Shown: positions 1 through 64,000 of the stretch, piece by piece
Layout of the letters: every line of letters begins with the position of its first letter
How positions within the stretch are numbered: position 1 is the stretch's first letter
Source: Halobacillus litoralis
GTDB lineage: Bacteria > Bacillota > Bacilli > Bacillales > Halobacillaceae
Length of the DNA stretch: 64,000 nucleotides
Assembly (NCBI RefSeq): GCF_020524085.2
Contig: NZ_CP129016.1
Location: 1,110,001 to 1,174,000, forward strand
Reading direction: 5' to 3'
Program-made: the position numbers and the translations under genes
Notes under the pieces: model-generated
What the model was told of the DNA's origin: nothing
What the model saw: only the letters and a program-made list of their open reading frames with translations
The model's database searches: none

Positions 1-78
1 GGAATGAAAAACACATTCCGTTGCTGTTCTGTTTATGCCAGTCGTGTCTACCAGGACGATTCCGCATTTGAACACTTT

Positions 79-508
79 CCATGGGGCGGGCGGTGAGCCT
101 CCTCAGGCTACGCCTTCCGGGGTCTCACCTGTCCCACACGTCCCATAGGAGTCTCACCGTTTCCCTCCGCCCCTTTGCCATGGGAGATTCTCGAAACCAC
201 TCTTAAAAGGTCAGATCGTATGATTGTGGGGAGTGGATGATCAGACCACCACCACAATACGTAAAAGTTTGATCCAGAGAGCTTTACACCTCTTACCGTT
301 GGATAGTGGAAGACCATCCTACTTGGTACAGGGGTTCGTTTACCCCCTCTTAAGAATGGGGTGGTTGGGAAGCTACGAGACTCCCGCGGGAATGGCTTGC
401 CGTCATCCCCGCAGGAAAGCGAGTAGCTTCCCAGCCATCCCTTACGCTCAACCTGGGTAACGAATCCCGGAAAACATCTTGAAACGGAGTCTTACACAAT
501 CCTGCCAT
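79..508 (-). repeat. Intergenic TIR element, copy A (incomplete)
   Basis: Read on the minus strand, this matches copy B (22154-22695) over most of its length. It starts with the shared outer flank ATGGCAGGATTGTG and a TIR-like sequence at about 477-496, then a first hairpin module (about 361-448) and a second module (about 79-184). Similarity stops near position 79, and the expected second terminal inverted repeat is not present in bases 1-78, so this copy looks truncated or interrupted. Bases 1-19 form a small separate palindrome (GGAATG...CATTCC). No credible gene lies in 1-609. Confidence 0.8.
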
Positions 509-609
509 TTAGTTGAATAGGTTAGGCTTTTTTTATGTAGTTTATCCATAGAGAAGAAACATATTTTTCGTGGATATCGTGAAACCTATAGGAAAAAGGA
601 GTGATCGGG

Positions 610-1446
610 ATGCACACCATGTGGAAAGGGACCATCAGTTTCGGACTAGTGAATATTCCGGTGAAACTGCATGCAGCAACAGAGAATAAGGACATTAAAC
701 TGCGTCAGCTTCATGAAGAATGTAAATCACCAGTCGAATATGAGAAACGCTGCCCGGTATGTGATCGGGATATTGAGAGTGAAGAGATTGTCAAAGCTTA
801 TGAATATGCGAAGAACAAGTTTGTCGTTTTAGATAAAGAAGACTTGGAACAGTTGAAGAAAGAACAGGAAGATAAAGCAGTTGAAATCATCGATTTTGTA
901 AAATTAGAAGAAATTGACCCGATATATTTTGAGCGGAGTTATTTTATTTCTCCAAGCGAAGGAGGATCGAAAGCATACAGTCTCCTTCGTCAGGCGCTTG
1001 GAGATACGGAGAAGATCGGGATTGCTAAAATCATCATCCGCTCCAAGGAACAACTGGCGATTGTCCGGGTGTATGAGAATACGCTTGTCATGGAAACCAT
1101 CCATTATCCTGATGAGGTCAGGTCCGTCCAGGATGTGCCGAATGTTCCTGAAGAAACAGAGTTAAGTAAGAAAGAATTGAGTACGGCTGTTACGTTGATC
1201 GATCAGTTGACGGCGGAATTCGATCCTGAAAAATATAAAGATGAATACCGAACGGCGCTGATGGAACTGATTGAAGCGAAGAAAAACAATGAGGAAGTCA
1301 CAACGGCTAAAGATAAGCCGAAGCCGGATAACGTAACGAATTTAATGGATGCTTTGGAAAAATCGTTAGAGAAAACAAAAGGGCCCAAGAAGAAGAAAAC
1401 AACGAAGAAAAAGACGACGACATCTGGCAAGAAAAAGACTTCCTGA
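610..1446 (+). CDS. ku: Non-homologous end-joining protein Ku
   Basis: Bacterial Ku binds broken DNA ends as a homodimer and recruits LigD for template-independent repair, chiefly in spores and stationary cells. The 278-residue product opens with the typical MHTMWKGTISFGLVNIPVKL stretch and has the Ku core over about residues 10-190. A very Lys-rich tail from about residue 255 probably binds DNA. The start at 610 is preferred over a GTG at 601 because AAAGGAG lies 8 bases upstream and it fits the family N-terminus. No ligD is visible; it could lie upstream of the window or elsewhere. Confidence 0.95.
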   Translation: MHTMWKGTISFGLVNIPVKLHAATENKDIKLRQLHEECKSPVEYEKRCPVCDRDIESEEIVKAYEYAKNKFVVLDKEDLEQLKKEQEDKAVEIIDFVKLEEIDPIYFERSYFISPSEGGSKAYSLLRQALGDTEKIGIAKIIIRSKEQLAIVRVYENTLVMETIHYPDEVRSVQDVPNVPEETELSKKELSTAVTLIDQLTAEFDPEKYKDEYRTALMELIEAKKNNEEVTTAKDKPKPDNVTNLMDALEKSLEKTKGPKKKKTTKKKTTTSGKKKTS

Positions 1447-1520
1447 CAGGGTTTCATCGTCTATAAAACCTCCATCTGTAGTATAATGTAGAGAGTATGA
1501 TTAAAGTTCGGAGGGATTTG

Positions 1521-1700
1521 ATGACCGTACGTTCCGAGGAAGAAGTGGAATTACTTATGCGTCCGGCCTTGGCTTCTCTTGCTGTCGAGGGAGACCGCTT
1601 GAGCAAGAAGCAGAAATTGCTTGTGAAACAGTGCCTGACAGGGGAGATCTCTCATGAGGAGTTCGTCACACGGGCGTTGGAACTGGCTCGTCATGCCTAA
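1521..1700 (+). CDS. VbhA-type antitoxin of a Fic toxin
   Basis: A 59-residue protein immediately upstream of, and overlapping, a Fic-domain gene. It carries SLAVEG, matching the (S/T)xxxE(G/N) inhibitory helix of class I Fic antitoxins, whose Glu blocks the ATP site of Fic. The ending GEISHEEFVTRALELARHA resembles VbhA-family small proteins. The start at 1521 follows CGGAGGG with good spacing; an upstream ATG at 1497 lacks one. A TATAAT-like -10 lies at 1482-1487. Assignment rests on motif and gene pairing. Confidence 0.8.
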   Translation: MTVRSEEEVELLMRPALASLAVEGDRLSKKQKLLVKQCLTGEISHEEFVTRALELARHA

Positions 1701-2301
1701 CACTAGGTACGGGAATGAAAAGTCGAAGTATTGTTATCCAGGATCCAATGTATTAATCAACCATTATGACATTAAAGATGAGAAACAACTGACAGCCCTG
1801 GAGACGATGTTTACGGCACAAAGGCTTGCTGAGCTTCAATCCACGCCGATTGAAGGGGATTTCGACTTGCGTCATTTACAGAAGATCCATGCGCGCCTTT
1901 TTTCAGATCTTTATCCTTTTGCTGGAGAAATTCGAACAGAGAACATTACCAAAGATGGGTTCTCTTTTGCTCAGGCCAGGTTCATTCACGATGCAGCTGA
2001 GCCCATATTTCAACAGCTGATGAGAGAAGATTGGAAAAGTATGAGCAGGGTCATGGTTGTAGAGAAATTGGTTTACTACATGTCAGAAATTAATGTTCTC
2101 CATCCGTTCAGAGAAGGAAATGGGAGAAGTTTACGAGAGTTCATTCGCATCTTAGCATTGGAAGCAGGATATCATCTGGATTGGTCAGCGGTACCTCCTG
2201 AGGAAATCTTTCAGGCAAGTGTTCACTCTGTCAAAGATGTGCGTCCGCTTGCTCAAGTGATCAGTCATTCCTTATCTACCTATCAAAAACCTTCAGCATA
2301 A
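1693..2301 (+). CDS. Fic-domain protein (probable AMPylating toxin)
   Basis: Fic enzymes transfer AMP or another nucleotide-derived group to target-protein hydroxyls. The 202-residue product has the complete active-site motif HPFREGNGRSLR at about residues 137-148, preceded by the usual flap region (ITKDGFSFA), so it looks catalytically intact. The ATG at 1693 overlaps the antitoxin stop by 8 bases. No strong ribosome site is visible, which suggests translational coupling to the antitoxin. The stop lies inside a terminator hairpin. The cellular target cannot be predicted. Confidence 0.9.
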   Translation: MPNTRYGNEKSKYCYPGSNVLINHYDIKDEKQLTALETMFTAQRLAELQSTPIEGDFDLRHLQKIHARLFSDLYPFAGEIRTENITKDGFSFAQARFIHDAAEPIFQQLMREDWKSMSRVMVVEKLVYYMSEINVLHPFREGNGRSLREFIRILALEAGYHLDWSAVPPEEIFQASVHSVKDVRPLAQVISHSLSTYQKPSA

Positions 2302-2321
2302 AACCAGGCTGGAGGTTTTTT
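2285..2321 (+). terminator. Rho-independent terminator after fic
   Basis: Thirteen-base arms (2285-2297 and 2308-2320) pair with one G-T wobble around a 10-base loop and end in a T run. The 5' arm overlaps the last codons and stop of the fic gene. Confidence 0.85.
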
Positions 2322-2512
2322 GCATGTATGAAGAGGATTCTATCTGAATGAAGGTCCATTCCGCGAATGTCTATTCTATGTGACTCCTTTTTCTGGATTT
2401 CGCTTGTTTTGCTTACATTTGCTTACAAACCCGATTTGATGAACAATCAAAAAGGGCGTAGCCTGAGTCGTATGCAAATCATGCATGCAAACTTAGGAGG
2501 TCTTTATAACTT

Positions 2513-4018
2513 ATGTGTGGAATTTTCGTGACCCAAGGGAAGATGAGTGAAAAACAAATGAATGAGGTGCTGGATCTGCTTTACCATCGTGGTCCAGATG
2601 AAGGGAAATCAGTGGTTACCGATCGTGTTCGTCTTGGACACCGCCGCTTATCAATCATCGGTCTTGAAGATGGCATCCAGCCGATTCATAACGAAGATAA
2701 AAAACGTTGGATCGTGTGTAATGGTGAGATTTACAATTATGCAGCCATTAAAGAATCCTTAGCGAAAGATGTCTCTTTTCTTACAAAGTCAGACAGTGAA
2801 GTAGCTCTGAAATTAGTCGAAAAGCAAGGACCGGAAGCCATCCATCAGCTTGATGGAATGTTCGCGTTTTTCATCGCAGATGAGGAAAATGATTCGTTTG
2901 TTGTGGCTCGGGATACACTTGGGATCAAGCCGCTTTATTACGGGAAGGACCACGACGGTCAGTATGTCTTTTCATCTGAATTGAAAGCAATCGAATCTTT
3001 TGTGGATGAGGCGAAGGAATTTCCTCATGGACACTACTTTACTCCGGAAAACGGCTTTGTCTGCTATAGGGAGATTCAATCTCCGCAAGAATCTTACACG
3101 GAACATGAAATGAATGAAGTATTCACTTCTATAAAAGAAACCATGAACGAAGCGGTACGAAAAAGACTGATGGCAGATGTTGAAGTAGGCGTACTGCTGA
3201 GTGGTGGGTTGGACAGTAGTTTGATTGCCGCCATCGCTGACCAGCAGAAACAAGGGGGCAAGCCTTTAAAATCGTTCTGTGTCGGGTCGGAAGGCAGTGC
3301 AGATATCATCAACGCTCGCACGGTTGCCAGAGCGCTTGGAACCGAGCATTATGAATATATTTATACGGAAGAAGAATTAATTGAGGCTGTCTCGGATGTC
3401 ATCTATCATCTGGAGTCTTACGAGCCTTCCCTTGTCCGTAGTGCTATCCCAAATTACTTCGTGTCAAAGCTCGCATCCGAACACGTAAAAGTGATTTTAT
3501 CTGGAGAAGGAGCCGATGAATTATTCGCTGGATATGCATATATGGAAAAATACCAGGATACTACATCCATGAACAAGGAGATCATTCGTGTGTTGAATAC
3601 TCTTCACCACGTTAACCTACAGCGCGCGGATCGTATGAGCATGGCGCATTCGCTTGAACTTCGCGTGCCATTTCTCGATTTGGATGTTGTGGAGAATGCC
3701 CTGCAGATCCCTGCCGGTTTGAAAGTTCACAAAAAAGACCGCATGGAAAAATGGCTGCTTCGAAAAGCATTCGACGGCATCATTCCTGATGAAGTATTAT
3801 GGCGTAAGAAAGCAGAGTTCTCAGAAGGAAGCGGCGCATTGGACTTGCTTGACCTTCATGCAGAAAGAACCATTACAGATGAAACTTTTGAAAAGGTGCA
3901 AACGGAGGCACCAGTTGATATAAGATCCAAGCAGGAAATGTTCTATTATCAAATGTTCAGAGATCATTTCCCAGAAGAAAAAATGCTCCATACCGTAGGC
4001 AAATGGGCTACGGCTTAA
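2513..4018 (+). CDS. asnB: Glutamine-hydrolysing asparagine synthetase
   Basis: Makes asparagine from aspartate, ATP and glutamine-derived ammonia. Met-Cys at the N-terminus exposes the catalytic Cys of the class II glutaminase domain (about residues 2-160, with RGPDE and CNGEIYN). The synthetase domain follows, with the PPi loop SGGLDSS near residue 229 and the downstream GEGADELFAGY. At 501 residues it is shorter than the 600-plus residue AsnB/AsnO forms. AGGAGG lies 12 bases upstream of the start. It appears monocistronic, with terminators on both sides. Confidence 0.93.
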   Translation: MCGIFVTQGKMSEKQMNEVLDLLYHRGPDEGKSVVTDRVRLGHRRLSIIGLEDGIQPIHNEDKKRWIVCNGEIYNYAAIKESLAKDVSFLTKSDSEVALKLVEKQGPEAIHQLDGMFAFFIADEENDSFVVARDTLGIKPLYYGKDHDGQYVFSSELKAIESFVDEAKEFPHGHYFTPENGFVCYREIQSPQESYTEHEMNEVFTSIKETMNEAVRKRLMADVEVGVLLSGGLDSSLIAAIADQQKQGGKPLKSFCVGSEGSADIINARTVARALGTEHYEYIYTEEELIEAVSDVIYHLESYEPSLVRSAIPNYFVSKLASEHVKVILSGEGADELFAGYAYMEKYQDTTSMNKEIIRVLNTLHHVNLQRADRMSMAHSLELRVPFLDLDVVENALQIPAGLKVHKKDRMEKWLLRKAFDGIIPDEVLWRKKAEFSEGSGALDLLDLHAERTITDETFEKVQTEAPVDIRSKQEMFYYQMFRDHFPEEKMLHTVGKWATA

Positions 4019-4020
4019 CC

Positions 4021-4054
4021 AAAAGGGCAGATGCCAAGCGCATCTGTCCTTTTT
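4021..4054 (+). terminator. Terminator after asnB
   Basis: Arms 4021-4034 and 4040-4053 pair with one G-T wobble around CAAGC and run into TTTTT. The following 4055-4278 holds no gene I can support; a TATAAT-like -10 at 4213-4218 may serve the next gene. Confidence 0.88.
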
Positions 4055-4278
4055 GATGCTTTATTTTCGATTGAAACGCGCCAAGGGAAGAGCGAATCGC
4101 GTCAAAGGAAAACCGCATACCATCAAAGGGTGAAAGTCTCACACCAAAGAACACCGCTTGACCCGAGTGAAAATATAGAGGTTAACTCTTTAAACATAAG
4201 AGCTTGTTCCACTATAATAAAAATAACTGAATATTCTAAACTCAAGACCACAGATTTTATAGAAGGAGGACGTTATGA

Positions 4279-5244
4279 ATGAGCAGCCTTTCCTTCAGAG
4301 ATGTTTGGGAAGCGAGGAAGCGCATATCTTCGTTTGTCCATCCCACTCCTATCCTGTATTCAGAACCTCTCTCTGAGCACATAGAGGGGCACGTTCACTT
4401 GAAGCTGGAGCATTCCCACCCGACGGGTTCATTTAAGCTCCGAGGGGCAGCAAACAAAATCTTATCTTTGGAAGATAAGGATTTAAAAAAAGGTGTGACC
4501 ACTTTTTCAACAGGAAATCACGGGATTTCTGTTGCGTATGTAGCAGCAGAGTTAGGAATTCCTTGTACGGTGTGTATATCGAATCGTGTTCCGAAGGCGA
4601 AGGTGAACCGTCTGAAAAAATTGAACGCTTCGGTGGAAGTCGTCGGAAGCAGTCAAGATGAAGCAGAAGCACGGTGTACTGAATTGGAAAGAGAGGAAGG
4701 GATGACAGTTATCAAGCCTTTTGATGATCGGAAAATCATTGCCGGTCAGGGTACAATCGCGCTTGAAATTATGGAACAGTGTCCTGAGGTGGATGAAGTG
4801 ATTATTCCTTTGTCTGGAGGTGGATTGTTGTCCGGTATTGCTTTTGTAATGAAGTCGATTGAACGTTCTATACAAGTAACAGGAGTGACGATGAAGAAGG
4901 GGGCCGTCATGCAGGAAAGTCTGACGAAGGGTAAACCTGTGATTCTTGAGGAGTCTTATACCTTGGCAGACAGCCTGCTTGGAGGAATCGGGACAGAGAA
5001 CCGTTACACATTTCCAATGACGAAAGCTTATATGGATAAGGGAGTGCTTGTGGAAGAGGCACACATTGAAGAAGGACTGATCTTCATCCTTGAGCACCAT
5101 AAGATGGTCGTGGAAGGAGCGGCCGCAACGGGAATCGGGCACGTCCTTCATTGTAATGAGCTACGAGGGGAAAATGTGGTTGTGGTCATGAGTGGAAACA
5201 ATATCGACCATGATGTGGTTACAGATCTTTTGGCTAAATCGTAA
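4279..5244 (+). CDS. eutB: EutB-like PLP dehydratase (hydroxyectoine utilization)
   Basis: A fold-type II PLP enzyme of the threonine dehydratase family. The Schiff-base Lys lies in PTGSFKLRG (about residue 53) and the phosphate-binding SGGGL near residue 179. Internal stretches (STGNHGISVAYVA, VPKAKVNRLKKL, TLADSLLGGIGTENR) resemble the EutB dehydratase proposed for hydroxyectoine breakdown more than biosynthetic IlvA; there is no regulatory ACT-like domain at 321 residues. A PucR regulator follows after 17 bases and ectoine genes lie about 9.5 kb downstream. It could still be a serine/threonine dehydratase. AGAAGGAGG precedes the ATG. Confidence 0.75.
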   Translation: MSSLSFRDVWEARKRISSFVHPTPILYSEPLSEHIEGHVHLKLEHSHPTGSFKLRGAANKILSLEDKDLKKGVTTFSTGNHGISVAYVAAELGIPCTVCISNRVPKAKVNRLKKLNASVEVVGSSQDEAEARCTELEREEGMTVIKPFDDRKIIAGQGTIALEIMEQCPEVDEVIIPLSGGGLLSGIAFVMKSIERSIQVTGVTMKKGAVMQESLTKGKPVILEESYTLADSLLGGIGTENRYTFPMTKAYMDKGVLVEEAHIEEGLIFILEHHKMVVEGAAATGIGHVLHCNELRGENVVVVMSGNNIDHDVVTDLLAKS

Positions 5245-5261
5245 GTGGGGGAGGAGTGGAG

Positions 5262-6932
5262 ATGGGGGTTGCGGTGGAGGCAGTCTTAAAACTTCCAGTT
5301 CTTGAAAAAGCAAAAGTGCAGACAGATGTGTACAATCGCCAGGTGGACTGGATCTCGGTGATTGAAACACCTGTGGAGAACTTTGTGAGGAATAATGAAT
5401 TTGTACTAAGTACAGGGGTTGGTTGTGGGGACGATGTATTGGCACTGGAAGGGTATGTAGAGGATGTCATCCGATCGGAGGCTTCTGTGCTGGCTTTTGC
5501 CACTGGGCGTCATTTGTACAAAATTCCCGACCGTGTGTTAAAGCTTGCGGAGAAACACGAGTTGATCGTGATGGAAATTCCATGGGAGGTCCGGTTCGGA
5601 GATATTTTACAGGACGTTTTAAGGTTGATCAGTGAGGAAAACCGCCAGGAGCAACAACGGACGGAAGAGATTCGACAGGAGTTGATCAACTGTGTCCTGA
5701 ATGGAAAAGGGCTGCAGGAGATCACATCAATCATCTACCAGAACACAGGCATTCCGACGGCCATCAGTGATCATAACAAACAGATCCGGGCGAACCAGTA
5801 CTTTGACCGTTATTATATCGATGTCTTAAATGGGCATGAACTTTCCCAGGAAGGGATCCTTGTGGAAACAAAAATGGACAGTGATCACCCGCTCCGCCAT
5901 TACATTGAAACCTACGAAATAGGAGATCAGAAATGCTATCAGCTTACCATTTTATCGAACTATAAGAAACAGGGATATATCCTGTTTAAGCCCAAGGACG
6001 AAAAGGATCTAACATGGGTGAACCTTCACATTTTGGAGCATGCGCTGACAGCTTGTGCCTTATATTTCGTAAAAGAGAACGCCATTGAAATGACTGAAAT
6101 AAGGCTTAAGGATAACTTTTTGCTTGATTTAGCCAAGCGGGAGAGGGAAATGGACAGAGCTCTGTTATCAAAAGCACAGCTGCTTGGCTATGACCTGGAG
6201 AAGCCCTATATTTGTCTTGTCGGCCACATCCGTTTCGTACAGCCGGAGGAGGAACGCTCCTCTTCAACGATGCCTCAAGTCAAATCGTCATCGATCAACA
6301 GTCGGAATTATTACATTCAGAAGGAAGTCACCCATGCAGGGGATGCGCTGCACAGGAGGACGATGACCACTTTTGATGAAGGGGAGGTGATCGTATATTT
6401 GGAAACGGATCGCCTGGATTACGGCGAAACCGCGAATCAGTTTCTCGATCTGATTGAGCGGAGGCTTCATGAGTTATTGAAAGGGATTACGATTAGCTGG
6501 GGTATTTCCTGTCATAAAGGTGGGTATCAGTTTTTTCATAAAAGCTATGAAGAGGCGGAAACGGCTTTGAAAATCGGTCAGCAGCATGAAGAAGGGGAGC
6601 GGACGTTTTTCAGTGATACAAGAATGAATCGCCTGCTCATGGCGCTGTCCCACGAAGAAGAAATCGGAGCGATTGTTTCAGATACATTAGAAAAGCTGAT
6701 AGATTATGATCAGAAACGGCAGACAGAACTGATTCATACGTTTATGGTCTACAATAAATACAACAGCAATGTCAGCCAGACGGCCCGTGCGCTGAATTTG
6801 CACCGGCAATCTTTGCTGCACAGATTGAGAAACATTGAACATTTGACCGGACTATCTCTTCTCAATGCTGATGACCTCTTTTTGCTGGAGCTTAGCGTAA
6901 GGTTATGGCTTTTGAAAAAAGTGGATGCATAG
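5262..6932 (+). CDS. PucR-family transcriptional regulator
   Basis: About 556 residues with the PucR/CdaR layout: an N-terminal ligand-sensing PucR domain (about 1-120), a middle GGDEF-like region, and a C-terminal helix-turn-helix (NVSQTARALNLHRQSLLHRL, about residues 505-530). Such regulators control catabolic genes for purines, amino acids and, in some Firmicutes, ectoines. Location just after the eutB-like gene suggests it senses an ectoine breakdown product and controls eutB and/or the doe operon. GGGGAGGAG precedes ATG 5262; a GTG at 5256 is in frame but overlaps that site. Confidence 0.85.
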   Translation: MGVAVEAVLKLPVLEKAKVQTDVYNRQVDWISVIETPVENFVRNNEFVLSTGVGCGDDVLALEGYVEDVIRSEASVLAFATGRHLYKIPDRVLKLAEKHELIVMEIPWEVRFGDILQDVLRLISEENRQEQQRTEEIRQELINCVLNGKGLQEITSIIYQNTGIPTAISDHNKQIRANQYFDRYYIDVLNGHELSQEGILVETKMDSDHPLRHYIETYEIGDQKCYQLTILSNYKKQGYILFKPKDEKDLTWVNLHILEHALTACALYFVKENAIEMTEIRLKDNFLLDLAKREREMDRALLSKAQLLGYDLEKPYICLVGHIRFVQPEEERSSSTMPQVKSSSINSRNYYIQKEVTHAGDALHRRTMTTFDEGEVIVYLETDRLDYGETANQFLDLIERRLHELLKGITISWGISCHKGGYQFFHKSYEEAETALKIGQQHEEGERTFFSDTRMNRLLMALSHEEEIGAIVSDTLEKLIDYDQKRQTELIHTFMVYNKYNSNVSQTARALNLHRQSLLHRLRNIEHLTGLSLLNADDLFLLELSVRLWLLKKVDA

Positions 6933-6957
6933 AGCGCTCCCTCAGGATAGCGCTCTA
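6931..6957. terminator. Bidirectional terminator between pucR-type gene and lipoprotein gene
   Basis: Arms AGAGCGCT (6931-6938) and AGCGCTCT (6949-6956) enclose a 10-base loop, followed on the plus strand by ATTTTTC. It lies between two convergent genes. Confidence 0.7.
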
Positions 6958-7491
6958 TTTTTCATCTTTGACGGTCGTTTTCCATTCGCCCTGATTTGTC
7001 CCACGTCGGTCCAATTTGACAGTCCACTGGTCGGATTCTTCATCAAAAGAAAGCAGAGAAACGATCAGCACATCTGTCTGTTCTGGTTCTGTCTCGGATA
7101 AAGCTGTAGAAAGAGCCTCGGAAGCTTTTAAATCCGCTCCCTGCACTTCACTCATTTCGAGCTCCTGGACTTTTTCAGCAGTGGCTTTTTCGGGATAGGA
7201 TTCAGCGATATCTCCGTCCACCCAGACTTCGACCTGTTTGCCGACCCACAAGCCTTCAGGAGCTCCAGATACCCACATGGCACGTCCTTCCTCCCCTGAT
7301 CCATCATCCATCGGGGTGACAACCAGGATGCTATCCTCCTCTTGATCCATCACAAATCCACTCATGTCCGGATCGGAGACTTCTGCTTCCACTTCATTCT
7401 GGTCTACTTCTTCTGTCTTTGAGAGTCCACATGCACTAAGGGATAAAAAGAAAACCATGAATATACCAAGCATCCATCTCATTTTCATCAT
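6955..7491 (-). CDS. Putative lipoprotein, DUF-like secreted protein
   Basis: A 178-residue protein with a type II signal: a hydrophobic stretch ending LSLSAC with the lipid-accepting Cys at about residue 21, then an acidic, low-complexity linker. I do not recognise the mature domain; a central stretch could be a small beta-barrel (VWVSGAPEGLWVGKQVEVWVDG). Start at 7491 follows AAGGAG by 7 bases. It is convergent with the PucR-type gene and divergent from the thiamine locus, so it is probably unrelated to either pathway. Confidence 0.75.
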   Translation of the reverse strand: MMKMRWMLGIFMVFFLSLSACGLSKTEEVDQNEVEAEVSDPDMSGFVMDQEEDSILVVTPMDDGSGEEGRAMWVSGAPEGLWVGKQVEVWVDGDIAESYPEKATAEKVQELEMSEVQGADLKASEALSTALSETEPEQTDVLIVSLLSFDEESDQWTVKLDRRGTNQGEWKTTVKDEK

Positions 7492-7545
7492 TCCCACACT
7501 CCTTATCTTCTTTTGTTGACGTTTGATCGGGAGGAAAAGTTTCAC

Positions 7546-7574
7546 ATGACAGAAACATCCAACTTTGTTATGAT
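7546..7574 (+). promoter_or_regulatory. Candidate SigA promoter for the thiamine locus
   Basis: ATGACA (7546-7551), a 17-base spacer, and TATGAT (7569-7574) preceded by TGT, an extended -10. It is placed about 30 bases upstream of the first TPP aptamer. Confidence 0.5.
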
Positions 7575-7603
7575 GAAAATCACCAAGCGAATAAGTTTAT
7601 GAA

Positions 7604-7698
7604 ACTACTAGGGGAGCCTGAATGGGCTGAGAGGAAAGCGAGCAAGCTTTCTGACTCTTACGAACCTGATCTGGTTAATGCCAGCGGAGGGAAGTAGT
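7604..7698 (+). ncRNA. TPP riboswitch 1 (upstream of thiW)
   Basis: P1 forms from ACTACT (7604-7609) and AGTAGT (7693-7698). Between them lie the conserved TPP-aptamer segments GGGGAGCC, GGCTGAGAGG, CGAACCTGATCTGG, and GCCAGCGGAGGGAAG. It is followed by an intrinsic terminator at 7733-7761, so control of thiW is probably transcriptional attenuation when TPP is bound. Confidence 0.95.
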
Positions 7699-7732
7699 CT
7701 GACGATACGTGTATCGACTTACTGCATACCAG

Positions 7733-7761
7733 GCCAGGTCCTCTAAGGATCTGGCTTTTTT
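7733..7761 (+). terminator. Riboswitch-controlled terminator before thiW
   Basis: Ten-base arms (7733-7742 and 7746-7755) with one wobble pair, a 3-base loop, and a T6 run. It lies between the aptamer and thiW, the expected place for the expression platform. Confidence 0.85.
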
Positions 7762-7802
7762 ATTTGTTTCCATTCAACTCCCATACGGAAAGGTGGTGGA
7801 AT

Positions 7803-8291
7803 ATGAAAAACACAAAGTTACTCACAACGATGGCTGTACTTGTTGCCATTGGAACGCTCGGGGCTCAATTTCTCTGGTTCCCGGCTGGAATTGCAAAAGC
7901 TTATCCTGTCCAACATGCGGTTAATGTGGTCGCGGCGGTGGTGCTTGGACCCGTCCCGGCGGTCATGATTGCTTTTGTCATCGGGCTCTTACGTTTTTTA
8001 TTAGGGCTCGGCACCTTTCTTGCTTTTCCGGGCGGAATGTTTGGTGCATTGTTGGCAGGGCTTTGTTACCGGATGTTTGAAAGAAAAAGTTCTGCGGTGA
8101 TTGGTGAAGTGCTGGGCACTGGAGTCATCGGGGCTTTGGCATCTGTCCCGATTGCAAATGTCTTGATGGGAAGTTCAGCTGGTGTTTTTGCGTTTGTTCC
8201 TTCTTTTGTCGTAAGCAGTGTCTCGGGAGCATTGATTGCTGCCTTCATTTTATCACGAGTGAAAGTTGAAAAGATGATCTTACAACCATAA
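7803..8291 (+). CDS. thiW: Thiazole/thiamine-precursor ECF transporter S component ThiW
   Basis: A 162-residue integral membrane protein with about five hydrophobic segments. The N-terminal FLWFPAGIAKAYPVQHAVNV block is characteristic of ThiW, the substrate-binding subunit of an energy-coupling-factor importer thought to take up the thiazole precursor. The shared ATPase/T-component genes are not in the window. The start at 7803 follows a GGTGGTGGA-like site. TPP riboswitches lie on both sides and the downstream genes use thiazole, which supports the role. Confidence 0.88.
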   Translation: MKNTKLLTTMAVLVAIGTLGAQFLWFPAGIAKAYPVQHAVNVVAAVVLGPVPAVMIAFVIGLLRFLLGLGTFLAFPGGMFGALLAGLCYRMFERKSSAVIGEVLGTGVIGALASVPIANVLMGSSAGVFAFVPSFVVSSVSGALIAAFILSRVKVEKMILQP

Positions 8292-8300
8292 TACACGGAA

Positions 8301-8391
8301 ACTGCTAGGGGCGCGAGTATTCGCTGAGATAAGGACATATTCCTTGGTCCCTCAATACCTGATCCGGGTCATGCCGGCGGAGGGAAGTAGT
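8301..8391 (+). ncRNA. TPP riboswitch 2 (upstream of tenA)
   Basis: P1 forms from ACTGCT (8301-8306) and AGTAGT (8386-8391). Conserved parts include CTAGGGG, CGCTGAGA, ACCTGATCCGGGTC, and GCCGGCGGAGGGAAG. Unlike the first riboswitch, no terminator follows; a hairpin covering the tenA ribosome site does (8416-8439). Confidence 0.95.
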
Positions 8392-8415
8392 AACAATCCC
8401 CTTCTGTCCTCTAGT

Positions 8416-8439
8416 AGCTTCCGAGAATAATAGGAGGCT
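8416..8439 (+). promoter_or_regulatory. Shine-Dalgarno-sequestering hairpin before tenA
   Basis: AGCTTCC (8416-8422) can pair with GGAGGCT (8433-8439), which holds the tenA ribosome site. The same CTTCC could instead pair with GGAAG (8383-8387) at the 3' edge of the aptamer, next to P1. That gives a plausible switch: TPP bound closes P1 and hides the ribosome site, TPP free opens it. This is inferred from base pairing only. Confidence 0.5.
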
Positions 8440-8444
8440 CTATC

Positions 8445-9131
8445 ATGTCTTTTTCCAATCAATTAAGAAAAGAAAATCAGGATATCTATCAAAGAATCTT
8501 CTCCCATCCTTTTATCCAAGGCATCGGAAAAGGGGAGGTTCCAAAAGAAGCCCTCATTCACTATATCAAGGCTGATTATGAGTATTTGAATGCCTTTATG
8601 CACGTCTATGGAATCGCGATTTCCAAGTCTCCTTGCAGGGAAGACATTCAATTGTTTAATGAACAAATCGATTTTGTATTAAACAGTGAAGTTCACCCTC
8701 ACAACAATTTTTGTGAACAAATTGGCGTTCCCTATGAAAAACTGCAAGGGTATCCATTGCCGCCGACCGCTGATCACTATATTAAACATATGCTTTTTCA
8801 TGCCCATCATGGAAACTTGGGTGAAATAGTAGCAGCTTTGCTCCCGTGCCCTTGGACCTATTATGAAATCGGGATGGAGCTGATGAACACCTATCATCCA
8901 GAACCTGATCACCCCTTCCTCCCGTGGATTGAGTTTTATGCCAATACGGAAGTGAAGAGTCTGACGGCAGTGTTATGTGAACGGCTTGATCAGTGTGCTG
9001 AACGTGCGTCTGAACTGGAAAAGCACCGGATGAGAGAAGCCTTCCGAAAAAGTTGTCAGCTGGAATACGCCTTTTGGGATATGGCTTACACACAAGAGCA
9101 ATGGCCTTGTGAAAAGGAGGGTGTGAGATGA
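8445..9131 (+). CDS. tenA: Aminopyrimidine aminohydrolase / thiaminase II TenA
   Basis: Hydrolyses aminomethyl-HMP to HMP (thiamine salvage) and can cleave thiamine. At 228 residues it has usual TenA length. The catalytic Cys falls at residue 135 in LLPCPWTYYEIG, the same number as in the B. subtilis enzyme. AGGAGG precedes the ATG and is part of a candidate regulatory hairpin. Its stop overlaps the thiD start (ATGA), so the genes are co-translated. Confidence 0.95.
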   Translation: MSFSNQLRKENQDIYQRIFSHPFIQGIGKGEVPKEALIHYIKADYEYLNAFMHVYGIAISKSPCREDIQLFNEQIDFVLNSEVHPHNNFCEQIGVPYEKLQGYPLPPTADHYIKHMLFHAHHGNLGEIVAALLPCPWTYYEIGMELMNTYHPEPDHPFLPWIEFYANTEVKSLTAVLCERLDQCAERASELEKHRMREAFRKSCQLEYAFWDMAYTQEQWPCEKEGVR

Positions 9132-9940
9132 CGAAAGTATCATGTGCGTTGACGATCGCCGGAACAGATCCGAGCGGAGGAGCGGGTATTCAAGCAGACT
9201 TGAAAACGTTCCAGGAGCTGAAGAGTTACGGCATGAGTGTTGTGACCTCAGTTGTTTCTCAAAATACGACAGGTGTGAAGGATGTCCACCACCTCCCGGA
9301 AAACTTTATTATGAGTCAACTGAAAGCTATTTCTGAAGACATGCCTGTTCATGCATTGAAAACAGGAATGATTGCAAACAAGAATATGATGAGAGTCATT
9401 AGTGAATGGTTGGATGAGGTAGAGGCTCCTTACGTCATGGACCCTGTCATGGTTGCCCAGAGTGGGGACCCGTTGATTGAAAAAGAAGACCAGCGCTATT
9501 TGAAAGAATATCTTGTACCAAAGACATCGCTTGTCACTCCCAACATTCCGGAAACGGAAGTGCTTGTTGGAGGGAAAATTGAAACTGAAGCAGATATGAA
9601 AGAAGCGGCTGAAGCAATCGTGAAAGACTTAGGTGCGGATGCGGCCCTTGTGAAAGGGGGCCATCTTAATGGAAGAGCGGTTGATTTTTTATATGATGAC
9701 GGGCGTGTCTATGAATTTGAATCCGAACGTATTGATTCTTCAAATACGCACGGCACAGGGTGTACGTATTCAGCAGCCATTACGGCTTACCTGAGCTAGG
9801 GGCACGCTTTGCCACAAGCTGTCAAAGAAGCCAAATACTTTGTAACAGAAGCGATTCGCCACTCTTTCAACTTAGGAAAAGGAAGCGGACCGACCAATCA
9901 TTTTGCTTTACGTGAGGAGGTTTTCAACAAATGGCTGTAA
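9128..9940 (+). pseudogene. thiD: HMP/HMP-P kinase ThiD, interrupted by in-frame amber codon
   Basis: Phosphorylates HMP and HMP-P in thiamine synthesis. The reading frame is typical ThiD (TIAGTDPSGGAGIQADLKTF near the N-terminus; VKGGH and NTHGTGCTYSAAI later), but TAG occurs at 9797-9799, after residue 223. The same frame continues for 46 codons of good ThiD sequence (KEAKYFVTEAIRHSF, KGSGPTNHF) to TAA at 9938-9940, which would give about 270 residues. No frame change is needed. The stop may be a recent nonsense mutation, a sequencing error or a readthrough codon. The truncated product keeps the GTGC anion hole but loses the last helices. Confidence 0.9.
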
Positions 9941-10689
9941 GTGTTATCGATAGAGTAAGAGAAAAACGGCCACTGATCCATCACATTACGAATTCGGTCG
10001 TCATGAATTTTACAGCGAACGGACTTCTTGCTTTCGGCGGATCCCCGATTATGGCTACTGCTAAACAGGAGGTTGAAGATGTCACCCGATTGTCTCAAGG
10101 GCTTTTATTGAATATCGGGACGCTTCATGAAAACAAGGTGGAAGCGATGATTCTTGCAGGGAAAGCAGCGAATGAGATCGGCATTCCGATCGTCCTCGAT
10201 CCTGTCGGCGCCCCTGCAACCCGCTATCGTTCAGAGGCATGCCAGCGAATCTTGCAGGAGGTGAAGCCGACCGTCATTAAAGGGAATGCCGGGGAACTCG
10301 CCCATCTCGTCGGTCAGGATGTGGAAACGAAAGGGGTAGACTCAACAGGGAAAGCTGACCTTGAATCCATCGTTCGCCTGGTAGCAGAAAAATACCAAAC
10401 TGGAGCCGTCTGTACAGGTGAAAGGGATCTCGGATGCATGAGAGGAGAGGTTTTTGTCAACGAAACGGGTCACCCGCTTCTTGCTCAAATTACAGGATCC
10501 GGCTGTTTGTTAGGTTCCTTGCTTGCAGCAGGCTTATCTGTAAAAGGTGAGCCTAAAGTGAAGGTTTTGGGAACATTAAGCCATTATGGCCGGGCGGCCG
10601 AACATGCTGCGGCTCATCCTGATGTGAAAGGACCAGGGACATTCATTCCGAGGTTTGTCGATGCTTTATCCATGGGGGATAAAACATGA
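9931..10689 (+). CDS. thiM: Hydroxyethylthiazole kinase
   Basis: Phosphorylates salvaged hydroxyethylthiazole for coupling to HMP-PP. The 252-residue product shows ribokinase-like ThiM motifs: HHITNSVVMNFTANGLLAFG near the N-terminus, VLDPVGA in the middle, and ITGSGCLLGS with the GSGC catalytic region near residue 190. GAGGAGG lies upstream of the ATG. It overlaps the full-length thiD frame by 10 bases and thiE by 4 bases, in a tight tenA-thiD-thiM-thiE operon. Confidence 0.95.
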   Translation: MAVSVIDRVREKRPLIHHITNSVVMNFTANGLLAFGGSPIMATAKQEVEDVTRLSQGLLLNIGTLHENKVEAMILAGKAANEIGIPIVLDPVGAPATRYRSEACQRILQEVKPTVIKGNAGELAHLVGQDVETKGVDSTGKADLESIVRLVAEKYQTGAVCTGERDLGCMRGEVFVNETGHPLLAQITGSGCLLGSLLAAGLSVKGEPKVKVLGTLSHYGRAAEHAAAHPDVKGPGTFIPRFVDALSMGDKT

Positions 10690-11300
10690 AAGCTTCTATT
10701 CTTAGAAAATACTTCGTTATGGGCAGTCAAAACTGTAACAAAGATCCATTGAGCATTTTGGATGAAGCGATCCAAGCCGGAATTACATGCTTTCAGTATA
10801 GAGAAAAAGGGGAAGGGGCACGAACTGGAGAAGCGAAGTACAGTCTCGGCCATAAGATCCGCCAACGTTGTGCTGAAGCAGACATTCCATTTATCGTCAA
10901 CGATGACGTTGAACTTTTTGATGTGCTTAAAGCCGATGGAATCCACGTGGGACAGAGTGATCGAAGTGTGAAAGAGATTCGTTCAAAATATCCAGATGCA
11001 ATCATTGGATTATCAGTATCCGATCGGAGAGAATTAGAGCAAAGTCCTGTCCACCTTGTCGACTATTTAGGTGTGGGGCCGATGTACAGGACAACCACGA
11101 AGAAAGACGCCAACCCTGTAGCAGGGCCTGAATGGGTGAAGGTCGTCAAAAAAGCGTTTCCTGACATGCCCGTAGTAGGTATTGGAGGCATTCAACCTGA
11201 AAATGCTGATAAAGTGATGGAAGCAGGAGCAGACGGAGTCGCTGTCATTTCAGCCATTACACACGCGACGGATATACCGGCAGTTGTACAAGCGATATAG
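10686..11300 (+). CDS. thiE: Thiamine phosphate synthase
   Basis: Joins HMP-PP and thiazole phosphate to thiamine phosphate. The 204-residue TIM barrel has FQYREKG near residue 40, the pyrophosphate-site QYR..K pattern, VNDDVELF, GIHVGQSD, VGPMYRTTTKKDA, and the C-terminal phosphate loop GIGGI. It starts at the ATGA overlap with thiM and is the last gene of the operon. With thiW, tenA, thiD and thiM it forms a salvage set; no thiC or thiG is present. Confidence 0.95.
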   Translation: MKASILRKYFVMGSQNCNKDPLSILDEAIQAGITCFQYREKGEGARTGEAKYSLGHKIRQRCAEADIPFIVNDDVELFDVLKADGIHVGQSDRSVKEIRSKYPDAIIGLSVSDRRELEQSPVHLVDYLGVGPMYRTTTKKDANPVAGPEWVKVVKKAFPDMPVVGIGGIQPENADKVMEAGADGVAVISAITHATDIPAVVQAI

Positions 11301-11302
11301 CA

Positions 11303-11337
11303 AAAAGGAACTCATGCCGAAGCATGAGTTCCTTTTA
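11303..11337. terminator. Terminator after thiE (also serves convergent MCP gene)
   Basis: Fifteen-base perfect arms (11303-11317 and 11322-11336) around CGAA, with A and T runs on opposite sides so it can work both ways. A second inverted repeat (11343-11369, TGTGAAGT...ACTTCACA) follows it; its role is unknown. Confidence 0.9.
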
Positions 11338-11464
11338 TGCTGTGAAGTAGGATGAGTCCCACTTCACACACAAACCTTTTTACTCCCAGGTTTTTGATGA
11401 CTATTAAACCTAAGTCTTCCACCAATCAAATTCTAATAGCTGTATAGCTGAAGATATGTTGGAC

Positions 11465-13219
11465 TTAGTATCTGAAACGACTGACTTGTTCCTGAAGATT
11501 GCCAGCTTCTTGAGCTAATGTTTCACTCGCAGATGTAATCTCCTGGATGGATGCATTTTGCTGCTCTGTCGTAGCGGCCACGTGCTGGGATTGTTCCGAA
11601 GCCTGGACAGCAAAGTTCTTAACCGCTTCAAAAGACTCTACGAGACTTTGAATATGATGAGTCATCGATTGGATGGATCCTGTGATATCGTTCATCCCTC
11701 CAGACAGATCATGGACATCTGCCGTAATCGTTTTAAACGTTTGTTCAGCTTCTCCGACCACATTCACCCCGGATTTGACAGCATCATCACTTTTATTCAT
11801 AAACTGGACGGCTTCATGGGTTTTTTGTTGGATATCATGTACCAGCTCCATGATGTGATTCGCCGATTGACTGGACTGCTCGGCCAGTTTCCTCACTTCC
11901 TCGGCTACTACAGCAAAGCCCTTTCCATGTTCACCTGCCCGAGCTGCTTCAATGGCTGCATTCAACGCGAGCAAGTTCGTCTGTTCAGAGATATCTGTAA
12001 TCAGAGATACGATTTTGCCAATTTCATTGGATTTTTTCTCGAGAACCTGAATTGTACCACTTGTGGTATTGGTATGATCATTGATTTCATGCATTTGCTG
12101 TAGGGCAGTATGAATAAGATTCTCTCCTGATCCGGATGTTTCAGCGGTCTGATTCGACTTTGCTGAGAGGTCGATCATTTGTGTGGAAATGGCTTGAATA
12201 TTTGATGATATATCATGAATCCATTCGGAAGATTCATTGGCATTGTCCATCTGTTGATCAGATCCTGCTGCTACTTCTTGAATAGCTGTGGTTACTTGTT
12301 CTGCCGCAAGTGAGTTTTCTTCCGCGTTGGCATTCAATTGTTGGGAAGCGGCTGCCACTTGTTCTGAAGAAGCAGAAACAGACTGGATCAGCGCCTTCAG
12401 GTTGTTTTTCATTATATTAAAATTTTCCACGAGCACGCCTATTTCGTCCTTGTTCGACACTTGAAGGTCGGCTGCGGTGAAATCTCCTTCAGCAATCCTT
12501 GTAGAGTGGTCAGATAACTGTTTGATCGGTTTTGTTAAGCGATTGGAGAAGAACCATATGATGATGGCACCTAAAATCAACGATACTCCAAGCGTGATTA
12601 ATAATGTGTTTAAGATCTGACTGGCTCCGCTGTTGAAATCCATCATGTATGTGCCTGAGACGATAATCCAGCCCCAAGATGGTTCGTAAAGGGAGTAGGA
12701 TACTTTAGGGGCAACGGTGTCAGGATCCCCCGGCAACGGCCATTCAAAATAGGTGAAACCGCCTCCGTTGGTTCCATTTGCGATAAGCTCCTGTGCGACC
12801 ATGACTCCATTTGAGTCTTGGGATTCCCATATATTTTCCCCTTCAAGGGAAGGGTGGGCTAATTCGGTTCCCTTTTCATCCAACACGAAAAAGTAACCGT
12901 TTTCACCAAGGTCAATAGTTGAACTGATCGGACGAGTTCCATCTTCCTGCATGGGTCCGAGGAGTTGTTCTTTTACTGTTTCTTGTGCTTCTTCCAGGGA
13001 GAGGTTCCCTGCCTGAACCGATTGATTTGCAATTTCAATCATGTCCACCGCTTGTTCTACACTGTTTTTCAGGTTTGTCTTTCCAAGTTCATCAAGACTT
13101 CCTTTACTGGACTGGTAGCCGATCAATCCAATAATTAATGACGGGATAGCCAAAAGCAACAATCCCATAATGAATACCTTTGCCCGGATTGTCCGGTTCA
13201 TTTTCCAAAAGCTTCTCAT
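11465..13219 (-). CDS. Methyl-accepting chemotaxis protein, sCache-type sensor
   Basis: A 584-residue chemoreceptor. Layout: first membrane helix (about 14-36), extracellular single-Cache-like domain (about 40-185; [32 protein letters not shown]), second helix (about 195-220), HAMP, then a long coiled-coil signalling domain with the hairpin tip [19 protein letters not shown]. It signals to CheA/CheW at the cell pole. The ligand is unknown; its place between catabolic genes makes an amino acid or ectoine-related signal possible, but that is only positional. It is monocistronic. Confidence 0.93.
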
Positions 13220-13327
13220 ACTCCAAACCCCTTCTTCTGTGTCTTTTCTCTCTTTTCCTTAATATCGGAAGAAGGGGATGGATTTATATACGTGGCACAA
13301 AATTTGTAAATGTTTCGTGTGGAAAGT

Positions 13328-14548
13328 TTAAACCTTGCTTTGCAGACTGTCCCCAGGGTGAAGAACAGGTATATCGATATGAACCGTATCTGGATACTTA
13401 ATTCCTGCCCCTGTATTGAGTACGACCACTTCATCCTCTGCAGAAATCCAGTTTTCTACTCTTAACTTTCTGGCAGCAGCAAATGCTGCAGCTCCTTCTG
13501 GACAGACAAAGGCCCCTTCTTTTTGTGCGATTCTTTTTTGCTCTTCCAACAGTTCCTGATCGCTGACGGATACAGCACATCCATTCGTCTCATATAGAGC
13601 GTCAAGAACGAGGAAATCCCCAATAGCTTTTGGTACATTGATGCCGAACGCAATCGTTTCAGAATCTTCCCAGAATGATGATTCCCTACGCCCTTGCTGC
13701 CATGCTTCCACGATCGGAGCACAGCCTTCAGATTGGACAGCTACGAGCCTTGGCATCCGGTCTTCAGCAATCCAACCAAGCTCCTGTAATTCTCTCAATG
13801 CTTTATGAATGCCAATTAATCCGACGCCACCACCTGTTGGATAGAGGATGACATCTGGAACGTTCCATCCTAATTGTTCGGCAATTTCCAGCCCCATTGT
13901 TTTCTTTCCTTCGATTCTGTATGGCTCTTTTAGTGTGGATACATCGTAGAGCCCGGATTTTTCTACAGCTTCTGCTACGATTTTACCAGCATCGCTGATG
14001 AGTCCGTCCACGAGAAAAAGGTTCGCCCCTGATAGCGCACATTCGTTACGAGTGATTTTCGGTGCGTCGACGGGCATGACGATGGTCGAATCCATAGATG
14101 CTCTTGAAGCATATAAGGACCAGGCGGCTCCGGCATTCCCATTCGTCGGCATAGCGAGTTCTTTCACTCCCAGTTCTTTCGCTTTCGATACGCCTACCGC
14201 AGCACCTCTTGCTTTGAACGATCCAGTAGGGATAATGCCTTCATCTTTCATATGCAGTGTACGGATATTCATGTCTGCTTGAAGAGTGGGGAGAGGGATC
14301 AACGGACTCATGCCTTCTCCTAAAGTAGTTTTGTATGTAGGGTCCAGGAGTGGTAAAAGTTCATGGTAACGCCAAAGGTCGGGGCTTCTCTCTTTCAGTT
14401 GCGCAGGAGTCCACGCCTCTTTCAGTGTGTCTATATCATAGCTTACGAGTAAAGGAGATCCGCATGTACATAGATGCTGAGGTTCGTTTACTTTAAAGGT
14501 TTCCTCACATTTCGGGCAGTACAAATGAGATAAGTAACTGTATGTCAT
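13328..14548 (-). CDS. Threonine synthase-like PLP enzyme
   Basis: A 406-residue fold-type II PLP enzyme of the long threonine synthase class. It has an N-terminal four-Cys zinc-ribbon-like segment (CPKC...CTC, about residues 11-30), the PLP Lys in PTGSFKARG (about 113), NGNAGAAWSLYA, and the phosphate loop PTGGGVGLIG. It differs from the short ThrC of Bacillus operons and stands alone, divergent from the ectoine operon that includes a homoserine dehydrogenase. It may make threonine from phosphohomoserine or act on another beta/gamma-eliminating substrate. Of two adjacent ATGs, 14548 has better spacing to AGGAGG. Confidence 0.8.
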   Translation of the reverse strand: MTYSYLSHLYCPKCEETFKVNEPQHLCTCGSPLLVSYDIDTLKEAWTPAQLKERSPDLWRYHELLPLLDPTYKTTLGEGMSPLIPLPTLQADMNIRTLHMKDEGIIPTGSFKARGAAVGVSKAKELGVKELAMPTNGNAGAAWSLYASRASMDSTIVMPVDAPKITRNECALSGANLFLVDGLISDAGKIVAEAVEKSGLYDVSTLKEPYRIEGKKTMGLEIAEQLGWNVPDVILYPTGGGVGLIGIHKALRELQELGWIAEDRMPRLVAVQSEGCAPIVEAWQQGRRESSFWEDSETIAFGINVPKAIGDFLVLDALYETNGCAVSVSDQELLEEQKRIAQKEGAFVCPEGAAAFAAARKLRVENWISAEDEVVVLNTGAGIKYPDTVHIDIPVLHPGDSLQSKV

Positions 14549-14736
14549 CATTATCCTCCTTCTATCCGGTTATTCGTATCTTAACATAAGAAGTTGATGG
14601 AAAGGTTTGTGACGACATTGTACTAAGGACATCCTCAAAACTTCATACACTTTTTACATTACAAGAAAAAATATCTTTGAATACAATGAAAGTACAGTAG
14701 TTTAAAAATTCAGAAAAATAGCGCGGAGGGGATGAG

Positions 14737-15939
14737 ATGGTTCTTCCTTTTGACATTTTAGAGTATCACCAGCGTTTGGAAAAGACGAAGAAACGTATGG
14801 CTGATCAAGGAATTGACGTGCTTTTGATTACAGACCCGGCAAACATGAATTACCTTTCTGGTTATGATGCCTGGTCTTTTTATGTACACCAAATGCTTGT
14901 GATTATCATTGATGAACCACAGCCGCTATGGATTGGCCGTTATCAGGATGCGAACGGTGCACGGGTGACGACGTGGATCTATGATGAAAATGTCATTGCT
15001 TATCCGGACTACTATGTTCACTCAGATGTTTATCATCCGATGGATTTCATCTCAGATATTCTGCTTCAGATCGGTCAAGGGAAGAGGAAAATCGGGGTTG
15101 AGAAGGATCATTACTACTTTACCGCCAAAGCTATGGAAAGGTTGAAAAGGGGCCTGCCGAACGCCACCTTCCAAGATGCTGACCTGCTTGTGAATGGTGT
15201 CCGGATCGTTAAGTCTGATCAGGAAATCGAGTATATGAGACGGGCAGCGCAAATTGCGGACTTAGCGATGACCAAAGGGGTGGAAAGCATTTATCCAGGC
15301 GTACGGGAATGTGATACTGCCGCTGAAATTTACTACCACATCGTCAAAGGGACTCCGGAGTTTGGTGGAGAATATCCAGCGATTGTACCACTGCTCCCGA
15401 CAGGGGATCATACTTCTATACCTCACCTGACCTGGTCAGACAGGCCTTTTGTGAAAGGCAATGCTGTCATTGTCGAACTGGCTGGGTGTTATAAGCGCTA
15501 CCATGTCCCTCTTGCCCGTACCGTTTCCATCGGGGAACCGAATGAAAAGATGAAACAAGTGGCTCCAGTCGTTTTGGAAGGTATTCAGAATGTACTCAAC
15601 ACGGCAAAGCCTGGGGTAACCTGTGGAGAACTTGAAGAAGTGTGGAGAAAGAGTATTAAAAAGCATGGCTATGAAAAGGAGGCCCGTTTAGGTTATTCCG
15701 TAGGTCTCAATTATCCACCAGATTGGGGAGAGCATACAGCGAGTATTCGAAAAGGGGACTCGACTGTCCTGCAGCCCAATATGACGTTTCATCTGATTCC
15801 GGCTCTATGGTTCGATACGGACGGAATTGAAATCAGTGAAACCTTCAGAGTTACAGAGTCTGGCAGTGAGCGTTTCACCACTTATCCGCAGGAGTTAATC
15901 ATCCGTGATCGTATGGATTTAAGCGGACAAATCAGCTGA
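14737..15939 (+). CDS. doeA: Ectoine hydrolase DoeA/EutD
   Basis: Opens the ectoine ring to N-acetyl-diaminobutyrate. The 400-residue protein has the creatinase-like N-terminal domain and M24 pita-bread C-terminal domain. Sequence blocks such as LLITDPANMNYLSGYDAWSF, PLWIGRYQDANGARVT and YPAIVPLLPTGDHTSIPHL fit DoeA/EutD closely. The metal-binding Asp pair of ordinary M24 peptidases is absent: the matching region reads VELAG...HVPLART, as expected for this non-peptidase branch. GCGGAGGGG precedes the ATG. It is the first gene of a six-gene operon. Confidence 0.9.
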   Translation: MVLPFDILEYHQRLEKTKKRMADQGIDVLLITDPANMNYLSGYDAWSFYVHQMLVIIIDEPQPLWIGRYQDANGARVTTWIYDENVIAYPDYYVHSDVYHPMDFISDILLQIGQGKRKIGVEKDHYYFTAKAMERLKRGLPNATFQDADLLVNGVRIVKSDQEIEYMRRAAQIADLAMTKGVESIYPGVRECDTAAEIYYHIVKGTPEFGGEYPAIVPLLPTGDHTSIPHLTWSDRPFVKGNAVIVELAGCYKRYHVPLARTVSIGEPNEKMKQVAPVVLEGIQNVLNTAKPGVTCGELEEVWRKSIKKHGYEKEARLGYSVGLNYPPDWGEHTASIRKGDSTVLQPNMTFHLIPALWFDTDGIEISETFRVTESGSERFTTYPQELIIRDRMDLSGQIS

Positions 15940-15953
15940 AGGGGGTAGGGGAA

Positions 15954-16928
15954 ATTAGACTTTTTGAGCGAAAAGATATTGAAAAGGTCATTCGTCTCGA
16001 CACAGATCTTATTAAAAAAATGGAAACAGCCTTCACCTCATTAGTGGAGAAAGAAACAACGATGCCACCGATCATGCGAGTGGATGTGCCTGATCATAAT
16101 GGTGAAGTGGATATCAAGTCCGCCTACATCAAAGGTGAAGACAGTTTTGCTGTGAAGCTTTCTTCTGGATTTTTTAATAACCCAGCTCTAGGGCTTCCGA
16201 GCGCAAACGGGCTTATGATCCTTATTAATAGTCTTACGGGGGAGCCACTCGCGGTGTTGGCCGATGAAGGACGGCTGACAGATTTGAGAACGGCAGCTGC
16301 GGGAGCTGTGGCTGCACAATATGGAAGCAGGGAAAACAGCCGGATTGCAGGCATCCTTGGTACCGGGTCTCAAGCGCGTCTTCAGCTTCAAGCGCTTACG
16401 TTGGTTCGTCCTATTGAGCAGGTGTTCGTTTATGGGAGAAAACGTGAGAAAGCTTTGGAGTATAAACAAGAGATGGAGCAGGAATTGGGGCTTCAGCTGA
16501 CCGTTTGTGATTCCGTACAACAAGTCGTAGGACAAAGCGATCTTATTGTGACCACGACACCATCCAAGGAACCGTTCATCTATGGAGATTGGATGAGACC
16601 GGGACTTCACATCACGGCTATGGGGTCAGACGCAGAGCATAAGCAAGAATTGGACGCCTCTGTTATGGAGAAAGCGGATGTCATCGTCTGTGATGTGAAA
16701 GCTCAGTCCGTCCGTTTGGGAGAGTTGCGTTCGTCACTAAAGGAGCAGGACCGTGCGATAGAGCTCGGGGAAGTGACGAGTGGAAGGCAGTTGTTCCGAC
16801 AATCAGATAAAGAGATTACGATCTGTGATTTAACTGGAACAGGTGTGCAGGATACAGCGATTGCAAGACATGTGTACCATCGACTATTAGCTTGGGAGGG
16901 CGTTACGGATGAAAGACGCGAAGTTTAG
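15954..16928 (+). CDS. eutC: Ornithine cyclodeaminase-family protein EutC, apparent ATT start
   Basis: A Rossmann-fold protein of the ornithine cyclodeaminase/mu-crystallin family, like EutC of ectoine clusters, proposed to act with EutB on the hydroxylated substrate. Family features: NGEVDIKSAY, DSFAVKLSSGF, DEGRLTDLRTAAAGAVAA, GILGTGSQARLQL (NAD site). The first ATG is 16020, but the frame is open upstream and reads RLFERKDIEKVIRLDTDLI, which matches the usual N-terminus. That needs ATT at 15954 as start, with AGGGGGT 7-8 bases upstream. Product 324 residues. Alternatives are a start-codon mutation or a base error. Confidence 0.85.
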   Translation: MRLFERKDIEKVIRLDTDLIKKMETAFTSLVEKETTMPPIMRVDVPDHNGEVDIKSAYIKGEDSFAVKLSSGFFNNPALGLPSANGLMILINSLTGEPLAVLADEGRLTDLRTAAAGAVAAQYGSRENSRIAGILGTGSQARLQLQALTLVRPIEQVFVYGRKREKALEYKQEMEQELGLQLTVCDSVQQVVGQSDLIVTTTPSKEPFIYGDWMRPGLHITAMGSDAEHKQELDASVMEKADVIVCDVKAQSVRLGELRSSLKEQDRAIELGEVTSGRQLFRQSDKEITICDLTGTGVQDTAIARHVYHRLLAWEGVTDERREV

Positions 16929-18102
16929 CACAAAATCAATTTGGGCCGGTGAAAAAGAACAGCTTGCTTTCGGAGCGACACAAGTGCCTGTCGTTCACAG
17001 TGTTTCTTTTGGTTATGACGACATGGATGAATGGTATGAAGTAGCAGTCGGCAATAAGCCCGGACACATTTATGGAAGGAATACAAACCCGACTGTTCAG
17101 GCTTTCGAAGAAAAAATCCGCATTTTAGAAAATGCAGAAGCGGCTACAAGCTTTTCCACAGGGATGGCCGCGATTAGTAATACGCTTGGCACACTACTTT
17201 TCCCTGGAGATCGTGTGGTATCCATCAAAGATACGTACGGAGGAACGAATAAAATTTTTACAGAATTTCTCCCAAAACAGCAAGTGGAAGTCGTCCTGTG
17301 TGAAACAGGAGATCATGATGCATTGGAAGCTGAAGTGGCGAAAGGGTGCAAGGTGCTCTATTTAGAAAGCCCGACGAATCCGACAGTGAAAATTACCGAT
17401 ATCAAACGGATGGCTGCAGCCGGCAAGGCCGTAGGAGCAACCGTTGTTGTAGACAATACCTTTGCTACACCTGTGAATCAAAACCCTCTTGATCTTGGAG
17501 CCGACCTTGTCATCCATAGTGCGACGAAGTTTTTAGGCGGGCATGCCGATGCTTTAGGAGGAGCCGTATGTGGCAGGAAGAGCTTAGTCGAAGCGATTTA
17601 TCACTACAGGGAAATTAACGGAGCTACCCTTGATCCAATGGCGGCTTATTTGCTTTTGAGAGGCATGAAGACACTGAAACTTCGAGTGGAGCAGCAAAAT
17701 AAAAATGCCGCAGCAATTGCGGAACATTTAAAAACTTTCGACCTGGTTGAAGACGTTTTTTATCCCGGCCTCGCTTCTCACCCGAATCATCAGATTGCAA
17801 AACAACAAATGAAAGGGTATGGCGGGATGCTCAGCTTTGCTGTGAAAGGCGGGGTAGCCACTGTGCGAGATCTGTTACCTAAGCTGCAATTCGCCAACCG
17901 TGCTGCAAACCTAGGTTCAGTAGAAACCGTTGTTGGGCCTTCGAGAACGACAAGTCATGTGGAATGCACTCCTGCAGAGCGTGCAGCTATGGGTATTCCA
18001 GAAGGTTTGATTCGTTACTCCGCTGGCATTGAAGATATTGAAGACTTGAAAAATGACCTTTCACAGGCTTTCCAATCGTTACACACTTATGTGAAGAAGT
18101 GA
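16909..18102 (+). CDS. Cystathionine gamma-synthase-family PLP enzyme in ectoine operon
   Basis: A 397-residue fold-type I PLP enzyme of the Cys/Met metabolism (gamma-synthase/lyase) family. It has YGRNTNPTVQAFEEKIRILE, SFSTGMAAISNTL, LESPTNP and the PLP Lys in HSATKFLGGH. It overlaps eutC by 20 bases and is followed after 11 bases by the M20 gene, so it belongs to the ectoine operon, not a methionine cluster. Such enzymes eliminate or replace gamma-substituents; 2,4-diaminobutyrate has a gamma-amino group. It may therefore take the place of the usual DABA aminotransferase, but this is inference. Confidence 0.85.
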   Translation: MKDAKFSTKSIWAGEKEQLAFGATQVPVVHSVSFGYDDMDEWYEVAVGNKPGHIYGRNTNPTVQAFEEKIRILENAEAATSFSTGMAAISNTLGTLLFPGDRVVSIKDTYGGTNKIFTEFLPKQQVEVVLCETGDHDALEAEVAKGCKVLYLESPTNPTVKITDIKRMAAAGKAVGATVVVDNTFATPVNQNPLDLGADLVIHSATKFLGGHADALGGAVCGRKSLVEAIYHYREINGATLDPMAAYLLLRGMKTLKLRVEQQNKNAAAIAEHLKTFDLVEDVFYPGLASHPNHQIAKQQMKGYGGMLSFAVKGGVATVRDLLPKLQFANRAANLGSVETVVGPSRTTSHVECTPAERAAMGIPEGLIRYSAGIEDIEDLKNDLSQAFQSLHTYVKK

Positions 18103-18113
18103 GGAGGGAAGAT

Positions 18114-19310
18114 GTGAAGACCGAAAATTCGGATCTCACTTTGCGCTCAGACCAGATTTTGGATGACTTAGTGGGGTGGCGGAGGGACTTCCACCGCTTC
18201 CCTGAACTAAGCTTTCAGGAAAAGCGAACAAGTGAAAAGTTAGGAGAAATATTAGAAAGCTTCCGGGCATTTGAAATCGAAAAGAATGTCGGAGGCTATG
18301 GAATCATTGCCACCGTCAGCCATGGGGAGGGCCCTGTTGTTGGGATTCGTGCGGATATGGACGCCTTACCCATCACGGAAACGGCGGACGTTCCCTGGGC
18401 TTCACAATATCCAGGCGTGATGCATGCGTGTGGGCATGATGCGCATATGGCCATTTTGCTCGGCATCGCACAGCTGTTGGCGGAAGATGCAAAGGCCGGA
18501 CGTTTTCAAGGAACGATCCAACTGATTTTTCAGCCAGCTGAAGAAAGTTGTGATGCAAAAGGGGAAACCGGTGCGATGAAAATGTTGGAATCTGGAAAGC
18601 TTCATCACCTGGATGCCATTTTATCCCTACACATGTGCCCTTGGAGAAAATCCGGTGAAATCCAATGGAATGATGGACCGAGCATGGCAAACAATGACGA
18701 ATTTCATCTGAGTATTCAAGGAATCGGCGGCCATGCAGGATATCCGCAGCATGTGAAAGACCCTATATGGATGGCGACTTATGTGTTGCAGGCGTTATAC
18801 AGTCTGAATGGTCGAAAGGTAGATCCGCAAGATGTAGGGACAATCAGCGTCGGACAGGTGCACGGGGGTGACGCCAACAACGTCATTCCAGGCATGGTAG
18901 AAATTAAAGGCACTCTAAGATCTTATAAAGATGATGTCCGAGAAACGTTAGGCAAGGAAATTCATCAAGCCGCCAATCTCATCTCAGCGCTCGGAGGAGA
19001 ATATTCTCTTCATATCCATCGCGGGGAACCCTCTTTAATCAACGATTCAAGAATCAACCGGATCATTAAGGAAGCGGCATACGGCCTGGAAATGTATGAA
19101 GAACCCTTTGGTATGGGGAGTGAAGACTTCAGTCATTTCACTAGAAAAATACCGGGAGCGATGTTTTTCCTTGGTTGCGGTCTAGAAAATGAACGGAGTC
19201 TCCATCAATCAGATTTTGATATTGATGAACATTCATTGCCGATTGGTGTAAGAGTGCTTTTGGAGAGTGCTTATTTAATACTTGAGCGGGGAGGAGTCCA
19301 TTCGAGATGA
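18114..19310 (+). CDS. doeB2: N-acetyl-diaminobutyrate deacetylase DoeB2 (M20 amidohydrolase)
   Basis: A 398-residue M20 family metallo-hydrolase. Metal and catalytic features include GIRADMDALP, HACGHDAHMA, PAEE, and a dimerisation domain with GIGGHAGYPQHVKDP. In this setting it should remove acetate from N-acetyl-DABA made by DoeA, the role of DoeB2-type M20 proteins. Start at GTG 18114 is preferred: GAGGAGGG lies 6 bases upstream, while an in-frame GTG at 18099 would overlap the previous stop. The stop overlaps the next start by 4 bases. Confidence 0.85.
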   Translation: MKTENSDLTLRSDQILDDLVGWRRDFHRFPELSFQEKRTSEKLGEILESFRAFEIEKNVGGYGIIATVSHGEGPVVGIRADMDALPITETADVPWASQYPGVMHACGHDAHMAILLGIAQLLAEDAKAGRFQGTIQLIFQPAEESCDAKGETGAMKMLESGKLHHLDAILSLHMCPWRKSGEIQWNDGPSMANNDEFHLSIQGIGGHAGYPQHVKDPIWMATYVLQALYSLNGRKVDPQDVGTISVGQVHGGDANNVIPGMVEIKGTLRSYKDDVRETLGKEIHQAANLISALGGEYSLHIHRGEPSLINDSRINRIIKEAAYGLEMYEEPFGMGSEDFSHFTRKIPGAMFFLGCGLENERSLHQSDFDIDEHSLPIGVRVLLESAYLILERGGVHSR

Positions 19311-20371
19311 AAATAGCCATGATCGGATTTGGAGGCGTAGGCCAGGCATTTGCGGAAATTGTGGAGGAAAAACACCGGGAACTACAGCAAAGTTACGGAC
19401 TCGATGTGGAAATCGTGGCCATATCAGATGTCATGAAAGGCTCCATTTTCCAACCAGATGGGTTAAATGTTTCGAAGGTATTGGAGTGTGTAAAACGAAC
19501 GGGATCTGTAGAATCCTATCCGTCATCCAGTCGGACGATTAAAGGATGGAACAGTGTAGAAACGATAGAGAAATCACAGGCGGATATCATCATAGAAGTA
19601 ACCTACACCGATGTCAAAACCGGTGAGCCTGCGCTCACTCACTGCCATCGTGCTTTTGAGACAGGAAAAAGTGTCATAACAACAAACAAAGGTCCGGTCG
19701 CTCTCGCCTATCAAGAATTAACTGAAAAGGCGAATCAACATGACGTGTTTTTCGGTTTCGAAGGAACAGTCATGAGTGGTACGCCGGCGCTAAGGCTTCC
19801 GCTAGAAACTTTAGCTGGCAATGAAATTAAAGAAATCAGAGGGATATTGAATGGAACGACCAATTATATTCTTACCGCTATGGAAAGTGGAATGACATTG
19901 AATCAAGCATTAGAAAAAGCCCAAGCCCTTGGTTATGCAGAGGCCGATCCGACGAGTGATCTTGAGGCTTACGATGTGAGGTATAAAGCAGCTATCTTAT
20001 CGAACCATGTGTATGGAGTTCATCTCGACCCGGATGAAATTTTCTGCACTGGGATTACTGGTTTATCAGTAGAAGATATCCAGGAAGCGGAACGGGCCGG
20101 AGAAAAATGGAAGCTGCTCGCACGTATTTCTCAAAACAAAGGCACAGTGAAGGCAACTGTACAACCGGAGCGCATAAAAAAGGATGATCTATTAGCTCGT
20201 GTTAGTGGTGCAACCAATGCGATCGTCTATGAATGTGATTTGTCTGGTCCGATCATGCTTACAGGCGCAGGGGCAGGGTTAAAGGAAACGGGGTTTTCCT
20301 TGTTGATCGACCTGATTCATTGCCATAAACAGAAGCAGGGAATCATAATCGGAGGAGGGAGTCACTCATGA
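19307..20371 (+). CDS. hom: Homoserine dehydrogenase (no ACT domain)
   Basis: Interconverts aspartate semialdehyde and homoserine with NAD(P)H. The 354-residue protein has the Rossmann start MIGFGGVGQAF, TTNKGP, GILNGTTNYILTAME, and the catalytic EADPTSDLEAYDVRYKAAIL region. It lacks the C-terminal ACT domain of the usual 430-residue biosynthetic enzyme, so threonine feedback is not expected. It is translationally coupled to genes on both sides (4-base overlaps), showing a role in the ectoine operon. It may oxidise homoserine to aspartate semialdehyde for the next enzyme. Confidence 0.9.
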   Translation: MKIAMIGFGGVGQAFAEIVEEKHRELQQSYGLDVEIVAISDVMKGSIFQPDGLNVSKVLECVKRTGSVESYPSSSRTIKGWNSVETIEKSQADIIIEVTYTDVKTGEPALTHCHRAFETGKSVITTNKGPVALAYQELTEKANQHDVFFGFEGTVMSGTPALRLPLETLAGNEIKEIRGILNGTTNYILTAMESGMTLNQALEKAQALGYAEADPTSDLEAYDVRYKAAILSNHVYGVHLDPDEIFCTGITGLSVEDIQEAERAGEKWKLLARISQNKGTVKATVQPERIKKDDLLARVSGATNAIVYECDLSGPIMLTGAGAGLKETGFSLLIDLIHCHKQKQGIIIGGGSHS

Positions 20372-21807
20372 CGACGAAGGTGAAGAGTTATAAAATGCTT
20401 ATCGGGGGAGAGTGGCGGGAAGGGTTACACAGTTTTGATGTAAGCAACCCGCAGAATAATGAAGTGCTGGCCACTGTTCCCTCTGCGACGAAGGAGGATA
20501 TGGTTGAAGCTATTGAAACCGCCGATCGCACTTTTCGAATGAGAGATCCCATTCCTACACATGAACGGATCCGCATACTAAGTAAAGTTTCTGATTACAT
20601 GGAGAGGGATCACGAAGCGTTTGCTGCAATCATTGCAAGTGAAGGCAGTAAAACGATTACCGAAGCTCGTTCAGAGGTCTCACGGGCCATTCAAACGATC
20701 CGGATCAGCGCAGAGGAAGCGAGAAGGTTGAAAGGAGAGACCATTAACTTCGATCAAAATCCGGGCAGCGAACAAAGAGTCGGGTATTATCAACGTTTTC
20801 CTATGGGAGTGGTAGGAGCCATCACTCCATTTAATGACCCGCTCAATTTAGTTGCACATAAAATAGGGCCAGCTTTAGCTTCAGGGAACGCGATTGTCCT
20901 CAAACCTGCATCAGCCACACCTCTAAGTGCACTGAAATTAGCAGAGGTATTCGAAGAAGCTGGACTTCCTGAAGGGTACCTTTCTGTTATTACTGGGTCA
21001 GGAAAGGAACTCGGCGATGTACTAGTTACACACCCGGCCGTCAAAATGGTTTCCTTTACGGGGGGATCGGATGCCGGAGAAGCCATTACAAGCAAAGCAG
21101 GAACGAAAAAAATAAGCATGGAACTAGGATCAAACTCGCCGGTCATTGTCTTAAGTGATGCAGACCTTTCAAAGGCTGTTCATGCTTGTTGCTCGGGTGC
21201 TTTTTCAGCGGCAGGGCAAAATTGTATCGGTGTTCAAAGGATCTTTGTGGCTAGAGAACTTTATCCAGCTTTTATCGATGGACTGGTGGAAGCTGCCGAA
21301 GCACTGAAGGTCGGCGATAAAATGGATGAAAGAACAGATGTAGGACCGATGATTAATGAAAAAGAAGCAGTCCGTGTGTCCGAATGGGTCGATGAAGCGT
21401 TAGGGATGGGAGCACAAATAGAAGCAGGTGGGGTCCGAGACGGAGCGTACTATTCTCCTACCATTCTGAGCCATGTGCCTTCAGATGCGAAAGTCATGGC
21501 TGAAGAAATCTTTGGACCTGTGGTTATTGTAAACCCTGTCACTGATTTAGATGAAGCCATTGAAAAATCCAACGCCGTGAATTATGGACTGCACGCTGGA
21601 ATCTTCACAAACGATATTAACCAAGCTTTTAAAGCCATAAGGAAAATGGACGTAGGTGGACTCATGATTAATGACAGCAGCGATTATCGAATTGATGAAA
21701 TGCCGTTCGGAGGTACGAAAGGATCCGGCATCGGTCGTGAAGGTGTACGTTTTAGCATAGAATCCATGACGGAACAAAAAGTCGTTTGTTTCCATCTTGA
21801 TGAGTAG
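20368..21807 (+). CDS. doeC: Aldehyde dehydrogenase, probable DoeC (aspartate semialdehyde to aspartate)
   Basis: A 479-residue NAD(P)-dependent aldehyde dehydrogenase. It shows ITPFNDPLNLVAHKIGPALA, SFTGGSDAGEAI, the general-base Glu in MELGSNSP, and the nucleophile Cys in AGQNCIGVQR. Position at the end of the ectoine operon fits DoeC, which oxidises aspartate semialdehyde to aspartate without phosphate. It could also take succinate semialdehyde. The start overlaps the homoserine dehydrogenase stop (ATGA). No terminator follows directly; the next small gene starts 76 bases later. Confidence 0.88.
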   Translation: MTTKVKSYKMLIGGEWREGLHSFDVSNPQNNEVLATVPSATKEDMVEAIETADRTFRMRDPIPTHERIRILSKVSDYMERDHEAFAAIIASEGSKTITEARSEVSRAIQTIRISAEEARRLKGETINFDQNPGSEQRVGYYQRFPMGVVGAITPFNDPLNLVAHKIGPALASGNAIVLKPASATPLSALKLAEVFEEAGLPEGYLSVITGSGKELGDVLVTHPAVKMVSFTGGSDAGEAITSKAGTKKISMELGSNSPVIVLSDADLSKAVHACCSGAFSAAGQNCIGVQRIFVARELYPAFIDGLVEAAEALKVGDKMDERTDVGPMINEKEAVRVSEWVDEALGMGAQIEAGGVRDGAYYSPTILSHVPSDAKVMAEEIFGPVVIVNPVTDLDEAIEKSNAVNYGLHAGIFTNDINQAFKAIRKMDVGGLMINDSSDYRIDEMPFGGTKGSGIGREGVRFSIESMTEQKVVCFHLDE

Positions 21808-21883
21808 AAAGGCAGCCTAGTCCGTACGTTTGTGTTTGTTATCTCTTTGGTAGGGGAATGCCTCCACAAAAGGAGGTAATGAA

Positions 21884-22090
21884 ATGGCACAATTTTATGT
21901 GAACCAGAACCAGCAGACAGGTGGCGAACACGAAGTGCATGTGGAAGGTTGTGATTTTATGCCTTTTGAGCAGAACTTATTGGAATTAGGCGGTCACGAT
22001 GATTGCGCAAACGCACTTGAAGTTGCCAGAAATACTTACGAAGACGTCAACGGCTGCAAACACTGCTGCCCCGATTGCCACACTAAATAA
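21884..22090 (+). CDS. Small conserved Cys/His-rich protein
   Basis: A 68-residue protein beginning MAQFYVNQNQQTGGEHEVHVEGC and ending with CKHCCPDCH. The six cysteines and several histidines could bind a metal. It resembles short hypothetical proteins found widely in bacteria, whose function I do not know. AAAAGGAGG precedes the ATG. It follows doeC by 76 bases in the same direction and shares its terminator, so it may be part of the same transcript. Confidence 0.75.
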   Translation: MAQFYVNQNQQTGGEHEVHVEGCDFMPFEQNLLELGGHDDCANALEVARNTYEDVNGCKHCCPDCHTK

Positions 22091-22097
22091 CATTCCC

Positions 22098-22139
22098 AAA
22101 AACCTGAACGTCCATAAAAGGAACCGTTCAGGTTTTTTT
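22098..22139 (+). terminator. Terminator of the ectoine operon/small protein gene
   Basis: Perfect 13-base arms (22098-22110 and 22125-22137) around a 14-base loop, ending in T7. Confidence 0.92.
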
Positions 22140-22153
22140 ATTTGTTTCACTAT

Positions 22154-22695
22154 ATGGCAGGTTTGTGGAAGACTCAGTTTCGAGACGTTTCTGGGTTCGT
22201 TGCTGTATTGTGCGTTAGGGGTGGCTGGGAAGCTGCTCGCTTTCCTGTGGGGGAGTGCCGAGCTTCCTCGGGCTAACGCCCTGCGGGATCTCGCCGATCT
22301 CCTTTCTCCCACGGGAGTCTCGCAGCTTCCCAACCACCCCTTTCGATGTAAGGGATAAACGAACCCTTATACCAAGTTGGATGGTTCTTCCGCTATACAA
22401 CTGTTAGAGGTGTAAAGCGCTGTGGATCAAGCTTTAACGTACTGTTGAGATGTTCTAGTCATCCACTTCCCATAATCATACGAGCTGACCTTTTAGGAGT
22501 GGTTTCGAGAATCTTCCTTGGCAAAGGGGCGGAGGGAAACGGTGAGACTCCTATGGGACGTGTGGGACAGGTGAGACCCCGGAAGGCGGAGCTTGAGGAG
22601 GCTCACCGCCCGCCCCATGGAAAGCGAACTGTTTCCCGGAGCCACGAAACTCACACAAACATCTCGAAACTGAGTCTTCAAGAAAAGGGAGTGTA
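22154..22695 (+). repeat. Intergenic TIR element, copy B (full length)
   Basis: Perfect 18-base terminal inverted repeats: GAAGACTCAGTTTCGAGA (22168-22185) and its reverse complement (22662-22679), 512 bp end to end. Outer flanks shared with other copies are ATGGCAGGTTTGTG on the left and AAAAGGGAG on the right. Hairpin module 1 spans 22218-22340 (arms of 19 bases). Module 2 spans about 22525-22640 and contains a long imperfect inverted repeat. No coding sequence is credible inside. Confidence 0.9.
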
Positions 22696-22803
22696 TATGG
22701 AATAGAAAGGAATTGGTGTGCTGAACTGGTACTTCTTCTCAGGGATATTGTTTGCTCTGATGCAAATAGTAAACGTGAAGATTAATCCTGAGGAGGATGT
22801 AAG

Positions 22804-23571
22804 ATGAAGAAAAAATGGTTTATTCTATTCGCAGCACTCATGATGATTGCCATGTTGGCTGCTTGTAATACATCAGAAGAGCGCGCGCGTGAAAGTCAGC
22901 GGAACAACTTAAATCAAGTCAGTTTTGGTCCGGAAGATCAAGGAATGCAAAGGGACGGAAATCAACCAAGAGGAATGGATCCAGGGGCATACGGCCAGAA
23001 CCGCTTTGATGCCAATATTCCTTTTGAAGGGATGAATCCAAATGGTACGAACGGATCCATCCAAGGTCCATACTTTTTTGACCAAGATGGCCGGTACACA
23101 CAAGATTCTCAAGGTAGAGATCAGGCGCAAAGACAAGCCCCTGATCAAGCTGAACAAAATCGTGATAATACAGCACGAGAGAGCGATGAGGCAACGGGTG
23201 ATTTTCAACAGCAGGTCATTGATTTAACGAACAAAGCTCGTGAAAAAAATGGCCTGAAACCTCTTAAGAATAGCAATGATGTAGAAGAAGTCGCTCAAAC
23301 GAAATCTGAAGATATGGCGAAGAATGATTATTTCTCCCATACGTCCCCGACTTACGGAAGTCCTTTTGATATGCTGAGGGAATTCGGAGTCGATTATTCA
23401 ACAGCAGCTGAGAACATTGCTGCAGGACAGCAGTCTCCGCAATCCGTTGTCGATGGCTGGTTAAACAGTTCAGGTCACCGTAAAAACATTATGAACAAAA
23501 ATGTCACGCACATTGGTGTCGGATATGCGAAAGACGGCAATTACTGGGTGCAAATGTTTATAGCAAAATAA
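22804..23571 (+). CDS. CAP/SCP-domain lipoprotein (YkwD-like)
   Basis: A 255-residue exported protein: lipobox MLAAC with Cys at about residue 21, a long Gln/Asp/Gly-rich linker (about 25-130), then a CAP domain. CAP features are FSHTSPTYGSPFDM, AAENIAAGQ, VVDGWLNSSGHRKNIMN and HIGVGYA. Such proteins occur on Bacillus cells and spores; the molecular activity is uncertain. GAGGAGG-like sequence precedes the ATG. A paralogue lies at 62448-63153. Confidence 0.9.
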   Translation: MKKKWFILFAALMMIAMLAACNTSEERARESQRNNLNQVSFGPEDQGMQRDGNQPRGMDPGAYGQNRFDANIPFEGMNPNGTNGSIQGPYFFDQDGRYTQDSQGRDQAQRQAPDQAEQNRDNTARESDEATGDFQQQVIDLTNKAREKNGLKPLKNSNDVEEVAQTKSEDMAKNDYFSHTSPTYGSPFDMLREFGVDYSTAAENIAAGQQSPQSVVDGWLNSSGHRKNIMNKNVTHIGVGYAKDGNYWVQMFIAK

Positions 23572-23578
23572 GTAGATG

Positions 23579-23610
23579 TGACGCTTGGTTATCATCAGGC
23601 GTCATGTTTT
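23579..23610 (+). terminator. Terminator after CAP lipoprotein gene
   Basis: Nine-base arms (23579-23587 and 23596-23604) with one wobble pair around GTTATCAT, followed by TGTTTT. Confidence 0.7.
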
Positions 23611-23637
23611 ACATACAAATCAAGGCAGGGGTAGAGA

Positions 23638-24333
23638 ATGAAGAAGATATGGATCCTGGTCATGGTGTTCGCTGTCATTCTGGCACCTTCTGACCTAGCA
23701 GCTTTTAAAGAAAATAGATTGGTCGCCATCGGGGATTCCATTCCATTTGGTTATAATTTGGATAAAGAAAATAAAAAACCTCCAAAAGGATCATTTCCAT
23801 CTTTGATTGGAATGAAAAAAGATATAGAAGTTACGAATTTAAGTATTCCCGGTCTGACATCTGCCGAATTGTTAACAGCGGTACGGTCCAATGAAATCTT
23901 CAGAGAGAGTCTTAAGGATGCCGATTATGTCATTGTGTATATCGGTGGAAACGATTTATTAAATGTTGTCAAAAAGAATGGAGGACTGGATGGTTTGAAA
24001 ATGGAGGATGCTGCCCCTGTCATTCGAGATCTCATTTATAATGTCTATTCGACCATTCTAGAGATTGACGAATTAACGAACGGGAAGGTACTCGTCTACA
24101 ACATATACAATCCTTATCCTGCTGCGGGAGACCAATTGAACACGCCGCTCGCTTATATTAACCAGCAGTATGCTTCCTTAATCAAGCTGCTGAAACATTT
24201 TGCATCCGTTACACTAGTCGATGCGTATAAAGCCTATCATGGTCACCCTGAATACATCATCAAAGGGGATGTTCATCCAACGGCAAAAGGGCAGAAGGTA
24301 TTGGCGAAGATTGCATTAAAACACATGGACTAA
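23638..24333 (+). CDS. SGNH/GDSL-family hydrolase, secreted
   Basis: A 231-residue protein with a signal-like N-terminus (MKKIWILVMVFAVILAPSDL) and SGNH blocks: GDSIPFG with the nucleophile Ser (about 32), block II Gly in NLSIPGLTSAE, block III GGNDLL, and the final DVHPTAKGQ with catalytic Asp and His. It should hydrolyse esters outside the membrane; lipid, acetylated polysaccharide or other ester substrates are possible. A weak AGGGGT ribosome site precedes the ATG. Confidence 0.88.
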   Translation: MKKIWILVMVFAVILAPSDLAAFKENRLVAIGDSIPFGYNLDKENKKPPKGSFPSLIGMKKDIEVTNLSIPGLTSAELLTAVRSNEIFRESLKDADYVIVYIGGNDLLNVVKKNGGLDGLKMEDAAPVIRDLIYNVYSTILEIDELTNGKVLVYNIYNPYPAAGDQLNTPLAYINQQYASLIKLLKHFASVTLVDAYKAYHGHPEYIIKGDVHPTAKGQKVLAKIALKHMD

Positions 24334-24407
24334 GTCAAGCTTGGTGGTGGGTGTCTCTTTCATGTTTCATGTATAATGGGGATACGGTTATTTTGGAGGT
24401 GTTTGAC

Positions 24408-25394
24408 ATGGTGAGATTTGGAATTATAGGAACCAATACCATTACAGAAAAATTTATTGAGGCAGCGAAACAGCATGCTCAATTCACATTGCAGGCGGTG
24501 TATTCTCGTACAGAAGAGAAAGCAGCCACCTTTGCATCCAAACATGGTGCACTTGAGACATACACAGATATAGAAGAGATGGCCGCCAGTTCGAATGTGG
24601 ATGCGGTTTATATTGCAAGTCCTAATGCTTTCCATTCAGAACAGGCGAAAACGATCATGCGGAAAGGGACGCATGTCTTATGTGAAAAACCAATGGCTTC
24701 TAATCAACAGGAGATCGCTTCCATGATCGAAGTAGCCAAAGAAGAAGGCGTTTTGTTAATGGAAGCAGTGAAGTCTACACTCATGCCGGGTTTTCTAAGC
24801 ATGCAGGAACATCTACATAAAATCGGGGAAGTGAGACGCTTTGTCGGGAACTTCAGCAAGTATTCCTCTCGTTATGATGCATATAAAAGAGGAGAAGTCC
24901 TGAACGCATTCAAGCCTGAATTATCGAATGGTTCTTTGATGGACCTTGGTATTTATGGGATTTATCCGATGGTCGTATTATTCGGTGCGCCCAATCATGT
25001 CCAGGCTAATGCCGTGTTTTTGGATTCTGGTGTTGACGGTCAAGGGAGTGTGGTTGCAGCGTATGATGGGATGGAAGGAGTGGTGATGCACTCCAAAATC
25101 GTGGACTCCCATGCTCCTTCTGAAATTCAAGGGGAAGAAGGCACCATGCTTATTCCGAATATTTCTGAACCTAAAGGTATAAAGATCATTTATAGAGATG
25201 GATCTGTGGAAGAGCTTTCTTTTGAAGATGAATTTTCACCTATGTATTATGAAGCGGCTGAATTTATCAGTCTGGTGGAGAAAGAAAAAGATCGGTCAGA
25301 GAATAATTCGTTGGAGCATACGCTGATCACAGCGAAAGTCATGGAGGAAGCCCGCCGCCAAATCGGCCTGGTTTATCCGAACGACCGCTCTTAG
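24408..25394 (+). CDS. Gfo/Idh/MocA-family oxidoreductase
   Basis: A 328-residue NAD(P)-dependent sugar-type dehydrogenase. The N-terminal Rossmann fold starts FGIIGTNTI and the EKP motif appears as VLCEKPMASN near residue 95; the C-terminal substrate domain follows. The start at 24408 is chosen over 24351 because TTGGAGGTG lies just upstream and it begins the conserved fold. A TATAAT at 24372-24377 may be its -10. Substrate is not predictable. Confidence 0.88.
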   Translation: MVRFGIIGTNTITEKFIEAAKQHAQFTLQAVYSRTEEKAATFASKHGALETYTDIEEMAASSNVDAVYIASPNAFHSEQAKTIMRKGTHVLCEKPMASNQQEIASMIEVAKEEGVLLMEAVKSTLMPGFLSMQEHLHKIGEVRRFVGNFSKYSSRYDAYKRGEVLNAFKPELSNGSLMDLGIYGIYPMVVLFGAPNHVQANAVFLDSGVDGQGSVVAAYDGMEGVVMHSKIVDSHAPSEIQGEEGTMLIPNISEPKGIKIIYRDGSVEELSFEDEFSPMYYEAAEFISLVEKEKDRSENNSLEHTLITAKVMEEARRQIGLVYPNDRS

Positions 25395-25402
25395 GGTCCT
25401 GC

Positions 25403-25439
25403 AAAAAGAGGCACTCACTTGCGGATGTGCCTCTTTTTT
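25403..25439. terminator. Bidirectional terminator between oxidoreductase and hxlR-type gene
   Basis: Twelve-base arms (25403-25414 and 25427-25438), A and T runs on opposite sides, between convergent genes. Confidence 0.9.
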
Positions 25440-25805
25440 CTATTGTTCTTTCAGTTGATTCGATACGTCCGTGAGGCTTTCTTGCTGGTCCGCCCTTCGC
25501 TTATGGTGGATGCCCCAGTCGTTCATTTTCTCCAAGAATGAGGCCGTTGTTCGCCCGTAAGGCGTCACTCGATACTCCACTCTGGGAGGCACGGTTTCAT
25601 AATCGATTCGTTCAACTAAACCGTCCTGGATGAGTTTTTTCAGTTCTCTGGCAAGGATTCGGGAGGAGATGTTTCCATCAAGGGACCGGCGTAGTGCATT
25701 AAACCGCAGATGATTTTCGTGAATGAGTTTCCAAAGAATTAACCCTTTCCACTTTCCGCACACGACTTCAAGAGTGACATCAAGGCCGATCCCTTCTTCC
25801 TTCAT
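25440..25805 (-). CDS. HxlR-family winged-helix regulator
   Basis: A 121-residue DNA-binding protein with the HxlR pattern: VCGKWKGLILWKLIHENHLRFNALRRSL, SSRILARELKKLIQDGLVER and VPPRVEYRVTPYGR. The usual N-terminal Cys redox sensor is not at the extreme N-terminus, but a Cys sits at about residue 16 next to GKW. GAGGTG precedes the ATG. It lies 16 bases after the small upstream gene, probably in one operon. Confidence 0.9.
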   Translation of the reverse strand: MKEEGIGLDVTLEVVCGKWKGLILWKLIHENHLRFNALRRSLDGNISSRILARELKKLIQDGLVERIDYETVPPRVEYRVTPYGRTTASFLEKMNDWGIHHKRRADQQESLTDVSNQLKEQ

Positions 25806-25821
25806 CTGCTTTCACCTCGCG

Positions 25822-26019
25822 TTATTTTTTTGTGGTCTGTCCTTGTTTTTGCATGGCTTTTTCATAGCCTTCCAATACTCCCTGGGCATAGACTTTGTTC
25901 AAGACAGTCATGGTCTGAGGGATGACTTTTTCTTCTTCCGATTCCGAGACTTGGTTTAATAAGTCTACGAGTTCCAACAATTCTTCAGAAACGGGAAAAA
26001 TCGGTTTTATGTTGTCCAT
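25822..26019 (-). CDS. Small acidic protein of unknown function
   Basis: A 65-residue, soluble, Glu-rich helix-forming protein (SEELLELVDLLNQVSESEEEK). I do not recognise a family. The start at 26019 is preferred over a GTG at 26031, which would be too close to GGAAGG. It is directly upstream of and co-oriented with the HxlR-type gene. Confidence 0.55.
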   Translation of the reverse strand: MDNIKPIFPVSEELLELVDLLNQVSESEEEKVIPQTMTVLNKVYAQGVLEGYEKAMQKQGQTTKK

Positions 26020-26369
26020 AAAAAGGATCACCTTCCTGTTTGTTCGGGAAAATACTATTAATATAATTCTATTTGCTTTTTATCCGGGTAACAAGTACTT
26101 ACATAAATGTGCGTGTTCCTTTGACTATTATGACTTAAACTAGTGTAAATAATCAACAAATAAGTCCGTGGTTTTGGCTCAGTGGCGCGCATTTTCAGAA
26201 GGTTCCTTGTTGTACAAAAGTTATACTGAAATACCTGGTCTTGCTGTTTTTGTATAACGGGATGATACCAGAATCTCAAATCATGCAGGAACACTATCTT
26301 TTTATCAATGAAGATATTTCCTATCTGTATAACGGGTCTTTAGATTGACACATGTTTGGAGGATTTTGT
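26020..26369. other. Intergenic region between small gene and ABC exporter
   Basis: No gene I can support. TTGACT at 26121-26126 may be a -35 for rightward transcription. The 11-mer TGTATAACGGG occurs twice (26251-26261 and 26326-26336), 75 bases apart, the second just before the exporter ribosome site. A short open frame runs through 26139-26346 without a convincing start. Confidence 0.4.
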
Positions 26370-28074
26370 ATGCGTACGATTTTTTCTTATACTTTTCCTT
26401 ATAAAAAGTCTGCATTGATCGCCCTTTTTCTTATGTTCATAGAATTATTGGTGGAGTTAGCCCAGCCCATACTCATGGCCAAAATCATAGATGATGGAAT
26501 CATAGCTGAAGACTTTAACGCCGTTTTGTTATGGGGAGGCGTACTTTTAGGCTTATCATTGCTCGCTTTTACCGCAGGTGTGACCAACTCTTTCTTTGCT
26601 GCAGACCTGAGTCAGGGGGTCGGTTATGACCTGAGAAAAGATTTATTTTCAAAAGTACAGAAATTTTCAGCGGGTCATTTCCAAAACGTCACGACGCCAA
26701 GCTTGGTCACAAGGATTACTAATGATGTGATCCAAATTCAAAACTTACTATTCATGTTTGTAAGAATTGGCCTCAGAGCTCCACTTTTTATTATCTTTGC
26801 TTTAGTGATGGTTTTTACGATTGACGTTGAACTGGCCCTTCTTCTCCTGGGTAGTGTACCTGTATTTTTATTGTTTTTATTCTTCCTTCTTACAAGAGGA
26901 ATCAAGTGGTTTAAGAAGGTTCAGCATAAACTCGATGGACTCAATACCATCATTCGAGAAAATATAGCCGGAATTCGCTTAATTAAAGGCTTTAATAGAA
27001 AAGAGCATGAAGAGAAGAGATTTCAACAAGCGAATGAATCGTTGGTTCTTCAGAATAAAAAAGCGTTATGGCTCATGGAAGTAGCTATGCCTGTCGTCAT
27101 GTTTGGGATGAACATCGTCATCCTCATCCTCCTTTTTGTTGGAGCACAAATATTAAGCAATGCAGGCGTGGAAGCTGGAGAACTGGTTGCCATCATCAAC
27201 TACGCGACTAGGATTTTATTCACTTTTTCTGTTTTTACATTTCTGATCATGGTCATTTCACGAGGGCAGGCCTCGGCTGAGAGGATTGCCGACGTACTCC
27301 ATCAAACCATAGATGAGAATCCATCAGGGGGAGGACAAAGAACTGGACGGAGCTGTCCGCTTCCGCAATGTTTCTTTTCATAGGGATGGTCACCATGTGC
27401 TGAAAAACCTGAACTTCCATGCTCTGCCAGGAAACACTGTCGGGATTATTGGGGAAACAGGTTCTGGGAAAACATCTTTGCTTCATTTAATACCCCGATT
27501 GTATGAAAAGAATGCGGGCCAACTCTTTTTGGATGGGGTGGAAATCGAAAATCTCGATGTGAAAAATATAAGAAAACAAATCAGCCTCGTCCCTCAAGAG
27601 GTTCATTTGTTTTCAGGTACAGTAAGTGAAAACATTGCCTGGGGAAAGAAGGAGGCGACACGGGAAGAGATTGTGGAAGCGGCTAAGAAGTCGCAGATTC
27701 ATGATTTTATTACCGCCTTGCCAAATGGTTATGAGACACAGATCGGTCAGAAAGGGATCGTCTTCTCTGGCGGACAGAAGCAGCGCCTCTCGATAGCGCG
27801 AGCCCTTGTGCGCCAACCCCGGATTTTGATTTTAGATGACAGTACGAGTGCGCTGGATGCCCATACCGAAAAGAGACTTTTACGGACGCTCGACGAACAA
27901 CCATCTACCGTGTTTCTCGTTGCTCAAAAGGTCAGTTCAATCCAAAATGCAGACCTCATTCTGATTCTGCACCAAGGAGAGATCATCGCTCAGGGTACCC
28001 ATAACGAATTGCTTCAGGAGAGTGAGTATTACGCTGAGATCCATCAATCTCAACAAGAGGGGGTGACGTCATGA
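26370..28074 (+). pseudogene. ABC exporter half-transporter (YfiB/BmrC-like), split by a one-base frameshift
   Basis: Would be a 567-residue half-transporter: six membrane helices (about 1-305) then an ATPase domain. The first frame runs from 26370 and stops at 27383. The ATPase domain continues in another frame from about 27332 to 28074. Removing one G from the G5 run at 27327-27331 joins them smoothly (DENPSG then EDKELDG). Walker A is GETGSGKTS and the signature FSGGQ; the Walker B Glu is Asp (LILDDSTSALD), typical of the degenerate subunit of heterodimeric exporters. TTGGAGGA precedes the ATG. Its partner follows with a 4-base overlap. Confidence 0.88.
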
Positions 28075-29888
28075 GTGGAAATTCTAAACCGAAAATGGGG
28101 CACCCTCATGGGATTGGTTCAAAACCTCCGAAAGTTGAGAATATCGGAGGTACGCTCCGGTGGATTTGGCGTTACATGGCAGAGGAAAGGGTAAGGTTTA
28201 TAACTGTTTTGGCTGCGATCCTGATCAGTTCCGCTTTATCTTTACTGGGTCCTTATCTTCTGGGACTCACGGTCGACATGGTAATAGAGAGTCCTGAATC
28301 AGATACCCTCGTTACTATGCTGGGCAGCTTGTGTCTTGTCTATTTGTTCCATTCACTTTTTCTATGGCTGCAAAATTATTGGATGATCGGCATTGCTCAA
28401 AATGCGGTCCGATCGATGAGGTCCCATCTATTTTCACACGTCCAGTTACTGCCTGTTCTCTTTTTCCAAAAAATGCAGCAGGGGGAGTTGATGAGCAGGC
28501 TTACGAATGATATTGAAAACGTAAGCCGGACATTAAATACAGCAGTCGTACAATTTTTCACAAGTTTATTGACGATCCTAGGCACGTTAATCATTATGTT
28601 CTGGTTAAGTCCAATGCTGACCCTGCTGACATTGACCATCATTCCTGTCATGTACTTTGGGATGAAATGGATCACAAACCGCACGGGTCCGTATTTTAAA
28701 AAGCAGCAAAAAGACCTTGGTGAAGTGAATGGATATGTAGAGGAAATGTTCTCTGGTCAGCCCATCATCAAAATGTTTTCCAAAGAGGAAGATGTCATTG
28801 GTGAGTTTAGAGAAAAAAATAAAGCATTAAGAAAGTCCGGATACTTTGCGCAAGTGTACACAGGTTTTATTCCAAAACTGATGAACATGTTGAACAATGT
28901 AAGCTTCGCGATTATTGTCGGAGCAGGTGGGCTGCTTGCTCTTAACGGATCGATTTCAATAGGGATCATCGTCACGTTTACGACATATTCCCGCCAATTC
29001 ACTCGCCCGTTGAACGACCTAGCCAATCAATTCAATATGATTTTATCAGCCGTGGCCGGCGCAGACAGGGTTTTCCAAGTGATTGACGAAAAAGAAGAGA
29101 GGCTGGACGAAAAGAACGCGCAGGACATTTCAGAAACCCAGGGAAATATCCGATTTGAGGATGTCGGTTTCTCTTATGAAAAAGGTCAGCAGACACTCTC
29201 TGATATCACCTTTGAAGCAAATGCCGGAGAAACGGTGGCGCTTGTTGGTCCTACAGGTGCCGGGAAAACGACAATCATCTCTTTGTTGTCTCGATTCTAT
29301 GACCCGGACTCAGGTCGTATCCTGTTAGATGGCGTCGACCTAAAAGGTGTGACAAGAGACAGTTTGAGGAGACAGATGGGAGTCGTCCTCCAGGATGCTA
29401 CGATGTTCCATACGACCATACGGGAAAACATCCGGTACGGCCGGCTGGATGCCACAGATACTGAGGTTGAACAGGCCGCAAGATCAGCTATGGCCCATGA
29501 TTTCATTACCCGACTGCCGGAAGGGTACGATACGGTTCTTGATTCAGATGGTAAAGGGGTGAGTCATGGACAAAGACAGCTTTTGTCCATAGCGCGGGCA
29601 ATGATTGCCGATCCATCATTGCTCATTTTAGATGAAGCGACAAGCAGCATCGATACGGTAACAGAAATGAAAATTAATGCCGGTCTCATCAATTTAATGA
29701 AAAGGCGGACAAGTTTTGTCATCGCTCATCGCCTGCATACGATACGCTCAGCCGATGTCATCCTGGTGCTCAAGAATGGGAAGATTGTTGAAAAAGGAAA
29801 CCACCGGACGCTTATGGAAAAAGGTGGGGACTATGCAGCTCTCATTCAAGCTCAAACATCGGAGAGGACAGAAAGAGGATACGGATAA
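28071..29888 (+). CDS. ABC exporter half-transporter (YfiC/BmrD-like)
   Basis: A 605-residue half-transporter with six membrane helices (about 45-330) and a C-terminal ATPase. Walker A is GPTGAGKTT, Walker B LLILDEATSSID with the catalytic Glu, H-loop AHRLHT. The signature is VSHGQRQ, not LSGGQ. Together with the preceding Asp-bearing subunit this is the usual asymmetric pair: one competent and one degenerate ATP site. Family members export drugs or lipids. If the frameshift upstream is real, this subunit lacks its partner. Confidence 0.92.
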   Translation: MSGNSKPKMGHPHGIGSKPPKVENIGGTLRWIWRYMAEERVRFITVLAAILISSALSLLGPYLLGLTVDMVIESPESDTLVTMLGSLCLVYLFHSLFLWLQNYWMIGIAQNAVRSMRSHLFSHVQLLPVLFFQKMQQGELMSRLTNDIENVSRTLNTAVVQFFTSLLTILGTLIIMFWLSPMLTLLTLTIIPVMYFGMKWITNRTGPYFKKQQKDLGEVNGYVEEMFSGQPIIKMFSKEEDVIGEFREKNKALRKSGYFAQVYTGFIPKLMNMLNNVSFAIIVGAGGLLALNGSISIGIIVTFTTYSRQFTRPLNDLANQFNMILSAVAGADRVFQVIDEKEERLDEKNAQDISETQGNIRFEDVGFSYEKGQQTLSDITFEANAGETVALVGPTGAGKTTIISLLSRFYDPDSGRILLDGVDLKGVTRDSLRRQMGVVLQDATMFHTTIRENIRYGRLDATDTEVEQAARSAMAHDFITRLPEGYDTVLDSDGKGVSHGQRQLLSIARAMIADPSLLILDEATSSIDTVTEMKINAGLINLMKRRTSFVIAHRLHTIRSADVILVLKNGKIVEKGNHRTLMEKGGDYAALIQAQTSERTERGYG

Positions 29889-29943
29889 GTCTCACACCTC
29901 CGCCCATCTTCCCGCATAAGATGAGGAAAAGGGAGGGGTGACC

Positions 29944-30846
29944 ATGTCACTAAATCAACCGTATCCTTACTGGACCGATTTGCCTTATGCCGGCGAAAGC
30001 CGACCACCATCAACGAACGAAGGGGTGGAGTTTGAAGCAGGGAAATGGAAAACTTATTTTATTGAACACAGCCGGAGGCACGGGTTTATAACGTTGGATG
30101 GAAGCCCGATACGATTAGCCATCAAAGATCCAAAAAACATTGATTGGCATAGGGAACTGAAAGTAGTCAAAGAAACCTTAGCGCATTTGACAAAGGATCA
30201 AAGGACAATTGCCGCTTACTGGGGAGAGGGGGCAGCGTCAAAGCAATGGGTCCCCATCGTTGATCGTCTAATTGATACTTATGGTGTGGAAGCCCCAAGA
30301 GCCGCTCGTATTTTAGGGGCTGTTTTCAGTGGAATGAATGATGCCTTTGTCGTGTGCTGGTCGTTGAAATACCGCTGGCTGGTACCTCGCCCCAACCAAT
30401 TGGATCCTCAATTACGGACAGTGATTTGTACACCAAAACATCCTTCCTATCCATCCGGACACGCAACGATTTCCGGAGCTGCAGAAGTCATCCTCAGTTA
30501 TTTCTTCCCTGCTGAACGAAGGAAGCTGAGGGAGTTGGCTGAAGAAGATGCTCGCTCAAGACTGTACGCTGGCGTGCATTTCCCCGTGGATAATGACGAA
30601 GGGTTGCGCCTTGGCAGACAAATCGGCCGTATCGTTGTAGAGGAGTTAAAGAAAGATTATGTCGATGGTCGGCCGCTTGATCGACCATTTACTGTTTATC
30701 GAAATGCCGATCTCCACCCTTCCGAATATAGGCAGGCCATTCCTTTCCCATTTGACCAAAAGTGCGGTTCCTTACTCCTTGAATCCACGGATAATGAAGA
30801 ATCTTCTCCTTATACCAATTGGATCGATCCAAAAATATTCTATTAA
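29944..30846 (+). CDS. PAP2/vanadium haloperoxidase-like protein
   Basis: A 300-residue protein with the three-part PAP2 phosphate/vanadate site: KYRWLVPRP (about 140-148), PSYPSGHAT (about 166-174) and SRLYAGVHFPVDND (about 200-213). It has no membrane helices or clear signal, so it resembles the soluble vanadium haloperoxidase/acid phosphatase branch more than lipid phosphatases. ATG 29944 has GGGAGGGG 5 bases upstream; a GTG at 29938 is in frame but too close. Phosphatase or peroxidase activity cannot be told from sequence. Confidence 0.85.
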   Translation: MSLNQPYPYWTDLPYAGESRPPSTNEGVEFEAGKWKTYFIEHSRRHGFITLDGSPIRLAIKDPKNIDWHRELKVVKETLAHLTKDQRTIAAYWGEGAASKQWVPIVDRLIDTYGVEAPRAARILGAVFSGMNDAFVVCWSLKYRWLVPRPNQLDPQLRTVICTPKHPSYPSGHATISGAAEVILSYFFPAERRKLRELAEEDARSRLYAGVHFPVDNDEGLRLGRQIGRIVVEELKKDYVDGRPLDRPFTVYRNADLHPSEYRQAIPFPFDQKCGSLLLESTDNEESSPYTNWIDPKIFY

Positions 30847-30849
30847 CCA

Positions 30850-30878
30850 AAAGAACCACGCCCGGTGTGGTTCTTTTT
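30850..30878 (+). terminator. Terminator after PAP2-like gene
   Basis: Ten-base arms (30850-30859 and 30867-30876) with a 7-base loop and a T run. Confidence 0.85.
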
Positions 30879-30888
30879 ATTCTGTATA

Positions 30889-31145
30889 ATAGCAGGATTG
30901 TGTAAGACTCGATTTCGAGATGTTTCCGGGGTTCGTTCCCTGGTTGAGCGTCAGTGGTGGTTGGGAAGCTACTCGCTTCCCCCCCCCCTTTTAATGTAGG
31001 AGAAAAACGACCCCTTTCACTATTCTGGTGTTTATAATCTTAAAACGCTCTATAATAAGCTTTTCGAATACAGAATAGATTCATTGGAGTTGATTCCCAT
31101 CTACTCCCCAAAAGTCTCGAAACTGAGTCTTCAACAAAGGGGATC
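30889..31145 (+). repeat. Intergenic TIR element, copy C (short, poly-C)
   Basis: Terminal inverted repeats at 30903-30920 (two mismatches to consensus) and 31115-31132 (perfect), 230 bp end to end. It keeps the left half of module 1 (GGTTGGGAAGCTACTCGC) but then has a run of ten C (30979-30988) and joins the region after the hairpin; module 2 is missing. It looks like an internal deletion derivative. Confidence 0.85.
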
Positions 31146-31226
31146 TTTACTTTCAAAAAAAGTAGACAAGTTTTCGGTGTCTCTATGCATATAAATGAAC
31201 TAACGAAACAATAGGAGGGGTACGGC

Positions 31227-31682
31227 ATGGATGCGTGGATCTTATCTGCACGGAAAGTCGGTCTACTTTTAGGTGCCATTATTATCGCTTTTGCGGCTTA
31301 CTTTATCGGGAGCTTTTTCTGGAAAGGAGCCATATCGACCTCAACAGAGCCTGTAAATGGAGAACCCCGGGTTATTAATCTGGTTACAGGTGAATTCAAA
31401 GCAGAAACGGCAGATGGAAAAGAAATTGAAGCTTACCGTTGGGATCCGGGAACGATCTTTGTGGAAAAAGGTGAACCCTTTAAACTGAGTATTTACGGAG
31501 TTAATGGAAAAGAGCACCCTTTTTACATTGAAGGTACGGATGTCAAAGGCGTGGTAGAGCAAGGGAAAGAGACGGTACTAGATCTTCAATTCAAAAAGGA
31601 AGGCATTTATCGTCTGATCTGCACAACCCATGCTGAGATTGCTTCGGATGGTCCGATGATTGCTTACATCATTGTTGATTAA
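31227..31682 (+). CDS. Membrane-anchored cupredoxin-domain protein
   Basis: A 151-residue protein with one N-terminal membrane helix (about 9-32) and an extracellular cupredoxin fold. Likely copper ligands are His in KEHPFYIEG, Cys and His in CTTH, and Met in GPM near the C-terminus. It may carry electrons or bind copper on the cell surface; it resembles the soluble domain of cytochrome oxidase subunit II but lacks the CuA two-Cys motif. GGAGGGG precedes the ATG. A terminator separates it from the next gene. Confidence 0.82.
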   Translation: MDAWILSARKVGLLLGAIIIAFAAYFIGSFFWKGAISTSTEPVNGEPRVINLVTGEFKAETADGKEIEAYRWDPGTIFVEKGEPFKLSIYGVNGKEHPFYIEGTDVKGVVEQGKETVLDLQFKKEGIYRLICTTHAEIASDGPMIAYIIVD

Positions 31683-31688
31683 TGACAC

Positions 31689-31719
31689 AGAGGGACGGGC
31701 TCATCGTTCCTCTTTTTTT
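31689..31719 (+). terminator. Terminator after cupredoxin gene
   Basis: Nine-base arms (31689-31697 and 31705-31713) with one wobble, then T7. Confidence 0.88.
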
Positions 31720-31747
31720 CAATCTTTCTATAAAAAGGGGGGAGGAT

Positions 31748-32401
31748 GTGGTTGTCTTAATTGTAAGCTCTATTGTACTCGGTTTATCCATTGCTGCACC
31801 TGTTGGACCGATAAATATAGAAATCATGAGAAGAGGTCTTACTTATGGGTTTTGGTCTGCTTTTTGTGTAGGGCTTGGAGGAATGTCTTCCGATTTGTTA
31901 CTGATGGCGGCTATGTTTTTTGGAGCGGGTGTTTTTTTGACGTGGACATGGGTACAGGTCACATTGATGTTCGTTGGATGTGTCGTCTTGGTCCACGCGG
32001 GTTGGACGAGCCTCCGATCCAAAGAGGAATGGAGGGTGGTGGAGGAAGGATATGAACGGCACCGTAAAGGACAAGCTTTACTCTCTTACATAAGAGGTGT
32101 GGTTATTGCAGGGACGAACCCAATGAATCTATTGTTTTGGATCAGCATTTATGGATCCGTGTTGAGTGGTGCTCTACAAGAAGAGAATATGTTTCGATCG
32201 TTCATCATCAGTTCCATGGTTTTTCTTGGAATTGGTTTGTGGAATGCGAATTTAGCATTTTTCGTTCATTTTGGAAGATACCTCGTAAACTCTTCTCTAT
32301 TAAAGTGGGTCCAAGGTACAGCAAGTCTAATCCTTATCTATTACGGTTTCAAATTCGGATGGATTGGAATAAGTGTCCTTTTTAAGAGCTTTGCTATGTG
32401 A
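31748..32401 (+). CDS. LysE-family exporter
   Basis: A 217-residue membrane protein with about six helices and the LysE/RhtB start IVLGLSIAAPVGPINIEIMRRGL; AGTNPMNLLFW is the second conserved loop. The family exports amino acids or related small molecules; substrate unknown. An ATG at 31682 is in frame, but a terminator hairpin lies between it and the conserved N-terminus, so GTG 31748 after AGGGGGGAGG is preferred. Confidence 0.85.
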   Translation: MVVLIVSSIVLGLSIAAPVGPINIEIMRRGLTYGFWSAFCVGLGGMSSDLLLMAAMFFGAGVFLTWTWVQVTLMFVGCVVLVHAGWTSLRSKEEWRVVEEGYERHRKGQALLSYIRGVVIAGTNPMNLLFWISIYGSVLSGALQEENMFRSFIISSMVFLGIGLWNANLAFFVHFGRYLVNSSLLKWVQGTASLILIYYGFKFGWIGISVLFKSFAM

Positions 32402-32437
32402 TAGACACAGGACTCACCGCTGAGTTATAAAACTAAA

Positions 32438-32815
32438 TGGCAGGATTGTGGAAGACTCAGTTTCGAGGTGTTCTTGGGGTTCGTTGCCTGGTTGAGCGTC
32501 AGGGGTGGTTGGGAAGCCACTCGCTTTCCTGTGGGGGAGTGGCAAGCTTCCTCGGGCGTTTTGCCGCACTAAGGGATCTCGCCTATCTCCTTTCGGGGGG
32601 TCTCGCAGCATCCCAACGGGGTTTCGAGATACTTATATGGCAAAAGGGCGGAGGGGAATGGCGAGACTCCTGCGGGAAAAAAGTGCAGGGTGAGACCCCA
32701 CAGGACGCAGTCCGAGGAGGCTCACCGCGCTCCCGCGGAAAGCGAGCTATTCCCCGCATTCCCCATCCACTCAACAAAAGTCTCGAAACTGAGTCTCCAA
32801 GTAAAGGGAGCTTAT
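32438..32815 (+). repeat. Intergenic TIR element, copy D
   Basis: Terminal repeats at 32451-32468 and 32781-32798 (one mismatch each to the 18-base consensus), 348 bp end to end. Left flank ATGGCAGGATTGTG (32437-32450) and right flank AAGTAAAGGGAGCTT match other copies. Module 1 (about 32501-32620) and module 2 (about 32644-32762) are almost adjacent; the roughly 180-bp A/T-richer spacer found in copies B and F is absent. Confidence 0.9.
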
Positions 32816-32839
32816 CTGAAAAAGGGGATATGTAAGGTG

Positions 32840-32875
32840 AAAAAAGGAGTCCCTGCTAGCAGGGACTCCTTTTTT
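32840..32875. terminator. Terminator of malP (bidirectional palindrome)
   Basis: A perfect 18-base palindrome arm pair (32840-32857 and 32858-32875) with A6/T6 ends, downstream of malP on the minus strand. Confidence 0.9.
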
Positions 32876-32935
32876 GGTGGATGCAAATCTACTTATATCG
32901 TTTGAACCATTCGTTTATCAATGAAAGATCACGAT

Positions 32936-34492
32936 CTAAGATGCATTGGACTCTTTTATAATTTTGTTGATTTCATTTTTGTAAAGGTCCGAACGCCCAC
33001 CGAAGATGGCTTGAATATTGTGGTCGACTTTAACGACACCTGCGGCGCCAAGTTCTTTTAAGCGATCTTCATTGATTTGACCTACTTCAGAAACTTCGAC
33101 ACGTAATCTTGTAAAGCAAGCGTCGACGTGCTTCAAGTTCGATTCTCCACCGAGAGCTTCCATGATAGCAGCAGCTGTCTCTTTCGTTTGACCACCTTTG
33201 CCGCCTTTCTTCTGCTCGTTGAAGTCTTTTCGTGTGTAAAGCTTGTTCTCTTGTCCTCCACGACCTGGGGTGGCAAGGTCCCACTTTTTGATAGCAAAGG
33301 AGAAAGAGAAATAATAGATGACGAAGAATACAGCACCTGCGACAAGGTTTACCCACCAGTTTCCTGTTCCAGGCAAAGCGTTGACGAGGATGAAGTCGAT
33401 CAACCCGGAACCGCCTGCCCAGCCAAGATGAACATCAAGCATGTACATGACGGCAAATGAAAGACCGGCAAGAAATGCGTGGAAGACGAACAGCAGTGGA
33501 GCAACAAATAAGAATGTGAATTCGATTGGTTCTGTGATTCCTGTTAAAAAGGCTGTACCTGCAGCCGCAATGAGCATTCCTTTTACGACAGGCTGATTCT
33601 TCTTATCTGCGCGGCGGTACATCGCAAGCGCAGCCCCTAATAGTCCGAACATGATGACAGGGAATTTACCTGCCATGAAGCGGCCGGCAGTAACTTCGAC
33701 ACCTTCTGCAATCTGTGCGAGGAAGATGTACTGGTCTCCGGAAACGGCACTGCCAGCTACTTCAGCCGTCCCGCCTAGAGAGGTCCATAGGAATGGAGCA
33801 TACCAGATGTGGTGAAGACCTGTTGGAATCAACGCACGTTCTAAGAAGCCGTAAAGTCCGATGTACAACGGGTTTGTTGCACCGTTCGCAATGACGTTTG
33901 CAACCGCGTTGATGCCCCCTTGAATCGGTGGCCATACGACCATCATAGCAAGAGCAAGAAAAATAGACGAGAAGACCATGGCTATCCCGACAGAACGATC
34001 GCCGGCAAAGAAGCCGAGCACTTCTGGAGGATCGAACTCATGGAACTTGTTATAAATCCAAACGGCTAAGAGTCCGACGACAATTCCGCCAAGAACCCCT
34101 GTTTCCAGGGTAGGAATGCCGAGGGCCATGCCGTATTCTCCGCTTTCACTAACCATTTCAGGAGTGATCTCTAAGGCGAAGGAGATGGTTTTATTCATAA
34201 TGATGTAACCGAGCAAGGCTGCTAGGGCGGCAATCCCCGATCCACCTGTTAATCCGATGGCAACACCGATGGCGAAGATGACAGCCAGGTTGTTAAAGAT
34301 GCTGATTCCGATATCAGACATACCGTTACCGATGAGTTGAATGATGTCATTTTGTAGAAAGGTGAGTGTATCAGCGAGAGGTCCTGTCAACGCAGCTCCA
34401 AGCCCGAGCAAAATACCGGCAGCAGGGAGCAATGCGACGGGAACCATCAGTGACTTTCCGAACTTCTGTAAGCTTCCAAAGTATTTCTTCAC
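32936..34492 (-). CDS. malP: PTS alpha-glucoside/maltose transporter EIICB
   Basis: Imports and phosphorylates maltose or a related alpha-glucoside. The 518-residue protein has an EIIC domain of about ten helices (1-400; GITEPIEFTFLFVAP is the conserved substrate loop) and a C-terminal EIIB domain with phosphorylated Cys in HVDACFTRLRV. There is no EIIA domain, so it relies on another protein's EIIA. It follows malA with a 78-base gap holding a GC-rich hairpin (about 34541-34562), which may balance expression of the two genes. Confidence 0.9.
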   Translation of the reverse strand: MKKYFGSLQKFGKSLMVPVALLPAAGILLGLGAALTGPLADTLTFLQNDIIQLIGNGMSDIGISIFNNLAVIFAIGVAIGLTGGSGIAALAALLGYIIMNKTISFALEITPEMVSESGEYGMALGIPTLETGVLGGIVVGLLAVWIYNKFHEFDPPEVLGFFAGDRSVGIAMVFSSIFLALAMMVVWPPIQGGINAVANVIANGATNPLYIGLYGFLERALIPTGLHHIWYAPFLWTSLGGTAEVAGSAVSGDQYIFLAQIAEGVEVTAGRFMAGKFPVIMFGLLGAALAMYRRADKKNQPVVKGMLIAAAGTAFLTGITEPIEFTFLFVAPLLFVFHAFLAGLSFAVMYMLDVHLGWAGGSGLIDFILVNALPGTGNWWVNLVAGAVFFVIYYFSFSFAIKKWDLATPGRGGQENKLYTRKDFNEQKKGGKGGQTKETAAAIMEALGGESNLKHVDACFTRLRVEVSEVGQINEDRLKELGAAGVVKVDHNIQAIFGGRSDLYKNEINKIIKESNAS

Positions 34493-34570
34493 TTCTGATC
34501 CTCCTTTATAGGGAAACGCTTTCTTGTTTGAGATAGAGGAGACCCCGGAATGGGCCGGGGTTCCATTTGT

Positions 34571-35922
34571 TTATCTTGATGTCACAAGCTGTTTGTTGGC
34601 ATGTAATTCAGGCCAGTACTGCTGGTTCGCTTCAATCATGTCATCTAAGATTTTGCGGGCACGAGGTGCGTCTACGACCGTACGGTTCAACGTCAAGGCC
34701 TGGAGTGCTTTTTCGTAACTGTTTTCATAATACGCATCGACGACAAGCTTCTCATACGCAAGCTGTCCTTCAATCAATCCTTTATAGAATGTAGAAATGT
34801 TTCCGACGGCAAATGGCTTCGGTCCGCGGTTTGTAATCATCGCTGGCACTTCAACCATCGCATCATCTGGAAGGTTGGCAATCGTCCCATTGTTTTCAAC
34901 CATGACGATGAAAATGTCACCATTATTGTAAGCCATGGATGCGGCGACGCGGATCATGTAACGACCGTGGATGTCTACTTCAAGTTCTACATTTTCGGTT
35001 GTACCATCTGCAATAATTTGATCTGCCAATGTGTGGACACGTTTTTCACGGCCATTGATGACTTGACGCGCACGTGTATTGGCCACGTCTTCTTTTTCTA
35101 CCATTTGAGAAGGATAGAGGTAGTATTGCAAGTACGTATTCGGCAGGTATTCAGGGAAGTCTGTCACCATTTGCTCCACCTGTTTGAACGTTTTGATCCA
35201 GGAAGGGTCGTTGGCGATCTCTGCATCTTCAGGAATAAATCCGTCTTCTGTGATGGCGCGCTTGATCGTGTCCGTGTGATCGTTTCCATCCTTATCGAGA
35301 ATTTTCGTGAACCAGCCGAAGTGATTCAGGCCGAAGTATTCAGGGACAAGGTCGAAGACGTCTTTTCCAAGGATCCCTGCGTAACTGACCATGATTGCAG
35401 CCGGCATATCGCAAATGTTCAATAGCTTTTTATCTTCTGGGAACTCACGTCGAAGTGCTTCTGCAACAATCGCTGCCGGGTTCGTGTAGTTTAGAATCCA
35501 AGCATCAGGAGAATAATGACGGATGTCGTTGACAAGGTCGATCATATCTCCGATGGAACGCAGTCCATAAGCCATTCCACTGGTCCGCACGTTTCCTGGC
35601 CAACAGCTCCGTGGTTCAGAGGAATTTGCTCATCCTGCTCACGCATGGCAAGACCGCCTGTCCGAATTTGAACGAAAACAAAATCAGCATTTGTCAGGGC
35701 TTCTTCTTTATCTGTCGTGTAATGGAAACTCTCCAGTTCCGGATACTTTTCACGAAGGATGATTTCTGTTGCCTTCGCAATTTTCTCCTGACGTTCTGCG
35801 TTCGTGTCATAAAAGGTAATCGTTTTCAAAGGAAACTGCTCTTTTTCTGCTACAAGACTCATAATCATACCGATCGTATACGTGCTGCCCCCACCTACGA
35901 CGACAAGGTTTTGCTTTTTCAT
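34571..35922 (-). pseudogene. malA: 6-phospho-alpha-glucosidase MalA (GH4), broken by one-base deletion
   Basis: GH4 enzymes use NAD and a metal to hydrolyse phosphorylated disaccharides from the PTS. The N-terminal frame (from ATG 35922 after GGAGGTC) has VVVGGGSTYTIG and runs to HGAVGQETCGP, then shifts. The remaining frame (ending 34571) begins in SGMAYGLRSIGDM and has ILNYTNPAA, NICDMPAAIM and LNHFGW. One C missing at about 35579-35580 on the plus strand explains the break; restored length is about 450 residues, normal for MalA. It may be real inactivation or a base-calling error. Confidence 0.9.
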
Positions 35923-35969
35923 ATTTAAGACCTCCAATAAAGGTATTAGATTTGTTTTATTTTTAACTT

Positions 35970-36004
35970 AATATGAATATAATACATATTGGTGAAATCG
36001 TCAA
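35970..36004 (-). promoter_or_regulatory. malA promoter with overlapping palindromic operator
   Basis: On the minus strand: TTGACG (36004-35999), 17-base spacer, TATATT (35981-35976). An inverted repeat AATATG...CATATT spans 35970-35990 and covers the -10 and part of the spacer, as expected for repression by the divergently encoded GntR-type protein. Confidence 0.65.
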
Positions 36005-36137
36005 CATTTGTATCGTATTTTTTAAAACATTTCGTTATAATGATGGGTAGAGATAGGTTTTGACTTGGTTGGAAATACGGGAATGGGACGCCGCATCCCC
36101 GCATCACACAAGTCATTAGTAATGGGAGGAATCAAAA

Positions 36138-36848
36138 ATGGCTGCGCCTTTGTATCGTAGAATTGCTCAACAAATTAAAGAGGAAATCCAATCGGGAATA
36201 TGGAAAGAAGGGGAAGCGATCCCGACAGAAATGCATCTGTCAGAAAGGTATGGAGCATCCCGGGTGACGGTAAGACAGGCAATCAAAGGTCTTGTCGAAG
36301 AGGGGCTTCTTGAGAAAATACAGGGGAGCGGTACGTATGTGAAAGAGCAGAAGATTGAACACAACATTTTCGAACTACTGAGTTTCACTGAAGAAATGAG
36401 ACGTTTAAACAAAGAACCTGTGAATAAAGTCCTCCACTTTGAATTGAAAGAAGCAGAGGACCATGTGAAACGCATGTTAAAACTTGCCGATGGGGAGAAG
36501 GTTTTTTACGTCCGACGACAAAGACTTGTCGATGATATTCCCTATGTTGTCGAGGATACGTATCTGCCGGTTTCCATGTTTCCAAATCTTTCCTATGGGA
36601 TTATGACCGGTTCGAAATATGATTATATTGAAAAAGAAGTGGGGATGAAAATCAAAGACAGCTTTCAGGAAGTCATCCCGGTGCTGCCTTCAACGGATAT
36701 TGCAGAAGCACTTACGGTCGAGGAATCCATGCCGATTTTGAAAATTCAATTGTATAGTGTTTTTGTTGATGGGTCGATCTTTGAATATAGTGAAAACTAT
36801 TTCAAAAGTGATGAATACAAGTTTACCCTCAGGGCTTCCGGGCCCTGA
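36138..36848 (+). CDS. GntR/HutC-family regulator of the mal genes
   Basis: A 236-residue repressor-type protein: winged helix (about 1-70; PTEMHLSERYGASRVTVRQAIKGL) and UTRA effector domain (about 85-230). It is divergent from malA-malP and a palindrome overlaps the malA promoter, so it probably controls them in response to a phosphorylated sugar. This differs from B. subtilis, where MalR is an RpiR-type activator. A TATAAT at 36036-36041 may be its own -10. Confidence 0.9.
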   Translation: MAAPLYRRIAQQIKEEIQSGIWKEGEAIPTEMHLSERYGASRVTVRQAIKGLVEEGLLEKIQGSGTYVKEQKIEHNIFELLSFTEEMRRLNKEPVNKVLHFELKEAEDHVKRMLKLADGEKVFYVRRQRLVDDIPYVVEDTYLPVSMFPNLSYGIMTGSKYDYIEKEVGMKIKDSFQEVIPVLPSTDIAEALTVEESMPILKIQLYSVFVDGSIFEYSENYFKSDEYKFTLRASGP

Positions 36849-36868
36849 GCGGATGCCATTTCTTGACG

Positions 36869-36899
36869 AAAAGCACAGGCGAAGGTGCCTGTGCTTTTT
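36869..36899. terminator. Terminator after gntR-type gene
   Basis: Twelve-base arms (36869-36880 and 36887-36898) with a 6-base loop and T run, between convergent genes. Confidence 0.9.
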
Positions 36900-36985
36900 C
36901 TGATGGTCCACGAAATGAGAGAATTCGGAGCTGCTGAGAGAGTGTTCAGGGGAGCGGCTTTCGGTTCCAGATCCAGACGTTTTGA

Positions 36986-38107
36986 CTATGAGGGTGAGGA
37001 AGGAGGTTGTTGGGTTTTATTTTGTTTTTTCGCTTTGAAAAGCAAGCCCGTCCAAACAATTAAAGGAATGATTAGACCGTGCGTAATGGCAAACGGAAAC
37101 CATGTTTCATTGATGAAAGTCTCAAAATAAGCGACATCCGGGTATGCGATAATGGATAATACGACCATTCCCATTCCCAAGGGGAGCAATAAAGGGCGGT
37201 GGTCTTCCATGGTCAGAAATTGGGCGATGCCTACAGAGGTTGAATAATAAAGGATGACCATTTTAAAGAAAATTGTAATCATCCAAATGATAGCGATGAT
37301 AATCTCCAAACCTTCTAAAAAACCGGCGATATTGATTTTTTGAGCTAATTTGTAGCTTGGATAGGTGTTCAACGCAGTTAAATCGCTGCCTAAAATCAGG
37401 ACGCATAAAAGAGTAATTAACGTTAAGACAGCGCCACCAATGAAAGTTCCTAACAGCCAGGCTCTTTTTTTTGTTTTCCCATCTTTGACATAAGGAATGA
37501 TCATAAGAAAAGTGACCATTTCTAATAATGGTGTACCGATCACGAATGTAGAAGTGTCCAGGACAGGAACGATTCCATTGCTAAGAACCGGTTGTAAATT
37601 CTCCATTTTTATTTGCGGAGATAATGTGATGGTGAAAAAGACCAACAGGAGGACAACCCAGGGCATAAACATTTCTGAAGATCGTCCGATGGCTTCTAGT
37701 CCAAGGTAAGTTCCCCATATGACAACGATCAAAAAAAGGATATGAGTAAACTGCAAGGGTGTTTCTGGAATGATTTGGGTGGTCATGAAGTCACCGATGT
37801 TTCTTAAAACAAGGGAAGCAAGAATATAAAGGAAAGAAAGATAGAAAAAAAGCAGCACTCTGCCCAGCCAGTTCCCAAAAACAGAAATCGTAGCCTGGAC
37901 GAATGTTTGTCCTTTCATCAGTGTAGCAATGTGATTGTATAGAACAACAAGAAGCAATCCAACAGCAATGGAAATGGAAATGGACATCCAGGCATCCTGT
38001 TTTGCGTGGGCCGTAAGCGGGGTAGGGACGATCAAAATGGAACTTCCCACAGAAAACAAGATGACTAGAAACATAAACTGCCGGGGGCTGATCGTCTGAT
38101 TATCCAT
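36986..38107 (-). CDS. Spore germination permease, GerAB family
   Basis: B subunit of a nutrient germinant receptor in the inner spore membrane. The 373-residue protein has about ten membrane helices, the GerAB start ISPRQFMFLVILFSVGSSIL and the central PWVVLLLVFFTITLSP region. GerAB-type subunits belong to the APC superfamily and bind the germinant. AGAGGTG precedes the ATG. It is last in an A-C-D-B operon. Confidence 0.9.
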   Translation of the reverse strand: MDNQTISPRQFMFLVILFSVGSSILIVPTPLTAHAKQDAWMSISISIAVGLLLVVLYNHIATLMKGQTFVQATISVFGNWLGRVLLFFYLSFLYILASLVLRNIGDFMTTQIIPETPLQFTHILFLIVVIWGTYLGLEAIGRSSEMFMPWVVLLLVFFTITLSPQIKMENLQPVLSNGIVPVLDTSTFVIGTPLLEMVTFLMIIPYVKDGKTKKRAWLLGTFIGGAVLTLITLLCVLILGSDLTALNTYPSYKLAQKINIAGFLEGLEIIIAIIWMITIFFKMVILYYSTSVGIAQFLTMEDHRPLLLPLGMGMVVLSIIAYPDVAYFETFINETWFPFAITHGLIIPLIVWTGLLFKAKKQNKTQQPPSSPS

Positions 38108-38125
38108 ATCTACACCTCTTATCGT

Positions 38126-38338
38126 TTAGAATCCAATCATTTTATAGAAACTTTGAATGAGGTCGAGTGGGTTTGTAAGCTCAACCTCCAAGCTTTCCAA
38201 CACACTAATGATCGTGAAGGAAAGAAGGAAAATCGTGAAAAACCATGCCTCTTTTTTTCTGTTTTTCTTGTGCAGCCTTGGGAATTCAAGTAAGAAAATA
38301 CCTAGGGCGAGAATGATGATGGAGACCATAGACCACAT
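38126..38338 (-). CDS. Small two-helix GerD-type receptor subunit
   Basis: A 70-residue protein with two predicted membrane helices (about 3-18 and 33-50) between the C and B genes of a ger operon. Several Bacillus receptor operons carry a similar small two-helix D gene that modulates receptor function. Start at 38338 is preferred (AGGTG 8 bases upstream) over GTG 38347. Identification rests on size, topology and context. Confidence 0.7.
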   Translation of the reverse strand: MWSMVSIIILALGIFLLEFPRLHKKNRKKEAWFFTIFLLSFTIISVLESLEVELTNPLDLIQSFYKMIGF

Positions 38339-38349
38339 GTGGATCACAC

Positions 38350-39540
38350 CTATTCTTCTTTTGTAATGGGTTGGGTGGAATTTCCTTTTCTTCGAATTTG
38401 AGCTTTGACTTGAATGTCGATCTTTAATTCTTTGAACTTGCTATTCCAATTGTTTTCTATCGTCTTCCAATAGGCAGGATTTTTTCGGTGGATGAGATTA
38501 CCGAACCCGAAAATATCACTTCCGAAGTCTTCTTGCGCAGCTTTGATTGCAGCTTGCATCTTCTGCTTGACCCTATTTTCAACTTCTCCATTAATGGTTT
38601 CAATGGATTCTGCCTTCGTAAGGTCGATGGGACAGTCTAATTCTCCTACATTACCTTCCAATTCTAATTCAATGGATATGGTGGGGTTCCCATCGTCGAA
38701 CTTCGCCTTTAAACTGTTGTCTGTCCGAAGCACTTCTACACTAATAAGTCCTTTATCTTCGCAAGGGTATGAAACGGTTGTACTTTCCATGTCACCTGTA
38801 ATATAGTTCAAGCCTTTGCTTTCCTCAGGTTTTAACCAGCCGATCAATCGATCCTCTTCCATAACGGCAAGGTTATCAATTCGTAATTGTGTAGGGGCAT
38901 CAATTTTTTCTATATTCTCAATCGATGTACCAACTTCAGCATTGCCATCAATGAGCAGGCCTGGGAGCACTGGGTTTTGCCCTTTACTACGGATTTGAGC
39001 AATCAGTTCATCAATGACAACCCCTCTTGAACTTCCTAGACTTCTCTGCACGGCTTCCATCGAATGCATGAGTTTGTTGGCAGGAATTTTTTCATACGGA
39101 GTGAGGACATTCAAAAGATCTTTAACTCCTGTATCCTTCGCAATGGTCACAAAAAATGCGGTCCGGAATTCATGGTCTCTATAAAAAGCATCAAGAGATG
39201 GGAGGATGCCTTCCTCTGCCAATTTTCTTCCGATCACAAGCAGGCGTAGTTGTGACAGATACATTTTCCTCGGAGACTTTTCTGTCATATTCCGAAAAGC
39301 TTCGAAGAGGGAATCTCCTGTTGATTCATAAATGGAAACAGGCGGCCTTGTAGTTGGTGCATCTGTCGCTATTTCTGACGGGTTGATGACTTGAGTGATC
39401 AATAGGAACTGGTTGTCTTCTGTTTTATCGATTCCGACAGCTACGACAATTCCAAGGTCATCTAACTCTTTACTATTCCAACATCCGGAAAGAAGTAGCA
39501 GGCAAATCGCCAGGAAGATCGCTTTATTATATAGGTTCAT
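38350..39540 (-). CDS. Spore germination lipoprotein, GerAC family
   Basis: C subunit of the germinant receptor, a lipoprotein of the inner spore membrane. The 396-residue protein has lipobox LLSGCWNSKELDDLGIV, a hallmark of GerAC, with Cys at about residue 20. The mature part has the three-domain GerAC layout. It starts a few bases after the A-subunit gene stop. Confidence 0.92.
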   Translation of the reverse strand: MNLYNKAIFLAICLLLLSGCWNSKELDDLGIVVAVGIDKTEDNQFLLITQVINPSEIATDAPTTRPPVSIYESTGDSLFEAFRNMTEKSPRKMYLSQLRLLVIGRKLAEEGILPSLDAFYRDHEFRTAFFVTIAKDTGVKDLLNVLTPYEKIPANKLMHSMEAVQRSLGSSRGVVIDELIAQIRSKGQNPVLPGLLIDGNAEVGTSIENIEKIDAPTQLRIDNLAVMEEDRLIGWLKPEESKGLNYITGDMESTTVSYPCEDKGLISVEVLRTDNSLKAKFDDGNPTISIELELEGNVGELDCPIDLTKAESIETINGEVENRVKQKMQAAIKAAQEDFGSDIFGFGNLIHRKNPAYWKTIENNWNSKFKELKIDIQVKAQIRRKGNSTQPITKEE

Positions 39541-39548
39541 CTACATCC

Positions 39549-41066
39549 CTACCTCTCTTTTGAAGTGGAATCGACACGTTTTTGGTCGCTTTTCGTAAAG
39601 AAACTAGGCCGGGAAAGAAGGCCCCAATGGGGTAAACGGATCAAGACATCTTTTTGGTCTTTCCCTATCATAGGTGCGAGAGGGGCCATATAAGGCTTTC
39701 CGAACGAATTTAAGCTGCTTAAATGAAAAACGATAGCAATCATACCTAAAATGATACCGAATAGCCCAAAAGTGGCCGCCAGAATCATCATTGGAAAACG
39801 GAGAATTCTAATGGAGATCGCCATATTGTAAGTAGGAAACACGAAACTGCTGATTGCCGTAATGGCTACTACGATGACCATGGCGGGAGAAACAAGGCCC
39901 GCTTGGACAGCTGATTGACCGAGTACGAGCGCCCCAACAATGGAGACAGCTGAACCGACGGGTTTTGGTAGACGGACCCCGGCTTCCCGTAGGACTTCAA
40001 AGGTCAACTCCATCATTAAAGCTTCCACAAAGGCTGGGAAAGGAACCCCGTCCCTTTGAGAAGCAAGACTGATCAAAAGTGGAGGGGGAATCATTTCATG
40101 GTGGAACGTTGTAAAAGCGATATATAATGATGGCATAAACAAGGCTACCGAAAAACAAAACAATCGAAGTAATCTCACCAGTGTTCCGATGTCTGCTCTT
40201 TGGTAATAGTCTTCACTGGACTGCATGAAATTCACAAATAGAGCAGGCACTAAAAGGACATTCGGCGTACCATCAATCAGGATGGCAACCCTGCCTTCCA
40301 AGATTCCCCCAGCAATGGCATCCGGCTTTTCTGAATTATAAACCGTAGGGAACGGGGAATACTGAGCATCCTGAATGAATTCCTCAATATATCCACTTTC
40401 TAACACGGCATCGATATCGATTTGGTCCAGTCTTTCCATCACTTGATCAAGGACTTCTTTTTCAGCTGTGCCCTCTAAATAAACAACGGCAACGTCCGTA
40501 CAAGTTTTCCTTCCGATGGTTTTCGCTTCTACTCTGAGGTTAGGATCTTTAATTTTCCGTCTTAATAGAGCGGTGTTTGTTCTGATCGTTTCAGTGAAAG
40601 CTTCTTTTGGCCCGCGGATGACGCTTTCTGATGTAGTTTCTTGGACGCCTCTGTCGCGCCAGCCTTTTGTACTTGCTGATAAAGCTTTCGTTTGCTTGTC
40701 TAGGAGTAAAATGGTTTCACCAGAAAGTAATTTCTTCAGTAGGTCCTGTTTATCTTTCACTTCCGCCATTTCACCAATGGGGAGATTGGCCTCTTTAATG
40801 GATGTATATAGATGGTGAGTCAAATGCCTTTTTTCTGGAACCTCAAGCATTAAAGCTTCCAAAATGAAGTTTTGTACCGTGTTCTTATCTACAAGTCCAT
40901 CCATGTAAAGGACAGCAGCGGATGTCTTATGAATGGAAAAGGGACGTGTCACAAGGTCCGAGCTATTTCCGAGTGTTGTGCGGATATCGTTCAAATTTTC
41001 ATCTAATGATGGTGAGAGAGGCTGAGTGTTAGGGGAAGTCTTTTCATTCGTCGTATTATCCTTCAC
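39549..41066 (-). CDS. Spore germination protein, GerAA family
   Basis: A subunit of the germinant receptor. The 505-residue protein has a hydrophilic N-terminal region (about 1-270) and a membrane region with about five helices, including IDGTPNVLLVPALFVNFMQSSEDYY and LPKPVGSAVSIVGALVLGQSAVQAG motifs typical of GerAA. It starts with GTG at 41066 after GGAGG. It is the first gene of the operon, expected to be transcribed in the forespore. Confidence 0.92.
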   Translation of the reverse strand: MKDNTTNEKTSPNTQPLSPSLDENLNDIRTTLGNSSDLVTRPFSIHKTSAAVLYMDGLVDKNTVQNFILEALMLEVPEKRHLTHHLYTSIKEANLPIGEMAEVKDKQDLLKKLLSGETILLLDKQTKALSASTKGWRDRGVQETTSESVIRGPKEAFTETIRTNTALLRRKIKDPNLRVEAKTIGRKTCTDVAVVYLEGTAEKEVLDQVMERLDQIDIDAVLESGYIEEFIQDAQYSPFPTVYNSEKPDAIAGGILEGRVAILIDGTPNVLLVPALFVNFMQSSEDYYQRADIGTLVRLLRLFCFSVALFMPSLYIAFTTFHHEMIPPPLLISLASQRDGVPFPAFVEALMMELTFEVLREAGVRLPKPVGSAVSIVGALVLGQSAVQAGLVSPAMVIVVAITAISSFVFPTYNMAISIRILRFPMMILAATFGLFGIILGMIAIVFHLSSLNSFGKPYMAPLAPMIGKDQKDVLIRLPHWGLLSRPSFFTKSDQKRVDSTSKER

Positions 41067-41092
41067 AAACTCCCACCTCCGCTGTTTTTCAT

Positions 41093-41122
41093 TAGCATGT
41101 TCATCTATTGGGAATTTATGAA
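41093..41122 (-). promoter_or_regulatory. Candidate forespore SigG promoter of ger operon
   Basis: On the minus strand TTCATA (41122-41117), 17-base spacer and CATGCTA (41099-41093), matching the SigG -10 pattern CATnnTA and partly its -35. It lies 27 bases before the GerAA start codon. Confidence 0.4.
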
Positions 41123-41230
41123 AGGGGTATCCTTCTTTTTAACGGTGTTTGATTACAGGTGCAAAAAAGAGGTTCTTAAACAAAGGTTCAATCATAGGGA
41201 TTGATGGTTGGGTGATAGTAATCTAACGAA

Positions 41231-41263
41231 AAAAAGACTGCTCCTCAGAGGAGCAGTCTTTTT
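41231..41263. terminator. Strong palindromic terminator
   Basis: Sixteen-base arms (41231-41246 and 41248-41263) with A and T runs. It lies after a remnant of an ABC permease gene on the minus strand and upstream of the ger operon. Confidence 0.85.
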
Positions 41264-41271
41264 GCTATGGG

Positions 41272-41378
41272 TTATTCTTTTACAGATCCGGATACGATCC
41301 TTCGTTGAATAGTAAAACCATGATGACAAGAGGGACTGTAAAAATGATGGTAGGTGCTGAGATTTCCTCCTATGGAAT
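41272..41378 (-). pseudogene. Remnant of carbohydrate ABC permease C-terminus
   Basis: On the minus strand one frame reads ISAPTIIFTVPLVIMVLLF and another, one base shifted, reads QRRIVSGSVKE and stops at 41272. Joined, these look like the last helix and tail of a MalG-type sugar ABC permease. Upstream codons hit a stop (TAG), so only the 3' end is left. Identification is from recalled family pattern on a very short stretch. Confidence 0.45.
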
Positions 41379-41429
41379 GGTGTACTGGCTTTGGAACATT
41401 GCAATCTCGACAGATTACGGGCTTTCATA

Positions 41430-41890
41430 TCAAGGGGTTAGAGGTCTACGGAAATAAATCATGTCCATCCCTCTTATACCATTTTCATAAAAAGGATTCG
41501 AGTATTGAAGGAAGAAATCATGATGAATTTTATAAAACCGAAAACCAGCTTTTTGATAAAAGGCTAAGTTTTCTATACTAGAATTAGAAGTTCCGACGAG
41601 CATTTCTTTGTACCCGTTTTATGAAAAAGTGAACAGGATGCGTCAATTACTCGTTTTCCAAATCCTTTTCCTCGATAGGCTTCTTGTAAGGCGATGTTCT
41701 TGATTTCGACCGTGTTCTCTTCAGGAAACACGAACAAACAGACACCAATATGTCCATCCTTCAGATAAATGGTATAGAACACACCATCATCAATATAGCT
41801 TTCAACAATGGTTTCAGATTCATCAGCCAGCAGAAGGTCTGCCATGAAAAGGCGGCGGTCTTTCGTTTCCACTAAATGAATACGGCTCAT
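41430..41890 (-). pseudogene. GNAT N-acetyltransferase, broken by one-base deletion
   Basis: The first frame (ATG 41890 after GGAGGAGG) has the acetyl-CoA loop YRGKGFGKRVID but ends early at 41573. A second frame continues as GYKEMLVGTSNSSIENLAFYQ and then KAGFRF, GMDMIYFRRPL, to TGA at 41430, completing the GNAT fold. Adding one base to the T4 run at 41617-41620 joins them. Restored length about 153 residues. Substrate unknown. Confidence 0.82.
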
Positions 41891-41933
41891 AAGTTCCTCC
41901 TCCTTCATGTTCGGCTATTATCGTAAGGATGTG

Positions 41934-41944
41934 GTTATGATAAC
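41934..41944. promoter_or_regulatory. Palindrome upstream of hydroxylase gene, possible Fur-like site
   Basis: GTTATGATAAC, a perfect palindrome around its centre base, lies about 145 bases before the siderophore-type hydroxylase gene. It only partly fits the Fur 7-1-7 pattern, so assignment is weak. Confidence 0.25.
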
Positions 41945-42088
41945 ATAAGGGTAGTACATCTTTTTCAGAAATCGGAAATTTTTCTGAAAAGACATCATCT
42001 ATGGAGTGCAAAAGCTCAGGGTGATTTTTTGCGGGAATAGAGAAGATTTCCCTAAACATTTGAGGAATGTAACATAAAGGAGTCGTCG

Positions 42089-43399
42089 ATGATGGAACAA
42101 CGAGAAAAGATCTATGATTTGATCGGAGTAGGTGTAGGACCTTTCAATTTAAGTCTGGCTGCTTTGCTGGATGAGATAGACGAAGTCGAACCCCTCTTTT
42201 TTGAACAGAATGAAGCTTTTGACTGGCATCCGGGAATGTTAATTGAAGGGACAAAAATGCAAGTCCCTTTTATTGCTGATTTGGTGACAATGGCAGATCC
42301 GACGAACAAATACAGCTTTTTGAACTATATCAGCAAAAATGAGCGGATGTATCAGTTTTACTTTTTGCAGCGGCTCGACATCCCGAGAAGAGAATACAAT
42401 GACTACTGCCAATGGGTTGCTCGACAGCTCGACAGCTGCCGATTTGGGAGAAGAGTTACGAATATAAAGCATTACAAGGATAATGACGAGCTTTTCGAAG
42501 TAGAAGTGACGAATGTAGAAAGTGGAGAAACCGAGGTGTACCGCACGAAGAATTTAGTCATGGGTACAGGAAGCGTGCCGGTCATGCCGCGCTCTTTCCA
42601 AGATGCTTCTTCAGAAGACGTTTTCCATACAGCAGACTTCCTGCCGAATCAGGACCGCTGTCGTAAGGCGGAGTCCATCACAGTTGTCGGTTCAGGACAA
42701 AGTGCGGCTGAGACCTTTCGCGAACTGCTGAAAGAGCAGCGTGATTGTGGCTATCGTCTCGATTGGATTACGCGATCGGCGAGTTTTGAGTCGATGGAAG
42801 AATCAAAGCTAAGCCTCGAGCATTTTTCACCGGATTACGTGAATTATTTTTACCAGCTTCCACAAAAGCAGAAAGATGAGATCTTCGCTAATCAAGGACT
42901 ATATTATAAAGGAATCAGCAATCATACGATCAATGACATCTACAATCTCTTATATGAGTATTCGGTCGGTCGGGAAGAGCTGGATGTCGGATTGCAGGTA
43001 CTTAGTGAAGTGAAGGATGTTCGTCCAAAAGCAGGTGGTGGCTATGAACTCGAATGCTATCACTATCAGAAAAAGGAGACGTTCACCCATGAAACGGATC
43101 TCGTGATTGCAGCAACGGGTTACAAGCCTTTGGTTCCAGACTTTATCCACCACTTGGAGGATTTCCTTGATTGGGATGAAGAAGGAAGATACAAAGTGAC
43201 CGCGGATTATCGACTTGTAACTACGGAAGAGACAGCGAACGAAATTTATGTCCACAGTGGGATATCGCATACCCATGGTGTAGGTTCGACCAACCTGGGA
43301 TTATCTATCCACCGGAATAAAGTCATCATCAACCACCTCGTGGGACGCGAAGTTTTCCCTACGAACGAAAAAAATATTTTCCAGTCCTTCACGGTCTAA
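42089..43399 (+). CDS. Lysine/ornithine N-hydroxylase (IucD/SidA family)
   Basis: A 436-residue flavin monooxygenase that N-hydroxylates lysine, ornithine or a diamine for hydroxamate siderophores. It has the FAD site GVGVGPFNLSLAALL, FDWHPGM, the NADPH site VVGSGQSAAETFREL and ATGYKP near the C-terminus. AAAGGAG lies 6 bases before the ATG. No siderophore synthetase, transporter or acetyltransferase of the IucA/C type is next to it, so it appears as an orphan here. Confidence 0.9.
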   Translation: MMEQREKIYDLIGVGVGPFNLSLAALLDEIDEVEPLFFEQNEAFDWHPGMLIEGTKMQVPFIADLVTMADPTNKYSFLNYISKNERMYQFYFLQRLDIPRREYNDYCQWVARQLDSCRFGRRVTNIKHYKDNDELFEVEVTNVESGETEVYRTKNLVMGTGSVPVMPRSFQDASSEDVFHTADFLPNQDRCRKAESITVVGSGQSAAETFRELLKEQRDCGYRLDWITRSASFESMEESKLSLEHFSPDYVNYFYQLPQKQKDEIFANQGLYYKGISNHTINDIYNLLYEYSVGREELDVGLQVLSEVKDVRPKAGGGYELECYHYQKKETFTHETDLVIAATGYKPLVPDFIHHLEDFLDWDEEGRYKVTADYRLVTTEETANEIYVHSGISHTHGVGSTNLGLSIHRNKVIINHLVGREVFPTNEKNIFQSFTV

Positions 43400-43408
43400 T
43401 TATTATCA

Positions 43409-43436
43409 CCCCAGCCATTCATGGCTGGGGTTTTTT
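43409..43436 (+). terminator. Terminator after N-hydroxylase gene
   Basis: Ten-base perfect arms (43409-43418 and 43421-43430) followed by T6. Confidence 0.92.
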
Positions 43437-43454
43437 GCATGATTTATTAAAGAA

Positions 43455-43682
43455 TATGGCAGGAGGATAGCGTAAGACTTAGGTTCGAGAGTTTGACACG
43501 ATGTGGGGGGCGTTCGATGTTGGCACAGGACGTGCCGTACTTAATCGAACTTCCTCTATCCTTTTGCCCCTCCTCGGACTTCGTTTTGCGAGGTCTTACC
43601 GTTTCCCAACCCCCCCTGACTACTAATGAGGCAAACGAACCCCGGTTATCTCGAAAATGAGTCTTCAACAAACGGGAGCTTT
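43455..43682 (+). repeat. Intergenic TIR element, copy E (divergent, short)
   Basis: Terminal repeats at 43473-43490 and 43649-43666 match the 18-base consensus with a few changes; 194 bp end to end. Flanks ATGGCAGGA and AACAAACGGGAGCTTT match other copies. The interior keeps only fragments of the GC-rich modules and has its own hairpin (GTTCGAT...ATCGAAC, about 43510-43552). Confidence 0.75.
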
Positions 43683-43718
43683 TATAGGCGGTAATAGAGT
43701 ACGGGGTACTGTTGATAA

Positions 43719-43785
43719 TGTGTATAAAATTGTGCATATGTGAATAAGGGGAGAATTTACGAGAAGAAATCACTACTTATCCACA
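43719..43785. promoter_or_regulatory. Cluster of three DnaA-box sequences
   Basis: TGTGTATAA (43719-43727), TGTGAATAA (43739-43747) and TTATCCACA (43777-43785) all fit TTATnCACA on one strand or the other. Near matches lie at 43710, 43731 and 43815. The boxes also form an inverted repeat. No origin genes are nearby. Confidence 0.5.
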
Positions 43786-43903
43786 TGTGTATAGAGGGTG
43801 ATCTTTTTTTACTTTATCCAATCCTATCTCGTTAGGAATTGTTGAGATTATGCAGTGTTTCCATTAAGAATCTGTAAAACTAGCAAATTGTGATGGTAAT
43901 CTA

Positions 43904-43934
43904 TTGACATCTGGTCCTTAAGGGTTAATAATAT
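43904..43934 (+). promoter_or_regulatory. Candidate SigA promoter of argC operon
   Basis: TTGACA (43904-43909) is a perfect -35; TAATAA (43926-43931, 16-base spacer) or TAATAT (43929-43934, 19) would be the -10. An ARG-box-like stretch with a good right half follows at 43951-43968, placed for AhrC/ArgR repression. Confidence 0.6.
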
Positions 43935-43982
43935 TGTAAATATACAGATGAAATAATAAATATACATAGAGGTGGATTCAGA

Positions 43983-45020
43983 GTGAAAGCAGGGATCGTA
44001 GGTGCGACCGGGTACGGCGGAATAGAATTGCTCCGCTTATTAACAAATCATCCACAAGTTAAAACGATAACCTTATATTCATCTTCCCAGGCAGGGGAGA
44101 AATTTGAAGACATTTACCCTCAATTCCATGGGGGAGAATCTTATGTGTTACAAGATTTAGTACCGGAGAAGATGAAGGAAGATTTGGACGTCATTTTCCT
44201 TGCGACTCCGTCTGGGGTTTCAAGTAAATTGACTCCTCAGCTGCAGGGCGGCCATGCAAAGGTCATTGATCTTTCTGGAGATTTGAGGTTAAAAGAGCCC
44301 ACATCTTATGAACAGTGGTATAAAAAAGAAGCAGCTCCTGATGATACGCTGGAAAATGCCATCTATGGGCTCCCAGAGTGGAATCAAGAGCGAATACAGG
44401 AAGCCGACATTATTGCCAATCCAGGGTGCTATCCAACCGCGACATTACTTGGTTTGGGCCCCGTAGTCAAAGAAGGTTTGGTGAAGCCTGACTCTGTCGT
44501 GATTGATGCGAAATCAGGGGTCTCAGGTGCGGGGAAAAATCCAAATCCGATCACCCATTTTGCTCATGCCCAGGAAAATTTTCAAATTTATAAAGTGAAT
44601 CAACATCAACACATCCCGGAAATTGAACAACAATTGTCCATATGGGACGACCAAATAGAGCCTGTCACCTTTTCGACACACCTCGTTCCGATGACTAGAG
44701 GAATCATGGCGACCATCTATCTTCAGTTAAAAGAAGAGGTAAGTGAAGAGGACTTGCGGCAGAAGTTTAAGAGCTACTATGAGTCACAGCCTTTCGTCAG
44801 AGTACGTGAATCGGGCGGATTTCCATGCACGAAAGATGTGTACGGATCTAATTTTTGTGACATCGGTCTTACCATTGATGCCCGGACCAAGCGGGTCACC
44901 ATCGTAAGTGTCATCGATAACTTAATGAAAGGGGCGGCCAGTCAGGCGGTCCAAAATATGAATCTTGTATTTCGATATGACGAGAAAACAGGGCTTGCAC
45001 CACTGCCTGTTTATCCTTAA
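43983..45020 (+). CDS. argC: N-acetyl-gamma-glutamyl-phosphate reductase
   Basis: Third step of arginine synthesis. The 345-residue protein begins with the NADP fold MKAGIVGATGYGGIELLRLL, starts at GTG 43983 after GAGGTGG, and carries the active-site Cys in NPGCYPTATLLGL near residue 148; HxxH-type catalytic His lies in HLVPMTRG. First gene of the argCJBD-carAB-argF cluster, as in B. subtilis. Confidence 0.96.
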   Translation: MKAGIVGATGYGGIELLRLLTNHPQVKTITLYSSSQAGEKFEDIYPQFHGGESYVLQDLVPEKMKEDLDVIFLATPSGVSSKLTPQLQGGHAKVIDLSGDLRLKEPTSYEQWYKKEAAPDDTLENAIYGLPEWNQERIQEADIIANPGCYPTATLLGLGPVVKEGLVKPDSVVIDAKSGVSGAGKNPNPITHFAHAQENFQIYKVNQHQHIPEIEQQLSIWDDQIEPVTFSTHLVPMTRGIMATIYLQLKEEVSEEDLRQKFKSYYESQPFVRVRESGGFPCTKDVYGSNFCDIGLTIDARTKRVTIVSVIDNLMKGAASQAVQNMNLVFRYDEKTGLAPLPVYP

Positions 45021-45040
45021 TGAAGAGAGGGAGAGATGGT

Positions 45041-46267
45041 TTGATACAAGCGAAGAACACCCAAACAATTGAAAAAGTAGCGGATGGTTCCATTCTTACG
45101 CCGAAAGGATACAAGGCAGGTGGGATTCATAGCGGATTAAGATACAGAAAAAAGGACTTCGCTCTTCTTATGAGTGATCGACCGGCTTCTGCAGCGGCTG
45201 TGTACACTCAAAGCCATTTCCAGGCCCCACCTCTTAAGGTGACGCAGGAAAGCATTGCGGAACAGGGGAAAATTCAAAGTGTCGTGATCAATAGTGCAGT
45301 CGCCAATGCCTGCACAGGAGAAGAAGGTCTGGCCAATGCATACGAGATGCGCCGTATGATTGCAAAGAGGTTTGAGATTCCGGATGAATACGTAGCCGTT
45401 GCCTCTACAGGAGTCATTGGACAACAGCTTCCAATGGAAAAGATCGCTCACGGCTGTGAGAATGTAGAGCCTTCAGAAGAAGGATATAAAGATTTTCAGC
45501 AAGCAATTCTTACGACAGATACTTGTCAAAAGCATGCGTGCTACCAGGTACAGGTGGAGGGGAAAACTGTCACCATTGGTGGAGCAGCTAAAGGATCAGG
45601 GATGATTCATCCAAATATGGCGACAATGCTTGGTTTTATTACGACAGATGCAACCATAGAGCCTGGTGATTTAAAACATGCGTTAAGCCCTTCTGTTGAT
45701 AATTCTTTCAATCAAATTACCGTTGATGGAGAGACTTCAACCAATGATATGGTCCTGACGCTTGCGAATGGAGAAATAGATCATAAACCGCTGACAGAAA
45801 ATCACCCGGATTGGGAAGCTTTTCAAACTGCCCTTCAGCTTGTTTGCGAAGATCTTGCTAAACAAATCGCCAAAGATGGAGAAGGGGCCACCAAGCTGAT
45901 TGAAGTGGAGGTCACCGGTGCCCGCTCAAACGAAGAAGCGCGCGTCATTGGGAAAAAAGTGGTCGGTTCGAGCCTGGTGAAGACAGCTGTTTATGGGTTG
46001 GATGCCAACTGGGGAAGGATTGTAGGCGCTATCGGACATAGCGATGCGGTGGTAGACCCAAATCAATGCGATATCTACATTGAAGAACAACTGGTGTTTA
46101 GTAACGGAACCCCTTGTCCATTTTCAGAAGAGCAGGCAACGGAAGATTTGGATAATGAGAAAGTGAAAATGACGATTCGTCTTAACGAAGGAGATGGAGA
46201 AGGGACGGCGTGGGGGTGTGATTTGACTTATGACTATGTCAAAATCAATGCAAGCTACCGAACATAA
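45041..46267 (+). CDS. argJ: Bifunctional ornithine acetyltransferase/N-acetylglutamate synthase
   Basis: Recycles the acetyl group from acetylornithine to glutamate. The 408-residue precursor contains the autocleavage site in KGSGMIHPNMATMLGF, where the Thr after MA becomes the nucleophile. TTG 45041 is the likely start: AGAGAGGGAGAG is 6 bases upstream and MIQAKNTQ fits the family. An ATG at 45020 is in frame but overlaps the argC stop. Confidence 0.94.
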   Translation: MIQAKNTQTIEKVADGSILTPKGYKAGGIHSGLRYRKKDFALLMSDRPASAAAVYTQSHFQAPPLKVTQESIAEQGKIQSVVINSAVANACTGEEGLANAYEMRRMIAKRFEIPDEYVAVASTGVIGQQLPMEKIAHGCENVEPSEEGYKDFQQAILTTDTCQKHACYQVQVEGKTVTIGGAAKGSGMIHPNMATMLGFITTDATIEPGDLKHALSPSVDNSFNQITVDGETSTNDMVLTLANGEIDHKPLTENHPDWEAFQTALQLVCEDLAKQIAKDGEGATKLIEVEVTGARSNEEARVIGKKVVGSSLVKTAVYGLDANWGRIVGAIGHSDAVVDPNQCDIYIEEQLVFSNGTPCPFSEEQATEDLDNEKVKMTIRLNEGDGEGTAWGCDLTYDYVKINASYRT

Positions 46268-47039
46268 GCCTGCTGTCGTAATAAAGCTCGGTGGAAGTAT
46301 GCTCGATCAATTAACCGATGATTTTTATAATAGCTTCAAGGACCTGCAGAAACATTATCATTGTATTATTGTTCACGGTGGAGGTCCTGCGATTACAAAA
46401 TTATTAGATCAGTTGAATATAGAAGGTGAGTTTTTTGACGGGCTGCGGAAAACCACCCCGGAGACGCTCGAGGTTGTAGAAATGGTCCTCGGGGGTTCGG
46501 TGAATAGCAAGATCACGGGTCACCTGATGAAAAAAGGGATGAAGGCTGTAGGAGTCAAAGGTTCTGAAACCTCGTTGTTGCAAGCGGATTACTTAGATAA
46601 AGAAAACTTAGGCCTTGTAGGAAAGATAAGAGATGTGAATCCAATGTTTCTAAAAAAGCTTCTGGATGAAGGGTACCTCCCAGTGGTTGCACCTTTTGGG
46701 AGGACTGATGATCATCAAACGGTGAATATTAACGCCGACGTGGCTGCAGGAGCTATTGCTACAGCTGTCAGCGCTGAAAAGCTTCTTTATGTTACGGATG
46801 TTCCGGGCATACTCGTCGATGATGAAATATTGGCGAGCACAACCCCTGAAGAAATTGATGGAATGATCGATCAAGGAATCATCTATGGCGGAATGATCCC
46901 TAAAGTTCATTCCGCAACGGAAGCTTTATCCGACCATTTAGAAGAAGTTAGGATTGTAAGTGGAGAAAAAGCCTTGATGGAAGGCGATTTGTTGAATGGT
47001 ACATCCATCAGAACGAAAAGAAAGGAGATGGTGGAGTGA
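46230..47039 (+). CDS. argB: Acetylglutamate kinase
   Basis: Phosphorylates N-acetylglutamate. The roughly 269-residue protein has [23 protein letters not shown], the substrate Arg in GLRKTT, and [12 protein letters not shown]. The ATG at 46230 lies inside the argJ end; ATG 46248 is also possible and no clear ribosome site decides, so translational coupling to argJ is likely. Confidence 0.94.
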
Positions 47040-48196
47040 GTTTATTTCCTACGTATAACCGCTTTCCTTTAACTATTGTATCTGGAAAGGGAACGACGGT
47101 GACCGATGATGAAGGGAAAGATTATTTAGACTTTGTATCAGGGATTGCTGTATGTAATCTGGGTCATCGACCTCCAGAAGTTCAGGAAGCGCTGGAAAAA
47201 CAGTTGAATCAGGTATGGCATGTATCAAACCTTTACCAAATTCCCGTGCAGGAAGAGGCGGCCCAATTGTTGTGTGAAGCGTCTGAGCTGGATTATGCTT
47301 TTTTCTGCAACAGTGGGGCAGAAGCGAATGAAGCGGCCATCAAGCTTGCCCGTAAACATACAGGGAGAGAGAAGATTATTACATTCAAGCAATCTTTCCA
47401 CGGACGGACATTTGCTACGATGAGTGCAACCGGGCAGGAAAAGATTCATGATGGATTCGGTTCTCTACTTCCCACTTTTGAATACTACCCTTATAACGAT
47501 GTACAGAAAATAGAGGAAGTGCATGACGGCCATGTAGCTGCGATCATGGTCGAAGTCATCCAGGGAGAGGGAGGAGTCGTACCGGGGACCAAAGAGTTTT
47601 TGAAAACGGTCGAAGATAAATGCCGGGAATTAGGTGCCCTTTTGATCATTGATGAAGTTCAAACCGGAATCGGACGTACAGGAAAAGCTTTCGCCTATCA
47701 ACACCATGGACTGGACCCTGACATCGTGACAGCTGCCAAAGGATTGGGAAGCGGATTTCCTGTCGGGGCTATGATAGGAAAAGCTGAATTAAAAGATTCC
47801 TTCACAGCTGGATCTCACGGTTCAACGTTCGGTGGGAATCCGTTAGCTTCAGCGGCAGTGAAAGCGACGCTTGAAAAAATCTTTGTTCCTGACTTCCTTG
47901 CTTCTGTTACGGAGAAAGGGACGGTATTCAAAGATAAGCTTGAAGATTCATTGGCGCGCTTTAAAAGTGTGAAAGAAGTACGTGGTGAAGGTTTGATGTT
48001 GGGGATTTCCATATCCAGTGAAGCGATTCAAATTGTTCACTCATTAAGGGGAAAAGGACTTCTAGCTGTGGTAGCTGGTCCGAATGTTTTGAGGCTGCTC
48101 CCTCCATTGACTGTGGAATATGAGGAAATGGACCAAGCTGTTGCTTTAATTACCGAAGCGATTCAACAGTACGAAGACAGTCTTCAAAAAGCATAA
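47036..48196 (+). CDS. argD: Acetylornithine aminotransferase
   Basis: Class III PLP aminotransferase, 386 residues. Features: [45 protein letters not shown] and the PLP Lys in [14 protein letters not shown] (near residue 240). GTG 47036 overlaps the argB stop; AAAGGAG is 8 bases upstream. It is the only aminotransferase gene seen in the window. Confidence 0.95.
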
Positions 48197-48205
48197 AAAA
48201 TGTAT

Positions 48206-48241
48206 AGACGGTGATGTTCACAGTCGTGTTCAGCACCGTCT
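48206..48241 (+). terminator. Possible attenuating hairpin between argD and carA
   Basis: AGACGGTG (48206-48213) pairs with CACCGTCT (48234-48241) around a 20-base loop, followed by a weak T/C stretch. It may reduce transcription into carAB. Confidence 0.4.
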
Positions 48242-48254
48242 TTCTCAAAAGTTT

Positions 48255-48292
48255 AATGTATAAAAATACGCAATATATAATAAATATTCATT
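48255..48292 (+). promoter_or_regulatory. Two ARG-box-like sites before carA
   Basis: AATGTATAAAAATACGCA (48255-48272) fits the ARG box TnTGnATwwwwATnCAnA with two mismatches. A second weaker match (48275-48292) follows. They suggest ArgR/AhrC control of carA separately from argC. Confidence 0.5.
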
Positions 48293-48307
48293 TTATGGGG
48301 TGATGAA

Positions 48308-49372
48308 ATGAAAGGGTACTTATGTTTACAAGACGGAACATCATTTGAAGGGAAGGTTTCACAGCACTTTGATCGAAGCGTCCAAGGGGAGGTGGTCTTC
48401 TTCACCGGCATGACGGGATACCAGGAAGTTCTCACCGATCCTTCTTATAAAGGTCAAATTGTCGTATTTACGTATCCATTGATAGGAAATTACGGGATTA
48501 ACGAGGAGGATGGAGAAAGCCAAGAGATTCAAGTAAGTGGTGTGGTCATGTTCCAATGTGCGGAAACTCCATCACATTTTCAGACAAAGAAGTCATTAGG
48601 AACTTATCTGGACGAACAAAATATTCCATACATGACAGAAGTAGATACGAGAGAAGTGACCAAGGCCATTCGCGTAGAAGGAACCCAGCAAGCCGCCCTT
48701 TCTCTCGAGACAGATTATCTATTCAAGCCGACAAAGACCCATCAGATTCAGCAGGTAAGTGGTGAAACAATTGATACTTATGGAGAAGCAGGGATGCATG
48801 TGGCGCTCATCGACTTCGGTTGGAAGAAATCGATTTTGAATGCTCTTCTTGGAAGAGGTGTCCGCGTCTCAGTTCTTCCTTTCTCCAAAATCGGAATGCT
48901 GGATACGCTTCAACCAGACGCTATTGTACTATCGAATGGACCAGGGGATCCAAAGGATACTGTCGACTTTTTACCGCATTTGAAAAAAGCTTTGGAGAAA
49001 TTTCCGGCTTTTGGAATTTGTATGGGACATCAGGTCATTGCTCTTGCTTTTGGAGGGGATACGACGAAGCTGACATTCGGTCATCGCGGCGCGAACCATC
49101 CAGTCAAAGACGTGGTATCAGGAAAAGTGTTTCTATCCTCACAGAATCATAACTATGTGGTCAAAGAAGACAGCCTGAATGGGACGCCGCTCGTAACAAG
49201 GTTTTATAACGTTAATGACGGTTCCATCGAAGGATTGATGCATGATAAGAAGCTAATTATGTCCGCACAATTCCATCCGGAAGCCCACCCCGGGCCGAAA
49301 GATGCGGAATGGTTGTTTGATCACTTTCTTACACTTGTAAAGAACAAAGGAGTGAAGACACATGTCTCGTAA
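48308..49372 (+). CDS. carA: Carbamoyl-phosphate synthase small subunit, arginine-specific
   Basis: Glutaminase subunit that feeds ammonia to CarB. The 354-residue protein begins MKGYLCLQDGTSFEGKV and has the class I amidotransferase triad: Cys in FGICMGHQ (near residue 240) and His/Glu in FHPEAHPGP. The gene lies in the arginine cluster, not the pyr operon, so it should supply the arginine pool. It overlaps carB by 11 bases. Confidence 0.95.
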   Translation: MKGYLCLQDGTSFEGKVSQHFDRSVQGEVVFFTGMTGYQEVLTDPSYKGQIVVFTYPLIGNYGINEEDGESQEIQVSGVVMFQCAETPSHFQTKKSLGTYLDEQNIPYMTEVDTREVTKAIRVEGTQQAALSLETDYLFKPTKTHQIQQVSGETIDTYGEAGMHVALIDFGWKKSILNALLGRGVRVSVLPFSKIGMLDTLQPDAIVLSNGPGDPKDTVDFLPHLKKALEKFPAFGICMGHQVIALAFGGDTTKLTFGHRGANHPVKDVVSGKVFLSSQNHNYVVKEDSLNGTPLVTRFYNVNDGSIEGLMHDKKLIMSAQFHPEAHPGPKDAEWLFDHFLTLVKNKGVKTHVS

Positions 49373-52364
49373 AATATTAGTCATTGGTTCAGGTCCCATC
49401 ATGATCGGGCAGGCGGCCGAGTTTGATTATTCCGGAACACAGGGATGTCTTGCGCTGAAAGAAGAAGGGTGTGAAGTTATCCTCGTGAACAATAATCCAG
49501 CCACCATCATGACAGACCATGACGTGGCAGATGTCGTTTATTGTGAACCCTTGACGGTTGAAAGCTTAACGAAAATTATTGATCTAGAAAAACCGGATGC
49601 GCTCCTTGCTGGATTGGGGGGGCAGACAGCGCTTAATCTAGCCGTTGAACTGGAAAGGGAAGGCGTTTTGCAGGACTATGACCTCGAGTTGTTAGGAACC
49701 AGTGTCCATTCCATTCAAAAAGGGGAGGACAGAGAATTGTTCCGCGGGTTGATGCATGAATTATCCCAACCCGTTCCCGAGAGTGAAGTAATTACGACGA
49801 TCGAGCAGGCGGAAGCTTTTGCAGAAGAGGTCGGTTACCCAATTATCAGTCGTCCAGCTTATACGCTTGGAGGACGTGGTGGTGGAATCGTTCACAGACC
49901 GGAAGACCTGGAAGAGTTGATTGCGACGGGGCTCAAAGCGAGTCCGATCCACCAAGTCATCGTCGAGAAAAGTATCGCAGGTTTCAAGGAAGTTGAGTAT
50001 GAAATCATGCGGGATCACAATGGGACGTGTATTTCAGTTTGTAATATGGAAAACTTCGACCCAGTGGGCGTTCATACGGGCGACTCCATTGTTGTCGCTC
50101 CCTCCCAGACATTGTCGGATAACGATTACCAAATGCTCCGAACCGCGGCGTTCAAGATTGTTTCTGAACTCGATGTGATCGGTGGTTGCAATGTTCAATT
50201 CGCGCTTGATACAGAAAGTCGTCAATACTATGTGATTGAGATTAATCCGCGTGTTAGTCGTTCATCAGCCCTGGCTTCGAAAGCCACGGGGTATCCAATT
50301 GCAAAAATGGCGACCAAGGTGGCTTTAGGGTACACGCTTGACCAGCTTGAAAATCCACTTACCGGCAATACGTTCGCAAGCTTTGAGCCGGCTCTTGACT
50401 ATGTCGTCGTTAAATTCCCGCGCTGGCCGTTCGATAAGTTTTCAGAGGCCGATCGTAAGCTGGGGACGAAGATGCGGGCGACAGGGGAAGTCATGGCCAT
50501 CGACCGGACATTGGAAGGGGCATTTCAAAAGGCCGTTCAATCCCTGGATACGAACATCCCCATCATTCAGAACCCATGGGATCACTTGGAGAAACCAACA
50601 GACTTGCGCTACTTCGCTATTCTTCACCTCCTAAGACAAGGAGAAAGTTTGGAGACGATACACGAAAATACGAAGATTGATCGCTTCTTTTTACAGGTGC
50701 TGAAAAACCTTGTCGATTTAGAAAAGTGCCTGCAGCAGGAGACATTAGATGAAGGACTTCTGAGAAAAGTGAAAGTTTGTGGTTTTTCAGATAAGGAGAT
50801 TGCTCACCTTGTTGGGATATCTGAAAAAGAAGTGCAAAAAAAGAGAGAAGCTTTCGGGATTCTTCGTCAATTCAAGCTCGTCGATACATGTGCAGCGGAA
50901 TTTGAAGCAGCTACGAACTATGTATACAGCACATTTGCAGGTGTAAATGAAATTCCCCCACTTTCTGGGAAGAAAAAAGCATTGATTCTCGGATCCGGAC
51001 CGATTCGAATCGGGCAGGGAGTTGAATTTGATTATAGTGCTGTGAAAGCCATTCAAAGTCTGCAAACGCAAGGGTGGACGACAATTATGGTGAACAACAA
51101 TCCGGAAACCGTCAGTACGGATTATGAAACAGCGGATCGCCTTTACTTTGAACCGATTCAAAAAGAAATCATAACATCCATCGTTGATCACGAAGACATT
51201 GACCTTGTATTCACATCATTTGGCGGGCAGACAGCCATCAATTTAGCTGCGGAGCTAGAGGCGGAAGGGGTGCCGCTTGCTGGAGTTGAGACAGACGTTT
51301 TAGATGCGCTCGAGGATAGAGATAAATTCTATGCGGCTTTAAATGATTTGAACATCCCATATGTGTCAGGAACCACTTGTCATACAAAAAATGAAGCTCT
51401 AAAAGCGGCAGAACATTACACTTTTCCGATACTTTGCCGCCCGTCCTATGTCATCGGCGGTCAGGGGATGGTCATAGTCAAAGATATGAGCGAATTGAAA
51501 CAGTCGCTTCAAGAAGCGGATGATCGCCATTACCCGATTGTTCTAGACACCTTTATGCAAGGAAAGGAAGTAGAGGTGGACCTCGTGGCGGACGGTGAAA
51601 ACCTCTATCTTCCTGAGGTCATTGAACACCTGGAGCCGGGAGGTGTGCATTCCGGAGACAGTATGGCCCTTTTTCCATCTAAGCTTGGTGATGAAGTCAA
51701 GAAGACCATTGAGTCCTACAGCCATAAAATCGTACGCCATTTTAATTACAAAGGAATCATGAACATCCAGTTTTTACTGAGTGGAGAAAACGTGTATGTG
51801 CTGGAAGTGAATCCGAGAGCGAGTCGGACGGTCCCGATTGTAAGCAAGGTGGCAGACGTTCCCCTTGTTGATTTAGCTGTACGTGTATTGGCATCCGGTG
51901 AAGTCGATTTGATGTCCATTCCAACACCGGTGTTTGAGCAAACAGCCGTGAAATATCCTGTCTTTTCTTCCTATGCCTTGACTGAAGTCGACCATAAGCT
52001 TGGTCCGAATATGAAATCAACGGGTGAGGGGATGTGCCTTGGAAAGACCACAGAAGAAGCACTGCGAAAAGTGTTCTCCCATTTACCGAATGCGCTAGAA
52101 GTAAGAGATTCCTGCTTTGTCGAAGGGGATTCTACTTTTTCATTCAAGGACTTTGACGAGTGGCTCAAGGTTGAGGAAGCATCCATTTATCTCAATGATG
52201 GATCAAGTTCACAGGATAGCGAACGCAGAATACAGGCTGTGAAAAATGGAATGACAGTTTTCAGTGAGAAAGCAACGTTCGATGCCTATCTTCAATCATT
52301 GGCTTGTAAAGATTTTGACCCTGCCCCTCTGCCGGGTAATAAACGTGAAGGAGTGCGATCGTAA
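49362..52364 (+). CDS. carB: Carbamoyl-phosphate synthase large subunit, arginine-specific
   Basis: Makes carbamoyl phosphate from bicarbonate, ammonia and two ATP. The 1000-residue protein has two homologous ATP-grasp halves, each starting with a GSGPI(M/R)IGQ(A/G) motif (about residues 9 and 546). It is shorter than pyrimidine-type CarB (about 1070), with a reduced C-terminal allosteric domain, as in the arginine-specific enzymes of Bacillus. Confidence 0.95.
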   Translation: MSRKILVIGSGPIMIGQAAEFDYSGTQGCLALKEEGCEVILVNNNPATIMTDHDVADVVYCEPLTVESLTKIIDLEKPDALLAGLGGQTALNLAVELEREGVLQDYDLELLGTSVHSIQKGEDRELFRGLMHELSQPVPESEVITTIEQAEAFAEEVGYPIISRPAYTLGGRGGGIVHRPEDLEELIATGLKASPIHQVIVEKSIAGFKEVEYEIMRDHNGTCISVCNMENFDPVGVHTGDSIVVAPSQTLSDNDYQMLRTAAFKIVSELDVIGGCNVQFALDTESRQYYVIEINPRVSRSSALASKATGYPIAKMATKVALGYTLDQLENPLTGNTFASFEPALDYVVVKFPRWPFDKFSEADRKLGTKMRATGEVMAIDRTLEGAFQKAVQSLDTNIPIIQNPWDHLEKPTDLRYFAILHLLRQGESLETIHENTKIDRFFLQVLKNLVDLEKCLQQETLDEGLLRKVKVCGFSDKEIAHLVGISEKEVQKKREAFGILRQFKLVDTCAAEFEAATNYVYSTFAGVNEIPPLSGKKKALILGSGPIRIGQGVEFDYSAVKAIQSLQTQGWTTIMVNNNPETVSTDYETADRLYFEPIQKEIITSIVDHEDIDLVFTSFGGQTAINLAAELEAEGVPLAGVETDVLDALEDRDKFYAALNDLNIPYVSGTTCHTKNEALKAAEHYTFPILCRPSYVIGGQGMVIVKDMSELKQSLQEADDRHYPIVLDTFMQGKEVEVDLVADGENLYLPEVIEHLEPGGVHSGDSMALFPSKLGDEVKKTIESYSHKIVRHFNYKGIMNIQFLLSGENVYVLEVNPRASRTVPIVSKVADVPLVDLAVRVLASGEVDLMSIPTPVFEQTAVKYPVFSSYALTEVDHKLGPNMKSTGEGMCLGKTTEEALRKVFSHLPNALEVRDSCFVEGDSTFSFKDFDEWLKVEEASIYLNDGSSSQDSERRIQAVKNGMTVFSEKATFDAYLQSLACKDFDPAPLPGNKREGVRS

Positions 52365-53320
52365 TGAATTTGATGGAACAAATGTACACAACAGATGGTT
52401 CAATGCATGGGAAAAACGTTCTGACTTGGCTTGATTATAATCAAGCCGAGGTTTCCCAATTGTTAGCGCAGGCTCAACACTTAAAAGAAAACCCATATTC
52501 CCAATCTTTAAAAGGGAAGAACCTGGCGATGATTTTTGAAAAATCTTCGACACGGACACGTGTTTCGTTTGAAGTCGGAATGGTTCAAATGGGCGGTCAT
52601 GCCCTTTATTTAAACACAAGAGACATTCAGATCGGCCGCGGTGAAACGATTGCTGATACGGCTCGTGTGCTCTCTGGATACATTGACGCCATCATGTTCA
52701 GAACGACCTCCCATGGAAGATTGAAAGAGCTTGCTGAACACGCCTCTGTACCTGTCATTAACGGCTTATGTGATATCTATCACCCGTGTCAGGCTTTAGC
52801 TGATATCTTCACCATTTTAGAACTGAAAGGTCGTCTGTGCGGAGTGAAGGTTGTTTACATCGGTGACGGAAACAATGTCGCTCATTCACTCATGATTTTA
52901 GCGGCTATGATGGGGATGGAAATGGTCGTCTCAGCCCCGGACGGATATCAGCCTGATCCTTTGATTACCGAGAAATCACAAACGCTGGCAAAGAGGTATG
53001 GCGGATCCGTTGTACTGGAAAAAAACCCAGAAAAGGCCGTGAAGCAAGCGGACGTCATTTACACAGATGTGTGGACAAGTATGGGACAGGAAGAGGAGAG
53101 TGAAAAACGCTTGTTGGATTTCAAAGACTATCAAGTAAATGAAGCATTAATCAACAAAGCTAAATCGGATGTCTCATTCTTGCATTGCCTTCCTGCCCAT
53201 CGAGGGGAAGAAGTAACAGCAAGCGTCATTGACGGGAGCCAGTCGGCAGTCTTTCAGCAGGCTGAAAATCGGATGCATGTCCAAAAGGCCATATTACAAG
53301 CGGTCGTCGGATGGAAGTGA
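52364..53320 (+). CDS. argF: Ornithine carbamoyltransferase
   Basis: Makes citrulline from ornithine and carbamoyl phosphate. The 318-residue protein has the carbamoyl phosphate loop EKSSTRTRVSFE, HPCQALAD, the ornithine loop region VWTSMGQE and the catalytic HCLPAHRGEE. Its start overlaps the carB stop by one base. Last gene of the arginine cluster; no terminator is clear in the 187 bases that follow. Confidence 0.96.
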   Translation: MNLMEQMYTTDGSMHGKNVLTWLDYNQAEVSQLLAQAQHLKENPYSQSLKGKNLAMIFEKSSTRTRVSFEVGMVQMGGHALYLNTRDIQIGRGETIADTARVLSGYIDAIMFRTTSHGRLKELAEHASVPVINGLCDIYHPCQALADIFTILELKGRLCGVKVVYIGDGNNVAHSLMILAAMMGMEMVVSAPDGYQPDPLITEKSQTLAKRYGGSVVLEKNPEKAVKQADVIYTDVWTSMGQEEESEKRLLDFKDYQVNEALINKAKSDVSFLHCLPAHRGEEVTASVIDGSQSAVFQQAENRMHVQKAILQAVVGWK

Positions 53321-53507
53321 ATTTATGAGCATAATTCAGACCGAACCAACAATAGGATATAGGAATAGGACCTCATAAATAAAATCATGGAAAAAGAAGG
53401 TCGAAAGGCTACGAATTTCATCGAACACACAAATTTTACAAGGAAATCTAGGATCGATGTGGAAGTAGTTAGGGAGAATATTCAAAACCAAAAGGAGTGG
53501 CCATGCA

Positions 53508-53993
53508 ATGAGTAAGCAAATGACAACCGCTGTGGAACCCCAGGTTGTTCGTAGGTCCAATATCAAGGTCGTGGGTGTCTCTTGTCAAACCATGATGGAT
53601 GAGCGGGAATATAAAATTCCGCGATTGATGGAGCAGTTCCATACGACCAATTTGCCTAAAGTAAGAAACAGAGTCAACGCGCCACGGTCTATCGGAATGT
53701 TCGTCGATCCGCCAAATTGGAATGAGATGACCGATGCCTTTTATTGGATTGCTGCTGTAGAGGTCGATAGCTTCGAGAAAATTCCGCCAAACATGATTAC
53801 AAAGACGATCCCTGCTCATACGTATGCCATGCTTGAATATGATCCTTCCGTTCATGATTTTGATCCTTACGCTTATTTGCATAAGTGGATGAAGGATGAA
53901 GGTTATCAACAGGTCGAAGGATTCGGCTTTGAGGAATACAAACCTTATACAGGTGCTGAAACCAGTTACCGCTTATTCCTACCAATTAAATAG
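53508..53993 (+). CDS. GyrI-like/AraC effector-binding domain protein
   Basis: A 161-residue stand-alone ligand-binding domain of the SHV2/GyrI type, without an HTH. Features: IKVVGVSCQT near the N-terminus, paired beta-alpha-beta halves, FYWIAAVEVDSFEKIPPNM, IPAHTYAMLEYD, and a C-terminal EEYKPYTG. Relatives bind small hydrophobic molecules or hydrolyse toxins. AAAAGGAG precedes ATG 53508. It is monocistronic. Confidence 0.82.
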   Translation: MSKQMTTAVEPQVVRRSNIKVVGVSCQTMMDEREYKIPRLMEQFHTTNLPKVRNRVNAPRSIGMFVDPPNWNEMTDAFYWIAAVEVDSFEKIPPNMITKTIPAHTYAMLEYDPSVHDFDPYAYLHKWMKDEGYQQVEGFGFEEYKPYTGAETSYRLFLPIK

Positions 53994-54001
53994 TGAAAAG
54001 G

Positions 54002-54039
54002 AAAGCAAGGATGCACTTCAGAGTGTATCCTTGCTTTTT
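54002..54039 (+). terminator. Terminator after GyrI-like gene
   Basis: Sixteen-base arms (54002-54017 and 54022-54037) around TCAG with a T run. Confidence 0.9.
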
Positions 54040-54141
54040 AGTGTCTTCAAATATGAGTTTTTTTCTTTTTGTTGCCAGGCGGCGACGAATCGGCTCGGCT
54101 GAATGTACTGGACGTTCTGCTCATAACTTCCCAATCATCCA

Positions 54142-54312
54142 TTACTTTTGATTACGCCTATCTTCCAATCGAATCAGTTGATTGGAAATAAGAATTAAAA
54201 GAGCAATCACAGGTATGGCAAAAGCCCCTGTTCCTACTAAAGGAAATAGCCCCCAAACTAACATTGAACTGAGAAACACCGTTGACCAAAGGTAAATCGT
54301 ATAGTCTTTCAT
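54142..54312 (-). CDS. Small two-helix membrane protein
   Basis: A 56-residue protein with two hydrophobic helices (about 5-22 and 25-45) and a basic C-terminus (RLEDRRNQK). GGAGGG lies 7 bases before ATG 54312; the longer upstream frame has no ribosome site. Family not recognised. It lies after the PTS operon but behind that operon's terminator. Confidence 0.6.
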   Translation of the reverse strand: MKDYTIYLWSTVFLSSMLVWGLFPLVGTGAFAIPVIALLILISNQLIRLEDRRNQK

Positions 54313-54375
54313 TGTGGAACCCTCCGACAAACGTATCATAATTTTTGGCATGGAAGAAGGTGTGGATGAAATAAA

Positions 54376-54405
54376 AAGCACTCCCTGACAATTAAGGGAG
54401 TGCTT
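54376..54405 (-). terminator. Terminator after ulaA
   Basis: Eleven-base arms (54376-54386 and 54395-54405); on the minus strand a T run follows, fitting the end of the PTS operon. Confidence 0.88.
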
Positions 54406-54413
54406 CCTTCTAT

Positions 54414-55781
54414 CTATGCGACATCTGCATTACTGTTTTTTTCGGTTGTTTTTGATTTGCGGCCGAATAAAAAAGGGAGGGCTAGGAGAAGAATGATCAC
54501 TGCGAAAATGGCAATGTTGGAATCAATGAGATTAATCATATTTCCTAAAATGACTCCGATCACACTAAAGTCAGCATCTCCAAACGTTGTTCCTTGGAAT
54601 CCTAAAGATCCTAGTACCGGTAGTAATAGAGCCGGCAGGAAGCTGATCATGACACCGTTGGCCATTGAACCGATTACCGCTCCTCTTCGACCGCCAGTAG
54701 CATTACCGAAGACTCCGGCAGCGGCACCAGTGAAGAAGTGTGGAACCAATCCTGGAACGATGACTTTCAAACCTAGTAAAGGTAAGAATAACATGCTTAC
54801 AAGGCCCGCAATGAAGCTGGATAGAAATCCGATGATGACAGCGTTCCCTGCGAAAGGGAAGATGGCTGGAGCATCAAGAGCGGGTTTAGCGTTAGGGACG
54901 ACTTTATCCGCAATACCTTTGAAAGCAGGAACGATTTCACCAAGGAGCATACGCACACCGGCTAAAATAATATAGACCCCGGCTGCGAATGTAAGTCCTT
55001 GCATGAATGCGAAGACTAGAAAGTTCTGTCCTGCGCTCAATTCGCCTTCAACAAAAGCGGGACCCGCTGCACCTGCAACAACGAAGAACAGAATGATCAT
55101 GGTTAAAGATACAGAAACTGATGTGTCTCTTAGGAAACCTAGTGACTTTGGCACTTTGATTTCTTCCGTTGATTTTGATCCTTTTCCGACGCGCTTTCCT
55201 ACAAAAGAAGCGACAAGATAGCCGATCGACCCGAAGTGCCCGATGGCAAAATCATCAGAACCCGTAACTTTTCGTGTGAAAGGCTGAAGCATGGCAGGGA
55301 AAAGGACCATCAATGCTCCAAGGATAATAGACCCTAGGATAATCAGGGTGATGCCTGAAAAACCACCAGTGGATAAAATGACAGAAATCAGGCAGGCCAT
55401 GAACATCGTATGGTGGCCGGTCAGAAAGATATATTTAAAAGGGCTGATTCTTGCAAGAATAATATTGACGACCATTCCGAATAACATGATCATCGCCGTT
55501 TCTGTCCCGAAGCTTTCATGGGCAAGGGCAACAATCGCTTCATTGTTTGGGATGACTCCGTCTACAGCAAAGGCTTCATTGAACATACTGCTGAATTGTC
55601 CCAGGGACTGTACGAGAACATTCGCACCAGCCCCGAGGATGACAAAGCCCATGACCGTCTTAAGCGTTCCGGAGACAACATCCCCTGTATTTTTGCGCTG
55701 TACCAGGAGTCCAATCAGGGCAAATAAACCGACAAGGATCGCAGGTGTACCTAAGATGTCTTTCATTATTAAATCAATCAT
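54414..55781 (-). CDS. ulaA: PTS ascorbate-type EIIC component
   Basis: A 455-residue membrane permease of the UlaA family with about eleven helices. Family-like stretches include GFVILGAGANVLVQSLGQF, LTGHHTMFMACL, and FTGAAAGVFGNATGGRRGAV. It likely imports L-ascorbate or a related acidic sugar as the phosphate, using UlaB and the EIIA domain of the upstream regulator. Third gene of a regulator-ulaB-ulaA operon. Confidence 0.9.
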   Translation of the reverse strand: MIDLIMKDILGTPAILVGLFALIGLLVQRKNTGDVVSGTLKTVMGFVILGAGANVLVQSLGQFSSMFNEAFAVDGVIPNNEAIVALAHESFGTETAMIMLFGMVVNIILARISPFKYIFLTGHHTMFMACLISVILSTGGFSGITLIILGSIILGALMVLFPAMLQPFTRKVTGSDDFAIGHFGSIGYLVASFVGKRVGKGSKSTEEIKVPKSLGFLRDTSVSVSLTMIILFFVVAGAAGPAFVEGELSAGQNFLVFAFMQGLTFAAGVYIILAGVRMLLGEIVPAFKGIADKVVPNAKPALDAPAIFPFAGNAVIIGFLSSFIAGLVSMLFLPLLGLKVIVPGLVPHFFTGAAAGVFGNATGGRRGAVIGSMANGVMISFLPALLLPVLGSLGFQGTTFGDADFSVIGVILGNMINLIDSNIAIFAVIILLLALPFLFGRKSKTTEKNSNADVA

Positions 55782-55820
55782 GGGAGACGCTCCTTTGTAG
55801 TTTAATAGGGTTATGGGACT

Positions 55821-56090
55821 TTATAGATTCTGCGCTTCCAATGCTTCACGAAGCTCGTTCTTATCCATAAGGTTTCTTAATTTCACGACATTTTTTTGTC
55901 CGTCTTCCAGACTTTCTACGATATCTTCAGAACCTAAAAAGACATCCGCTTGTTCCGTTTTGGCTGTTGTTAAATCGGTGTGAGAAACTTCTGCTTCTTT
56001 CCCCATTTCGTTCAACGCTGCTTTAATATTCATCTCCACAATCATACTGCTTCCTAAACCGTTTCCACATACAACTAATACTTTTTTCAT
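55821..56090 (-). CDS. ulaB: PTS ascorbate-type EIIB component
   Basis: An 89-residue EIIB protein of the lactose/ascorbate type. The phospho-accepting Cys is at about residue 8 in VVCGNGLGSS. It passes phosphate from an EIIA to the sugar during transport by UlaA. It lies between the regulator and ulaA genes on the same strand. Confidence 0.92.
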   Translation of the reverse strand: MKKVLVVCGNGLGSSMIVEMNIKAALNEMGKEAEVSHTDLTTAKTEQADVFLGSEDIVESLEDGQKNVVKLRNLMDKNELREALEAQNL

Positions 56091-56112
56091 GACAAATTCC
56101 TCCTCTATGAAT

Positions 56113-58224
56113 TTAAACTTCTACCGTTTGGTTGATTAGATCTATGACCTGATCTGGGTGATCGGCCTCTATTAAACGCTCTACCTGGCTGTCATCAGAC
56201 AGCAGTTCTGTAAGCTGCGCTAATGCTTTTAAATGGGTTTGATTATCAATGGCTGCCAGTACGATGACAAGCTGTGCCCTGTGCTTATCTTTGTCAGAAA
56301 AGTAAACCGGGTCTTTTAGTCTTAATAAACTCATCCCCAATTGTTCAACGCCTGCTTCCGGACGTGCGTGGGGAATAGCGATTCATGGCGCAATGACAAT
56401 ATAAGGACCTAGTTCATTCACGTTATCGATCATCGCCTGGACGTATTCCGGACGGATGTACTGCTGATCAAGCAATGGCTTGGAGGCCACTTGAATCGCT
56501 TCTTCCCAATTGGAGATTTGGTCTCTGAACTGTATCGTTTGTGCTGTCAATAATTCATTGAGCATGGGCTTTTTCAGCTCCTTTGTCTGCGGGGTATTTT
56601 TTTCTAAAAGGTAAGACAATTCTTTTTTTAGTTCGTCCTTTCGATGAACCGTCGCATGGCGTTCGATGACATCCATCAAGTCGTCCGCCGTATCGTTCTC
56701 TGTCGAACTTGAACCGAAAAGTTCATTCATCCGCTGAATGACTCGTTCTTTCTCAACATTGGTTAATATTGCGGGAACATGGACCACAGGGATGTCTTTC
56801 GTTTTTATGAACTTTGTTGAAAAAATGACATCCGCCTGATGAGTGTTTCTTTGATACTCTCTCATGGATAAGGTATCGGTAATGTTCAATCCGGCAATTA
56901 AATTTTCAAGTTGAGTTCGTAACATATTGGATGTACCGATGCCGTTTTCGCAAACGATGATGGCTGTATGCTTTGTCTCCACCTGCTTCTTTTCTTTTGT
57001 CAGCCACCCTCCGAAGTGTAAAGTGATATAGGCAGCTTCCTCATCCGGAATCACCTTCCCGACATACATCTCTAAGTGCTTCATCACCCGTTTTGTCAGA
57101 TGGAAGATATCAGGGTATGTCTCTTGGATGGTGTCTGCCAAATCATTGGCGATTTTTACGCCGTATTTCAATCGGTAATAGGTGGGCTTGATGTGAGAAA
57201 TCAGGTTTTCTGCAAGCCCTTCCTTATCATCGAACACCACGCAGGAATACAGTTGGAAATCGTGGATCATCTGGTAAACGACTTCTTTCAACCCGGATAA
57301 TTCCCGTTCGGAATATCGGCTGAAGTCATCATGTTGAACTTTTGAACCTAATAGATTCATAGTAATGAAACAAACTTCATCCTCAGGAAAATCGATTTCC
57401 CACCATCCTTCAAGGGCGTTTGTAATGAGTAAAGCCCCCTGGTGAGCTTTGGTCTGTTTGAGGACTTGCTTTTCTTCTGTTTGTACGGTGATATACTTCT
57501 CATCATCAATTCGCTTTTTTATCATCAATAATTGGAAGCAAAGGATTTCTACCATTTCATCTGTAAGTGTCAATCCCAATTCCTTTTCGGCTTCAAAAAG
57601 GATCCTTTTCACTTTGCGCCTCTGTTCTGTTTCATGGGACCAAGTGTCGGATTCCGGCTGAATCATCTGATGAACCTTATTTCTGACGTTTTGCCAGTCG
57701 GGTTGTGAGAATATGGTAGCGAGAATATTGGAAAGCACCGTTCTCTTTATATCCTCAGGGCCATTCAATCGGTAACCGATGTTTCTTTTGTAATAAAGAT
57801 CGAGGCCTACATCTGTAAAGTCCTGCCGGATGGTTTTAATCATTTTGGCGATGGTCCCCCGGCTCATGCTGGTCAGGTCCATAAAATGCTGCATCGTTGC
57901 TTCGTGTTCTTCCAGTAGGATTTTTGCTTTGATGAGAATCTCGCGTTCCTGCCTGGATAGTTGGTACTGCCAGTCATCAAAGCTCTCCTCCTGATTGTCC
58001 TTCAGGTGGGCTTTCGATGAATGAGGTAAAAACAATCCCTTTCCATGCTTGCTTTGAATCGGATCCAGGTTCTGGGCAAGCAGCCAACTATTGATTTGAT
58101 CAATATCATAGTAGATGGTCCGCTGGGACACTTTCATTTTTTCGACTAGATCCTTTGTGGGAATGGGATTGGTTGTTTGTTGAATCATAGATAGTAAGTG
58201 CGCGCGTCTTTTATCCAATACCAT
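56113..58224 (-). pseudogene. PRD-domain (BglG/MtlR-type) regulator fused to EIIA, with in-frame TGA
   Basis: The 703-codon frame would encode an HTH (about 1-80), two PRDs, an EIIB-like domain (VCENGIGTSNMLRTQL) and a C-terminal EIIA domain. TGA at 56381-56383 stops it after residue 613, where the family reads AP-G-IAIPHARPE; the phosphorylatable His of EIIA lies just past the stop. Frame and sequence stay intact to 56113. One G-to-T change (GGA to TGA) explains it. If real, the ulaBA system loses its EIIA, while the regulator part stays. It heads the ula operon. Confidence 0.88.
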
Positions 58225-58255
58225 GGGGATCCCCCTTGTTCGAACTTATTGGTGC

Positions 58256-58269
58256 ATTTTTGCAAAAAT
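58256..58269. promoter_or_regulatory. Palindromic operator candidate 1 (ula operon)
   Basis: ATTTTTGCAAAAAT, a perfect 14-base palindrome, 32 bases before the regulator start codon and downstream of the candidate promoter. An identical copy lies at 58369-58382. Confidence 0.55.
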
Positions 58270-58308
58270 ATAAACTTTGGTTTGTTTTGATGATCATCTT
58301 GTGAGTTT

Positions 58309-58337
58309 AGTATAACCGCTTTCACTTGGTTATGTAA
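58309..58337 (-). promoter_or_regulatory. ula operon promoter with cre-like site
   Basis: On the minus strand TTACAT (58337-58332), 17-base spacer and TATACT (58314-58309). A catabolite-response-element-like sequence, TATAACCGCTTTCAC on the plus strand (58311-58325), overlaps the -10 and spacer, suggesting repression by CcpA. Confidence 0.6.
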
Positions 58338-58368
58338 GGGGTTTCAGTGTGTGGTTTTTGTATTTGTT

Positions 58369-58382
58369 ATTTTTGCAAAAAT
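58369..58382. promoter_or_regulatory. Palindromic operator candidate 2 (ula operon)
   Basis: Second perfect copy of ATTTTTGCAAAAAT, 113 bases from the first and about 32 bases upstream of the candidate -35. The pair brackets the promoter. Confidence 0.55.
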
Positions 58383-58455
58383 GAACAGTGGGGAAATGAG
58401 TGTATGGATGGGGGCTTTTTTAGATTGGGCAAGTACCGGAAGGGAAGGGTTCTTA

Positions 58456-58496
58456 AATTGAAAAAAGTCCTTTTTCGGAAGGACTTTTTTCAATTT
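58456..58496 (-). terminator. Terminator after NhaC-type gene
   Basis: A 17-base inverted repeat (58456-58472 and 58479-58495) with T6/A6 runs, directly after the antiporter stop on the minus strand. Confidence 0.9.
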
Positions 58497-58499
58497 CTA

Positions 58500-59909
58500 T
58501 TATAAAAAGAAAGACAAACCAAAATAGAGGACAGAAGCGAATCCGGCCGCAATGAGAGCCGGCTTCAGCTTGAATTTTGCATATTTAATCGGATTCAAAT
58601 TCAAAATTCCAGCTGTCGTATTCGTATCATCACTTAAAGGAGATGCGAAAGCTCCGAATGTTCCACTGGCAAAGACAGCTCCGATGACAATGGGCAGTGA
58701 ACTTCCGGCTACAGTGGCGATCGATATTCCAACAGGCATAAGAATTCCCCACGTGCCCCAGGAAGACCCGATGAAATAAGATAGCCCGCAGCCGACTACA
58801 AATAGGATAACGGCTACAAATCCTGCGGGGATCCAATCAAAGGACTTAGAAATGGTATCTGCAAATTTTAATGCTTCGGATCCGCTGCTTAACCCCCATA
58901 CCATGGCAAGAAGAACGATGACGCTCATCATTTCGTTTCCTCCATCGACGAGGGTATTCATCATTTTCCTAAGCTTCTCGTTACGAAATTTTAAATAAAC
59001 GACAAATCCAATTAAGGTAAGGACAACAGCCAGCACCATAGCATCAAGAACGTTGGCATTGATCAGAGCACCAAACCCTGATTTTCCATCTCTGATTCCG
59101 ACCATATACATAAGAAAGAACGTCAGGACGATGACACTGATCAACGGAACAATTAAATGCCATGGTTGAGCAGGAAGGTTTTTTGTAACCGCTGGGTGGC
59201 AGTCTTCCCACTGATCATCATCTTCCTTTTTTTCCTGATCCATGTTTTCTGCATCGGTTGCAGGCTTTTTGTTTTTATGGAAAAAACTCATGTAGAAACC
59301 GACAGCCAACATGGAAAAGGCGAAGAAATTGAACGGGATGCTGCTTATATATAAGGAATAAGCGTCTCCTTCCGTGTTCGCTTGCTGCAAGGATAGTTCA
59401 ATAACTGAAGTCATATATCCAACAAATGCTGTGGCAATTGGAATTAAGACAACGAGGGGAGAGGCTGTCGTTTCAATGACGAAACCAAGCTCTTGTTTTG
59501 TCATCGGAATGTTCTTTCTCAATGCCTTCATCACAGGTCCGATCGTAACGATCCGGAAGCTTGGAGCACTGAAGGTTCCTAAAGAAGACAACCAGGTGAG
59601 GATAAATGCGCCTTTCTTATGGTCGATTCTCTCTGTTGCTTCTTTGACGAACCCTTTGATCCCGCCTGACATTTTTACAAGTCCGATTAAAGCGGAGAAG
59701 GCATATAGAAAAAGGATGATCTTCAAGTTGGCTTCATCTCTCAATCCTTCAATGATGAACCCTAAGGCCGTCATCATTCCGCCCAGCCAGTGCGGGTCGA
59801 TAATGTAACCAGCCACGACAACAGCGAATAATAGACTGGGAATGACTTGTTTGGTCCATATAGCCGCAATGATGACCACAATAAAAGGAATGACAGAAAT
59901 CCAACCCAT
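58500..59909 (-). CDS. NhaC-family Na+/H+ antiporter-like permease
   Basis: A 469-residue membrane protein with about eleven helices and NhaC-type motifs: FSALIGLVKMSGGIKGF, SLGTFSAPSFRIVTIGPVM, GSSWGTWGILMPVGI and SPLSDDTNTTAGI. Such carriers exchange Na+ for H+ or a dicarboxylate/amino acid; a Na+-related role suits a salt-tolerant host. A hydrophilic loop rich in Glu/Asp/Lys lies at about 215-245. The second ATG (59909) is chosen because GAGGG is 8 bases upstream; the first would be too close. Confidence 0.88.
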   Translation of the reverse strand: MGWISVIPFIVVIIAAIWTKQVIPSLLFAVVVAGYIIDPHWLGGMMTALGFIIEGLRDEANLKIILFLYAFSALIGLVKMSGGIKGFVKEATERIDHKKGAFILTWLSSLGTFSAPSFRIVTIGPVMKALRKNIPMTKQELGFVIETTASPLVVLIPIATAFVGYMTSVIELSLQQANTEGDAYSLYISSIPFNFFAFSMLAVGFYMSFFHKNKKPATDAENMDQEKKEDDDQWEDCHPAVTKNLPAQPWHLIVPLISVIVLTFFLMYMVGIRDGKSGFGALINANVLDAMVLAVVLTLIGFVVYLKFRNEKLRKMMNTLVDGGNEMMSVIVLLAMVWGLSSGSEALKFADTISKSFDWIPAGFVAVILFVVGCGLSYFIGSSWGTWGILMPVGISIATVAGSSLPIVIGAVFASGTFGAFASPLSDDTNTTAGILNLNPIKYAKFKLKPALIAAGFASVLYFGLSFFL

Positions 59910-60046
59910 AAACATATCCCTCGCTTTTCTAGAGTGCTTCCTTTAGCTTGTGTGTGTTTTGCCAGGATATTCTTGTGTCGTAAAAAAGGAGTCGGAGCGT
60001 GGAAAGCGAATATAGGGGGTAGAGCTTTTTACAGAGGAGGATACCT

Positions 60047-60594
60047 ATGGCTTTTATGAATCAATCTGTGATCATTGGAAAATCTGTAGAAGAAGTTTTT
60101 TCGATGGCGACGGATTTCAACAACAGCCCTAAAATTATGGATACAGTCATCGATGTACAACTATTGAGTGAAGGACCTGTCAAAGAAGGATACAGGTTCC
60201 CCAGGAAACTCGAGAAATCAGAGGGAGAAAAGCTCGTTCTATCATTGAGGTCACCGACTTTGATCCCAATCGTAAATACTCTGTCCGCAGTCATCAGCAT
60301 GGATTGGATTTACGGTATCATTATGAGTTCGTACAAACTTCGGAAGGAACAAGGGTAGACTTCCAAGGGGAGCTTTACACGGAAGGCTTACGAAACAAAT
60401 TGATGAAACCGCTCATCAAGCAGATTATCAAAAAAGAAGATCAAGACCATCTTCAGCATTTGAAGAAGTTTATCGAATCTTCTTCTTATGGTGGTATAAT
60501 AAGAATAAGCTATGGATCATGTATGAAAGGCCTCTCCATTATCCAATATGGAAAGAGGTCTATTTTTTATATACAAAACTCCCTCTTCAACTAA
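60047..60594 (+). pseudogene. SRPBCC-family protein, broken by one-base deletion
   Basis: The start (ATG 60047 after GAGGAGG) reads MNQSVIIGKSVEEVFSMATDF and VKEGYRF, typical of START/polyketide-cyclase-like SRPBCC proteins. After 60199 the matching frame changes: ETREIRGRKARSIIEVTDFD, then GLDLRYHYEFVQTSEGTRVDF, in a frame one base off. A missing base at the C4 run (60200-60203) would restore it. The domain ends near 60480; beyond, the frame reads through a hairpin to a stop at 60594, so the original end may also be altered. Ligand unknown. Confidence 0.75.
60525..60566 (+). terminator. Possible terminator after SRPBCC gene
   Basis: AGGCCTCT (about 60527-60534) pairs with AGAGGTCT (about 60553-60560) with one wobble, then ATTTTTTAT. 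Confidence 0.6.
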
Positions 60595-61142
60595 ATGATT
60601 GTAGAAGACTCGATCACAAGAAGTTTCGGGGTTCGTTGCTTTGTTGAGCGTCAGGGGTGGCTGGGAAGCAACTCGCTTTCCTGTGGGGGAGAGCCGATCT
60701 TCCTCGGGCTACCGCCCTGCGGGATCTCGCCTATCTCCTTTCTCCCACGGGAGTCTCGCAGCTTCCCAGCCACCCCATTCCAAGAAGGTGAGAAACGAAC
60801 CCCTCTACTGTGGAAGGGTGCCTTCCACTATCCTGGTGTTATAAGCGTAAAGCGCTCTATAGCAAGATTTTCACATTCAAAGTAGCGCCCTTAGGAGTTC
60901 ATTCTCCTCCAATTACCAAGTGGATAAAAAGCCGATTATTCCGAAAGTGGTTTCGAAATATTGATATGGCAAAGGGGCGGAGGGGAATGGCGAGACTCCT
61001 GCGGGAAAAAAGTGTATGGTGAGACCCCACAGGACGCAGTCCGAGGAGGCTCACCGCACTCCCGCGGAAAGCGAGCTATTCCCCGCAGCCCCCACCCACT
61101 CAACAAAAGTCTCGAAACTGAGTCTTCCACAATCAGGAGCTT
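60595..61142 (+). repeat. Intergenic TIR element, copy F (full length)
   Basis: Left TIR (60604-60621) is decayed; the right (61110-61127) is perfect; 524 bp end to end. Module 1 spans about 60653-60777 and module 2 about 60974-61088, with a spacer as in copy B. Right flank CACAATCAGGAGCTTT resembles other copies. No gene inside is credible. Confidence 0.88.
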
Positions 61143-61215
61143 TAGTTGAAGGGCGGGGTGGGTAATAGAAGGGTATAGTAGGAATTTAAAGATATATGGA
61201 AAGGAAAGATTATAG

Positions 61216-62367
61216 ATGACAGAGATCAATCAATCGTGGTTTGAGGAATTATCCCCATCTACGAAAGAGGCTTGGCAGGTTTCAGGATATGAGAGCTTAA
61301 CGAAAGTTCAGGAACAGGCCATTCCTTTCATTTTACAAGGAACAGATGTGGTAGCTGAAGCTCCTACGGGCAGTGGGAAAACTCTGGCTTATTTACTCCC
61401 ACTCATTGAAAAAGTAGATCCCGGACAGAAGCATACACAAGTGTTGATTATGGCTTCTTCTCATGAATTAGTTATGCAGATTCATCAGGAAGTCCAGACT
61501 TGGACGAAAGGAAGCGGCATCACCAGCATGACGATGATTGGTGGAGCGAATATCAAGAGGCAGATGGACAAGCTGAAGAAAAAGCCGCACATCGTAGTCG
61601 GTACACCAGGTCGTGTGTATGAATTGATACAGAAGAAAAAACTGAAGGCGCATGAAATCAAAGCCGTCATTATGGACGAAGCAGATCAACTACTTGTTCC
61701 AGAACACATCCATACAGTGGAAGATGTGTTGAAAAGTACGATGCGTGATACGCAAACGTTGCTGTTTTCCGCAACATTGCCTGATGAGGTCATTGAAATA
61801 GCTCAAACTTTCATGGATGAAGAGGCAGAAGTGATCCGGGTTACAGAAGAACTAAAAAAACCGGATGTGACTCATACCTATATTGTTTGTGAAGACAGAG
61901 ATAAAATCGAGACACTGAGAAAACTGGCGCGTATGGAAGCATTCAAAGGTCTTGCGTTCATGCAGGATATTGCCAAGTTGAACGTCATGGCAGAGAAGCT
62001 TACGTACAAACACCTGGATATTGGTTTGTTGCACAGTGATGCCAAAAAAGAACAACGGGCGAAGGCGATTAAGGAATTCCGAAAAGGGGAATATCCATTA
62101 CTACTTGCAACAGATGTGGCTGCAAGAGGGCTGGATATTATAGAAATCAACCATATCATTAACCTTGATGTTCCTAAAGATGTGACTTCCTATATTCACC
62201 GTGCAGGCCGGACCGGTCGAATTGGTTCTCAAGAAGGAACGGTGGTTTCCCTAGTGAACCCTGTCGAAGAGAAACGTTTGAAGAAGTTTGCGCGTGATTT
62301 GGAGCTGCCCCTCCATAAAGCAGAGATTTACAAAGGGAAATTAAGATTAAGATTCTCCCAACGTTAA
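61216..62367 (+). CDS. yfmL: DEAD-box RNA helicase, YfmL-like
   Basis: A 383-residue ATP-dependent RNA helicase. Motifs: AEAPTGSGKT (I), ASSHELVMQ (Ia, where PTREL is usual), GGAN, VGTPGRV, MDEADQLL (II), FSATL (III), and HRAGRTGR (VI). It lacks the long C-terminal extensions of CshA/DeaD. Length, the REL-to-HEL type change and IGGANIKRQ resemble B. subtilis YfmL, linked to 50S ribosome assembly and growth in the cold. AAGGAAAGA precedes the ATG. Confidence 0.88.
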   Translation: MTEINQSWFEELSPSTKEAWQVSGYESLTKVQEQAIPFILQGTDVVAEAPTGSGKTLAYLLPLIEKVDPGQKHTQVLIMASSHELVMQIHQEVQTWTKGSGITSMTMIGGANIKRQMDKLKKKPHIVVGTPGRVYELIQKKKLKAHEIKAVIMDEADQLLVPEHIHTVEDVLKSTMRDTQTLLFSATLPDEVIEIAQTFMDEEAEVIRVTEELKKPDVTHTYIVCEDRDKIETLRKLARMEAFKGLAFMQDIAKLNVMAEKLTYKHLDIGLLHSDAKKEQRAKAIKEFRKGEYPLLLATDVAARGLDIIEINHIINLDVPKDVTSYIHRAGRTGRIGSQEGTVVSLVNPVEEKRLKKFARDLELPLHKAEIYKGKLRLRFSQR

Positions 62368-62447
62368 ATATTGCCGTTTGCCTTCGGAGCGATGCCATGG
62401 AATACTGGAAGAGAGTACTTCTAGCGTGAAGTGAGGAGAGAATCGAT

Positions 62448-63153
62448 ATGATTAAAAAGTTCTTTCTCTTTCTTGTGGCCTTGTTTGTTATCATCGTCAT
62501 TGCGACACCAGTGTCTGCCCAGGACTTTTGGAAAGAAGGCCCGCGGGCTTCCTATGAGAGAGTATCGCAACATGTGCAGGGCTTAGTAGAGAATACAGAT
62601 ATAAAAAACGAGTTTCAAAATTTTGCAGTAGATGTCCAGTCGTTCTTTAAGTTCCTTGAAGATGTGGAATGGAAATACCCCGATGCACCTCCTGAAGAGC
62701 AAGCAGCTTCAGATTCCCCGACTGAACGGGTATCAGAGGACTCGCTCTCTGGATATGAATTGAAAGAATTCGAACAAGAGGTTGTTGCCTTGGTCAATAA
62801 AGAGCGGGAAGAGCGGGGACTCGAGCCATTACAAACGCATAATCGTTTGAGCGCATTAGCCAATGTGAAGTCACAGGATATGGCGGACAAACGGTATTTC
62901 AGCCATACCTCACCGACCTACGGCTCGCCATTTGATATGATGGACGAGTTTGATTTCCGTTACCAGGCAGCAGGAGAAAACATTGCCGCCGGTCAACGAA
63001 CCCCCGAAGAAGTCGTTGAAGGTTGGATGAACAGTGACGGGCATAGAGCCAACATCCTACATGAAGACTTCACCCATATAGGTGTAGGATACATGGAGGG
63101 GGGCAGGACCTTATAAAAGATACTGGACACAATTATTCATGACCCCTCGTTAA
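62448..63153 (+). pseudogene. Secreted CAP-domain protein, C-terminus shifted by one base
   Basis: Signal peptide (about 1-24), linker, then a CAP domain with FSHTSPTYGSPFDMMDEF, AAGENIAAGQ, VEGWMNSDGHRANIL and HIGVGYMEG. The frame then stops at 63116. Dropping one G from the G6 run at 63098-63103 continues it as AGPYKRYWTQLFMTPR to TAA at 63153, the normal ending of these proteins (234 residues). It is a paralogue of the lipoprotein at 22804-23571. GAGGAGAG precedes the ATG. Confidence 0.87.
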
Positions 63154-63160
63154 TTAATGG

Positions 63161-63198
63161 AAAAGCCGGATTCCCCATCACAGGAATCCGGCTTTTTT
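63161..63198. terminator. Terminator between CAP gene and membrane-protein gene
   Basis: Perfect 14-base arms (63161-63174 and 63183-63196), A and T runs on opposite sides, between convergent genes. Confidence 0.92.
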
Positions 63199-63231
63199 AT
63201 CTTTTTCCTGCAGGTCAGAAATGGTTGGAGT

Positions 63232-63873
63232 TTAGTTTTTGGAGACGGATTTGAAGTATCCTTTGACGTTTAAAGGGTCAGTATCTTTCTCGGCATCGGC
63301 CCACTCCATGATTAAGGAAAACAACTGGATGAGCATGATCATCACCCCTGTGTATAAAAAGCCCTCAGACTGTTCCCTTCCGCTGAAGTAGAAAGAAGCT
63401 TCATGATAAAGCACAAATAATAAAGATGTCAGCAATAAATAAAGAAAGCGTCTCATGTAGTTTTGAAGCTGTATGAAAGAGCATTGCAGCAAGAGGGGTG
63501 CCCAGTAAATGATAGATCCGAAACCTAAAAGGAGCAGATGAACAATCCCGCTTAGTGGAAGGTGAAAAGCCAAATCGAAGCTTGCAAGTGCACCCACTAC
63601 GAAGATGGTTGAACTTAAAACCGGGCGGCGACTTACTTTTATGACCCAGCGGAGACTGGAACGGAACCAAAGTTGCTTAAAATTTGCATAAAGGATTAAA
63701 GCAGGGGCTAATCCAAAGCAAATGATACTCCTGACATATTGAAAAGGGGTGGGCGATAAAAGGTAATGGATCGCCAGAGCAGCGAGGATAAATAGGGAAT
63801 AAAGAAGGAATGTAAGAACGAAATTTTTATAAACCTTCATTTGGGGCTCATCTCCTGAAAGTTTTCGATTCAT
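63232..63873 (-). CDS. Integral membrane protein of unknown function
   Basis: A 213-residue protein with five or six hydrophobic helices and a cytoplasmic tail (WADAEKDTDPLNVKGYF). The HLLLLGFGSIIYWAPLLLQ stretch weakly recalls CtaG-type proteins of cytochrome oxidase assembly, but I would not assign it. GGGGAGGG precedes ATG 63873. Bases 63874-64000 hold no gene I can support. Confidence 0.65.
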   Translation of the reverse strand: MNRKLSGDEPQMKVYKNFVLTFLLYSLFILAALAIHYLLSPTPFQYVRSIICFGLAPALILYANFKQLWFRSSLRWVIKVSRRPVLSSTIFVVGALASFDLAFHLPLSGIVHLLLLGFGSIIYWAPLLLQCSFIQLQNYMRRFLYLLLTSLLFVLYHEASFYFSGREQSEGFLYTGVMIMLIQLFSLIMEWADAEKDTDPLNVKGYFKSVSKN

Positions 63874-64000
63874 TTACCCTCCCCATCTTTTAATAAACCT
63901 ATGTAGAAAAAAATTTCCATCAGAGTACATAAAATTAAAATCTGGAAGTTTGCTTTGTTGATCGATGAGAGTATGGTGAATGATTAAGAAAAATTTAAAA

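Follow-up and report, generated by a model that had tools for sequence, protein, structure and literature searches.

What kind of element carries conserved sequence beyond its own terminal inverted repeats? This question is raised by the 64,000-nt stretch of DNA analyzed here (the window), which comes from a genome whose closest named relatives are Halobacillus. A first-pass annotation had described six intergenic copies in it that share 18-bp terminal inverted repeats (TIRs), and had taken them for non-autonomous mobile elements while remarking that their conserved flanks were not what simple target duplications would give. The evidence presented below leads us to favor, at a probability of roughly 0.8, the view that these elements belong to an integron-like gene-cassette system of Bacillaceae, as dispersed cassettes without genes; recombination in this system is something we infer from the sequences compared.

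Six elements in the window

A sequence scan recovered all six copies (Table 1), with GAAGACTCAGTTTCGAGA matching the window 10 times at three or fewer mismatches, compared with 0.11 matches expected from shuffled sequence. Copy 1 is incomplete and lies on the minus strand, as originally described, with a single end and an extent that we corrected from 79–508 to that given in Table 1. Copy 6 does belong to the family, with a left TIR that falls below the three-mismatch scan; its left core lacks bases that its orthologues in two other genomes (G013 and G008) have kept. The grouping of the copies as one family holds for their ends and fails for the interior of copy 5, which differs from the others. 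Inside copy 5 we detected a match to Bacillaceae-1 RNA, a family for which an Rfam scan found no match in 20 other element loci of the same genome, ruling it out as a general component of the elements. The copies were said to lack coding sequence, and indeed none of the four frames of 108–132 aa that overlap them had a Pfam match at E < 0.05. Their reported high density, one per about 11 kb, is a local property and not a genome-wide one: there are six copies in 64 kb, whereas a genome of 3.95 Mb with 126 copies would lead one to expect 2.04 (Poisson P for six or more = 0.018).

Two further features of the window were observed in passing. A Ku protein gene adjoins copy 1 (601–1446, plus strand; Pfam Ku, E = 9e-57), and two TPP riboswitches (7600–7709 and 8297–8402) lie no more than 0.8 kb apart.

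Table 1. Coordinates of the six elements and related features. Positions are those of the window, except in the last row, where they are those of locus L287 of H. halophilus; the matrix and model R1 are described in the text.
Feature	Position	Strand	Details
Copy 1, truncated, c-end only	79..~521	minus	junction-site match 475-519; matrix 26.2 bits at 475; R1 476-500
Copy 2, full element	22142..22704	+	interior with two GC-rich palindromic modules
Copy 2, left c-end	22143-22187		matrix match 22143 (-), 22.2 bits
Copy 2, right g-end	22660-22704		matrix match 22660 (+), 38.3 bits
Copy 3, internally deleted	30878..31157	+	c-end left, g-end right; matrix 30878 (-), 31113 (+)
Copy 4, both ends present	32426..32823	+	matrix 32426 (-), 32779 (+)
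Copy 5, same ends, different interior	43444..43691	+	matrix 43647 (+); c-end <15 bits
Bacillaceae-1 RNA match inside copy 5	43496..43560	minus	Rfam RF01690, 46.5 bits, gathering score 35
Copy 6, full-length	60586..61152	+	decayed c-end <15 bits; intact g-end 61108-61152, matrix 61108 (+)
280-aa recombinase gene, H. halophilus L287	10137-10976		dyad starts 102 nt after stop codon

Genome-wide distribution and anatomy of the elements

The family extends well beyond the window. The 17-bp TIR core matched the 3.95-Mb genome 122 + 130 times at two or fewer mismatches, corresponding to about 126 copies, while the reversed control pattern matched 1 + 0 times. Among 61 genomes searched, TIR matches were present in 36 of 37 from the same family (the window genome included), at 0 to 371 matches per genome, and in 5 of 24 from outside the family. 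A search of phage records gave no match.

We examined the anatomy of the elements in a sample of 178 TIR ends, forming 77 pairs, drawn from the window and from loci fetched from the same genome. The distance between TIR ends was 494–530 bp in 40 of the 77 elements, the remainder being shorter or longer. The conserved flanks noticed earlier are real and longer than had been claimed, running for about 26–27 nt on each side, after which conservation stops. They are of two kinds: the c end, of CAGG type, reads TTATTMAACTAWATGG / CAGGATTGTGG, and the g end, of GGGAGC type, reads outward as CAACAAACGGG / AGCTTTAGTKGAA. All 67 fully classed pairs combined one c end with one g end (35 c..g and 32 g..c); the 10 further pairs had an unclassed end. 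As had been suspected, these flanks do not behave as simple target duplications, since in the 67 pairs no direct repeats of 3–10 nt at offsets of 22–35 nt from the TIR rose above the shuffled null.

The interior contains two GC-rich palindromic modules, and, with the c and g ends taken as reference, the left module pointed one way in 42 pairs, the other way in 16 and unclearly in 9. A GC-rich hairpin module of the interior (window 60925–61105; L247–L249) also occurs in genome G006, where TIRs are nearly absent, and on plasmids of Priestia, Peribacillus, Niallia, Bacillus and Paenibacillus, and thus represents a wider repeat of its own. An open frame of at least 150 codons would be interrupted by only 1 of 64 copies for which 700 nt was available on both sides. 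The genes around 53 classed elements were arranged in tandem in 33 cases, divergently in 11 and convergently in 9, compared with 22, 5 and 5 in the window.

Element ends correspond to cassette junction sites

The sequence adjoining the 18-bp TIR forms a junction site, in which two short arms, TTCAACTA and TAGTTGAA, surround a G-rich spacer. In low-copy relatives, the motif was located in gene-cassette arrays; in the array at L092, from another Halobacillus (G012), 15 repeats of the type TATCTYGAWWTCRAGTCTTCAACTAACGGGGGCTTTAGTTGAATA lie between genes on a single strand. A 45-nt matrix trained only on these 15 junctions found nine sites in the window, every one of them at an element end; the two ends that it missed were the c-ends of copies 5 and 6, both of which are decayed. 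Applied to 20 other fetched loci (381 kb), which were chosen for a TIR-like motif, a dyad, an array-type site or a plasmid match and are thus not a random sample, the same matrix found 150 sites, compared with 0.0 in shuffles; the weakest of these loci were L101 and L117, with one match each, and L103 and L128, with three each. The control loci L060–L091 gave 22 matches in 655 kb, some of which are element ends. In the larger arrays, the sites face predominantly one way (11/11 in L093, 12/12 in L094, 10/10 in L100, 14/14 in L130 and 16/18 in L095), and the window genome itself has small arrays of four (L131) and five sites (L132).

We then scored the element ends of the window genome against the L092 matrix, and 67 of 75 c ends, 86 of 88 g ends and 10 of 15 unclassed ends reached 15 bits or more. 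The outermost 12 nt by themselves match the right arm of the cassette site, scoring above zero in 72 of 75 c ends and 78 of 88 g ends, while DNA further out did so in only 10 of 75 and 15 of 88. A second model, R1, was built from 44 sites of several arrays, with three array sites from the window genome and no window sequence, and it marked the same nine places in the window (E = 2.4e-8 to 3.1e-3). In a class-wide sample, at least 44 of 299 genomes had one or more matches at E 0.01, and G000, G116 and G576 each had 18 or more; these counts are lower bounds because 21 candidates were scored per genome under stricter filters. At the level of sequence, both ends of the element are the type of site that separates cassettes in the one-way arrays of relatives, and the puzzling flanks outside the TIR are the outer halves of such junction sites.

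The family could also be read as a classical MITE, with TIRs of about 44 bp, that was moved by a DDE transposase since lost, the arrays having simply taken over similar sequences. Inverted ends, high copy number, absence of coding capacity and intergenic position are all as expected of a MITE, and the conservation of the outer halves exceeds what targets hit by chance would need. We nevertheless consider this explanation improbable, given the absent target duplication, the strict pairing of one c with one g outer half, and the fact that the ends score as the cassette junctions of another species.

We also asked whether the sites are conserved as structures. As single-stranded DNA, the dyad has a strong predicted fold (z = -9.4), and yet across 131 sites the arms showed no covariation, with 635 paired positions in the core arms compared with a shuffled mean of 647, and the inner palindrome likewise showed none (465 paired compared with 471.7). 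On this ground we set aside a folded-hairpin site: the absence of covariation speaks against recognition of a conserved hairpin and fits half-sites that would be re-assorted at each exchange. An Rfam scan of seven array loci returned one TPP riboswitch only.

These observations bear on single-strand transposition of the IS200/IS605 or REP type, in which subterminal hairpins and a preferred target would be used without duplication. The missing duplication and the strong folding of the dyad would suit such a mechanism, as would a Y1 transposase found in five of seven Halobacillus genomes searched, that of the window included. The same transposase was not found in the array-bearing genomes G012 and G005, however, which led us to reject it as the mover, and the non-covarying arms, together with exchange points that lie within the spacer rather than at the hairpin foot, make this route very unlikely.

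Cassette movement and cassette contents

Returning to the cassette interpretation, we compared cassettes among genomes. A cassette with a TPR gene is shared by G012 and G004 at 94.7% identity over 588 nt; its flanks are unrelated, and the match has both of its ends within junction sites. A second pair, from G005 and G020, was 92.6% identical over 458 nt, a match that begins at the dyad's outer edge and extends to GGGGGC, and a c-type cassette common to G002 and a Pseudalkalibacillus plasmid was 83.5% identical over 486 nt, starting at the GGCAGG core. Several other homologous cassette pairs end elsewhere than at sites or cores. Judging from these alignments, some cassettes recur between species, with their junctions at the GGG of the site.

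Among 52 cassette proteins scanned, models of GNAT acetyltransferases were the commonest (Acetyltransf_1 in six), followed by NUDIX, DinB, MFS and others, and four families of a defence library were matched by one or two members each. Similar cores are present on other Bacillaceae plasmids, and a stretch of a Pontibacillus plasmid had none at the same threshold. The cat gene of the Staphylococcus aureus plasmid pC194 is flanked by two cores, whose junctions are of the CAGG and GGG types (L116, 520–1430), and a dfrK gene ends at one core (L246, 2350–2380); these cases are resemblances of short sequences, and we regard them as candidate transfers. Within a cassette region of Peribacillus (L245, 18837–22442) lies what we take to be a Tn554-like set, made up of two tyrosine recombinases together with a small partner gene.

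A 280-aa tyrosine recombinase is associated with the arrays

Listing PF00589 matches in array-rich genomes revealed a 280-aa tyrosine recombinase in or at the arrays. Peribacillus frigoritolerans (G116) and Pontibacillus marinus (G242) each have two genes for it, G576 has two identical copies and H. halophilus (G010) has a single one. At H. halophilus L287, the gene, the dyad and a same-strand, one-way run of junction sites follow each other in line (Table 1). A 3′ stretch, TGAAATAATTGRTATTAA, recurs in L279, L281, L286 and L287, and in L279 and L281 it runs into a core, L281 reading GGCAGGATTGTGGAAG, as do the c-ends of the window. No such spacer was found within 260 nt after the enzyme gene at the two G576 loci or at L286.

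The enzyme is XerA/XerC/XerD-like. Its best model was NF040815, at 215–224 bits, with one of four proteins passing the cut-off of 220, while all four failed the integron-integrase model TIGR02249 (95.6–106.1 bits, compared with a cut-off of 265). Residues R138, K162, H229, R232, H255 and Y264, which we take to be the catalytic set, were invariant in 11 of 11 sequences. Of 1985 candidates, 1170 belonged to the family at a threshold of E ≤ 1e-30, and the named members among the 120 listed belong to Bacillaceae and close relatives. We conclude that this tyrosine recombinase is likely the enzyme that acts on the junction sites.

No gene of the 280-aa type was found in the window genome, where the PF00589 matches were Xer-like genes, 26–31% identical to the 280-aa enzymes where compared, and a 76-aa frame, which we rejected as the enzyme at 26–31% identity over 61 aa. 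Judged by length and score, the family was present in one (H. halophilus) of nine Halobacillus-family genomes with PF00589 listed. Other candidates were also set aside. A scan of 10 proteins at the first array loci showed no integrase beside the dyads. It yielded two integrases in all, a phage-type one 7 kb from the dyad in L102 and an XerS-like one of a Pseudalkalibacillus plasmid, and a comparison with 350 ORFs from 20 array loci gave no relatives for either. A small serine recombinase, present in seven of seven Halobacillus genomes, had no junction site nearby in L235–L238; in two of these loci (L235, 2274–2957; L237, 2132–3055) its gene, presumably yneB, lies beside a divergent gene that we take to be lexA.

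Orthologous loci point to old insertions

Comparison of orthologous loci yielded one candidate empty site, TTCAAGTATAGGGAGCTGGTCTGAA, at the place of copy 4 in Halobacillus sp. Nhm2S1, with a close variant in H. faecis (loci L060 and L064); at the place of copy 3, the loci L060–L064 were occupied or held a remnant. Clean empty sites are scarce because 14 of 20 loci of the window genome that were mapped in Nhm2S1 (G008) keep at least one TIR-like match, mostly as a shortened element. By eye, the other six comprised four remnants, the one candidate empty site and one locus with nothing. At the place of copy 6, also examined by eye, the element had the same orientation in the window genome, G013, G002 and G011, was internally deleted in G008, had its interior inverted between the same ends in G007 and was reversed as a whole in G016; G009 held a remnant, and G015 and G005 had none. 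A second interior inversion distinguished the element at 1217324 of the window genome from its counterpart in G008. Given these shared positions, deletions and inversions, most copies look old, with an interior that flips or shrinks.

Positions largely shared with Nhm2S1 would also be expected if the elements were kept as structured RNA or DNA, such as an sRNA, a terminator or a nucleoid site, with an accidental resemblance to cassette sites. The palindromic modules and the Rfam sRNA match in copy 5 would fit this as well. That match recurred in none of the other loci scanned, however, the gene orientation around the 53 elements resembles that in the window, and a chance origin of the ends is excluded by the matrix and R1 matches, so that we give this possibility very little weight.

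A proposed mechanism

Under the gene-less cassette interpretation, the 280-aa enzyme would bind the two arms, cut in the GG of the spacer and exchange strands conservatively. A cassette circle with the dyad site GGG/CAGG would recombine with a core-like chromosomal target, TGG/AGC, and this exchange between circle and target would give the two mixed junctions observed at the elements. In this scheme the dyad would contribute the 18-bp TIRs as its accessory arms, while the conserved flanks outside them would be half-sites of the target, with the interior later having flipped or shrunk in many copies. The outer half-sites sum to about 32 bits, compared with 15.9 bits for 126 chance targets, implying either that the targets were already core-like repeats or that the halves moved with the element. 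A 26-nt search for empty targets gave 15 matches in the window genome, all 15 of which are ends of existing elements, and we therefore rejected the idea of dispersed empty targets there. Since no 280-aa enzyme was found in this genome, its copies are probably immobile now. Of the initial description as non-autonomous mobile elements, mobility and the lack of coding sequence are retained, and the transposon is replaced, given the missing target duplication and the cassette junctions at the ends.

Implications and relation to known systems

More broadly, and at somewhat worse than even odds, Bacillaceae may possess a distinct and widespread cassette capture system, analogous to integrons, with its own 280-aa XerA-like integrase, double-stranded att sites and more than 100 gene-less cassettes scattered through Halobacillus genomes; the same system may have been what first mobilized classic Gram-positive resistance genes (pC194 cat and dfrK). 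If true, such a parallel system would explain how accessory genes are gathered in Bacillaceae and would suggest where the single-gene insertions of staphylococcal plasmids came from; the putative integrase and its sites would be a directly testable enzyme-site pair, and the repeat family would become a readable record of old insertions. We found no description of this system in the literature searched, a scope to which subscription papers and preprints do not belong.

With MITEs and the bcr repeats of Bacillus cereus, the elements share short length, intergenic position, high copy number and inverted ends, and they differ from MITEs in having no target duplication. Xer-dependent mobile modules, such as pdif modules, likewise combine inverted arms, a short spacer, conservative exchange and an Xer-like enzyme, whereas the system proposed here has long arrays and a 280-aa enzyme family of its own, which shares about 30% identity with the host Xer-like gene.

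Complete integrons and CALIN have been described as extremely rare in Firmicutes (PMC9024848). The likeness to integrons lies in small accessory genes that are lined up in one-way arrays with a recombination site after each gene; in a distinct site that adjoins a tyrosine recombinase gene at the head of the array, here in H. halophilus; in gene-less cassettes and, as in CALIN, sites without an enzyme in many genomes; and in cassettes exchanged as units between arrays, as for the G012/G004 pair, several other pairs having ended away from sites. At L287 of H. halophilus, gene, site and array occur together as they do in an integron. The enzyme, in contrast, lies outside the IntI family (95–106 bits against TIGR02249, compared with 265), and the sites are without structural covariation, unlike attC, which is recognized as a folded single strand and whose structure is conserved instead of its sequence. 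With the IntI model failed and no attC-like covariation, the system proposed here would work like an integron without being filed as one.
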